Shown here piece after piece: positions 1 through 41,205 of a stretch of 41,205 nucleotides of DNA. How positions within the stretch are numbered: position 1 is the stretch's first letter; the number at the start of each line of letters is the position of its first letter. The notes under the pieces are model-generated. The model had not been told where the DNA came from. It searched no databases and worked only from the letters and a program-made list of their open reading frames with translations. Position numbers and translations under genes: made by a program. The stretch is from the NCBI GenBank assembly GCA_017640605.1, contig JAEPQH010000024.1, positions 1-41,205 of the forward strand, read 5' to 3'. This DNA comes from Balneolaceae bacterium. GTDB lineage: Bacteria > Bacteroidota > Rhodothermia > Balneolales > Balneolaceae.

Positions 1-2821
1 CATTCGTTTCGGAACAAGTAATACTAAATACTGAAGCCTTTGCATATTTGTTGGTATTATTTAGGGCTTCTTGCACAATACGGGTAAGATTAAGCGATCG
101 ATCGGGAGAGAGAATTAGCTGTGGGTTTACTGATGAAGAAACCTCAACCTTAAGTTCTTTAAGGTAGCGCTGTTGCCGTTTTAAATATCCATTCAAATGA
201 TCCAGAAAAATTCCAAACTCCACTTTCTCTTTATCCAATAACCAAATCGTCTCACGAAGATCGGTCATGGCTCCGCGGGCATCGTTGTCTAGATTGTCTA
301 ACAGCGATAAGGCTTGGTCTTGCTGATTATTTTTTACATGGAGATTACTGATCTCAATACCGGTAATGAGGTTGGATATCTGCGAGCCAACATTATCGTG
401 TAATTCCCGAGAAATACGTTCACGCTCTAGTTGGATTTTCTGCTGCATTTCAAGTTCGCGATTCAAAGCTTTTAGTTTCTGATTAGAACGCCAGTAAACA
501 CCACCGGCGCTTAAGCTTGCAAAACCAATAAAACACAGCCCAATAAACCACCAGGTTTTATAAAAGGGTGGGAGCACGGTAAATTCGAGTGAGGCGGTTT
601 TATCACTCCATTGCCCATCTGGACCTATTGCAGAAACATGGAAAGTGTAATCACCATCCGGTAAATAATCGTAATAGGCAGTAGTACGATTTTCTACATA
701 AACCCATTCATCATCGATGCCATCCAAACGAACTCTAAATTTTGTTTTTTTAGGCGTTCTGATGTTTAGAGCGGAGTAAGAGATTTCTATTTTCTTGTCT
801 TCCGGGGTTAAATCTCTAGGGCTATTCAAGTCTAAACTGTTTTCATCAACGATCAACTGATCGATATATGGGAAAAACACCTCATTATTTACATGAATAG
901 ATGATGGGTTTAATACAGAAACTCCTTTTGAACTGGCAAAAATTAGTTCACCTGTAGATAACCGATCAACTGTTTGTCCATTAGCAGGTTCCATTTCATT
1001 AATTGGTAGTCCATCTTCAGTGTTTAAGAGCAGGAATTCTATTGTTTGTCTTTTACCTGCAATTATTTCTTCGATTTGTGATGGATGAATTCGGTAAATG
1101 CCATTCCCACTTGCACACCATAGGTAGCCATTATCATCTTTTGCCATCCCTGACACGGTACCGAAAGGGAATCCCTGGTCGAGCCCAAAATAATGGAGTT
1201 CATCGCCATCGAAATAATGAATACCCGATCCGATAGTTCCTATAAAAATCTTGTTGTCAGAATATTCAAAGAAACTGAAAACCTGATCATTTTGTAAACC
1301 ATTTGTTGTATTAAATGTGAATATACTATCCTCATCAAAAACAGTTATCCCGCCTCCATAAGAGCCGTGCCATATTCTACCGCTCGAGTCTGATATCATA
1401 GTAATGGTAAAGTTATTTGCTAGCCCATTTGAAGTGGTATACTCGTCAATGACTTTACCTTGTTGATCGATAACAGAAATGCCAAGATTGGTTCCAATCC
1501 ATAAATTATTGTTGTTGTCTACGGCAATACCTCTAGCAAAGTCATCAATTAAGCCATCGTCTGAGTTGATGTGCAAAATAATTTCGTTATTAACGATTTT
1601 AACCACACCTGTACCTTGGGTAGTCATCCATAAATTACCGGTGCGGTCGACCGTTGCAACAGAAGCATAGCCATTGGTGATTTTGGCAGGAAACTCCAAG
1701 GTTTTCCATCCAGAATCGGTACTGTAATAAAAGCCCCCACCGTCAGATCCAAGCCAAGTTGTACCTTTACTATCTTCAATTACGGTAACAATACCTTGTT
1801 GATCAATTCCCGGTGTATCCTCATTGATTACGTCTACTTTACGTTTTGTAAGTACCGACATTCCGGTTTCGTGACCAACGAAGGCAGTTCCATCTTTAGA
1901 AAATCCAACAAAGGTGAGGTAATCGGTATGCAAGCCTTCATCTTGCGAAATGTTATCAATGTTTCCATCCTGATACCGGTCTAGTCCATTCCCATGATGT
2001 GCAATCCAAATAGAACCATCGATTGGATTTTCTGCAAAATACTGTGGAAACGAACCACTTAACCCGTCTTTAGTGTGAATATATTTGATAGGTTTTAAAT
2101 CTCTAAAAATGACTATTCCCTCTCTATCCGTACCTACCCATACATCCCCATTACTCATTTCTGTTAAACCCCTAATAGTATTGTAGGGCAACCCATTATC
2201 CACCGTGTAATTAGTAAATGTTCCTTCCTCGAGAATACTTAGACCATCGTTAGTGCCAATCCAAATTCTGCCATCTTTATCCTCAATGATTTTCCAAATC
2301 TCAGAACTTACGAGGCCGTCTTCTTGAGTGTAAGTCTTTAGGACTTTTTCTTCATCAAATACAGATAAACCAACGCCATACAACCCTAAATAGAGTAATT
2401 CGGTTTGTGCTAGTACCATTGATTTTACGAAGCCATTATCAGTGGGTAGCTCATCTTTGTATTGAATAAGCGAATCACCATTAAACTTATATAATCCTTG
2501 TCCGATTGTAGGAATATAAAAGTCGCCATTTTTGTCTTCGTATATCTCGTAAAATGTACCGCCCCTGTTACCCTTGTTAAATAGTCTGAGACTATGACCA
2601 TCGTACCGAACTAGTCCGCCAATATTTGCAATCCAAATAAAGCCTAATGAATCTTCGTGAGCATAGTGAACTTGTTGACCAGGCATACCATCCTCAATAT
2701 CCAATGTTCTGATCAAATAATTATCAAAATAGGACTCATAATTTACAACCGATTGTGCTTGCCCAAGAACAGGCAGACACAAAAATCCCAATAAAATAAA
2801 TAGAAGTACTTTTTTCCCCAT
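1..2821 (-). CDS. Sensor histidine kinase with two-component-regulator propeller, partial (3' end outside window)
   Basis: The frame opens at ATG 2821 and runs open to the window edge (940 codons). It starts with a signal peptide (MGKKVLLFILLGFLCL, then a likely cleavage near GQAQS). Residues about 25-670 are repeated Reg_prop-type segments of the style DGxIWIGTxxGL, expected to form periplasmic beta-propellers. Residues about 675-758 match a Y_Y_Y domain, followed by one membrane helix (about 759-777). A HisKA_3-type dimerisation segment carries RELHDNVGSQ with the phospho-acceptor His at residue 808. The last visible part, LTRIVQEALNN, is the N box of the HATPase; the G boxes lie outside. 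Family knowledge: such proteins sense an external ligand, often a polysaccharide, and phosphorylate a LuxR/NarL-type regulator, which may be the next gene beyond base 1. The ligand is unknown. Confidence 0.93.
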   Translation of the reverse strand, partial: MGKKVLLFILLGFLCLPVLGQAQSVVNYESYFDNYLIRTLDIEDGMPGQQVHYAHEDSLGFIWIANIGGLVRYDGHSLRLFNKGNRGGTFYEIYEDKNGDFYIPTIGQGLYKFNGDSLIQYKDELPTDNGFVKSMVLAQTELLYLGLYGVGLSVFDEEKVLKTYTQEDGLVSSEIWKIIEDKDGRIWIGTNDGLSILEEGTFTNYTVDNGLPYNTIRGLTEMSNGDVWVGTDREGIVIFRDLKPIKYIHTKDGLSGSFPQYFAENPIDGSIWIAHHGNGLDRYQDGNIDNISQDEGLHTDYLTFVGFSKDGTAFVGHETGMSVLTKRKVDVINEDTPGIDQQGIVTVIEDSKGTTWLGSDGGGFYYSTDSGWKTLEFPAKITNGYASVATVDRTGNLWMTTQGTGVVKIVNNEIILHINSDDGLIDDFARGIAVDNNNNLWIGTNLGISVIDQQGKVIDEYTTSNGLANNFTITMISDSSGRIWHGSYGGGITVFDEDSIFTFNTTNGLQNDQVFSFFEYSDNKIFIGTIGSGIHYFDGDELHYFGLDQGFPFGTVSGMAKDDNGYLWCASGNGIYRIHPSQIEEIIAGKRQTIEFLLLNTEDGLPINEMEPANGQTVDRLSTGELIFASSKGVSVLNPSSIHVNNEVFFPYIDQLIVDENSLDLNSPRDLTPEDKKIEISYSALNIRTPKKTKFRVRLDGIDDEWVYVENRTTAYYDYLPDGDYTFHVSAIGPDGQWSDKTASLEFTVLPPFYKTWWFIGLCFIGFASLSAGGVYWRSNQKLKALNRELEMQQKIQLERERISRELHDNVGSQISNLITGIEISNLHVKNNQQDQALSLLDNLDNDARGAMTDLRETIWLLDKEKVEFGIFLDHLNGYLKRQQRYLKELKVEVSSSVNPQLILSPDRSLNLTRIVQEALNNTNKYAKASVFSITCSETN

Positions 2822-3058
2822 TCCCTGCCAACTAGTCAATTCAAATTTAGGGGAGTATAATAAACGGAGATTGGATTTGAAATTAATTCTGGGTAAAACT
2901 GCATAACTCTTCTTACCTACCTATTAGCGATCGAGAAACGTTTATAAATAACACTCAATGGGTTTGGTAATCTCTGGAGTTTGGAAAATAATCCACTTCC
3001 CGTAAACATAGTGAAGAGATAAAGATGGATTAGATAAAGTTGCGTTTTCCCCTTGTCA

Positions 3059-3154
3059 CGAACCACCGGTTGGTGAAGCCAACCCGGAACCACTGGTTCC
3101 ACTACTTGTTTTGCGCTAATATCCCGGGTCTAACATTTTTGAACCGGTGGTTCG
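3059..3154. repeat. Nested inverted-repeat block
   Basis: A 13-bp arm CGAACCACCGGTT (3059-3071) is exactly inverted as AACCGGTGGTTCG (3142-3154). Between them lie two more hairpins: GGTTGG/CCAACC (3068-3084, loop TGAAG) and GGAACC/GGTTCC (3086-3100, loop ACT). This is a REP/MITE-like structured block or a structured RNA; no coding potential was recognised. Confidence 0.6.
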
Positions 3155-3168
3155 GCACGAGAGAAACT

Positions 3169-3848
3169 GGGATGACTATAGCCTTTAAGTGGTTTTGTGC
3201 TTTTGTGTCGAATCTTTTCTCCAAGCGAAGGACTTCAAGTCCTTACGAGGACAGGTAGGAATTTCGCCATCAACGCGGGACTAAAGTCCCTTCTTGGTTA
3301 TGAACGTGGCAGATCTATTGTTTCTAGCCTTATTTTTTAAAATAAGAAGTCATTCCATCGAAGGTGATGCCATAGCTATACCTTCGATAGAATCTGAAAT
3401 GTGTATGAGTATCGGACGTTGTTAACTTTTTAGATCCCCGTCTTCACGGGGATGACTGTAGCCTTTTAGTGGTTTTGTGCTTTTGTCTCGAATCTTTTCT
3501 CCAAGAGAAGGACTTCAAGTCCTTACGAGGGAGAGGCAGGATTTTCGCCATCAACACGGGACTAAAGTCCCTTCTGGGTTATGATCGTGGCAGATCTATA
3601 GTTTCTAGCCGTATTTTTTAAAAAAAGAAGTCATTCCATCGAAGGTGGAGTCAAAGGTATACCTTCGATGGAATCTGAAGTGTGTATGAGTGCGGAGCTT
3701 TGTTAAAGCTTTAGATCCCCGTCTTCACGGGGATGACGATAGCCTTTTAGTGGTTTTGTGCTATTGTGTCGAATCCATTTTTCCCTAAGCGAAGGACTTC
3801 AAGTCCTTACGAGGGAAAGCAATTTTAGATCCCCATTTCCACGGGTAT
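3169..3848. repeat. Composite palindromic direct repeats: two full units of about 280 bp plus a truncated third
   Basis: Units begin at 3169, 3449 and 3730 with GGGATGAC; the third is cut short at about 3842 and a decayed GGGTATGAC follows. Each full unit carries in order: three GTG-ending octamers (3184-3207 in unit 1), the palindrome AAGGACTTCAAGTCCTT (3228-3244), GGGACT-AA-AGTCCC (3277-3290), a 14-bp hairpin ATTCCATCGAAGGT/ACCTTCGATGGAAT (3633-3674 in unit 2, with one mismatch in unit 1 at 3352-3393), and ATCCCCGT-CTTC-ACGGGGAT (3434-3453 and 3715-3734). Parts resemble widespread REP palindromes, so the unit looks like a mosaic of several REP types that was then tandemly duplicated. Confidence 0.85.
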
Positions 3849-3861
3849 GACTATAATTTTT

Positions 3862-3885
3862 AGTGATTTAGTGATTTAGTGATTT
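3862..3885. repeat. Three copies of an 8-bp repeat (AGTGATTT) overlapping the uvrA stop codon
   Basis: AGTGATTT is repeated three times without interruption. Read on the minus strand, the array encodes the last residues of UvrA (roughly KSLNH) and its TAA stop (3868-3870). The octamer belongs to the same GTG-octamer style seen inside the neighbouring 280-bp units. Confidence 0.75.
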
Positions 3886-6720
3886 TGTGGCAACCTTTTC
3901 CAACCGATCAAATTCCTGCTTTAAAAACCGACCGGTGTGAGATTTATCTTTTTTGGCTACCTGCTTGGGTGTTCCCTGAGCGATAATTTCACCACCGCCT
4001 TTACCGCCTTCCGGACCTAAATCAATGATCCAATCGGCGGCTTTAATTAAATCGAGATTGTGCTCGATCACCATCACCGTGTTGCCTTTATCCACCAATT
4101 GCTGGATTACATCGACCAGCATCTTCACATCCTGAAAGTGCAAACCGGTTGTGGGTTCGTCCATCACATACAAGGTATCACCGGTTCCAACTTTCGATAA
4201 TTCGCGAGCCAGTTTAATTCGCTGGGCTTCTCCACCCGAAAGCGTAGTGCTTGATTGCCCAAGAGTTAAATATCCTAATCCAACCGACGTTAGCGTGGAT
4301 AAAATTCGGGAAATAGCAGGTTGGGCATCAAAAAATTCAGCAGCATCACAAATCGGCATATTCAAAACTTCGGAAATGTTTTTGCCACGATAGTAAATCT
4401 CCAGCGTTTCGCGATTGTATCGCTTGCCATTACAGGTTTCGCAGGTCACGTACACATCCGGCAGGAAGTTCATTTCGATTTTACGAACGCCATCACCCTG
4501 ACAGGTTTCACATCTACCGCCCTTCACATTAAAGGAAAAACGACCTTGATCATAGCCTCGAATTTTAGCTTCGGGCATTTCGGCAAATAACCTGCGAATG
4601 TGGTCAAACGCTTTGGTATAAGTTCCCGGGTTAGAACGGGGAGTTCGGCCAATCGGACTCTGATCAATGGAAATAATCTTATCCACGTTATCTAATCCTG
4701 TAACTGTATCGTAGGGAAGCGGCACACTTTTCGATTTATAAAAATGATTGGAAAGAATCGGAACCAACGTTTGATTGATCAAAGAGCTTTTGCCACTGCC
4801 ACTCACGCCGGTAACAGAAATGAATTTCCCTAATGGGATTTTTAAATCTACATTCTGGAGATTATGCCCGCGCGCATTTTTTATGGTGATGGATTTCTTG
4901 TTTCCTGTTCGATAGGACTTTGGAATGGGTATGATTTCTTCATCACGTAAAAACCGAGCCGTCATCGAATCATGGGTAAGTTCTTCAGGTTTTCCTGCAG
5001 AAACGATTTCACCGCCGTTAACTCCGGCGCCCGGACCTAAATCCACCACGAAATCAGCATGTTCAATGGTTTCTCGATCGTGCTCTACTACAATCACCGA
5101 GTTGCCTAAATCGCGTAAAGTTTCCAGCGATTTTATCAATTTGATGTTATCCCTCTGATGTAATCCAATACTGGGTTCATCCAAAATATAAAGCACACCA
5201 ACCAACTGCGTTCCAATTTGGGTTGCTAATCGTATACGTTGAGCTTCACCACCGGAAAGCGTTTGGGCTTCCCGATCGAGGTTCAAATAATCCAATCCTA
5301 CATTTAACAGAAAATCCAGACGATCACGTATCTCTTTGAGCACCTGATTTCCAATCAATTGCTGTCGCTCAGAAAGTGTAAGTCCGTATAGTGTGTCTCG
5401 CAAATCACTCACATCCATTTTCACTAAGTCGTGGATATTATATCCATCAATTTTGTAGGAAAGTGCTTCTTTATTTAACCGCCCACCACCACAACTTGGG
5501 CAGGCAACTTTGCTCATGTATGCTTTGGCTTTCTCACGTTGTTTAGGCGATTTTGAATTTTCGTACTGATCGATGATAGTTTTGCGAAGTCCATCATATT
5601 TATGCTGATAGGTGACCGAATTGTCTTTAAAATCATAACTGACAGCGTATTTTTTATCCCCACTACCGTGCATTAAAATAGTTCGGAGTTCATCAGAAAA
5701 CTTCTTAAACGGTGTATCGAAATCAACTTTATGATCATCAAGCACTGCTTTTAATTGCTTGAAAGCAAAAACATCGCGCGGCGCTCCCAGGAATCGAATT
5801 GCCCCGTCATTTACCGATTGGGATTCATTTGGAACGAGTAAATCCCAGCTGACATCATACGTGCTACCAAGTCCATCGCAGGTTTGGCAAGCACCATACG
5901 GCGAATTGAACGAAAACATATTTGGAGCCGGATCTTCATAAGCTAGTCCACTTTCCAAATCGAAGAGTTTTTGAGAAAACAAACGATCCTGAACACCATC
6001 TTCTGTCTGAACCGCCAAAATCACATTTCCATCGGCCATTTCTAGTGCTAAACGGATGCTATCGGCGATGCGCTTTTCACTCTTTGGAGAAATGACAAAG
6101 CGATCGACAACCACTTCGATATTATGCGTTTTGTAGCGATCCACCATCATTCCTTCTTCCAGCTCGGTGAACTCTCCGTCGATGCGGGCAGAAACAAATC
6201 CCTGCTTTATGGTTTGCTCGAACAACTCGCGATAATGCCCTTTTCGTCCACGCACAACAGGTGCCAAACAATAAGCTTTGGTTCCTTTGGGCAACGCCAT
6301 CACTGAAGCCACTACCTGATCGGCAGTTTGCTTCTCCATTTTATTTCCGGTTTTGTAGGAGTATGGGATTCCTACTCGGGCGTACAATAGCCGTAGAAAA
6401 TCATAAATCTCGGTAACCGTACCAACGGTAGAGCGTGGATTCCGATTGGTTGTTTTTTGGTCGATGGAAATCACGGGAGAAAGTCCGTCGATAAAATCAA
6501 CTTCAGGGCGCTCCATCATTCCCAAAAACTGCCGCGCATAAGCCGAAAGTGATTCCAGAAAACGGCGTTGGCCTTCCGCATAAATCGTGTCGAAAGCGAG
6601 CGAGGATTTTCCCGAGCCAGAAAGTCCGGTTAGCACCACAAGTTGTTCTCGTGGAATATCGATATCGAAATTTTTGAGATTGTGTTCGCGTGCGCCTCGT
6701 ACAATAATATGGTGCTGCAA
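3868..6720 (-). CDS. uvrA: UvrA, excinuclease ABC subunit A
   Basis: DNA-damage recognition ATPase of nucleotide excision repair; it loads UvrB onto lesions and acts in the cytoplasm. At 950 aa it is close to the usual UvrA length (about 940). Two ABC cassettes are visible: Walker [10 protein letters not shown] at 32-40 and a second GVSGSGKSS in the C-terminal half, two LSGGEAQRI signatures (the second at 827), and DEP Walker B motifs in both halves. Zinc-module cysteine pairs appear as CPSCGGG and as CETCQGDG with CETCNGK. The start [15 protein letters not shown] matches the family N-terminus. The last few residues and the stop lie in an 8-bp tandem repeat, so the extreme C-terminus is probably free to vary. 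It appears to be transcribed alone. Confidence 0.98.
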
Positions 6721-6807
6721 AGAAAGTACCGTTTTGAGTTCAAGAGAATCTTAAAGGTACCAAACGCATCAGAGAAAGTCTTAATTCCGCACTATTAAAA
6801 AAACGGA

Positions 6808-8097
6808 CTACGTCTTGGCAATAAAGTTATAATCGCGGATAAACTGACGGTTCGGAATTACGCCGTCTTCATCATCAGAATATTCCGGTTTGATGCGCTT
6901 CAGAAAATACATCTCGACCTTACCAATGTTTCTGGCTTCAATTTCGCCTCGTGGTTCGCACTCAAAAAAGTCTTTCACGCGCTCATAGGTCGATTGTGAA
7001 ATGTTGATGGAGTTATTGGCAGAGTTCTGCTCCATCCTTGCCGCAAGATTTACAGCAGTTCCCCAAACATCATAGGCAAAGCGTTTTTTACCAATCACTC
7101 CAACTACCGATTCGCCGGTATTGATGCCTATGCGTAGCGGGAAATAGGGGATAGATTCCGGCAAAGCACGTTCCAATTGCTCCACAAACGAGCGCATTTT
7201 TAGAGCAGCTAACACCGTGTCGATGGGATGTGTTTTATTCCGCTCAGGAATACCTCCGGCCGCCATATAACTGTCGCCAATGGTTTTGATTTTAATAATC
7301 CCGTGTTGCTCTACAAAAAGATCAAATTTGTCGAAGTAAAAGGAGAGACTTTCAATGAGTTTTTCCGGGTTTAAATCGGGCACAATGCGGCTGAAGTCGT
7401 GGAAGTCGGTAAACATAAAGGTAGCGTCTTCATACCGCTCGGGAGTTACCGTGCCATACGCCAACAAACTTTCGGCCACTTTTTTGGGGAAGATATTCTG
7501 CAACAGATCTTCATACTCGCGTTTGGTAATCTCCAATTCCTGATTGGAAGCATTTAACCCATGCTGTACTCGTTCGAGCTGTGCATTTTGGCCTAGCGCG
7601 TTTTTATACGTCGAAACTAAGAGATTTACAAGGTGCGAATAATCGGCTTTAATCTGATATGTTTTCCCTTCAATTCGAACAGGAACTGTTTCTTTCACAT
7701 CCGAGACCGCCACAGGATTATGGAGCAATTCGTCTACTTTAGCAAAAAGCGTTTCATCGTCGTAAGGTTTGGTGATGTAATTGTCGGCTCCAACTTCAAT
7801 TCCTTTTAACAAACTCTCGGTTTGAATGCGCGAAGTGACCAAGATCACGGGAATCTTCCGAAATTTTTTGTCGCTCTTTATTTTCTGGCACAATTCGTAG
7901 CCGTCCATCACGGGCATTTCAACATCACTAATAACAAGATCAGGGTACTCATCTTGTAGGATGTCCCAGGCATCGGCACCATTTTGTGCGGTAAGCACTT
8001 CATAGCCTTTTTTCAATAATTTATGCCGGGTGATGGTTACCAGTGCCGGATAATCATCTACAATTAAAATGCGAGGTGTGGTTTGTAACATGGCCAA
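6808..8097 (-). CDS. Response-regulator receiver fused to class III adenylate cyclase
   Basis: A 429-aa cytosolic signalling protein. Residues 8-126 are a receiver domain with acidic pocket D14/D15, phospho-acceptor D58 (SDVEMPVMDG), T88 and K110. A linker of about 70 residues, probably coiled coil, leads to a class III cyclase domain (about 200-400). The catalytic set looks complete: metal aspartates D231 (FTDF) and D275 (IGDS), purine-specifying K271 and D343, and transition-state N350 and R354. The Lys/Asp pair argues for ATP rather than GTP as substrate. Phosphorylation by an unlinked histidine kinase would tune cAMP output; no kinase is adjacent and the partner is unknown. The gene is divergent from the DAHP synthase gene and 87 bp upstream of uvrA. 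Confidence 0.92.
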   Translation of the reverse strand: MAMLQTTPRILIVDDYPALVTITRHKLLKKGYEVLTAQNGADAWDILQDEYPDLVISDVEMPVMDGYELCQKIKSDKKFRKIPVILVTSRIQTESLLKGIEVGADNYITKPYDDETLFAKVDELLHNPVAVSDVKETVPVRIEGKTYQIKADYSHLVNLLVSTYKNALGQNAQLERVQHGLNASNQELEITKREYEDLLQNIFPKKVAESLLAYGTVTPERYEDATFMFTDFHDFSRIVPDLNPEKLIESLSFYFDKFDLFVEQHGIIKIKTIGDSYMAAGGIPERNKTHPIDTVLAALKMRSFVEQLERALPESIPYFPLRIGINTGESVVGVIGKKRFAYDVWGTAVNLAARMEQNSANNSINISQSTYERVKDFFECEPRGEIEARNIGKVEMYFLKRIKPEYSDDEDGVIPNRQFIRDYNFIAKT

Positions 8098-8177
8098 GGT
8101 TATTTGATGCCAAATATAGGATATTAGAGATAGGATTAGTATTTGGTTTTTTTATAAAAGCTTAGTTCAAAAAAATG

Positions 8178-8185
8178 TAAGTTTG
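8178..8185 (+). promoter_or_regulatory. Possible Bacteroidota-type -7 element (TAnnTTTG) of the DAHP synthase gene
   Basis: TAAGTTTG fits the TAnnTTTG -7 consensus of Bacteroidota and lies 22 bp before the start codon, implying a leader of about 17 nt. No convincing TTTG -33 element was found at the usual distance, so this is tentative. Confidence 0.3.
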
Positions 8186-8207
8186 ACGCCCTACAAAACT
8201 CATCGAC

Positions 8208-9566
8208 ATGCAAGACACTATTCAAAAAAACTGGACCCCGACTTCCTGGATGAACAAACCGGTGCAACAATTACCGGAGTATCCAAACAAACAAGAACTA
8301 GAGGAAAGCTTCGAAACACTCAGAAGTTTGCCGCCGTTGGTAACTTCGTGGGAAATCGAAAAACTGAAAGAAAAACTCGCTGATGTAGCCGCAGGAAAAG
8401 CTTTCTTGTTGCAAGGGGGCGATTGCGCCGAAAGTTTTAATCTTACCAAATCACCGAAAATCGTGAATATGGTAAAGGTGTTACTGCAAACCAGTTTTAT
8501 TCTGATTCACGAAATGGGCGTTCCCGTTGTTCGATTAGGTAGAATTGCCGGGCAATACGCAAAACCACGTTCCAAAAATTTCGAAACCGTAAATGGAACT
8601 GAAATTCATAACTATCGCGGTGATTTAATCAATGGTTTCCAACCAACAGAAGCCGCACGTTTGCCGGACCCACAGCGACTGATTGAAGGATATCACAAAG
8701 CAGGACTTACCCTCAATTTTTTGCGCGCATTAGCGGATGAAGGCTTTGCTGATTTGCACCACCCGGAACAGTGGGAACTAAACTTCATGAAGAACAACGA
8801 CTACTACAATGAGTACGAAGCCATGGTAGAGTCGATTAAAAAAGCAGTTCGATTCATGGATGCCATCGCTCCGGAAAAAGCAACGACATTGCAAAAAGTG
8901 GATCTGTACACTTCCCACGAAGCATTGAATCTTTATTACGATTCAGCACAAACTCGGCAAGTTCCCCGTAAATCAGGGTTCTACAATTTAAGCGCACACA
9001 TGGTCTGGCTGGGCAATCGCACCCGAAATTTGGATGAAGCTCATGTTGAGTATTTAAGGGGAATCGAAAATCCGATAGGTATTAAGATTGGTCCTCCTTA
9101 CACCATTGACGAAACTCTTCGTTTGATTGAAACCATTAATCCAACCCACGAAGCCGGCAAAATTGTGTTAATCACGCGTTTTGGGAAAGATAACATTGAA
9201 AAAGAGCTTCCCGAACTGATCCGTGCCGTTCGCAAAGCTGGACTGCCTGTAGTATGGAGTTCAGATCCGATGCACGGAAATACATTTTCGTCGCACAATG
9301 ACTACAAAACCCGAAATTTTGATCACATCTTATCTGAGATAAAATCGGCTTTTGCCATTCATAGAGCTGAAGGTAGTTATTTAGGTAGTGTTCACTTAGA
9401 ACTCACCGGCGATAACGTTACCGAATGTGTTGGTGGTGCAAACGGATTAGGAGAAACTGATCTGGATATGAATTACGAAACCTTCTGCGACCCACGCCTG
9501 AATTATGAACAATCGCTTGAGATGGCCTTTCTCGTTTCCAAAGAGTGGAAGCAAAGCTACTTGTAA
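8208..9566 (+). CDS. Class II 3-deoxy-7-phosphoheptulonate (DAHP) synthase
   Basis: Condenses phosphoenolpyruvate and erythrose-4-phosphate, the first step of the shikimate pathway to aromatic amino acids. The 452-aa product starts with the class II pattern WTPTSWMNKP and carries the diagnostic metal/substrate segments LLQGGDCAESF, RLGRIAGQYAKPRS, YTSHEALNLYYD, SAHMVWLGNRTR, WSSDPMHGNT and VHLELTGDNVTECVGG. Class II enzymes are the plant-like type, unrelated in sequence to E. coli AroFGH. The start ATG 8208 gives the expected N-terminus; no strong Shine-Dalgarno sequence is seen. No other aromatic-pathway gene is adjacent, so it appears monocistronic, divergent from the cyclase gene. A large perfect hairpin lies 26 bp after the stop. 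Confidence 0.96.
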   Translation: MQDTIQKNWTPTSWMNKPVQQLPEYPNKQELEESFETLRSLPPLVTSWEIEKLKEKLADVAAGKAFLLQGGDCAESFNLTKSPKIVNMVKVLLQTSFILIHEMGVPVVRLGRIAGQYAKPRSKNFETVNGTEIHNYRGDLINGFQPTEAARLPDPQRLIEGYHKAGLTLNFLRALADEGFADLHHPEQWELNFMKNNDYYNEYEAMVESIKKAVRFMDAIAPEKATTLQKVDLYTSHEALNLYYDSAQTRQVPRKSGFYNLSAHMVWLGNRTRNLDEAHVEYLRGIENPIGIKIGPPYTIDETLRLIETINPTHEAGKIVLITRFGKDNIEKELPELIRAVRKAGLPVVWSSDPMHGNTFSSHNDYKTRNFDHILSEIKSAFAIHRAEGSYLGSVHLELTGDNVTECVGGANGLGETDLDMNYETFCDPRLNYEQSLEMAFLVSKEWKQSYL

Positions 9567-9591
9567 TGTCACAGATTTTTTAAGTTGACAC

Positions 9592-9625
9592 TCAGTAAGG
9601 GCGCAAGGCATTGCGCCCTTACTGA
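9592..9625. repeat. Perfect 15-bp palindromic hairpin downstream of the DAHP synthase gene
   Basis: TCAGTAAGGGCGCAA and TTGCGCCCTTACTGA are exactly inverted around a GGCA loop. It could stop transcription of the upstream gene, but no T tract follows on either side. It resembles dispersed GTAGGGGCGC-type palindromes found in many genomes, so a mobile REP-like element is equally likely. Confidence 0.6.
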
Positions 9626-9797
9626 AGTATGTCGACATGGTTGAGTTGACCTCACAACTTCAACTCTGCCAAATCTGACACGGTACTCTGTCGCCTCGGC
9701 AATCCCCGCTGTCAACCTTTCAAACAATAAATTACGAGTCTGAAAAAAATTCATTTTCAGATTGTCGGGATGTCATACGCTTCGCTCACACACCAAA
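9626..9797. other. Non-coding upstream region of the hsp20 gene
   Basis: No gene is seen. Two inverted repeats are visible: GAGTTGA/TCAACTC near 9654-9677 and TCTGAAAA/TTTTCAGA (9739-9761, 7-nt loop). The second lies 36 bp upstream of the sigma-54 -24 element, a position where an activator site or a remnant terminator could sit. Neither can be assigned from sequence alone. Confidence 0.4.
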
Positions 9798-9813
9798 TGG
9801 CACGTCCGTTGCA
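9798..9813 (+). promoter_or_regulatory. Sigma-54 (RpoN) -24/-12 promoter of hsp20
   Basis: TGGCACG-TCCG-TTGCA matches the RpoN consensus TGGCACG-N4-TTGCW at every position, with GG and GC separated by exactly 10 bp. Transcription would start near 9823-9825, giving a leader of about 55 nt before ATG 9878. It is on the right strand and directly upstream of hsp20. I found no second match to this motif in the window. Confidence 0.75.
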
Positions 9814-9877
9814 TTATTAGTAGTGAATTTGATTCACAAACATTCTAACTAATAATAAAGACAACGAGAGGTTCATT

Positions 9878-10306
9878 ATGGGACTTATTAAATATTCAAG
9901 ACCAGACTCAGACATTCTATCAAGATCATTCGACGATCTTTTTAACGAGTTTTTCTCTAACACTCCATCCTACAAGAGAGATGGATTTATGCCAAGCGTA
10001 GACATTTCAGAAAGCGAAAAACAATTTGAGCTTTCAGTAGAATTACCCGGCATGAAGAAAGAAGACATTAAGATTGATCTTGAGAACGGACGACTCACAA
10101 TTTCAGGTGAGCGTAAATTCAAAAACGAAGAAAATGAAAAAAACTATCATCGTGTAGAATCCAGATTTGGAACATTTACCAGAACGTTTCATCTACCGGA
10201 CTCAATCGATGAAGACACAATCGCCGCAAAATATACCGATGGTATCCTAAATATCACCATCGATAAGAGCGAAGACAAAGTGAAGAAGCAAATCGAGATC
10301 GCATAA
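9878..10306 (+). CDS. Small heat-shock protein, Hsp20/alpha-crystallin family
   Basis: ATP-independent holdase chaperone that binds unfolding proteins in the cytoplasm as large oligomers. The 142-aa protein has a short N-terminal arm (SFDDLFNEFF), an alpha-crystallin domain at about 40-130 with VELPGMKKEDIKI and the AKYTDGILNITI strand carrying the conserved A-x-n-G-I-L pattern, and a C-terminal IEI (I-x-I) anchor. A purine-rich GAGAGG lies 6 nt before the ATG. It follows a sigma-54 promoter and ends at an intrinsic terminator, so it is probably a single-gene unit; ClpB and HtrA encoded nearby act in the same stress response. Confidence 0.97.
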   Translation: MGLIKYSRPDSDILSRSFDDLFNEFFSNTPSYKRDGFMPSVDISESEKQFELSVELPGMKKEDIKIDLENGRLTISGERKFKNEENEKNYHRVESRFGTFTRTFHLPDSIDEDTIAAKYTDGILNITIDKSEDKVKKQIEIA

Positions 10307-10329
10307 TCTCGATCATTAGGTTAAGGCAT

Positions 10330-10364
10330 GCCGAGGCCTGTGGATAGGGTCTCGGCTCTTTTTT
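10330..10364 (+). terminator. Intrinsic terminator of hsp20
   Basis: GCCGAGGCC and GGTCTCGGC pair (9 bp, one G-U) around a 9-nt loop, followed by TCTTTTTT. It lies 23 bp after the hsp20 stop. Confidence 0.85.
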
Positions 10365-10447
10365 AGTTACAAGATGTAAAGCTGTGTACAAAACGAAAGT
10401 AGCCGTCCGTTAGGGCAACGAATTTTAATTACAAACTATACATCAAC

Positions 10448-11917
10448 ATGAGTACAACAATGAAAAATGCTTTTGGGATTGCCGCCGCCATTCTACTTTT
10501 ACTAGGTGTGAATGCAACCACCGACTTCTCAAAAGTAGATTTACCTTTTTATGATACCGAAGTTGTTCCGGCGGAAAGTAAACCCGTTGCAACACTTAAA
10601 GATTTTAACGATGCGATCGTAGACATCGCTGAAAAAACAAACCCTGCCGTTGTAACGGTTAATACCGAGAAGACGCAAGAAGTACGAGTTGTTAATCCAT
10701 TTTCCTTTTTTGGGAACCCTTGGGGGCAACCGGAAGGTGAAACACGAGAGCGAGTTCAGCGTGGACTTGGATCCGGCGTAATTGTTTCTGAGGATGGTTA
10801 TATCATAACAAACAATCACGTTATTGATGATACCGATGAAATCAAAATTACTCTGTTTAATGGGGATGAAGTTACCGCAGAGCTAATTGGCGCCGATCCT
10901 CAAACCGATATCGCAGTATTGAAGATTAATGGCAAAAACTTACCGGCCATTGAACTTGGTAACAGCGACGATGCAAAAGTAGGATCTTTTGTTCTGGCAA
11001 TTGGAAGTCCGCTAAGCAATGACCTGGCACATACTGTTTCTTTTGGAATAGTGAGTGCACGTGGACGTTCGTTAAACAATTTGACTTTATTTGGTGATTA
11101 CATTCAAACGGATGCAGCCATTAATCCCGGAAATTCTGGCGGAGCACTTATCGATCTAAATGGTGAGTTGGTTGGAATTAATTCTGCCATTGCTTCTCGT
11201 TCTGGTGGAAACGATGGTATTGGATTTGCAATACCGATCAATCTTGCCAAACGTATTATGGACGATTTGATTGACGACGGAGAAGTTTCGAGAGGATATT
11301 TAGGAATGAACTTTGGTGGCGAAGTTGATCAAACAATGGCGCTTGCAATGGGCTTAGATAATGCGCGCGGTATTATTGTAGGTGAAGTGGTAGAGGATGG
11401 TCCTTCCGATAAAGCCGGACTCCGTGAAAGTGATATAATCATCAGCCTGAACAACGAACCCGTGCGCGACTGGGACGCATTTCGCACAAAAATTGCATCC
11501 TATAAGCCCGGAGATAACGTAAAACTTGGAATAATTCGTGGTGATGATGAGATGGAACTTTCCATTGAATTGGGCGAACGACCTAACGAATTAGCTACTG
11601 TTAATACAGAATCTGCACGTGATATAAATGAGCGACTTGGATTCAACGTTTCTGAGCTAACCAACGATTTAAAAAGACAATTAAATCTTGGAAACGATAC
11701 TGAAGGTGTGGTTGTTAATAGCATAGAACAAAGCAGTAATGCCTTCGAACGCGGACTAAGAAGAGGCGATGTTATAACCGCCGTGAAACGTAATAGAGTG
11801 GAAAGTCCGAGTGAATTTTTTAATGAAATTCAGCGTTCTGTAGATGATGGAGACAAAGCAATACTGCTAACCATCGAAAGGAATAATGTGAAACAATTTA
11901 TCGCTTTCGAGCTTTAA
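10448..11917 (+). CDS. htrA: Trypsin-like periplasmic serine protease/chaperone, HtrA (DegP/DegQ) family
   Basis: Degrades or holds misfolded envelope proteins. A hydrophobic segment (MKNAFGIAAAILLLLGV) directs export. The protease domain has the complete triad H124 (TNNHV), D154 (DPQTDIAVLKI) and S230 (NPGNSGGAL). Two PDZ domains follow, about 285-375 (GYLGMNFGG start) and about 395-485. At 489 aa it has normal DegP-type length. ATG 10448 and an internal ATG four codons later (before KNAFG) are both plausible starts; the second gives a more typical signal peptide. The hsp20 terminator separates it from the upstream gene, and its own terminator follows, so it is likely transcribed alone. Confidence 0.96.
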   Translation: MSTTMKNAFGIAAAILLLLGVNATTDFSKVDLPFYDTEVVPAESKPVATLKDFNDAIVDIAEKTNPAVVTVNTEKTQEVRVVNPFSFFGNPWGQPEGETRERVQRGLGSGVIVSEDGYIITNNHVIDDTDEIKITLFNGDEVTAELIGADPQTDIAVLKINGKNLPAIELGNSDDAKVGSFVLAIGSPLSNDLAHTVSFGIVSARGRSLNNLTLFGDYIQTDAAINPGNSGGALIDLNGELVGINSAIASRSGGNDGIGFAIPINLAKRIMDDLIDDGEVSRGYLGMNFGGEVDQTMALAMGLDNARGIIVGEVVEDGPSDKAGLRESDIIISLNNEPVRDWDAFRTKIASYKPGDNVKLGIIRGDDEMELSIELGERPNELATVNTESARDINERLGFNVSELTNDLKRQLNLGNDTEGVVVNSIEQSSNAFERGLRRGDVITAVKRNRVESPSEFFNEIQRSVDDGDKAILLTIERNNVKQFIAFEL

Positions 11918-11954
11918 GATACTGTTGACCTATTTATTGTACCCCGAAAAAGCC

Positions 11955-11989
11955 AAAGCTAAGGCCCTGATACGGTCTTAGCTTTTTTT
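11955..11989 (+). terminator. Intrinsic terminator of htrA
   Basis: AAAGCTAAGGCC and GGTCTTAGCTTT form a 12-bp stem (one G-U pair) with loop CTGATAC, followed by a run of T. It lies 37 bp downstream of the htrA stop. Confidence 0.85.
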
Positions 11990-12000
11990 GTGTACTTGAA

Positions 12001-12097
12001 CAGCCACGGAAACACAAAAGCACTAATTTTAGAATTAACCGAGGTAGTTTCTAAGCCGGTTTAAAGTTACATTTTTTGTGATTTCGTGAATTAGTGT
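12001..12097. repeat. Inverted pair of degenerate GTG-octamer arrays
   Basis: On the plus strand 12074-12097 reads TTTTGTGA, TTTCGTGA, ATTAGTGT; on the minus strand 12004-12027 reads ATTAGTGC, TTTTGTGT, TTCCGTGG. The two face each other with CACTAAT (12021-12027) inverted as ATTAGTG (12090-12096). They lie between the htrA terminator and the stop of the next, convergent gene, and share the octamer style of the 3.2-3.9 kb repeats. Confidence 0.55.
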
Positions 12098-12103
12098 CAA
12101 AAA

Positions 12104-12676
12104 TCAAATCAACACAAAATCACGATCGCGGAGTAGGGGGCTGAGGTCTTCGGGGGGCGGGAAGTGCTCATCTCGGAATTTATTCATCGCATCAATGGTG
12201 GCATTGCTAAGCAATTCTGTAACTGCATCCATGGCTTCATCCGAAATGAGAAAGGGAGTACGATCAAAGATGGCTTTATCACCTTTGCATTGCACAGTTA
12301 GTTGAAACTGCGAACAATCGTTTTTTGGCTTGCCGGTGATCATACAGGAAGACATCCACTCTTCAGGATCAAAATTTTCTGACTTGATCAATGCTCTTTG
12401 TCTTGCAAAATCCATGTTGTCCATGAAATATTCATTCATCGCCTGATGCGATTCTTTGGAATATTCGCTCATCACCGAATCCATACAACTCATGCACATC
12501 GCAAATTCCCAGATCAAATCTGTAGTGCCGGTACCGGGATAATTCACCATCGCTTTTTCGATGATATACTCTTTGTCATCGAGTAAATAGGTGTCGCACA
12601 TCAAACAGCGCTCAATGGGCGCTCCGGTTTCCGAATTATGAAAAATAGAGGGTATTTCTTGAAGTTTTTGTGGCAT
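12104..12676 (-). CDS. Conserved-looking hypothetical protein with paired CxxC motifs
   Basis: A 190-aa soluble, acidic protein that I do not recognise. C24/C27 (CLMC) and C61/C64 (CMSC) form two knuckles typical of a zinc-binding fold, and further cysteines lie at about 105-130. No signal peptide or membrane helix is seen. The spacing suggests a single structural zinc site in the N-terminal third and a helical C-terminal half. It is convergent with htrA and 35 bp downstream of the barrel-protein gene on the same strand. No function is assigned. Confidence 0.7.
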   Translation of the reverse strand: MPQKLQEIPSIFHNSETGAPIERCLMCDTYLLDDKEYIIEKAMVNYPGTGTTDLIWEFAMCMSCMDSVMSEYSKESHQAMNEYFMDNMDFARQRALIKSENFDPEEWMSSCMITGKPKNDCSQFQLTVQCKGDKAIFDRTPFLISDEAMDAVTELLSNATIDAMNKFRDEHFPPPEDLSPLLRDRDFVLI

Positions 12677-12711
12677 AATTGAGGATACTAAAAATCTTCA
12701 GCCCAACCTTG

Positions 12712-14169
12712 TTAAAAAAGATTTCGATTGAAGTAGTACACAATTCCGAGTTGGAAATTCCAAATAAATCGATGAGTTGTATTCACGTTTGAATTAATTA
12801 GATGCTGTCGGTCGTACTGATAATCATTAGTGAGGCCAACCGATCCTGTTATTCCCATTCTATTTTCGATAAAGTATGTGATACTGGAAATTAGGCGAGT
12901 ATTGAGATCATGTGATTTAATGTCTCCTGTATTCAGTCTTTCTTTTGGGCCGAAAGTGTAAAAAGAAGAAGCAAGTGTGTTATTAATATTCCATCGATCT
13001 GTTAAGATATACAGCCAACTTAGCCCAATTTCACTCCGAAATTGCCAAGCGAAATTATCCTTCTTCTCAAGAGGAAAAAGCCCAGCGTTTCTAAAACCAA
13101 TATGAACCTGATTCTTCAGATCCAGGTTTTTGTAGATATTCGCATCAATTGCGAGGTCAGCAACTCTTTGTATAGAAAATTGCCTCATTTCATTTCTATT
13201 TTCTTCTACTTTAACGTCTCTATTTTGTAGACTGTTGTCGTATCGATATCCAACCGTTAATAAGACTTCAGCACCTTCAAATCGTGCCCCTAATTGTTCA
13301 TCAAACACATCTTCGAAATAAAATAAATCATAGGCACCGAGTTGATCGAGCTTATTATTTATGATCGAAGACAAATCTCCCCAAAAGTATTTTTCCGGTC
13401 GATCATAGGTTTGAGTGTAGGCGGGATATTTGGTGAATTGTTCAGCAGTTTTAAGAATCTCTGCATCTGACAACGATTGACCTGTTACTACCTGATATCT
13501 TTCTTTGAGCCTAATCGCTCTTAAAACCGTGGTTACATTTCGAATTCGCCCAAATCCAATCCCGATGGATGGATCAAAGGATATATTTCTTCTATTGGTG
13601 TTACTTTTTTGTAACCCATTATTGTAATTGTCTGACTTATACCGACCGAATCGGTAGCCGATATTGCCATATAAACTTCCATTCAGAAATATACGATCGC
13701 TTAAGTATCGGGAGTAATTTGCATTGAATGCGTAGGAAAAATTATTATCGAATGAGCGTGTTTCAGAATCTCGATCTTCCTCCTCCTCTTCAAATGTCGT
13801 ACTATTGCTTTCCTGAAAGCGATGGGTAAAATTTGCACTCGTTGATAGTTGAAGAATTCGTTGTTCACTCTCTTCATATCGGAAATACGATGGTGAAATC
13901 GAAAACCGTTCGCTTAAACTTGAACTCGTTTGATCTTGGGTTTCTCTGTTTATGTCGTACCGACCTTGAGTATTACTTCTATTCGTTTTTTGTCCACTTA
14001 CATTTAAGCCACCGCTATTAATACTAAACTGAGAATACCCCCAACTCGGAAGCCGATAATCAATTAGTTGTTGAAAATTCGATGAATCCGAAAAGCCGAT
14101 ACTCTCTTGACCCTTAAGTCCTAAACTCGATACTTGTAATAAGGTAAAAGCGAGAAATAATATGCGCAT
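12712..14169 (-). CDS. Predicted outer-membrane beta-barrel protein
   Basis: The start is placed at ATG 14169, giving 485 aa with a signal peptide (MRILFLAFTLLQVSS, cleavage near LKGQES). A longer upstream frame exists but would reach into clpB and hides this signal peptide. The body is rich in alternating aromatic/polar beta-strand stretches (for example SYAFNANYSRYL and GSLYGNIGYRF), contains an acidic low-complexity patch of EEEEED type, and ends in a strand with terminal Phe (GIVYYFNRNLF), the usual signal for BAM-dependent insertion. No plug or TonB box was seen, so a porin-like or structural role is more likely than a TonB-dependent receptor. Substrate unknown. It is divergent from clpB. 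Confidence 0.75.
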   Translation of the reverse strand: MRILFLAFTLLQVSSLGLKGQESIGFSDSSNFQQLIDYRLPSWGYSQFSINSGGLNVSGQKTNRSNTQGRYDINRETQDQTSSSLSERFSISPSYFRYEESEQRILQLSTSANFTHRFQESNSTTFEEEEEDRDSETRSFDNNFSYAFNANYSRYLSDRIFLNGSLYGNIGYRFGRYKSDNYNNGLQKSNTNRRNISFDPSIGIGFGRIRNVTTVLRAIRLKERYQVVTGQSLSDAEILKTAEQFTKYPAYTQTYDRPEKYFWGDLSSIINNKLDQLGAYDLFYFEDVFDEQLGARFEGAEVLLTVGYRYDNSLQNRDVKVEENRNEMRQFSIQRVADLAIDANIYKNLDLKNQVHIGFRNAGLFPLEKKDNFAWQFRSEIGLSWLYILTDRWNINNTLASSFYTFGPKERLNTGDIKSHDLNTRLISSITYFIENRMGITGSVGLTNDYQYDRQHLINSNVNTTHRFIWNFQLGIVYYFNRNLF

Positions 14170-14263
14170 GAAATAAATATTAGATGATTGAAGAGTAATG
14201 AAATTATATGAATATGGATAGGATAAAGTTGATGATTTCAACAATTCTGCAATTCCGTCAGTA

Positions 14264-14286
14264 CCAAAATTCGGGCATGATTTTGG
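14264..14286. promoter_or_regulatory. Small inverted repeat upstream of clpB
   Basis: CCAAAAT and ATTTTGG are exactly inverted around 9 nt, 38 bp before the clpB start and inside the intergenic space shared with the divergent barrel-protein gene. It could be an operator. It does not match CIRCE, and the assignment is weak. Confidence 0.3.
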
Positions 14287-14323
14287 ACAATATTTCATCA
14301 GAAAATAAAACCAAGAGGAACTT

Positions 14324-16960
14324 ATGAATCTGAATAAATACACCTTAAAAGCACAGGAAGTCATCCAGCAATCGCTGGAGTTGGCGCAGTCCGGGAATAA
14401 TCAGGCGATGGAACCTGCCCACGTGATGAAAGCTTTTCTGATGGACAGCGATAATATCGTGCATACCTTGTTTAGCAAGCTGGGAGCGAATACTTCCGGC
14501 ATCGAAAAAGTAGTGGATATTTCGCTATCAAGATTACCGAGAGTAGAAGGGGCATCCGTTTCCGGGCAGTATTTATCACCGAATTTGAAATCTGCGTTGG
14601 ATACAGCTCAAAAAGAAGCTACTGCATTGGGCGATCAGTACATCAGCAGCGAACATGTGTTGCTGGGACTTGTTCAAGTGAAAGATGAAATCACCACGGT
14701 ACTGAAAGATCAGGGCGTGAATAAAGAGAATATCCTGAAGATTTTGGATGATGTGCGAGGCGGGCATAAAGTGGATGACCCAAACGCCGAAAGCCGATTT
14801 GCTTCGCTGGATAAATATGCCCGTGACTTAAATGAATTAGCCGAGAAAAATAAACTCGATCCGGTCATCGGGCGAGATCAGGAAATCCGGCGCGTGATGC
14901 AGATTCTTACTCGTCGCACCAAAAATAATCCTGTTTTGATCGGAGAGCCTGGAGTTGGAAAAACTGCCATCGCAGAAGGAATGGCACTTCGGATCGTACG
15001 AGGAGATGTGCCAGAAGGACTCAAATCAAAACGAATTCTAGCCCTAGATATGGGCGCGTTAGTTGCGGGAACTAAGTTTAGAGGGGAGTTTGAAGAACGC
15101 TTGAAAGCCGTAGTGAAAGAAGTGACCGAATCAGACGGCGAAATCATTTTATTTATTGATGAAATCCACACTTTGGTTGGTGCCGGCGCTTCGGAAGGCG
15201 CAATGGACGCCGCTAACATTCTAAAACCGGCACTTGCTCGTGGCGAAATGCATGCAATTGGGGCTACCACGCTGGATGAGTATCGAAAGTACATCGAAAA
15301 AGACAAAGCCCTGGAGCGTCGTTTGCAAACTGTTTTAGTAGGCGAGCCGACTATTGAAGATACTGTTTCTATCCTCCGAGGATTGCAAGAGCGATACGAA
15401 GTACATCATGGAGTTCGAATTACCGACTCGGCGATTGTAGCCGCAGCAGAATTATCTCATCGATACATCGCCGATCGTTTTCTGCCCGATAAAGCCATCG
15501 ATTTGATTGATGAGGCTGCCTCGAGATTACGTTTGCAGATCGATTCTCTTCCCGAAGAATTGGATGCCGTTGAGCGACAAATCCGTCAGCTTGAGATTGA
15601 ACGAGAAGCTTTAAAACGCGAAAAAGATGATTCAAAAATTCAAGGCATCGAGAAGGAAATCGCTGATTTGGATGAAACGCGGAAAGGGATGCGTGTGCAG
15701 TGGGAGCAAGAACGGGATCTCATCCAAAAAGCGCAGGAATTAAAGAAAGCCATTGAAACGACCCGCAATCAAGCTGAAAAAGCCGAGCGTGAAGGGAATT
15801 ATGAAAAAGTGGCGGAATTACGATATGGCACCATCACCCAGTTGGAGAAAGATTTGAAATCTGCCCAGGAAAAACTGGATGAGATGCAGCAAAAGAAATC
15901 CTTGCTTAAGGAAGAAGTGGATGCCGAAGACATCGCTGATATAGTTGCGCGATGGACCGGAGTACCTGTTAAGAAAATGCTGCAATCAGAACGACAAAAA
16001 CTGCTTTTACTCGAAGAAGAGCTACATAAACGAGTGATTGGTCAAGATAACGCCATCGAAGCGGTGGCCAATGCGGTACGACGTTCTCGTGCAGGTTTAC
16101 AAGATGAAGACCGTCCGATTGGCTCGTTCTTTTTCCTTGGATCCACTGGTGTTGGGAAAACTGAATTGGCCCGAACGCTGGCTGAGTTTTTGTTCAATGA
16201 TTCGAGTGCAATGATTCGCATCGACATGAGTGAATACATGGAAAAACACTCGGTAAGTCGATTGGTAGGAGCGCCTCCGGGTTATGTGGGCTATGATGAA
16301 GGCGGACAGCTCACCGAGGCCGCACGACGACATCCATATTCGGTTATTTTGTTGGATGAAATCGAGAAAGCACATCCCGATGTTTTCAATATTCTGTTGC
16401 AAGTACTGGATGAAGGTCGACTAACCGACAACAAGGGAACCACCGTTGATTTCAAAAATACGATCATCATCATGACCAGCAATATTGGTTCGCATTTAAT
16501 TGTAAACGAGATGGAGAAATCTGGCGGAGAACTTAGTGATGAGCAATATGTGGATTTACAAAATCAGCTGATTGATCAGTTGAAACGAACCATCCGACCG
16601 GAATTTCTAAACCGTGTGGATGATATTACAGTATTCCATCCATTAGGTAAGCAGCATATCCGTTTAATTGTAGATATTCAGCTAAAACGAGTGCATCAAC
16701 TGCTTTCGAAGAGCAAAGTATCTCTTTCCGTTCCTGATACAGTGAAGGATTGGCTGGCCGAGCGAGGCTATGATCCGGTGTATGGGGCTCGACCTTTGAA
16801 GCGAGTGATTCAGCAGAATATCACCAATGTTTTAGCTACTCAGCTTTTAAAACGCGATAGCGATACTCCTGTGGAATACGAAGCAACTATCAATGAATCC
16901 GGCGATGGAATTACCTTTGTGGAAGTGGTAAACGACGTGGAAGAATGGGTGGAGGATTAA
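14324..16960 (+). CDS. clpB: ClpB ATP-dependent disaggregase chaperone
   Basis: Hexameric AAA+ chaperone that pulls proteins out of aggregates together with DnaK. The 878-aa protein shows the N-terminal Clp repeat domain (about 1-150), NBD1 with Walker A GEPGVGKT (207-214) and Walker [10 protein letters not shown], a long charged coiled-coil M domain (about 400-540) that separates ClpB from ClpA, and NBD2 with Walker A GSTGVGKT (606-613), [11 protein letters not shown] and the GARPLKR sensor-2 motif. GAGGAAC precedes ATG 14324 at good spacing. No ClpP-binding IGF/L loop was noticed, as expected for ClpB. It is transcribed alone and no terminator hairpin is obvious after it. Confidence 0.98.
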
Positions 16961-16993
16961 GGAAATTCGAAGTACGATTTCTGGATTAAAGAA

Positions 16994-17407
16994 TTATGAT
17001 TTGACGTGAATTCTAAAGGTCCGGTTTTTACTAAGTCGATAAATTTCAAAATCACTATCGATGGTTGCGATATCTCGAATTCCTAATCGTTCAGCGATTA
17101 TTATCAGGCATCCATCCGCAAAATCGATGGGGCGATCAGCATACTTTTCAAAGTTTGAAATCAGTGAATCAAAATCTTCTTGGTTAATTGGTTCAATCTG
17201 GATTGCCCCCGATTCGACCCATTTTAGAAAAGCAATCTGAGCATTTTGATCGAAATCTAATAGATATAAGGTTTCAGTTATTGTTGCCAAAGAAGTTATA
17301 AGTGAGCCTTTGTAGCTACTTATAAACTTAATAGCTTTTTCGTGATATTGGTCCGATTTATCAAAAAGAGCAACAATAGGTCCTGTATCGATGAGGCAGA
17401 ATCTCAT
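16994..17407 (-). CDS. vapC: PIN-domain ribonuclease toxin (VapC-like)
   Basis: A 137-aa PIN-domain protein, probably a metal-dependent RNase that cleaves tRNA or rRNA when free of its antitoxin. Acidic active-site residues are in the expected order: D7 (LIDTGP), E45 (TITETLYLL), D98 (IDFADGCLI) and D117/D119 (TIDSDF). Its start overlaps the end of the antitoxin gene by 4 bp (ATGA), typical of toxin-antitoxin pairs. It looks intact. The RNA target cannot be told from sequence. Confidence 0.9.
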   Translation of the reverse strand: MRFCLIDTGPIVALFDKSDQYHEKAIKFISSYKGSLITSLATITETLYLLDFDQNAQIAFLKWVESGAIQIEPINQEDFDSLISNFEKYADRPIDFADGCLIIIAERLGIRDIATIDSDFEIYRLSKNRTFRIHVKS

Positions 17408-17646
17408 CCCTTTTTAGATCGTATTTTTTGAGAAACTTTACTGCGTTTATTTTGAGAGAGAGTGCCATCACCACTATCAAATTTTCCGAATATATCTTTA
17501 CCTAAATCGTAGGGGGTAGGTGCTTCTTCAACGCGTAAATATTGCTTTAAACTCTTTCTAACGATCTCTGATTTGGAAACACCGGTTGCTTGTGATCTTC
17601 TTTCGAGTTCCTTTTCTGTTTCTTTATCTAAGCGTAGAGTTAACAT
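17404..17646 (-). CDS. Ribbon-helix-helix antitoxin
   Basis: An 80-aa protein whose N-terminal 45 residues (LTLRLDKETEKEL, then TGVSKSEIVRKSL) match the MetJ/Arc/CopG ribbon-helix-helix DNA-binding fold. The basic, disordered C-terminus (NKRSKVSQKIRS) would wrap and block the PIN toxin encoded directly downstream. A palindrome just upstream of the start is the probable autorepression site. The pair sits between clpB and an accessory gene block. Confidence 0.88.
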   Translation of the reverse strand: MLTLRLDKETEKELERRSQATGVSKSEIVRKSLKQYLRVEEAPTPYDLGKDIFGKFDSGDGTLSQNKRSKVSQKIRSKKG

Positions 17647-17659
17647 GATTAATCAAATT

Positions 17660-17680
17660 TGTATTACAAAATGTAATACA
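17660..17680. promoter_or_regulatory. Palindromic operator of the toxin-antitoxin operon
   Basis: TGTATTAC-AAAAT-GTAATACA is a perfect 8-bp inverted repeat centred 24 bp before the antitoxin ATG. RHH antitoxins bind such short dyads, so it is a likely autoregulatory site overlapping the promoter. Confidence 0.65.
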
Positions 17681-17706
17681 GGGTTCGCTTTTTTGCAATT
17701 ACTGAA

Positions 17707-18483
17707 TCAAAAACTAATTCCAGGGCTCATAAAACCAAGATAAAATAAAATGAATATGAGCGCTGCAACTTTCCAAGGGATTGAAAGATTGGGTGCAGTT
17801 ATAGGTTCCATTTCATTTTGCTCAGACTTCCAAAAGGCAAGGATTAGTAGTGGGAATAAAAAAGTGAAGCCATTACCGATGCCTCCCATAACCATCATGA
17901 ATCGATCGTCGGTTGGAATAATAAATGATGAAAGTGTAGAAATGATGGTGGTTGTGGCTAAAACAGATAGATAACCTGAGCGATGAGTTTGACCAAAAAA
18001 TTCCGCCTGATATCTTTTGCCTACATACATCGCAAAGACGATTAAAGATATTCCGAGCAGAACCTGCAAAGTAGCCCAAAGCGCATAAGGCTCGAGATCG
18101 GCAATGATCTTTGCCCAATCCATTCCATCATGTATGAATCTTCCGAATGCAATGTAACTGCCGGATTGCATCAAGTTTATCATGGTAGAAATCCAGAGAA
18201 AAGCACGTGCCCAATAGCGTAATGTAGGCTTGAATTTCAACACCAGTAAACATGAAAAAGCGAATAGAATATTGAAAAGAGAACCGGAGGCTTGAACAAT
18301 TTTAACTCCGGCATAAGATACTTCACTTAAGTCGTGATGAAAATACATGGCGTCAACAGCAATTGGAGTACCACCAACTAATATTGTTGCAAGTCCGTGG
18401 CCAATTAATTCATGTCCGCACTGCAAAACAGACCAAGCTATTACGGTAATCAGAGCTATGTTTTTAATTCGGTTGTCAGCCAT
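17707..18483 (-). CDS. Multi-pass membrane protein with HExxxH motif
   Basis: A 258-aa protein with about six to seven predicted helices. The first helix carries QCGHELIGHGLA: two histidines and a glutamate in an HExxxH arrangement, one residue longer than the HExxH of M50 site-2 proteases. A downstream NIL and other polar residues within helices could complete a metal site, but this is not certain. It starts immediately after the TAA of the tpm gene (TAAATG, no gap), so translation is probably coupled. It is either an M50-like intramembrane protease variant or a non-catalytic membrane protein; function is not assigned. Confidence 0.75.
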   Translation of the reverse strand: MADNRIKNIALITVIAWSVLQCGHELIGHGLATILVGGTPIAVDAMYFHHDLSEVSYAGVKIVQASGSLFNILFAFSCLLVLKFKPTLRYWARAFLWISTMINLMQSGSYIAFGRFIHDGMDWAKIIADLEPYALWATLQVLLGISLIVFAMYVGKRYQAEFFGQTHRSGYLSVLATTTIISTLSSFIIPTDDRFMMVMGGIGNGFTFLFPLLILAFWKSEQNEMEPITAPNLSIPWKVAALIFILFYLGFMSPGISF

Positions 18484-19122
18484 TTATTTGTTTTCTAGTA
18501 GCCAAGCACATTCTTGAGCAGGAGCTATGCCTTTAATTCCACCCGGAACTTCTTTTTGTGCTACATGCGATATAGAATACTTGGCAGAATAATGTTCCAA
18601 TATCTCTTTTCTTGAGATGGAAAAAGGTGGACCAGGAACCAACTCCTGATCGTAATCGAAAACAATTAATAGTTGTGGGGCAGCTTTTGTGATTTCAATC
18701 AAGTGATGGGTATATCGAAATCGCATTTCTTCAGGCAAAGCAACCAGCGCGGCACGATCGTACACTGCGTTTATGCTTCCGATCTCCTCAGTGGCTAGTT
18801 CAAAAAAAACGCCCACAAATACAGAGAGTGAATCGCTACTATAAACCTTTCCTGATTCCCATTCAAAAATTGTCGGTGATATCTCTAGCATGGCAAATAA
18901 TTCAATGGTAGCGGATTCACTGAGTTCACTTCCTATAACATTTAAACCTTGACCCAATAACCAAGCTACGTCCACAGTTTTCCCAGTTAAGGGCACAAAA
19001 ACAGTGTCACCTCTCTCTAGTTTAAGTTTGTTGAAATGGGAAAGTAGTAATTGATTGGGTGAAGGCTGGTCAAACCCGATTTGACGATTCTTCCATCGAT
19101 TCAGCCAGTATGAATGTTCCAT
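18484..19122 (-). CDS. tpm: Thiopurine S-methyltransferase family protein
   Basis: SAM-dependent methyltransferase; bacterial members methylate thiols and also selenium or tellurium oxyanions, giving tolerance. The 212-aa protein has the family pattern in full: YWLNRWKNRQIGFDQ at the N-terminus, FVPLTGKTVDVAWLL (family usually has C at the T), VIGSELSE as the SAM-binding acidic loop, and VYDRAALVALPEEMR. It lies 10 bp after an acetyltransferase gene and directly before the HExxxH membrane protein gene, suggesting a three-gene operon of small detoxification-like functions. The natural substrate is unknown. Confidence 0.92.
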   Translation of the reverse strand: MEHSYWLNRWKNRQIGFDQPSPNQLLLSHFNKLKLERGDTVFVPLTGKTVDVAWLLGQGLNVIGSELSESATIELFAMLEISPTIFEWESGKVYSSDSLSVFVGVFFELATEEIGSINAVYDRAALVALPEEMRFRYTHHLIEITKAAPQLLIVFDYDQELVPGPPFSISRKEILEHYSAKYSISHVAQKEVPGGIKGIAPAQECAWLLENK

Positions 19123-19132
19123 GTTTTTTGAT

Positions 19133-19645
19133 CTAAGAATACTGAAAATCTTGACGATCTATTCGCATCACATAACATTCGTCATCGCCGAACATTTTTG
19201 TTTCGATATGACGGAATCCGATTCGTTCGTAAAATTGTATTGCTCGCTTGTTAGCAGTTAATGGGTCGATGAGTACTGCCTGAACATCAGAATTTTCGAA
19301 ACAAAGCTTTAAGGCTGTATGCATCATCTTAGTGCCGTAACCCTTTCCCAGGTTTTTTTCTTCACCAATCCAAATATCAATGGCTCTTAACTTTTGCTCA
19401 ACTTCTCCCCAGTAGTGAGTGGGTTCATTCGCCGGATCAATGATCATGACATATCCCAATGGTTCATCATCAATCATGGCGATATACTGTTGAACAAATT
19501 CAGAGTTATTCATCAAATCCTCTTCCCAATTCCAGCTTTCATTAGGGTCTGATTGAATAACATGATCTTGTGTATCCCAGTACTCCAGAAGTTTCTGATC
19601 TTCGATGGTCGCTTTTCGAAAATGTACTTTTGAGTTCATAAACAC
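19133..19645 (-). CDS. GNAT acetyltransferase, AAC(6')-like subgroup
   Basis: A 170-aa acetyl-CoA-dependent N-acetyltransferase. The acetyl-CoA pyrophosphate loop is seen as NLGKGYGTKMM, followed by the conserved DPLTANKRAIQFYERIGF segment. Together with DIWIGEE and the VMRIDRQDF end these align well by eye with AAC(6')-Ib-type aminoglycoside acetyltransferases. Chromosomal homologues often have other substrates, so resistance is not inferred. It is the first gene of the probable operon with tpm. The annotated start includes two extra residues before an internal ATG (MNSKVHF) that may be the real one. Confidence 0.87.
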   Translation of the reverse strand: MFMNSKVHFRKATIEDQKLLEYWDTQDHVIQSDPNESWNWEEDLMNNSEFVQQYIAMIDDEPLGYVMIIDPANEPTHYWGEVEQKLRAIDIWIGEEKNLGKGYGTKMMHTALKLCFENSDVQAVLIDPLTANKRAIQFYERIGFRHIETKMFGDDECYVMRIDRQDFQYS

Positions 19646-19688
19646 AGATTATTGGTATAAATATGTAAATGTGCGAATATGTTTTTTA

Positions 19689-19976
19689 TTATTTTCCACA
19701 AAATATATGATGGTGATGATGCCCGAATATAAAGTCACTTGCTATGGGTTCAGCATAAGCGGCACCCGCAGCTAATAAAAGTACAACGATTAGTGCCGTC
19801 TTTTTTTGATCTTGTTTCTTAGACTTTTTCAATATCCACGCGAGGGTAGCAAATGTACCTACAACTGCGATTTTAAAAAGACGATGCTCCCAACTGATGT
19901 GCGAACTAAATCCTCCAATGATCCAGAAGAAGAAAAGAGAAGCACCGATTAAAAAGAACTGTTGTGAAGTTTTCAT
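19689..19976 (-). CDS. Small membrane protein with histidine-rich tail
   Basis: The start is placed at ATG 19976 (95 aa, MKTSQQFFLIG), preceded by AAGAGA. A longer frame reaching 20039 would begin inside the terminator of the upstream gene, so its first 21 residues are not credible. Three hydrophobic segments are seen (about 8-25, 32-48, 59-76), and the C-terminus ends with five consecutive His plus a Cys (GHHHHHIFCGK), which could bind metal. Family unknown. It may be co-transcribed with the downstream acetyltransferase gene (43-bp gap). Confidence 0.6.
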   Translation of the reverse strand: MKTSQQFFLIGASLFFFWIIGGFSSHISWEHRLFKIAVVGTFATLAWILKKSKKQDQKKTALIVVLLLAAGAAYAEPIASDFIFGHHHHHIFCGK

Positions 19977-20020
19977 ATCTCTTGAGTTTGTTATTGGATA
20001 TTCTAAACTCACGTGATCAA

Positions 20021-20058
20021 ATAAAAAAGGTTTCGGCACCTTCCGGAACCGAAACCTT
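20021..20058 (-). terminator. Intrinsic terminator of the 64-aa membrane protein gene
   Basis: On the minus strand AAGGTTTCGG and CCGAAACCTT form a perfect 10-bp stem followed by TTTTTTAT. It lies 33 bp after the stop at 20092 and ends before the next gene on that strand. Confidence 0.88.
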
Positions 20059-20091
20059 AAGTCTTCTTATATACTAACTAACGAAGTAAAC

Positions 20092-20286
20092 TTATAAGCG
20101 TGCAAGTACTTGATCTTTTACCTCTCTAAGAACTGCAACGCCTGCGAAGATTAAACCGACAACTACGGCGGTTAATCCCATTTCAAAAATTGTGTTAGAA
20201 GGATCAAGTCCTCCAAGTATTCCAAATAATGTGATACTGGCTACGATGATAAAAATTGGTTTTGCGATTTCCATGATGATGTTCAT
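20092..20286 (-). CDS. Small two-helix membrane protein
   Basis: A 64-aa protein with two hydrophobic segments (about 8-25 and 35-52) and a charged C-terminus (REVKDQVLARL). An internal ATG four codons in (MEIAKPIF) is an alternative start. GAGAAAC upstream could serve as ribosome-binding site. It is followed by a strong terminator, which supports it being a real transcribed unit. Family not recognised. Confidence 0.6.
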   Translation of the reverse strand: MNIIMEIAKPIFIIVASITLFGILGGLDPSNTIFEMGLTAVVVGLIFAGVAVLREVKDQVLARL

Positions 20287-20361
20287 TTTAGTTTCTCAGA
20301 TGACCTGTTGCTAAGACGCAGCTTGAGAAAAAAAGTTTACATCACGATCCGCTTTTTACAA

Positions 20362-20473
20362 GGTGTTACTATTTTCAGGTGTTCAGGTGTTCAGGTGTTC
20401 AGGTGTTCGGGTGTTCGGGTGTTCGGGTGTTCAGGTGTTCAGGTGTTTGGGTGTTCGGGTGTTTGGGTGTTCT
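20362..20473. repeat. 8-bp minisatellite (GGTGTTCR), 12 units, abutting a stop codon
   Basis: Twelve uninterrupted units run from 20378 to 20473, varying only at the last two positions (CA, CG, TG, CT); a degenerate unit lies at 20362. The array ends exactly at the base before the TGA (20474-20476) of the VOC gene on the minus strand. The space 20287-20361 shows nothing else. Confidence 0.92.
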
Positions 20474-20902
20474 TCATCCCATGCTGTTCACATCATCATC
20501 GGAAGCTATTTTTTCATATTCAGTATCGTTGGGTTCCCAAAGTTCAATTTTGTATCCGTTGGGATCCATGATCCAGCCGAATTTACCGTACTCATAGCTT
20601 TCCATTTCGCCGATCACTTCAACACCTTCTTGCTTCAATGTTTTCAACAATTCTTCGAGATTTTCTACACGATAATTTATCATGGCATCCTTCGTGCTTG
20701 GATCGGTGTAAGTGGTATCACTTTTAAAAATACTCCATGCAGTAAATCCATGCTTTTCTTTTACTTGATCAGTTCGCCATCGAAAAGTACCACCCCATTG
20801 TCCCGATTTTATGCCAAGATGTTTAAAATACCACTCTCGCGTTTCTTCAGGATTATCCGCTTTTAAAAATACTCCGCCTATTCCTTTTACTCGTCGTTCC
20901 AT
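20474..20902 (-). CDS. VOC (glyoxalase/bleomycin-resistance fold) protein
   Basis: A 142-aa protein of vicinal-oxygen-chelate fold: KGIGGVFLKADNPEETREWY at the start and GKFGWIMDPNGYKIELWEP near the end, the latter with the usual metal-ligand Glu. It is of the short single-domain type. Substrate unknown. Its start overlaps the stop of the DUF6265 gene by one base, and its own stop touches the GGTGTTC minisatellite. It is the last gene of a four-gene operon starting at DUF4199. Confidence 0.87.
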   Translation of the reverse strand: MERRVKGIGGVFLKADNPEETREWYFKHLGIKSGQWGGTFRWRTDQVKEKHGFTAWSIFKSDTTYTDPSTKDAMINYRVENLEELLKTLKQEGVEVIGEMESYEYGKFGWIMDPNGYKIELWEPNDTEYEKIASDDDVNSMG

Positions 20903-21375
20903 TATTTATCACCATAGTTAATAGTTGATCGAACCCAATTCCATTCTATTTGTTTTAATTCCCCATTATCTAATCCACTAATTCCAACTTTAATGGTATC
21001 AGGATGGATTAAGTGATAATGCAAGTGTTGGGGGAAGTCATGATTGGGGTTCGAAAAGGTAATTTTGTTAATTCCCATTTCCGAAACTCGAAACCGAGTA
21101 GCAGGACCACCTTTTGGTTGTGCAAAATAAATGAGGTCTTCTTCGTTTTCTTCGATGCGAAGGAATTCAAAGAAGGAGCTCGATTCCGAAAATGTATCAC
21201 GATGCAAACCAATAAGACTTCCACCTGCCGGTTCTGTCCAGTATTCCTCCATCACAACCCCATTTTGATTTCCAATCCACAAACCCGACATCCATTCAAG
21301 ATCATGAATAGATTGTGCGTTTGTAGTTTTTACAAATAATGTAATTAGGATTGTAATCAGTAGTTGGGTTTTCAT
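20902..21375 (-). CDS. Secreted DUF6265-family protein
   Basis: A 157-aa protein with signal peptide (MKTQLLITILITLFVKTTNAQS). The mature part has the DUF6265 pattern: LEWMSGLWIG, EEYWTEPAGGSLIGLHR, FFEFLRIEE, YFAQPKGGPATRF and FSNPNHDFPQ. The fold is probably a lipocalin-like barrel that binds a small ligand; no activity is known to me. It lies 3 bp after one VOC gene and overlaps the next, so the three are certainly co-transcribed. Confidence 0.85.
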   Translation of the reverse strand: MKTQLLITILITLFVKTTNAQSIHDLEWMSGLWIGNQNGVVMEEYWTEPAGGSLIGLHRDTFSESSSFFEFLRIEENEEDLIYFAQPKGGPATRFRVSEMGINKITFSNPNHDFPQHLHYHLIHPDTIKVGISGLDNGELKQIEWNWVRSTINYGDK

Positions 21376-21378
21376 TAT

Positions 21379-21735
21379 TTAGTCATTGTGTTGATCAAAT
21401 AAAATCTGATTGCCGTCCGGATCAGCGATACAGAAATGGCAAGGACCCTTTTCATCTTGAATAGTTGGTGACTCCATCAGCCAGTTGATGTCTGATTCTT
21501 CTTTTAGTTTTTTGTAGATGTTTCTGGCATCTGTTGGGTTAAAAGTGATAATATTTTCTTCAAACATATCCTGAAATAGCCCAATCTTAACGGTGCCTTT
21601 TTGCATAATCAGCCACTTATCTTCAACGGAGCCAAATTCTGATAGGGCTTCAAAGCCGAGCTTCTCGTAGAATGTTTTTGATGCTTTAATATCTTTTACC
21701 GCTAGTGAAAGGGAGTGTGTTCCAAAGTTCGACAT
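21379..21735 (-). CDS. VOC family protein, glyoxalase-like
   Basis: A 118-aa single-domain VOC protein: LSLAVKDIKASKTFYEKLGFE is the classic first beta-alpha-beta unit, and CHFCIADPDGNQILFDQH carries the second. It lacks a signal peptide and should be cytosolic. One base separates it from the DUF4199 gene upstream and three from DUF6265 downstream. Substrate not assigned. Confidence 0.88.
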   Translation of the reverse strand: MSNFGTHSLSLAVKDIKASKTFYEKLGFEALSEFGSVEDKWLIMQKGTVKIGLFQDMFEENIITFNPTDARNIYKKLKEESDINWLMESPTIQDEKGPCHFCIADPDGNQILFDQHND

Positions 21736-21736
21736 G

Positions 21737-22291
21737 TTATGCCTCTGTAGTTTTTAAATTAGGATTTGCAAGAAAACGCGGGTTTTTAAATAGGAAAGCA
21801 CTAATCAAAGACACTAATAACCCAACCGGAAAGATTTCTGTGAAGGTCATCGGTAAACGAAAAAGCACTTTGCCATATCGTTCTTTCATCACTTCCATTT
21901 CCTGAATGGTTTGCTGAATTTGTTCTTCCGTTGCGCCATTGTTGCGAGCATTTTCTATGATGGTAGCAGTGTATTCATCAATAAACGCATAATCTGTTAG
22001 AAGTAAATTTATTTCCCAAGTGATTACGTACACCACACCAGCTATTAAAGAGATTCCCAAACCCACTTTAAAAGCCGTTCCGAAGTTTATTACACCCCCA
22101 AGTTCATCGTCGCGATATTTTTTTGTAGCTACAAATATCATCGAAAATCCGATAAGCATTATGGTATAGCCCAATGCTTCGGAAGCAAAGAATGAATCGG
22201 CTCCGGCTTGCGCGGCGTAAATTCCTAGTGTCATGCTAAGAATAATTACAGCGCCGGTTATAGCTCCATAGGTAAGAATAATTTTGCGCAT
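21737..22291 (-). CDS. DUF4199 membrane protein
   Basis: A 184-aa inner-membrane protein with four predicted helices (about 5-25, 38-55, 73-92, 148-168) and a soluble loop between helices 3 and 4. The pattern YGAITGAVIIL, then FSMIFVATKKYRDDELGG, GTAFKVGLGISL, fits DUF4199, common in Bacteroidota. It heads the operon with two VOC proteins and DUF6265. In related genomes DUF4199 tends to lie near membrane-bound LuxR-type regulators; here such a regulator is present but a four-helix-bundle gene lies between them. Function unknown. Confidence 0.85.
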   Translation of the reverse strand: MRKIILTYGAITGAVIILSMTLGIYAAQAGADSFFASEALGYTIMLIGFSMIFVATKKYRDDELGGVINFGTAFKVGLGISLIAGVVYVITWEINLLLTDYAFIDEYTATIIENARNNGATEEQIQQTIQEMEVMKERYGKVLFRLPMTFTEIFPVGLLVSLISAFLFKNPRFLANPNLKTTEA

Positions 22292-22350
22292 AGTGTATGT
22301 CTTTTAATTAATAACTCGGCGCAAAAGTGGCGAATTTCTTGATGAGAACA

Positions 22351-22411
22351 ATCACCCGAAAGTATGATTTTCACCGAAAAGTTGATAAAAGTGATATTTC
22401 GGTAGGGTGAT
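22351..22411. repeat. Nested dyad upstream of DUF4199
   Basis: ATCACCC (22351-22357) is inverted as GGGTGAT (22405-22411), and inside it ACCGAAA (22373-22379) as TTTCGGT (22397-22403). It lies 60-120 bp before the DUF4199 start and touches the left GGTGATT array, so it may be an operator or the edge of the repeat element. Confidence 0.45.
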
Positions 22412-22452
22412 GTGGTGATTAATTGATTCGGTGATTGGGTGATTCGGTGATG
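22405..22452. repeat. Left GGTGATTNG minisatellite arm of the four-helix-bundle cassette
   Basis: Imperfect 9-bp units of the GGTGATTCG/GGTGATTGG type. Bases 22423-22452 are inverted relative to 22948-22977 with 28 of 30 positions identical. The arm ends 6 bp from the stop codon of the four-helix-bundle gene. Confidence 0.85.
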
Positions 22453-22458
22453 AGCCTA

Positions 22459-22875
22459 TTAATTACGTTTTCTTTGATCAATAATCATTACATGTAATAA
22501 TTTGATGATGGAAGTTAGCTTTTTGATTCGTTTCTCGGTTTTATCAATACTTAGGATGTGTCGGCTTTTAAAATACCAATCCCTTGCCTCTCTGGCCGAA
22601 CCTAAAGCAATCTCATAAAATCTTGCTTTTTCTTTATTTGACAACCTTGAATACCCCTCAATGATATTTGCTGAAATAGAACCAACTGATCGATACAGCT
22701 GATCGGCTAAGGCAAAGCGTTTATTATCAATTAATTGTTGAGTATCATACCAGCAAGCATCCGACAAAAATAGAGAAAGTCTATACCCCTCAATCCGCCA
22801 AACTACATCCATTTTCAAATCTTCTGGAACCTGTTTTTCCCATTCTGTAAAAGTCATATTAGAATTTTGTTTCAT
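22459..22875 (-). CDS. Four-helix-bundle protein (S23/TIGR02436 family)
   Basis: A 138-aa, all-helical basic protein. The core RFALADQLYRSVGSISANI, then EGYSRLSNKEKARFY and LGSAREARDW, is the signature of the family that includes proteins encoded in 23S rRNA intervening sequences and the Avd accessory proteins of diversity-generating retroelements. Family members form positively charged pentameric bundles that can bind nucleic acid. No reverse transcriptase or rRNA gene is nearby. The gene is bracketed by inverted 9-bp-repeat arms and splits an otherwise tight LuxR-DUF4199-VOC gene order. It may be a cargo or a driver of a small mobile element; the function is unknown. Confidence 0.9.
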   Translation of the reverse strand: MKQNSNMTFTEWEKQVPEDLKMDVVWRIEGYRLSLFLSDACWYDTQQLIDNKRFALADQLYRSVGSISANIIEGYSRLSNKEKARFYEIALGSAREARDWYFKSRHILSIDKTEKRIKKLTSIIKLLHVMIIDQRKRN

Positions 22876-22937
22876 TTCTTTGTTAGATCAAATTCAAAGA
22901 AACTCCTTACAAAAATGAGTTATTAAATAATTTTAGT

Positions 22938-22977
22938 CACATCACCCAATCACCGAATCACCGAATCACCGAATCAA
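22938..22977. repeat. Right GGTGATTNG minisatellite arm (inverted) overlapping a stop codon
   Basis: Four 9-bp units on the minus strand. The array supplies the last codons (ATT CGG) and the TGA stop of the LuxR-type gene (22966-22968). Bases 22948-22977 form the inverted partner of 22423-22452. Confidence 0.88.
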
Positions 22978-23382
22978 TTTCAACTCCCTCGCTTTTTCCA
23001 CTGCCTGGGTGCGTCGTTTTACTTCCAGCTTTTCGTACAAATTTTTAAGATGAGTTTTTACCGTGTTTACTGAAACAAATAAGGTATCCGCTATTTGTTG
23101 ATTGGATAAGCCTTTTGCAACTTGCTCAAGTACTTCCAGTTCACGATCGCTGATTTGCAAAAAATGGAGAGCTTTATCATTTCGAGTGAAATCAGATTGG
23201 CTTGCCTTTGGTGCCAATAGCTTACTGCCTACCCAAAGTCCAAGTGCTGCGAACACAGAAGCTATGATCAGAATTAAAATCTCTACCGATAAATCACGTA
23301 CCAAATATTTATACTCAAAGTACTCGAGTAAAAATACAAGCATCGCCATAGCCAGACCATAAATCAGGATGGTTTTTTTCAT
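22966..23382 (-). CDS. Membrane-anchored LuxR-type transcription regulator
   Basis: A 138-aa protein with two membrane helices (about 4-21 and 33-53) followed by a GerE/LuxR helix-turn-helix: LSDRELEVLEQVAKGLSNQQ-type start (here ISDRELEVL), QQIADTLFVSVNTVKTHLKNLYEKL and RRTQAVEKARELKL. It has no receiver domain, so the membrane part is the probable sensor. Its stop codon and last residues lie in the GGTGATTCG array. It most likely regulates the DUF4199-VOC-DUF6265-VOC operon downstream, an inference from position. Confidence 0.9.
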   Translation of the reverse strand: MKKTILIYGLAMAMLVFLLEYFEYKYLVRDLSVEILILIIASVFAALGLWVGSKLLAPKASQSDFTRNDKALHFLQISDRELEVLEQVAKGLSNQQIADTLFVSVNTVKTHLKNLYEKLEVKRRTQAVEKARELKLIR

Positions 23383-23392
23383 CGGTTTTGCT

Positions 23393-23415
23393 AAAAAAAG
23401 GGAGCCGAAACTCCC
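23393..23415 (-). terminator. Intrinsic terminator of the M29 aminopeptidase gene
   Basis: On the minus strand GGGAG-TTTCGG-CTCCC is followed by seven T. It sits between the aminopeptidase stop (23423) and the start of the LuxR-type gene (23382). Confidence 0.85.
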
Positions 23416-23422
23416 CTAATTA

Positions 23423-24526
23423 TCAATCAAGCAGATTTTCAGGATTCAATCCCTTTAAATCATCCACTACATATTCGCGCCCTTTGCGGATAAGTTCGCC
23501 ATCGAGATAAACATCTGCGCCAATGCACACCAAATCCCAGTGGATGTTACTCGAATTTCCATTGGGCGCAATTTCGTAATCTTTACCTAGTGTAAGATGA
23601 TTGGAGCCGTATATCTTCTCATCAAAAAGAATGTCGTACATCGGGCTTTTTATAACCGGATTTGTTCCAAAGCTGAATTCCCCAAATCGACGGGCACCTT
23701 CGTCAGTATCCAAAATATCCTTGAGTGCTTCATTATTGGAAGAATCAAAATCTACAACAACGCCATTTTCCACAACCAGCTTCACAAATTCAAATGGTTT
23801 ACCTTGATATACAGAAGGAGCGTAAGTGATATGTCCATGTACAGAATCAAGAATCGGAGAAGTAAAAATCTCCCCATCAGGAATATTGTGTGCACCGAAG
23901 CAAGGCACCCAATTTTGCCCTTTTACCGAAAATTTAATGTCAGTTCCTTCTCCTTTAAGATGGATGATATCAGTTGCTCGAAGTCGCTTTTCGAGCGGTT
24001 CCATCGCAGCTTTAAGTTTTCCGTAATCAACAAGACAGGCTTTATAATAAAACTCGGTAAACTCACGAGTAGGCATTTTGGCATTCATCGCAAAGGCCGG
24101 TGATGGATAGCGCATGATGCACCACTTTGTATTATTCACACGCTCTTCGAAATGAACCGGATGCAAGAAATGCTTGGAGTAAGCTTCGTTTGCTTGTTTA
24201 CTTGCTAACGAATTTTCATAGATATTTTCTGAAGCGCGGATACCGATAAAAACATCCATTTGCTCCATTTTTGGAAGCTGATCTACTGTAGCCTGATTTT
24301 TCCAAAACGCTTCATCACCTTTTTGAACCAGTAGCTTTTGTGTTTCGGTATCTTCAATTTGTACAAAAGGATGTGCTCCTTTTTCCCGAATCTGCTCTAC
24401 GAGTGCACGCAAAAGATTAATCCCATTCAATCCAATTAATTGAACCATTACATTTTCGTTCTCTTGAACTTGAGTGCTGTGCTCTAAAATAAGAGCTGCC
24501 ATTTTATAATCGTTTTCTGAAATCAC
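23423..24526 (-). CDS. Aminopeptidase, peptidase family M29
   Basis: A 367-aa cytosolic metallo-aminopeptidase of the AmpS/AmpT type that removes N-terminal residues with two metal ions. Visible family segments are HLKGEGTDIKFSV, NIPDGEIFTSP (metal Glu), GEFSFGTNP (metal Glu), YGSNHLTLG and NSSNIHWDLVC (His, His and Asp ligands). The length fits the family, 360-410 aa, slightly short. It ends at a clear terminator and begins about 80 bp from the ABC gene, so it is probably a single unit. Confidence 0.9.
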   Translation of the reverse strand: MISENDYKMAALILEHSTQVQENENVMVQLIGLNGINLLRALVEQIREKGAHPFVQIEDTETQKLLVQKGDEAFWKNQATVDQLPKMEQMDVFIGIRASENIYENSLASKQANEAYSKHFLHPVHFEERVNNTKWCIMRYPSPAFAMNAKMPTREFTEFYYKACLVDYGKLKAAMEPLEKRLRATDIIHLKGEGTDIKFSVKGQNWVPCFGAHNIPDGEIFTSPILDSVHGHITYAPSVYQGKPFEFVKLVVENGVVVDFDSSNNEALKDILDTDEGARRFGEFSFGTNPVIKSPMYDILFDEKIYGSNHLTLGKDYEIAPNGNSSNIHWDLVCIGADVYLDGELIRKGREYVVDDLKGLNPENLLD

Positions 24527-24572
24527 TGTATTCTGACCTTTTATTTATTGATTTATTCGTTTGTCGAAAAGT

Positions 24573-24597
24573 AAAAATTTCGGATTAGCTTACCGAA
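24573..24597 (-). terminator. Possible terminator of the ABC ATPase gene
   Basis: On the minus strand TTCGG-TAAGCTAAT-CCGAA is followed by ATTTTT. The stem is only 5 bp, so this is weak; it lies just after the stop at 24605. Confidence 0.4.
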
Positions 24598-24604
24598 TAC
24601 TAAA

Positions 24605-25216
24605 CTAAAGCTTAATCACCTGATCGCAGAGTTTGATTTCTTTTGGATCGTTAGAAGCGATGATCACCAGTTTGTTTTTAGCCTTTTGCATGTTTACGAT
24701 TTTTTTGATGAGTTCATGCCCTGCTTTATCAAGATTAGAACCGGGTTCGTCCAAAAAAATCACATCCGGTTTTCGAATTAATGCCGCAGCAATTTTAACG
24801 CGCTGGCGCTGTCCGGTAGATAAAGACTTAAACAGTTTCTTTCGATGATCTTTCATTTGAACCTGATCAATCTGACTGTTTATGTGAGTAAGTTGAGTAG
24901 GTAACCCCGCAGTTTGTAATATAAACTCCAAATTTTCATACACGGTTAACTCATCATACAAATTGATGTAAGGAGCGGCATAGCCAATGGTTTTTTTAAT
25001 TTCATCTTTTGGGATTTCAATTTCCTTATCGATCCACTTGAACGAACCTTTTTGAGCCCGGGTAAGATAGGCAAGACATCGCAATAGCGTAGATTTTCCA
25101 CTACCATTGGCTCCCGAAACGCCTAAAATTCCGTCGGTGTGCTCGAAGCTTAAATCCGTAAAAATGGGCTTTCTATTGTAAGTTTTTGTCAGTGCTTGTA
25201 CGCTCAAAGAAATCAT
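24605..25216 (-). CDS. Stand-alone ABC transporter ATP-binding protein
   Basis: A 203-aa nucleotide-binding subunit. Walker A GANGSGKST lies at about 35-43, the signature is LSTGQRQRVKIAAAL rather than LSGGQ, and Walker B is VIFLDEPGSNLD. The small size and the signature are close to CcmA-type heme-exporter ATPases, and ABC-2 ATPases are the alternative. No permease or cytochrome c maturation gene lies in the window, so the partner must be encoded elsewhere. It is divergent from the acidic orphan at 25346. Confidence 0.88.
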   Translation of the reverse strand: MISLSVQALTKTYNRKPIFTDLSFEHTDGILGVSGANGSGKSTLLRCLAYLTRAQKGSFKWIDKEIEIPKDEIKKTIGYAAPYINLYDELTVYENLEFILQTAGLPTQLTHINSQIDQVQMKDHRKKLFKSLSTGQRQRVKIAAALIRKPDVIFLDEPGSNLDKAGHELIKKIVNMQKAKNKLVIIASNDPKEIKLCDQVIKL

Positions 25217-25345
25217 ATCTAAAGGTAGTAATGAGATAGAACATTAGGAATGGTTATTTCTTCATTTAATCTGAATAATTCTTAACGTTATTTTATTGGA
25301 TTGCCTGACTACACGCGTTAAATTGGGCAGTATTTCTGGGCACAT

Positions 25346-27085
25346 ATGCAAAAAACTATAAATCAAATTACAGACAACCTCGCAGGGCTAGTTACCGCAG
25401 ATAAGCCATTCTATACTCCAAAAGAGTTGTTAAGGGTAAAAATTCCATCTTTTGTGGTAGAACGAATCCGAATGGCGTTGGAAGATAAAGTTCGGGAAGA
25501 GCTTAGGGAATTGGAGTCTAAATGGTTTGATAGCTCATCAAAATTAGTGCAACAAGCCTGGCAAGATTTTCAAAATGCGGCGGTAAGTACATCACATATC
25601 CCAAAGACTGAACTTTACAATCTGCTAAATAGTGTAGTATCTGACATTGTGCATGTATTCATTGAACCGAGAAAAAATATGGCGAATTATATTTTTCGAG
25701 ATGATGAAGAACTGGCGTTCGAAGAGGTAGAATATCGCTGCTCAAGGCTTACCGTGTATAAACATTTTGGTACAGCAATTCCGCTGTATATGAAAAAACG
25801 CGGACTGAATTCACTCACGAAAGAACGATGTAAGTTTCTTATCCAAAAAATTGACGCCAAATTGGTGGCAGCTTATACCGCCGAAGACTGGGCCCAAAAA
25901 CTTGAGCAATTATTTGTGCTTTTCGGTGGAAAAGTAGAGCCAAAGTTATTAGCTATCTTTTTCGAGGATAAAGGGCTTCCTGCCATGGCAAGGAAATTCA
26001 GCGCAAAGAGAAAGCTGGTTAATAAAACAGATTTTATTTATATCATTTCGGCCAAAGAGATTGATGCTACCGAACCTGAAGAGCGAAAAAATGAAGAACA
26101 ATCGCTTATTGAATCATTTTTTGGGGAATATTCTGATGATCCGGCCAACTCAAAACTGTTTGATGACACATTAGCCGGAAAATTCCTTGAAGGCAGTTTG
26201 TCGGATGATGAAATGAACGAACTATTGCAAGATATTGCAGCCGATGGTGTAATCGAGGTAGATTCTGATCACGTTGCATCTTTAAATGAGCTGTTTCAAA
26301 GTGAAGGTGAGGATGAAGAAGACGTAGCTTCAGAGACATCAGAAGAAATTGCCGAAAAAATAAAGAGCCAAAATCTGGAAGGACATGAAGACATCAAAGA
26401 ATTCAGAGTTAATCTCATTTCCATTTTAGATCAGGCAAAACATTCGTTTGAAGATATTTCCGGAGAAGAGGCATCAAGTATTTCCGAAAAGGAGCAACCA
26501 ACATTATCTATTCAGCTTGACGAATCTGACGAGGAAGACAATTTAGATGAAGTGGAAAATGAGGATCCTGTTGTAGAGCAAGGATCAGAATTAGAATCCG
26601 ACCAACCTACCTCAACAGATGAAGAAGAAAAGCCAATGTGGGCTCAGTTTTTGAGCAACGATCAAATGGATGTGTTGATGGGTGGAAAGCGTAGCGAGCA
26701 ACGAACTGATGATTTTGATGAGCAAGAATCTATTGAATTGGATTCAGATGAAGAAGACGAAATTATAGATGTTAATGACTCCTTTGATCCGGATGATGTA
26801 TTTGGTGATGAGCCGCAGAATAAGAAGGAACATGCATTAGAGAATGAAATTCAGGAGTTGTTGGTGGATCGGGTAGATGAATTCAGAAAAGAAATATTTA
26901 ATTCCTCTGAAGCTGAAATGCAGCAGGCTTTGCTACGCCTTAAAGAGTTTAATACCTGGCAAGAAGCATCGGCTTACATCCAAAAAGATATTTTCAAAAA
27001 GAATGATGTAAATCTGTTATCGGGGGCAACAGTAGATTTCACTGATCGGATGCATCGCTTTTTTAACGAACGCACACATTCATAA
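25346..27085 (+). CDS. Large acidic protein of unknown function
   Basis: A 579-aa soluble protein that I do not recognise. Residues 1 to about 245 are predicted helical with mixed charge (for example PFYTPKELLRVKIPSFVVERIRM and CKFLIQKIDAKLVAAY segments). About 250-500 is strongly acidic and probably disordered, with runs such as DESDEEDNLDEVENED. The last 80 residues are again helical (ENEIQELLVDRVDEF). No signal peptide or membrane helix. Only 9 bp and a good AAGGAG ribosome site separate it from the pccB gene, so they are co-transcribed. It may be a cytosolic regulator or scaffold; nothing more can be said. Confidence 0.8.
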   Translation: MQKTINQITDNLAGLVTADKPFYTPKELLRVKIPSFVVERIRMALEDKVREELRELESKWFDSSSKLVQQAWQDFQNAAVSTSHIPKTELYNLLNSVVSDIVHVFIEPRKNMANYIFRDDEELAFEEVEYRCSRLTVYKHFGTAIPLYMKKRGLNSLTKERCKFLIQKIDAKLVAAYTAEDWAQKLEQLFVLFGGKVEPKLLAIFFEDKGLPAMARKFSAKRKLVNKTDFIYIISAKEIDATEPEERKNEEQSLIESFFGEYSDDPANSKLFDDTLAGKFLEGSLSDDEMNELLQDIAADGVIEVDSDHVASLNELFQSEGEDEEDVASETSEEIAEKIKSQNLEGHEDIKEFRVNLISILDQAKHSFEDISGEEASSISEKEQPTLSIQLDESDEEDNLDEVENEDPVVEQGSELESDQPTSTDEEEKPMWAQFLSNDQMDVLMGGKRSEQRTDDFDEQESIELDSDEEDEIIDVNDSFDPDDVFGDEPQNKKEHALENEIQELLVDRVDEFRKEIFNSSEAEMQQALLRLKEFNTWQEASAYIQKDIFKKNDVNLLSGATVDFTDRMHRFFNERTHS

Positions 27086-27094
27086 GGAGCGAAC

Positions 27095-28645
27095 ATGGAA
27101 GCAAACGAAAAAGTACAACGGCTAATGGAAATGCGGGCTGAAGCTTTAAAAGGCGGAGGCGAAAAACGTATTGAAAAACAGCATCAAAAAGGAAAATTAA
27201 CCGCAAGAGAGCGTGTTAATCTGTTACTAGATAAAGGCTCGTTCGAAGAGATCGACGCATTTGTAACACATCGAAGCGATGCATTTGGGCTGGGCAGTCA
27301 GAAAATTTTGGGAGATGGAATTATTACCGGTTACGGCAAAATTAATGGTCGACCAGTGTATGTTTTTAGTCAGGATTTTACTGTTTTTGGTGGATCACTA
27401 TCCGAAACATTTGCCGAGAAAATGTGCAAAATCATGGATCTAGCCATGAAGAATGGCATTCCGGTTATTGGATTAAACGATTCTGGTGGCGCTCGAATTC
27501 AAGAAGGAGTTTCATCGCTTGGCGGGTATGCCGAGGTATTTTGGCGTAATAGTATGGCATCTGGGGTGATTCCTCAAATTTCAGCAATTATGGGGCCATG
27601 CGCAGGCGGTGCCGTTTACAGTCCTGCACTCACTGATTTTATTTACATGGTTGAGAACACGAGTTATATGTTCGTAACCGGACCAAATGTGGTTAAAACA
27701 GTTACACATGAAGAGGTTACTTCCGAAGAACTTGGGGGAGCTTCTACACATAATTCTAAATCTGGTGTAGCACATTTTGCAGTACCTAACGATGCGGCTT
27801 GTTTACAAGACATAAGAAGATTGATGAGCTACATTCCTCAAAATTGTGAGGAAAAAGTTCCGATGATTCCGGCGAAAGCTCCTAATTCTGCAAAGGCTAA
27901 AGCGCTTGAAGACATTGTGCCATTGAATCCGAATAAACCCTACGATATGCATGATGTTATTCAGGGCATCGTGGATGAGGACTCGTTTTATGAAGTTCAT
28001 AAAGACTATGCAGAAAATATTATTGTAGGTTTTGCGCGTTTGGGCGGAAGAAGCGTGGGAATTGTGGCAAATCAACCTTTAGCACTTGCGGGAGTTTTGG
28101 GGATTAATTCGTCGTTAAAAGGCGCTCGGTTTGTGCGCTTCTGTGATGCTTTTAATATTCCGCTAGTTGTATTTGAAGATGTTCCCGGATTTTTGCCCGG
28201 TACCGATCAAGAGTGGGGAGGCATTATTAAGCATGGTGCAAAATTACTGTATGCTTTCTGCGAAGCAACGGTTCCAAAAATGACAGTTATTACCCGTAAA
28301 GCTTATGGCGGGGCATATGATGTGATGAACTCGAAACACATTCGAGCCGATTATAATGTAGCCTGGCCAACAGCCGAAATTGCAGTAATGGGAACGAAAG
28401 GTGCCGTAGAAATTATATTCCGACGTGAAATTGCTGCTGCTGAAGATCCCGCTGCAAAGCAGGCAGAACTCGAAGCACAATATGCCGAAGAGTTTGCGCA
28501 TCCATATAAAGCAGCCGCGCGTGGGTTTATCGATGATGTTATTCTACCATCCGAAACTCGCGAGAAGTTGATCAGAGCAATGGAAGTTTCCCAATATAAA
28601 GTGGATTCAGTGCCAAAGAAAAAGCACGATAATTTGCCGTTGTAG
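27095..28645 (+). CDS. pccB: Acyl-CoA carboxylase beta subunit (propionyl-CoA carboxylase type)
   Basis: Carboxyltransferase that moves CO2 from carboxybiotin to propionyl-CoA (or acetyl-CoA), giving methylmalonyl-CoA. The 516-aa protein has the full crotonase-like double domain: [29 protein letters not shown] (N-domain acyl-CoA oxyanion loop), [17 protein letters not shown], then [11 protein letters not shown]-like and [14 protein letters not shown], and [15 protein letters not shown] with the substrate-determining Asp. No biotin-carboxylase/carrier subunit is adjacent. AAGGAG precedes the ATG. The gene lies next to, and convergent with, the fatty-acid-degradation cluster, which would supply propionyl-CoA from odd-chain fatty acids. 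Confidence 0.95.
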
Positions 28646-28739
28646 AACATTTGAACATTGAACTTCCATTATGAACTTCGAAGTTCAATGTTCAATTTCA
28701 ATGTTCGATTGTTCAATGTTTGAAGTTCGATTGTTCTAC
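28642..28739. repeat. Inverted-repeat block of GAACATTGAAC motifs joining two convergent stop codons
   Basis: Outer arms GTAGAACA (28642-28649) and TGTTCTAC (28732-28739) contain or touch the TAG stops of pccB and of the thioesterase gene. Inner arms TTGAACATTGAACTT (28651-28665) and AAGTTCAATGTTCAA (28681-28695) form a perfect 15-bp stem. The remainder is more GTTCRATGTTC units. It may work as a bidirectional terminator. Confidence 0.8.
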
Positions 28740-29168
28740 CTATTTCCTATCAACGATAGCTAGGGTACATCGCGAAGTACACACAAGTTTCCCTCGTTCG
28801 TCGGTGATTTTGGTTTCCCAAACATGAATGGTTCGCCCAATTTGGACGGGGGTAGAAGTTGCAGTTACTTTTCCGCCTTCAGCTACTGATCGATGATGAT
28901 TGGCATTGATTTCGATGCCAACTGCTGTTTTACCTTCCGGGATATTTGCCCATGCTCCAACCGAACATAACGTTTCTGCTAATGCAACGGATGCTCCTCC
29001 GTGCAAAATTCGAAAAGGTTGAACCGTACGCTCATCAACCGGCATCTCAGCAATCATTTCTTCCTTACCGATTTTAAGGAATTTCATGCCTAGCGTAGAG
29101 CCCATGTCTACTTTTCGTTGCTCAAGGAACCATTTTACTTTTTCTTCGATACTTTTGTCTATCTGCAT
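28740..29168 (-). CDS. Hotdog-fold acyl-CoA thioesterase (PaaI/YdiI-like)
   Basis: Hydrolyses acyl-CoA or aroyl-CoA esters in the cytoplasm. The 142-aa protein has the YdiI/EntH/PaaI core QPFRILHGGASVALAE with H56-G57-G58 and catalytic E65 on the long helix, then GIEINANHHRSV and VTATSTPVQIGRTIHVWE. It is divergent from the fatty-acid operon, with which it shares a 104-bp promoter region holding a palindrome, so it may be co-regulated. A role in recycling CoA trapped as thioesters fits. Menaquinone (DHNA-CoA) thioesterase is an alternative, but no men gene is near. Confidence 0.9.
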   Translation of the reverse strand: MQIDKSIEEKVKWFLEQRKVDMGSTLGMKFLKIGKEEMIAEMPVDERTVQPFRILHGGASVALAETLCSVGAWANIPEGKTAVGIEINANHHRSVAEGGKVTATSTPVQIGRTIHVWETKITDERGKLVCTSRCTLAIVDRK

Positions 29169-29178
29169 TTTTTATTTG

Positions 29179-29193
29179 CTTAACACTGTTAAG
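29179..29193. promoter_or_regulatory. Palindrome in the thioesterase/fatty-acid operon divergent promoter
   Basis: CTTAACA-C-TGTTAAG is a perfect 7-bp dyad, 10 bp before the thioesterase start and 79 bp before the acyl-CoA synthetase start. Its position suits a shared operator; no regulator gene is adjacent, and the binding factor is unknown. Confidence 0.45.
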
Positions 29194-29272
29194 TTGTGTA
29201 ATTATTTGTTGGAACCGCTTTCTTATGTACATTCGGCAATAGCCAGATTCGTAAACCTAACGTTATGAAAGT

Positions 29273-31078
29273 ATGAAATATGAACCAGCTGTAGTACCAA
29301 TATTAATAGACCAGTGTTTAAATAAAAACAAACTGGGTATTGCCGCTGCTGTAAAGCGTAATGGCGAGTGGAAAGAAACTACTGTTGATGAGTTTCGGAA
29401 AAAAGTAAAAAACCTTGCGCTTGGGTTATATCACCTGGGCGTGAGAAAAGGAGATCGTGTATCTATCCACTCAGAAAATTCAACAGAATGGCTTATTTGC
29501 GATCAAGCCGTACTCTCGATTGGAGCTGTGAACGTAGCCATTTACACTACACAGCCTGCGGATCAAATCACTTATATCCTCGAAAATTCTGAAGCAAAAG
29601 TACACATTGTTTCAAATGATGAACTTTTTGGAGAAACAAAACCTCTGATCAAAAAAATAAAAACGATTACGTCTATTATCTCCATTTTGCCATCTAAGCA
29701 CGAAAAACTGTTGAGTTTTGAGGGTGTGATGGCACAAGGTGAAGTGCTGGATAAAGAGCAACCAGCGTTATTTGATGAGCTCAGAAATGCAATTGAACCC
29801 GAAGATCTGGCAAACATTAATTATACATCAGGGACAACCGGTGTACCGAAAGGAGTGATGTTGACTCATATGAATCTAGCATCAAATACGATCGCTTCTG
29901 CAATGAGAATGCCTTTCGACACTTCCAAAATTGATCACCCTAAGGTACTTTCATACTTGCCGCTAGCGCACATGCTCGAACGCATTGCCTCTTATCTGTA
30001 CATCCACGAAGGGGCATCCGTGTATTATGTGGAGGATATCAACGAGTTTAAGTCGGACCTGGTGACAATTAAGCCGATTTATTTTGCCACCGTACCAAGA
30101 TTACTGGAGAAAATAATGACGGGTCTAAAGGTTCGCGGTCAGGAATTATCCGGCTTGAAAAAGAACATTTACTATTGGGCCATACATTTTGCCGAGCAGT
30201 ACGATCCGGAGAATCCACCATCAGGTTTAGATGCCATTCGCTGGAAAGTTGCAGATAAAATGGTGTATTCAAAAATCAGAGATGGTATGGGAGGAAACTT
30301 GATCGGAACGACGGTTGGAGGAGCTGCACTCGCTCCCAATGTGATGCGTTTTTTTAATGGAATCGGTTTTAAAGTTGGTATGGGATACGGATTAACCGAA
30401 ACCTCTCCGGTGATGACATCAAGTTTACCCGATCAAATTAGAATTGGTTCTGCAGGTATGCCTTTAGTTGATGTAGAAATTCGAATCGCTGAAGATGGCG
30501 AGATTCAAACCATAGGGCCAAATGTGATGAAAGGCTATTATAAACTTCCCGAAAAAACAGCCGAAGTTATGACTGCTGATGGCTGGTTCTGCACCGGAGA
30601 TATTGGCCATATCGATGATGAAGGATGGTTGTTTATCACTGATCGAAAAAAATCGATGTTTAAGTTGTCGACAGGTAAATATGTAGCCCCACAACCGATC
30701 GAAAATGCACTAATGAATAGCGGGTTTATTGATCAAGCCTTAGTAATTGGCGATCAACAAAAATTCTGTGCAGCTCTTATTGTACCGGATTGGACGAATA
30801 TCAAAAAGCGATTCGATCAAAAAGAACTAAGCTACAACGAGAACGAATTAGTAACAGACGAACGCGTGATTACAAAACTTCAACGCGAAGTGGATAAAGT
30901 AAATCGGAAGCTGCCACACTGGGAAAAGGTGAAGAAGTTTATCCTCATAAAAGATGCCTTCACCATCGAAAAAGGTGAGCTTACTCCCAAAATGAGTATC
31001 CGAAGGTCTGTGGTAAAAAATAACTTTAAAGAAGAAATATCCGGCTTATATGCCGATACCAATTCATCAGCACTATGA
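29273..31078 (+). CDS. Long-chain fatty-acid--CoA ligase (AMP-binding)
   Basis: Activates fatty acids to acyl-CoA through an acyl-adenylate. The 601-aa protein belongs to the eukaryote-like FACL/FAA group common in Bacteroidota: NINYTSGTTGVPKGVMLTH as P-loop near residues 183-201, YLPLAHMLERI, MGYGLTETSPVMT, GWFCTGDIGHIDDEGWLFITDRKK, and the Lys-containing C-terminal segment. It lacks membrane helices. Its stop overlaps the start of the next gene in ATGA, the first link of a four-gene operon for beta-oxidation. Start ATG 29273 has no Shine-Dalgarno sequence. Confidence 0.95.
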   Translation: MKYEPAVVPILIDQCLNKNKLGIAAAVKRNGEWKETTVDEFRKKVKNLALGLYHLGVRKGDRVSIHSENSTEWLICDQAVLSIGAVNVAIYTTQPADQITYILENSEAKVHIVSNDELFGETKPLIKKIKTITSIISILPSKHEKLLSFEGVMAQGEVLDKEQPALFDELRNAIEPEDLANINYTSGTTGVPKGVMLTHMNLASNTIASAMRMPFDTSKIDHPKVLSYLPLAHMLERIASYLYIHEGASVYYVEDINEFKSDLVTIKPIYFATVPRLLEKIMTGLKVRGQELSGLKKNIYYWAIHFAEQYDPENPPSGLDAIRWKVADKMVYSKIRDGMGGNLIGTTVGGAALAPNVMRFFNGIGFKVGMGYGLTETSPVMTSSLPDQIRIGSAGMPLVDVEIRIAEDGEIQTIGPNVMKGYYKLPEKTAEVMTADGWFCTGDIGHIDDEGWLFITDRKKSMFKLSTGKYVAPQPIENALMNSGFIDQALVIGDQQKFCAALIVPDWTNIKKRFDQKELSYNENELVTDERVITKLQREVDKVNRKLPHWEKVKKFILIKDAFTIEKGELTPKMSIRRSVVKNNFKEEISGLYADTNSSAL

Positions 31079-33429
31079 AATCACATCGAAAAATTCGAAA
31101 AGTAGCCGTACTCGGAAGTGGAGTTATGGGGAGTCAAATCGCTGCTCATTGCGCAAATGCAGGCCTGGAAGTGCTACTCTTGGATTTGAAGAATGAGGAT
31201 TCAAAGAATCCCAATAGTATTGCTGATGATAATGCGAAGAAACTCCTAAAAATGAAACCGGCACCGTTGGCGGATCCATCACTGGCTTCCCAAATAAAAA
31301 CCGGGAATTTTGAGGATAATCTCGCCGATTTATCCTCTTATGATTGGATTTGTGAAGTGGTAGTGGAGCGGATGGATATCAAGCAGGAGCTTTTATCAAA
31401 AATTGATGCAGTTCGATCAGATTCGGCCATTGTGAGTAGTAATACTTCTGGACTCCCCATTCAGGAGATTAGTAAAAACTGTTCAGATAATTTTAAAGCT
31501 CATTTTTTAGGAACTCATTTCTTTAATCCCCCAAGATACATGCATTTGTTGGAGTTGATTCCCATTGAGGAAACTTCTGATCAGACCCTGAGCACTATGC
31601 GTCTGTTTTTTGATGAAGTTCTTGGAAAAGGAGTAGTGGATTGTAAAGACACCCCGAATTTTATTGCGAATAGAATTGGTGTGTATTCGATGGCTAGCCT
31701 GCTTCCTTATTTTTTTGGAGGTGATTTTAGAGCCGAAGAAATTGACGCAATGTGCGGCACACTCACCGGTTATTCAAAAGCAGCATCCTTTAGAACAGCC
31801 GACTTAGCCGGATTGGATGTTCTGCATCATGTAGCGAATAATATTTACCCATCCATCCCTAATGATGAACAAAGAGAAGTGTTTAAGCTACCTGCAGGAT
31901 TTGGAAAAATGGTAGAACAAGGTCGGGTTGGAAATAAGGCAGGAGAAGGTTTTTATAAGAAAGTTCAAACCAAAAATGGCAGAGAGTTTCATATAATAAA
32001 TCCAAAGACTTTCGAATATGAGCCTCAAACAGAGTTAAAATCTGAGGTCATCAAAGAGGCCAAGAAAATTACTGATTCGAAGGAAAGGCTTAAGTTTTTG
32101 GTAGAATCTGATTCTGAAGAAGGAAATTTCATCTGGCAGGTTCAGCGAAATTTATTGTTATATGCCGCCAATCGAGTTCCTGAAATATCCGACTCGATCG
32201 AAGCCATTGACCGGGCTATGAAATGGGGTTTTAATTGGGAATTAGGTCCCTTTGAGCGTTGGGATGCACTTGGTTTACACTATGTTGTAGATCATGCAAA
32301 AAAAGACGGATTTGATGTTCCTGCGCTGATTTCTCAAATGCTCGATGACGGTTTTGATAGGTTCTACCAAAACCAAACAGTTTACGACCCAACTCAAAAG
32401 ATTTATACAAAAGCTTCTTCAAGGTCGGTTAAGGATATCTCCAAAAGTGCTATTGCCCTTAATAATCGAGTAGTGACCGCCTCAAAATCATCTGCAATTA
32501 TCGATTTAGGTGATGGTATTGCTCAGTTTGAGTTCAGAACTAAGAATGCAACCTTGAATGGTGAATTGGTAAACAATCTCGAATCTTGTCTTTCTCATGT
32601 AAAAGACCATTTCGATGGTTTAGTATTATCTCATTGGGGGGGTAATTTTGCTTATGGCGCCGATTTGATGGAAGCAATCACCTTCTATAAAAATGGGCAA
32701 ACTGAAAAAGTTTATGACACGGTAAACAACTTTCAGCGAACCGCTGTGGCTTTGCGATATGCACCATTTCCCGTTGTGGCTGCTCCATTTGGGATGACTT
32801 TAGGCGGAGGCGCAGAATTTGTGTTGTATTCCGATAAAGTTGTGGCTCATCATGAATTATACATGGGGTTAGTTGAAGTTGGTGTTGGATTAATTCCAGC
32901 CGGTGGGGGAACTACAGAACTACTTCGTAGAGCAATGACGAATCTGCCTGAAGATGCCGATCCACTGCCTTTTGTTAGAGAAGTATTTAAAACTATCGGA
33001 TTAGCTAAAGTTTCTGATTCAGCATTGAAAGCTAAAAAAATGGGAATGATTCCGAATGACTCAGTGATCGTAATGAATCGGAATAATCTTCTTGAAACGG
33101 CAAAGCAGGAAGCTAAAACATTGGCTGAATCAGGATACACCCCGCCTGCAAAATCAACCATTAAAGTATTAGGGAAAAAAGCAGAAAGTGTAATGAAAAT
33201 TATGCTTTATGTGATGAATGAAGCGGGGCACGCAACCGACTACGATAAAGTAGTTGCTCAACGAGTAGCTCGTGTACTATCAGGTGGAAATATATCTGAA
33301 CCACAGGAAGTTAGTGAGGATTTTCTCCTCAAACTTGAACGAGAAGCGATATTCGAGTGCTTGCACGATGAGCGAACCCAAGCACGCATCGAGCACATGC
33401 TTAAAACCGGTAAACCACTAAGAAATTAA
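31075..33429 (+). CDS. fadN: FadN-type 3-hydroxyacyl-CoA dehydrogenase/enoyl-CoA hydratase
   Basis: Bifunctional enzyme for the hydration and NAD-linked oxidation steps of beta-oxidation. At 784 aa it has the dehydrogenase first (NAD motif LGSGVMGSQIA at 13-23, HFFNPPRYM with the catalytic His, GVVDCKDTPNFIANRIG) and the hydratase last (GMTLGGGAEFVLYSD and GVGLIPAGGGT, with both catalytic Glu positions occupied: AEF and VEVG). This order is that of Bacillus FadN, opposite to E. coli FadB. It overlaps the synthetase gene by 4 bp and lies 2 bp before the thiolase gene, so the subunits of the complex are made together. Confidence 0.95.
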   Translation: MKSHRKIRKVAVLGSGVMGSQIAAHCANAGLEVLLLDLKNEDSKNPNSIADDNAKKLLKMKPAPLADPSLASQIKTGNFEDNLADLSSYDWICEVVVERMDIKQELLSKIDAVRSDSAIVSSNTSGLPIQEISKNCSDNFKAHFLGTHFFNPPRYMHLLELIPIEETSDQTLSTMRLFFDEVLGKGVVDCKDTPNFIANRIGVYSMASLLPYFFGGDFRAEEIDAMCGTLTGYSKAASFRTADLAGLDVLHHVANNIYPSIPNDEQREVFKLPAGFGKMVEQGRVGNKAGEGFYKKVQTKNGREFHIINPKTFEYEPQTELKSEVIKEAKKITDSKERLKFLVESDSEEGNFIWQVQRNLLLYAANRVPEISDSIEAIDRAMKWGFNWELGPFERWDALGLHYVVDHAKKDGFDVPALISQMLDDGFDRFYQNQTVYDPTQKIYTKASSRSVKDISKSAIALNNRVVTASKSSAIIDLGDGIAQFEFRTKNATLNGELVNNLESCLSHVKDHFDGLVLSHWGGNFAYGADLMEAITFYKNGQTEKVYDTVNNFQRTAVALRYAPFPVVAAPFGMTLGGGAEFVLYSDKVVAHHELYMGLVEVGVGLIPAGGGTTELLRRAMTNLPEDADPLPFVREVFKTIGLAKVSDSALKAKKMGMIPNDSVIVMNRNNLLETAKQEAKTLAESGYTPPAKSTIKVLGKKAESVMKIMLYVMNEAGHATDYDKVVAQRVARVLSGGNISEPQEVSEDFLLKLEREAIFECLHDERTQARIEHMLKTGKPLRN

Positions 33430-33431
33430 CC

Positions 33432-34616
33432 ATGAGAGAAGCTTATATAATCGATGCAGTTCGAACTCCTTGCGGGAAAGCCAATAAAGGATCATTGCGA
33501 TTTACCTATCCGGATACGCTGGGCGCAACAGTAGTAAAAGATCTATTGGCAAGAAATAATACTGTTGATCCTGAAGCAATAGACGATGTAATTATGGGAT
33601 GTGCTTTTCCGGAAGCCTCTCAGGGGTTAAATATAGCCAGACAAATTGCTTTGCTAGGCGGGTTGCCGGATTCAGTTCCGGGAATGACTATTAACAGGTT
33701 TTGCTCCTCAGGTTTGCAGACCATTGCATTGGCCGCTGAGCGAATTATGGTTGGTGGAACTGATGCCATCGTTGCCGGTGGAGTAGAAAGTATGAGTTTG
33801 GTGCCGATGGGAGGATTATCCTTTCAACCAAACCCTGAGATTGCTGATCAACGACCCGAAATATACATTAGCATGGGACTTACAGCCGAGAATGTAGCTT
33901 CGAAATATAAGATCAGTCGTGAAGATCAGGACGAGTTTGCTTATCAAAGTCATCAAAAAGCAATTAATGCGTGGCAGAATGAGCGCTTTAAATCTCAAAT
34001 TACAAAGGTGGAAGTAGTTGAGCAGCTCATTACCGCGGAAGGTGAAATTATTGAGAATAGAAAACAATTCGATCAGGATGAAGGTCCGCGAGCAGACACA
34101 TCAGTAGAAGTTCTTGCCAAATTACGACCTGTATTTAAACAAAACGGAAGTGTAACGGCCGGGAATTCATCCCAAATGAATGATGCAGCAGCAGCTGTTT
34201 TGTTGGTTTCAAGTGATTTCTTAAAGGAACACAATCTCGAACCAATGGCACGGTATGTTTCTTTTCAAACCGCAGGAGTTGCTCCGGAGCTTATGGGAAT
34301 TGGACCCGTTGAAGCTATTCCAAAGGCACTAAATCAAGCTGGATTAGAGCAAAAAAGAATTGATTTAATAGAGCTGAATGAAGCATTTGCAGCCCAATCA
34401 CTCGCGGTAATCAGAGAGTTAGAGTTGGATGAATCAATGGTGAATGTAAATGGTGGAGCTATTGCAATGGGGCATCCACTTGGGTGTACCGGAGCGAAAT
34501 TGACTACACAAATTCTACACGAATTGATTGCCCAAAAGAAAAAATATGGAATGGTAACTATGTGTATTGGTGGTGGAATGGGCGCAGCAGGAATATTCGA
34601 AAATTTAAAAAACTAA
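33432..34616 (+). CDS. fadA: Acetyl-CoA acyltransferase (3-ketoacyl-CoA thiolase)
   Basis: Last step of beta-oxidation: cleaves 3-ketoacyl-CoA with CoA to acetyl-CoA and a shortened acyl-CoA. The 394-aa enzyme has nucleophile C91 (NRFCSSGLQ), NEAFAAQ, H348 ([15 protein letters not shown]) and C378 ([14 protein letters not shown]). The fit is to degradative FadA/FadI thiolases, partner of the preceding bifunctional enzyme. Two bases separate it from fadN and two from the reductase gene. Confidence 0.96.
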
Positions 34617-34618
34617 CT

Positions 34619-35473
34619 ATGTTTACAGCCGACACAATGAATGGTAAAACCATTCTTATTACGGGAGGTGGAAGCGGTTTAGGTTTAGCAATGGCAAAAG
34701 GTTTATGTCGTGCCGGCGCTGATATTGTAATTTGCGGAAGAACCCTTGAAAAGCTAGAAAAAGCTTCGATTGAAATAGGGGAACAGCGCAAAGATGCCCT
34801 AGTCAAGTTTTACTCTGTGGATGTTAGAGATCATGAGCAGGTTGATCAAATGTTCAATTCTATAAAGAATGAGATTGGGTCGCTGGATGGTTTAATTAAT
34901 AATGCTGGGGGCAACTTCTTGTCGGCGTCGGAGGATTTATCACCTGGTGGGTTTAAAGCCATTGTTGATATTGTTTTGCATGGAACTTTTAATTGTACGC
35001 ATGCTTTTGGCAATTATCTAATTGAAAAAAAACAGGCCGGTAGTATTCTAAATATTGTAACCACTTACGCCGAGCATGGTTCAGCTTTTGTGCTGCCTTC
35101 AGCTTGTGCTAAAGCCGGTGTGCTCGCCATGACAAAATCTTTGGCTTATGAATGGGCAGAATATAGTATCAGAGTGAACGCAATTGCTCCAGGACCATTT
35201 CCAACTAAAGGAGCATGGGCAAGATTGGTTCCGGATTCTATGCTGGAAAAAATGATGATTAAACAAAATCCCTCAAAGCGTTTAGGCGATCATCAGGAAT
35301 TAGCCAATTTGGCGGTATTCCTGATGTCTGACCTCGCACCTTATATTACAGGTGAATCTGTTGTTATCGACGGCGGAGAAAGTCTGAAAGCCGGACAGTT
35401 CAATTTTGTTACCGATATGATGTCGCGCAAAAAACTGAAGATGGCATTTAAGGCAATGAAGCCAAAAAAGTGA
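34619..35473 (+). CDS. 2,4-dienoyl-CoA reductase, DECR1-like SDR
   Basis: NADPH-dependent reductase needed to degrade polyunsaturated fatty acids with even-numbered double bonds. The start is set at ATG 34619 (284 aa, MFTADTMNGKTILITGG); a longer frame upstream lies inside fadA. Rossmann motif TGGGSGLG is at 15-22 and NNAGGNF at 94-100. The catalytic residues follow the DECR1 pattern: Y150 (TTYAEHG), S161 and K165 (LPSACAKAG), not the usual YxxxK. PGPFPTKGAW and DGGE near the end also match mammalian DECR1. This family is FMN/Fe-S-free, unlike E. coli FadH. It ends the operon. Confidence 0.92.
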   Translation: MFTADTMNGKTILITGGGSGLGLAMAKGLCRAGADIVICGRTLEKLEKASIEIGEQRKDALVKFYSVDVRDHEQVDQMFNSIKNEIGSLDGLINNAGGNFLSASEDLSPGGFKAIVDIVLHGTFNCTHAFGNYLIEKKQAGSILNIVTTYAEHGSAFVLPSACAKAGVLAMTKSLAYEWAEYSIRVNAIAPGPFPTKGAWARLVPDSMLEKMMIKQNPSKRLGDHQELANLAVFLMSDLAPYITGESVVIDGGESLKAGQFNFVTDMMSRKKLKMAFKAMKPKK

Positions 35474-35629
35474 TTATCCGAGTAGGATTGATGTAAGAAT
35501 TACTGCACCTATTACTGTTAAGTAGAATATATCAGTTTGTACATCTGGTCGATGTAGATGTAAGTAATGCTTATTTATAGTGTGTTCAAGTCCAAGTTTA
35601 TAATACTTGTTATATATACCTGTTTTCAT
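35474..35629 (-). CDS. Small single-span membrane peptide (51 aa)
   Basis: A short gene with a strong Shine-Dalgarno sequence (GGAGG, 6 nt before ATG 35629). The product has a basic, Tyr/His-rich N-terminal half (MKTGIYNKYYKLGL, then HTINKHYLHLHRP) and one C-terminal membrane helix (FYLTVIGAVILTSILLG). It is convergent with the reductase gene, whose stop is at 35473, and lies directly downstream (27 bp) of the secreted protein gene. No family recognised; the start signal and the uninterrupted reading frame support it as a real gene. Confidence 0.55.
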   Translation of the reverse strand: MKTGIYNKYYKLGLEHTINKHYLHLHRPDVQTDIFYLTVIGAVILTSILLG

Positions 35630-35656
35630 AATTACCTCCAGGTTACTCTCTAAAGC

Positions 35657-36061
35657 TTATTTATAATCCGAGTCAGCTAATTGTTTTTCAAGAGCTGAGA
35701 TTCTGTTTTTAAGTCGATTAACTTCAATATCTTGTTGAGTAATTCTCACGAATTCACCATCAATATTGGTTTCAATCCAAATTTTTTCGCCTTTATCGAA
35801 CTTTACTTTTGTTACCAATTCGTAAGTGTTGTGATCGTACAGTTTCCAGATTCCGTGCTCAAGGAAACTTTCATCAGTTTTGAAATAAAATCCTTCCTGT
35901 AAAACACCGCCCTCTGCGCTATACATGGTCATCGAGTAATGGTCTCCGATCAAATGAGTAACAATTTTCTGATTCTCAACTTGTTCAATGGTGTTCTGTG
36001 CTGTTGAGTTTGTTAATCCGGTAAAAAGGATAAAAACAAGGGTAAGTAATAATGTTTTCAT
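35657..36061 (-). CDS. Secreted hypothetical protein with C-terminal coiled coil
   Basis: A 134-aa protein with signal peptide (MKTLLLTLVFILFTGLTNSTAQ). The mature part has a lipocalin-like beta pattern (HYSMTMYSAEGGVLQEGFYF, then GIWKLYDHNTYELVTKV) and ends in a short coiled coil (NRLKNRISALEKQLAD). Typical of small periplasmic proteins of Bacteroidota; function unknown. It is preceded by tandem TGTTAACATAAA sites that may control it, and the 51-aa peptide gene lies immediately downstream on the same strand. Confidence 0.75.
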   Translation of the reverse strand: MKTLLLTLVFILFTGLTNSTAQNTIEQVENQKIVTHLIGDHYSMTMYSAEGGVLQEGFYFKTDESFLEHGIWKLYDHNTYELVTKVKFDKGEKIWIETNIDGEFVRITQQDIEVNRLKNRISALEKQLADSDYK

Positions 36062-36103
36062 AGCAATACCTCTCTAATTAGTTGCTATCCAATGTTACCA
36101 AAT

Positions 36104-36137
36104 TGTTAACATAAAGTAAAGCAGATGTTAACATAAA
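36104..36137. promoter_or_regulatory. Two direct TGTTAACATAAA sites, 22 bp apart
   Basis: TGTTAACATAAA occurs at 36104-36115 and 36126-36137, two helical turns apart, 43-76 bp before the start of the secreted-protein gene. Each copy contains the TGTTAACA palindrome, and a third TTAACA-CAC-TGTTAA dyad follows at about 36139-36153. The arrangement suggests cooperative binding of a dimeric regulator. Confidence 0.45.
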
Positions 36138-36149
36138 TTTAACACACTG

Positions 36150-37016
36150 TTAAGAAAACTGATTCAATCGCGCCTCAACACGTTCAGTTTGTATTGCTAG
36201 CTGAAGAGCATCGTAACTGTTGTACCCTGTTTCTTTACCCATTTGAATGGACTTCAAAAATAATAGAGCCGCTTTTTCGGCTGCTTTGGATGCATCAAAC
36301 TCTTGCTTTTCAAAGTAAATTCGTTGTGAATCGTTTACTCTCCCAATTCGAACTGTTTGTTCAAGTACATTACATTCCAATACTTCATGCTTGTTGGCAG
36401 CAAGCCGCTGGTGTCTGTTCGATCCCGAGCCTGAATAAATATTTATGGTTGCCGTTGATCCATTGTCAAATCTCAGAAATAAGTGAATGGCAATAGGGTA
36501 GCTGCCCGATAGGAAAACTGATTTAGCTTCAATATGGTGAATGCCGGAATCGAGCCATTTCATGCAAAGTCCGATTTCATCAATCCAGTAACTTTTAAAA
36601 GACGGCTGAAGATTTACAATCGTGTTCTTTTCAATTTCTTTATCGATATGGAGGTAGGAAGGCCTGGGTAATTTATCCATCATCCATCGTGTAGCCGGTG
36701 CTAACGATGGCCACTGCGAAAATTGAACTCTGCACCCCGATTCTTTAGCCGACCGATGGATTTTTTCCAACATTTTAATGTCGGTGGGTTGCTTCGCAAT
36801 GAAAAAGCAATGAAATCCTTTACGTACTCCTTCCAATAATACTTGTAGGTTTTCAGGACTTTCATCCAAAATAAAACATGCGTCCACTGAATTCAGATCC
36901 TGAATGGTGGGGCACAATTCAACCTCGCTTACAATATTGTGTGGGCGTAAATGTTGCTCCCAGGCAACTGCTCGTGTTGCATCTCCTACAATTCCAACTT
37001 TCATGTTTATAGCCAT
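36150..37016 (-). CDS. Gfo/Idh/MocA-like oxidoreductase with degenerate NAD motif
   Basis: A 288-aa two-domain protein. The N-terminal Rossmann part MKVGIVGDATRAVAW keeps GIVG but lacks the usual GxGxxG, and the family EKP loop reads AKQPTD, so NAD(P) use is doubtful. The C-terminal part (about 130-250) resembles the Gfo/Idh substrate domain, with WIDEIGLCMKWLDSG and HHIEAKSVF. Internal ATG at residue 5 (MKVGIVG) is a likely alternative start. It is short for the family (usual 330-400). It may be a non-catalytic or divergent member. No neighbour clarifies its substrate. Confidence 0.75.
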   Translation of the reverse strand: MAINMKVGIVGDATRAVAWEQHLRPHNIVSEVELCPTIQDLNSVDACFILDESPENLQVLLEGVRKGFHCFFIAKQPTDIKMLEKIHRSAKESGCRVQFSQWPSLAPATRWMMDKLPRPSYLHIDKEIEKNTIVNLQPSFKSYWIDEIGLCMKWLDSGIHHIEAKSVFLSGSYPIAIHLFLRFDNGSTATINIYSGSGSNRHQRLAANKHEVLECNVLEQTVRIGRVNDSQRIYFEKQEFDASKAAEKAALLFLKSIQMGKETGYNSYDALQLAIQTERVEARLNQFS

Positions 37017-37064
37017 TAATTTTGGCTAAAATGCAAATGGAGATGCTATTTTCCAACTACGAGA

Positions 37065-37244
37065 TTAGTCGGGCATTACAATTGCGAGAATAAAATACAT
37101 AAGGATGGTGGAGCCGTATAAAAAAGCGAATATGATGAATAGTATTCGTACAATTGTTGGATCCCATCCCAAATACTCAGCCAATCCACCACAAACCCCG
37201 GCGAGCATTTTGTCCTTTCTTGATTTTTTTAACTTTGCAGGCAT
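37065..37244 (-). CDS. PspC-domain protein (59 aa)
   Basis: A complete small gene between the oxidoreductase and the BlaR-like gene. The product is a single PspC domain: KKSRKDKMLAGVCGGLAEY, then LGWDPTIVRILFIIFAF, ending MYFILAIVMPD. Gly-Gly-Leu-Ala-Glu and Asp-Pro-x-x-x-Arg are the family hallmarks. PspC proteins are inner-membrane components linked to phage-shock/envelope-stress responses. The N-terminus is basic and the rest one or two membrane helices. No strong ribosome site is seen. The remaining bases 37245-37361 show no gene. Confidence 0.85.
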   Translation of the reverse strand: MPAKLKKSRKDKMLAGVCGGLAEYLGWDPTIVRILFIIFAFLYGSTILMYFILAIVMPD

Positions 37245-37361
37245 AGTTTTTTGAATTTATGTCATAAATCAACGGCAGGATACGACACTAAATAGAAATG
37301 GTTACAAAAAAAGCGAAATATTTTTTATTTCGCTTTTCACTTACAAAAAGAATGGGTGTCA

Positions 37362-38930
37362 CTACTTTTGTAGCCTGAAAACTATTGGCATACTCATCTG
37401 AACATTTACTTTTTGACCTCTTTGTAAACCAGGAGTAAACTTCGTGTTTTTAATCACACGTAGTGCCTCTTCGTCGCAACCGCCACCTATACCTTTAATC
37501 ACCTGAGGATTTTGAACATTTCCGTCTTTGTCGACTACGAATTGCACAACAACTCGTCCTTCAATACCAGTTTTTCGAGCTTCTTCTGGATAGTTAATTT
37601 GCTTTATTAAGCTACTAATTCCACCACTAGGTTCGGGCATTTGTTCAACTTTACTAAAGAATTCCGCATCACTGTTTTTGTTATCCGCTTTTTCAGCAGT
37701 TTTAGAGGTTATATAAATTGCTTTAGTTGTCCCGGAATTATCCACCCGTAATGAGCCGATGTTTTCGGTTAAGATGGCTTCGTTTAGATTTTCAACTTCG
37801 GTAAGTGTGCCATCGATATAAATCTTGTACTCTTGTGGTTGTACCTGTTCCAGATTTAAAAAAGGAGGGCTTTTGGTTTCCATCTCAGGAAAATCTGATT
37901 GTGAGGATGTTTCGGTACAAGCCGTTGCAACCGTTATTGTAAGAGCAATAAGGGTAATACTTGCTAAATTCAGAGCTTTTTGTGGTTTACTTTTAATCAT
38001 AGACATGTTTTGTATTCGCTTTTTTAGATTTGAACTTTGTTCGGTTAAAGCGATCTGGAGGTTGGGTTGGTGATCCGAAGATTGTGAAACACTGAAAATC
38101 AGCTTCGCATATTGTGTAGGCGAAGCATGAAATTCAGTGATAACCTCCTGATCACAGGATGTTTCGCGAAAGTCATTAATTTGAGTAATCAAATGGTTGA
38201 TCAGAGGATTAAACCCAATTAAACTTCTGATAAAGCTTATGAACACATTCAATTTATAATCTCTTCGGTGAATATGAATCAGTTCATGAGCAACTATCAT
38301 ATTAAAGGTAGTATGATCGTCTTGTAGAAATTTCGGTACTACAATGATTGGAGTTTCCCATCCAAATGTAAATGGAGTGCTAACATCAGCTGATCCAATA
38401 AAAATTTGAGAGTGATAATTCGAAGCTGATCGGAAGTTAGCAGAGTTCAGTTGATTGTGATCCGATAATAAATCTAGCTTCAGCTTTTGCCGTAACCTTC
38501 TAAGATTCTCCAAATTTACCATTAACTGAATGATTCGATAACAAGACAGAATCATCACAAAATAGGTAGTTAGTGCAACAAAACTATAAAAGTTAAATGA
38601 GGTGGCATAAGAAGCACCTGTCGAATAAGCACTAAATGATAAGTCGGGTACAGGAACCGTTAGCACTGCGAAGACAGAGCTAGATTCAGTAATACTACCG
38701 GCAAATAGGCTTGTTATTGGTGTAATAATCCAATTTAGAAATATAGCAGTAGGGAAAGATATCAATAGAGCTACTCGGAGGTAATAATCAAAAAATGGTT
38801 GATTGGATTTTCGCATTTGTACCAGATATAAAACGATACCGACTAGAGTTGTCCACCATAAAAAAGGAATCCAAAATTGATGAAAGGCTTGCTCTCCAAA
38901 GTTTGATAAAGCAGAAAAATCTAAACCCAT
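37362..38930 (-). CDS. BlaR1/MecR1-type M56 metallopeptidase with TonB C-terminal domain
   Basis: A 522-aa inner-membrane sensor-protease. Helices at about 20-38, 50-72 and 115-135 precede the zinc site HELIH (215-219) with third ligand E256 in FRETSCD. A fourth helix (about 343-362) leads to a periplasmic tail ending in a TonB_C domain (about 430-520: NYPEEARKTGIEGRVVVQFVV, then CDEEALRVI and FTPG). A TonB-type domain replaces the penicillin-binding sensor of BlaR1. Family knowledge: on a signal the protease cleaves its BlaI repressor. Its start overlaps the blaI stop by one base. Ligand unknown; no beta-lactamase is nearby, so antibiotic sensing is not implied. Confidence 0.9.
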   Translation of the reverse strand: MGLDFSALSNFGEQAFHQFWIPFLWWTTLVGIVLYLVQMRKSNQPFFDYYLRVALLISFPTAIFLNWIITPITSLFAGSITESSSVFAVLTVPVPDLSFSAYSTGASYATSFNFYSFVALTTYFVMILSCYRIIQLMVNLENLRRLRQKLKLDLLSDHNQLNSANFRSASNYHSQIFIGSADVSTPFTFGWETPIIVVPKFLQDDHTTFNMIVAHELIHIHRRDYKLNVFISFIRSLIGFNPLINHLITQINDFRETSCDQEVITEFHASPTQYAKLIFSVSQSSDHQPNLQIALTEQSSNLKKRIQNMSMIKSKPQKALNLASITLIALTITVATACTETSSQSDFPEMETKSPPFLNLEQVQPQEYKIYIDGTLTEVENLNEAILTENIGSLRVDNSGTTKAIYITSKTAEKADNKNSDAEFFSKVEQMPEPSGGISSLIKQINYPEEARKTGIEGRVVVQFVVDKDGNVQNPQVIKGIGGGCDEEALRVIKNTKFTPGLQRGQKVNVQMSMPIVFRLQK

Positions 38931-39310
38931 TATCTCTCCTCCATATTATCAATCAGTTTCTTTATCTCTGCCAATTCCTCTTTAGATACCTGTTCGTTTT
39001 GAACCAGTGTTTGCACCAGCGCTGCCGCAGAGCCATTAAACACTTTCTCAAGCGTGAGGTTTAATAATTTACTTTTTACTTTTTCCGGATCTTGTTTGCG
39101 CGTTGCACTATACACATAGGCATTCCCTTCTTTACGATACTTTAAAGCCCCTTTTTCAGTAAGGTTTTTCATTACCGTCATTATGGTGGTATAAGCCACC
39201 TGCCTTTTTTCTAGTATTCGGTTTCTAACATCATTTACGGTGGCTTCTTCTAATTCCCACACAATTTGAAGGACTTCAAGTTCGGTTTTGCCTAAGGGGA
39301 TCGCTTTCAT
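38930..39310 (-). CDS. BlaI/MecI-family transcriptional repressor
   Basis: A 126-aa winged-helix repressor. The family core is LGKTELEVLQIVWELEEATV, with RQVAYTTIMTVMKNLTEKG as the recognition helix region and a C-terminal dimerisation part (VSKEELAEIKKLI). It should repress its own operon by binding the dyad just upstream and be cleaved by the M56 protease. Start ATG 39310 is the only reasonable choice. Confidence 0.93.
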   Translation of the reverse strand: MKAIPLGKTELEVLQIVWELEEATVNDVRNRILEKRQVAYTTIMTVMKNLTEKGALKYRKEGNAYVYSATRKQDPEKVKSKLLNLTLEKVFNGSAAALVQTLVQNEQVSKEELAEIKKLIDNMEER

Positions 39311-39326
39311 TTTCTACTATTGAGTT

Positions 39327-39346
39327 AATACTATGAACATAGTATT
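39327..39346. promoter_or_regulatory. Palindromic BlaI operator
   Basis: AATACTATG-AA-CATAGTATT, a perfect 9-bp dyad 17 bp before the blaI start. The ACTAT/ATAGT half-sites are similar to known BlaI/MecI boxes. The divergent photolyase gene starts 67 bp away, so it might be affected as well. Confidence 0.65.
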
Positions 39347-39412
39347 TAATTTAATCCTAGTTTGCAACCTCTTTTTTGGAACGCTTTGATGACGGATGCT
39401 TTTTGATGGGGT

Positions 39413-40984
39413 ATGAGTAAACGACCTTTTTTATCCCAAATTGACCAACACATAGAAAAACCAGAACTTGGAAATGCTAAAAAAGCTGTATTTATACTTC
39501 ACGATCAGTTAAATCTTGATTATTGGCCTGACTGGGTGAAAGAAGAAAAACCGCTGCTGATTTTTATTGAATCGAAAGCGAAAGGGAGCAGCTTGCCTTA
39601 TCACAAAAAGAAGTTAGTGTATGTACTAAGTAGTATGAGGCATTTTGCAATCGAATGTGCGGAAGCCGGATTTCCGGTGTACTATCATTCTACAGAAAAG
39701 TGGTATGAGGATGCATTAACTGAAATTTTGGAACAGCAAGATCATCTCTCACTTTTCATGATGGAAGCATCCGAATGGGATACTAGGGAGCAACAACATA
39801 GGATTAAAAATGAGTTCGAGAGAAGAATAGAAGTCATTCCCAATAATTTCTTTCTGGCTAATGCCAATGAGTATAAAGACAAAATTGCCCCCGGCTATCG
39901 AATGGAGTATTTCTATCGAGATATGCGACGAATGACCGGCTATTTAATGGATGGGACTGAACCTGAGGGCGGTGAATGGAATTACGATGAGGAAAATCGG
40001 AAGAAACTCCCAAGAAAAATCAACATTCCAAGTATTGCAAGCACCGAAACCGACGAGATAACAGAGGAAGTTATAGAGTTGATCGCAGCGAACTACAGCG
40101 ATCATTTTGGAGAGATTGATGGTTTTGATCTTGCTGTAACTCGTAGACAAGCTCTTTACAGGCTCAATGAATTTATTGATGAACGGCTGGATGAATTTGG
40201 TCCATATGAGGATGCTATGGCCACAGGGAAAGATGTGATTTTCCATTCTCAATTATCCATCTATATGAATAATGGGCTTCTTCATCCCAAAGAAGTATGT
40301 GATAAAGCACAAGAAGCCTACGACGCCGGTAATGCTCGATTAAATTCAGTAGAGGGTTTTATCCGACAAATTATTGGTTGGCGTGAATTTGTTCGAGTGT
40401 ATTATGAGGCAATGATGCCGGATGTAAGAGATAAGAATTACTTTGGTTTCAATAAGGCATTGCCCGATTTATACTGGTCTGGTGAAACCAAAATGCACTG
40501 CATGAGCGAATGTGTACGTCCGGTAATTAAAGATGGTTATTCTCATCATATTCCAAGATTGATGGTGCTGAGTAACTTCTCCAATCTAACACATACCGAT
40601 CCAAGAAAGCTGAACGAATGGTTTTGGTTTGGATATTTGGATGCCTACGAATGGGTGGTGCTGCCAAACGTATTGGGTATGAGTACCTTTGCCGATGGAG
40701 GAGTTTTAGCTTCAAAACCGTATGTAGCAGGTGGGAATTACATTAATAAGATGAGCGATTACTGCAAAAGTTGCTCTTACTCGATCAAAGAAAAGACAGG
40801 CGACAAAGCCTGTCCATTTAATTATTTATACTGGAATTTCATCGATCAGCAGCGTGAAACATTCCTGGAAAATGGTAGAGCAAACTTTATGGTAAACATG
40901 TTCGATAAGAAGGATGATGAAGAGAAAAAAGCTATACGTGAATCGAGCGAAAAGTTCATCAACAATTTGAAGCGGTATGATTAA
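39413..40984 (+). CDS. phrB: Iron-sulfur photolyase (FeS-BCP/PhrB, DPRP family)
   Basis: Blue-light-driven repair of (6-4) photoproducts. The 523-aa protein belongs to the deoxyribodipyrimidine photolyase-related family: HDQLNLDYWPDWV at the start, MEYFYRDMRRMTGYLMDG, IGWREFVRVYYEAMMP and FWFGYLDAYEWVVLPNVLGMS. The [4Fe-4S] ligands are C363, C451, C454 and C467, whose 88/3/13 spacing matches that of Agrobacterium PhrB. FAD and a ribolumazine antenna are expected. The gene is transcribed alone, divergent from blaI. Confidence 0.93.
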   Translation: MSKRPFLSQIDQHIEKPELGNAKKAVFILHDQLNLDYWPDWVKEEKPLLIFIESKAKGSSLPYHKKKLVYVLSSMRHFAIECAEAGFPVYYHSTEKWYEDALTEILEQQDHLSLFMMEASEWDTREQQHRIKNEFERRIEVIPNNFFLANANEYKDKIAPGYRMEYFYRDMRRMTGYLMDGTEPEGGEWNYDEENRKKLPRKINIPSIASTETDEITEEVIELIAANYSDHFGEIDGFDLAVTRRQALYRLNEFIDERLDEFGPYEDAMATGKDVIFHSQLSIYMNNGLLHPKEVCDKAQEAYDAGNARLNSVEGFIRQIIGWREFVRVYYEAMMPDVRDKNYFGFNKALPDLYWSGETKMHCMSECVRPVIKDGYSHHIPRLMVLSNFSNLTHTDPRKLNEWFWFGYLDAYEWVVLPNVLGMSTFADGGVLASKPYVAGGNYINKMSDYCKSCSYSIKEKTGDKACPFNYLYWNFIDQQRETFLENGRANFMVNMFDKKDDEEKKAIRESSEKFINNLKRYD

Positions 40985-41065
40985 TAAAGAATGGTTCAAT
41001 TATCAATTAAGAATTAACTTTTAAACAGTTTATTATTTATTTATTCCATTCTACTAATTTTATTT

Positions 41066-41205
41066 TGCTAACTGCTAACTGCTAACTGCTAACTGCTAAC
41101 TGCTAACTGCTAACTGCTAACTGCTAACTGCTAACTGCTAACTGCTAACTGCTAACTGCTAACTGCTAACTGCTTACTGCTTACTGCTAACTGCTTACTG
41201 CTTAC
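41066..41205. repeat. 7-bp minisatellite (TGCTWAC), 20 units, running off the window
   Basis: Twenty uninterrupted 7-bp units begin at 41066 and reach the last base. Sixteen read TGCTAAC; units 16, 17, 19 and 20, at the window-edge side, read TGCTTAC. The bases between the photolyase stop and the array (40985-41065) are AT-rich with no gene seen. Confidence 0.95.

Follow-up and report, generated by a model that had tools for sequence, protein, structure and literature searches.

A conserved sigma-54 promoter upstream of hsp20 in Balneolaceae, its sharing with other chaperone genes, and a candidate activator

Results

Genes and features at the hsp20 locus

The window analyzed here is the whole stretch of 41,205 nucleotides from a Balneolaceae bacterium (contig JAEPQH010000024.1 of assembly GCA_017640605.1), in which the gene hsp20 encodes a small heat-shock protein. 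The features of this locus, together with the enhancer-binding proteins (EBPs) of the genome, are presented in Table 1. The sequence-only reading had taken the element TGGCACG-TCCG-TTGCA for an RpoN site with exact spacing, on the proper strand and 64 nt before hsp20, and this description was confirmed, the gap between the element and the ATG being 9814-9877. The element has the arrangement that defines a sigma-54 promoter, in which 10 nt separate GG at -24 from GC at -12, upstream of a gene and on its coding strand. The terminator behind hsp20 suggests that its transcript covers a single gene.

Table 1. Features of the hsp20 locus in the window and enhancer-binding proteins encoded in the genome
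Feature	Position	Strand	Description
Candidate enhancer dyad A, CTGCCAAATCTGACA	9666-9680		weakest match; relatives prefer ~117 nt upstream of the promoter
Candidate enhancer dyad B, CTGTCGCCTCGGCAA	9688-9702		relatives prefer ~96 nt upstream
Candidate enhancer dyad C, CTGTCAACCTTTCAA	9709-9723		relatives prefer ~74 nt upstream
Candidate enhancer dyad D, CTGAAAAAAATTCAT	9740-9754		within the 9739-9761 dyad; relatives prefer 43-44 nt upstream, the commonest position
Candidate enhancer dyad E, TTGTCGGGATGTCAT	9762-9776		relatives prefer 21-22 nt upstream
Sigma-54 (-24/-12) promoter, TGGCACGTCCGTTGCA	9798-9813	+	GG-N10-GC spacing exact; sole strict match in the window
Predicted transcription start region, GTGAATT	9823-9829	+	predicted from a conserved block in relatives
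hsp20, small heat-shock protein, 142 aa	9878-10306	+	PF00011, E=1.5e-26; orthologues in 90/92 family genomes
Intrinsic terminator 3′ of hsp20	10330-10364	+	10-pair stem with 7 G-C pairs, T-rich tail
EBP-A			REC-AAA-HTH8; beside folD
EBP-B	contig C25, ~20.8-22.1 kb	-	AAA-HTH8 (AAA+/Fis-HTH), no receiver; directly 5′ of lptE
EBP-C			REC-AAA-HTH8; near apparent flagellar genes

Several other elements were seen around the gene. The stretch from the DAHP synthase gene to the dyad array contains a perfect inverted repeat of 14 bp (CAGTAAGGGCGCAA/TTGCGCCCTTACTG, 9593-9624) that lacks a T run, and the minus strand at 6808-8097, near the stress genes hsp20, htrA and clpB, encodes a protein that joins a response regulator to an adenylate/guanylate cyclase domain (PF00072 + PF00211). 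The hsp20 mRNA could form the short hairpin GTGAATTTGATTCAC at its predicted 5′ end (9823-9837), as it also could in the relative G002, while the hairpin is absent in G001; a second, weak hairpin lies near the hsp20 start. An RNA thermometer was considered and rejected: Rfam gave no match, and the predicted 5′ hairpin leaves the start codon uncovered.

Within the window, the pattern TGGCAYN5TTGCW occurs once, versus 0.04 matches expected from dinucleotide shuffles. Across the whole genome, the exact form TGGCACN5TTGC was found 7 times with about 7 expected (10 fixed bases, 3.74 Mb, both strands), and TGGCAYN5TTGCW 8 times, versus 7 for the reversed pattern. Genome-wide counts were dropped as evidence because this frequency is at chance level, and exact matches within ORFs (in C8, C23 and C26, and at C14:120341) were discarded as chance. 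Thus, the position and conservation of the site carry the evidence, and not the match itself.

Conservation of the hsp20 promoter in Balneolaceae

The upstream regions of 90 hsp20 orthologue copies from 89 Balneolaceae genomes were compared. TGG and TTG at the right spacing were present in all 90, between 39 and 69 nt 5′ of the start codon, and the last promoter pair was GC in 76% and GT in 21% of them. A consensus score of at least 12 out of 15 was reached by 90/90 orthologue upstream regions, compared with 9.5% of dinucleotide shuffles and 26/308 control upstream regions; at a score of at least 14 out of 15, the corresponding values were 68/90, 0.3% and 1/308. Judged by this comparison, the site at 9798-9813 is genuinely a sigma-54 promoter and has been retained in about 20 Balneolaceae genera. 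In addition, a G[TCA]GA[AG] block stands 9-10 nt 3′ of the 16-mer in 48/90 relatives (at most 0.6% of shuffles for any one offset), in the position where a sigma-54 transcript should start, from which we infer the predicted start of hsp20.

The proposal of an RpoN site had been made dependent on the presence of rpoN and of enhancer-binding protein genes in the genome, and on the retention of the motif in relatives. Besides the conserved motif, we found rpoN itself (PF04552, E=1.3e-54; also detected in 84/92 family genomes) and three full PF00158 proteins. One genome of the family, G082 (98% complete), gave no rpoN match and still has the promoter motif in its hsp20 upstream region (L131); this is probably an assembly gap, with natural loss also possible. 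A sigma-54-like site, TGGCACGATTATTGT, was also seen just 5′ of the DUF3109-rpoN pair (G000:C10:75959-75973, minus strand; near 9960 in L159), overlapping a TATATTTG box, and rpoN may thus regulate itself.

Control by sigma-A, sigma-32 or HrcA is the common mode for heat-shock genes, and with a genome-wide motif count at chance, the site could be fortuitous and hsp20 driven in the usual way. We regard this as extremely improbable. The sigma-54 motif is kept with fixed spacing in 90/90 upstream regions, in none of which was a CIRCE element or a sigma-32-like site found. HrcA (PF01628) was detected in 0/92 family genomes by searches whose controls worked, and the search of Rfam was likewise negative. 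As for a sigma-A promoter, TAnnTTTG occurred in 8/90 upstream regions (4.6 in shuffles) at scattered, non-conserved positions, and this candidate was rejected. hsp20 therefore has neither the combination of hrcA and a CIRCE operator that marks an HrcA/CIRCE regulon nor the sigma-32 promoter that marks a sigma-32 regulon.

A phased array of dyads upstream of the promoter

The regions upstream of the hsp20 promoters are rich in a 15-bp dyad (YTGWM-N5-KWCAR, loosely scored), with 2.9 copies per region versus 0.34 in base-shuffled sequence. In relatives, these dyads prefer distances of about 21, 43, 74, 96 and 117 nt from the -24 box. The copies in the window are imperfect, the strict pattern being matched by the one at 9709 alone. 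Their starts are separated by steps of 22, 21, 31 and 22 bp, which is about 2, 2, 3 and 2 helical turns, so the dyads would face one side of the DNA.

A single, longer dyad, TCTGAAAA-N7-TTTTCAGA at 9739-9761, had been suggested by the sequence-only reading as the site of the activator. This dyad does cover the fourth site of the conserved array, but its long arms are lost in most relatives, which keep the shorter 15-bp dyad CTGA-N7-TCA(T/G); this lies at 9740-9754 in the window and belongs to a set of five. By pattern and conserved position, the five phased candidate dyads would provide the upstream activator site that belongs to a sigma-54 promoter.

Sigma-54 promoters at other chaperone genes

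Within the genus, motif matches stand directly 5′ of hsp20, a second hsp20 (hsp20-2), grpE and a GroES-like gene; hsp20-2 lies directly 5′ of dnaK, and grpE directly 5′ of dnaJ. Across Balneolaceae, TGGCAT-N5-TTGC precedes grpE(-dnaJ) in 28/28 readable loci, and TTGGTA[CT]-N5-TTG[CT] sites were found before groES in 31/31 loci, although in one of these (L190) the best-scoring match is located farther upstream and the TTGGTAC site comes after it. At the dnaK-linked hsp20-2, the site is perfect not only in the genus but also in G042 and G050. A further Hsp20 group, with 44-48% identity to the Hsp20 of the window, has such sites about 60-125 nt 5′ of the start codon in most of 20 copies. As an internal negative control, more distant Hsp20 paralogues without dnaK linkage showed no properly placed site in 18/18 cases. 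The promoters at grpE-dnaJ, groES(L) and dnaK are those by which a Bacteroidota sigma-54 chaperone regulon is recognized. RpoN control of hsp20, as first proposed, is supported, while the view of hsp20 as an odd single gene is not, its promoter being one of several at chaperone genes.

The array of dyads is not present at every target, since the groES promoters have few TGWCA elements upstream. At clpB in the window, a dyad of the hsp20 type (CTGCAATTCCGTCAG, 14247-14261, plus strand) lies about 60 nt upstream, with no clear -24/-12 box after it. In two or more species of the genus, a separate sigma-54 promoter was also seen for a divergent second GroES-like protein (PF00166), encoded from G000:C14:53164 onward (L158:4165-4536).

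EBP-B as the candidate activator

Three true EBPs are encoded in the genome. In EBP-B, the Walker A motif and the GAFTGA loop, the latter being what a sigma-54 promoter needs of an EBP in the genome, are intact, the HTH end is well conserved and the linker is variable. An EBP-B orthologue is present in 12/12 sampled relatives, and EBP-B is the sole one of the three with this distribution. In G079, G089 and G090, no other EBP was detected; these genomes are 89-96% complete, and another EBP may have been overlooked. G089 and G090 belong to one genus, and the agreement of these two separate assemblies makes a gap less likely. G084 and G088 have EBP-B and EBP-C only. All five of these genomes keep the hsp20 promoter, and G089 and G090 keep the grpE promoter too. 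By elimination among the EBPs, EBP-B is most likely the activator, and we propose it as the best candidate for the hsp20 promoter.

With three true EBPs in the genome and EBP-A orthologues in many relatives, sigma-54 control might also be correct with another activator, either EBP-A or a lineage-specific EBP, perhaps acting jointly with EBP-B. This is, in our judgment, distinctly unlikely, because no EBP-A orthologue was detected in the five genomes named above, all of which have the hsp20 promoter, whereas EBP-B occurs in 12/12 relatives, and EBP-C adjoins apparent flagellar genes.

The order EBP-B followed by lptE is kept in Balneolaceae and Rhodothermia, and also at some loci of Marinimicrobia, Bacteroidales and Prevotella. 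Named relatives of the EBP-B protein belong to Balneola, Gracilimonas, Fodinibius and Rhodohalobacter, and from these the family was judged to be Balneolaceae. An adjacency of groESL and EBP-B, considered for Flavobacteriia, is not proposed here: among 80 EBP-B loci, which name no Flavobacteriia, groESL was beside EBP-B in none. The AlphaFold model of EBP-B, with a mean pLDDT of 47, is too poor to tell how stress is sensed.

Discussion

On the strength of the comparative sequence data, we consider it quite probable that hsp20 is transcribed by sigma-54 through a dyad-bound EBP, most likely EBP-B, and that this control is shared with the main chaperone genes. RNA polymerase with sigma-54 would transcribe hsp20 from 9798-9813, with a start near 9824, and an AAA+ EBP, most likely EBP-B, positioned on the phased 15-bp dyads (9666-9776), would open the complex. 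The same machinery would serve grpE-dnaJ, groES(L), hsp20-2-dnaK and the GroES-like gene. Protein-folding stress would be the signal. Since EBP-B has no receiver domain, its activity must be set otherwise; a free chaperone or another partner protein could do this, for instance, or an envelope signal.

EBPs of the PspF type have no receiver and consist of an AAA+ domain from the N-terminus, with the GAFTGA loop, and a Fis-type HTH. EBP-B resembles them in the AAA+ domain from the N-terminus, the Fis-type HTH and the GAFTGA loop, and differs from them in that a long linker of variable sequence joins its AAA+ and HTH parts and no PspA-like partner was identified. In Myxococcus xanthus, the heat-shock gene lonD is activated by an NtrC-type regulator (HsfA/HsfB). 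HsfA possesses a receiver domain and is paired with a kinase, and EBP-B differs in having neither.

Bacteroidota are already known to have a sigma-54 chaperone regulon (PMC9723704, PMC12316311). In Flavobacterium psychrophilum, start-site mapping in 2021 placed sigma-54 boxes (SM4) before groESL, dnaK, grpE-dnaJ, lon, htpG and clpB, and the study left open which activator is responsible, the genome having three PF00158 proteins (PMC9723704). Sigma-54 promoters at groES(L), dnaK and grpE-dnaJ are common to the SM4 regulon and Balneolaceae, and the genome studied here likewise encodes three PF00158 proteins. The two cases differ in that the starts are mapped in F. psychrophilum and predicted only in Balneolaceae, and in that hsp20, which is not in the table shown there, is included in Balneolaceae, along with a dyad array and a candidate activator (PMC9723704). 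In a survey of 2025, the predicted sigma-54 promoters of Bacteroidota and Planctomycetota showed an enrichment for the GroEL, GroES, IbpA/Hsp20, GrpE, DnaJ and DnaK groups; this survey gives phylum-level statistics of a matrix search, does not mention Balneola and names no operator or activator (PMC12316311).

A sigma-54 promoter at a small heat-shock gene, like that of hsp20 here, has also been reported for E. coli ibpB, where it is added to sigma-32 control (PMC4370416). In Balneolaceae, by contrast, neither a sigma-32-like site at hsp20 nor HrcA was found, and the promoter type of hsp20 is common to the main chaperone genes.

Whether the response is one to heat deserves consideration. The promoters could be sigma-54 dependent while EBP-B answers envelope or LPS-transport stress, with the chaperones as one branch of that response. 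The place of EBP-B directly 5′ of lptE, with the wide conservation described above, would fit, as would the sigma-54 genes of F. psychrophilum, some of which have envelope functions and whose induction was seen on blood agar and under osmotic stress (PMC9723704). The targets found here, however, are the cytoplasmic chaperones DnaK, GrpE, DnaJ, GroES and Hsp20, and we find the envelope explanation rather unlikely.

Returning to EBP-B as activator of the chaperone genes, its relatives extend from Balneolaceae to Bacteroidales, Marinimicrobia and Ignavibacteria and often lie beside lptE. We tentatively suggest, as a proposal that could well prove wrong, that EBP-B is the dedicated activator of the Bacteroidota sigma-54 chaperone regulon, through which the proteostasis response would run by an ATP-driven sigma-54 activator and not by sigma-32 or HrcA.

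The papers that we found contain no description of chaperone control in Balneolaceae. New here are the depth at which the regulon is conserved in this family, a candidate operator of five phased dyads and a candidate activator, and the question left by F. psychrophilum, namely which of three EBPs drives the chaperones, becomes a question about a single gene, EBP-B. With common machinery at the chaperone genes, sigma-54 would be a main chaperone controller of the HrcA-less Balneolaceae, and, instead of coupling the chaperone to another stress as the sequence-only reading had it, the sigma-54 system itself may be their main proteostasis response.
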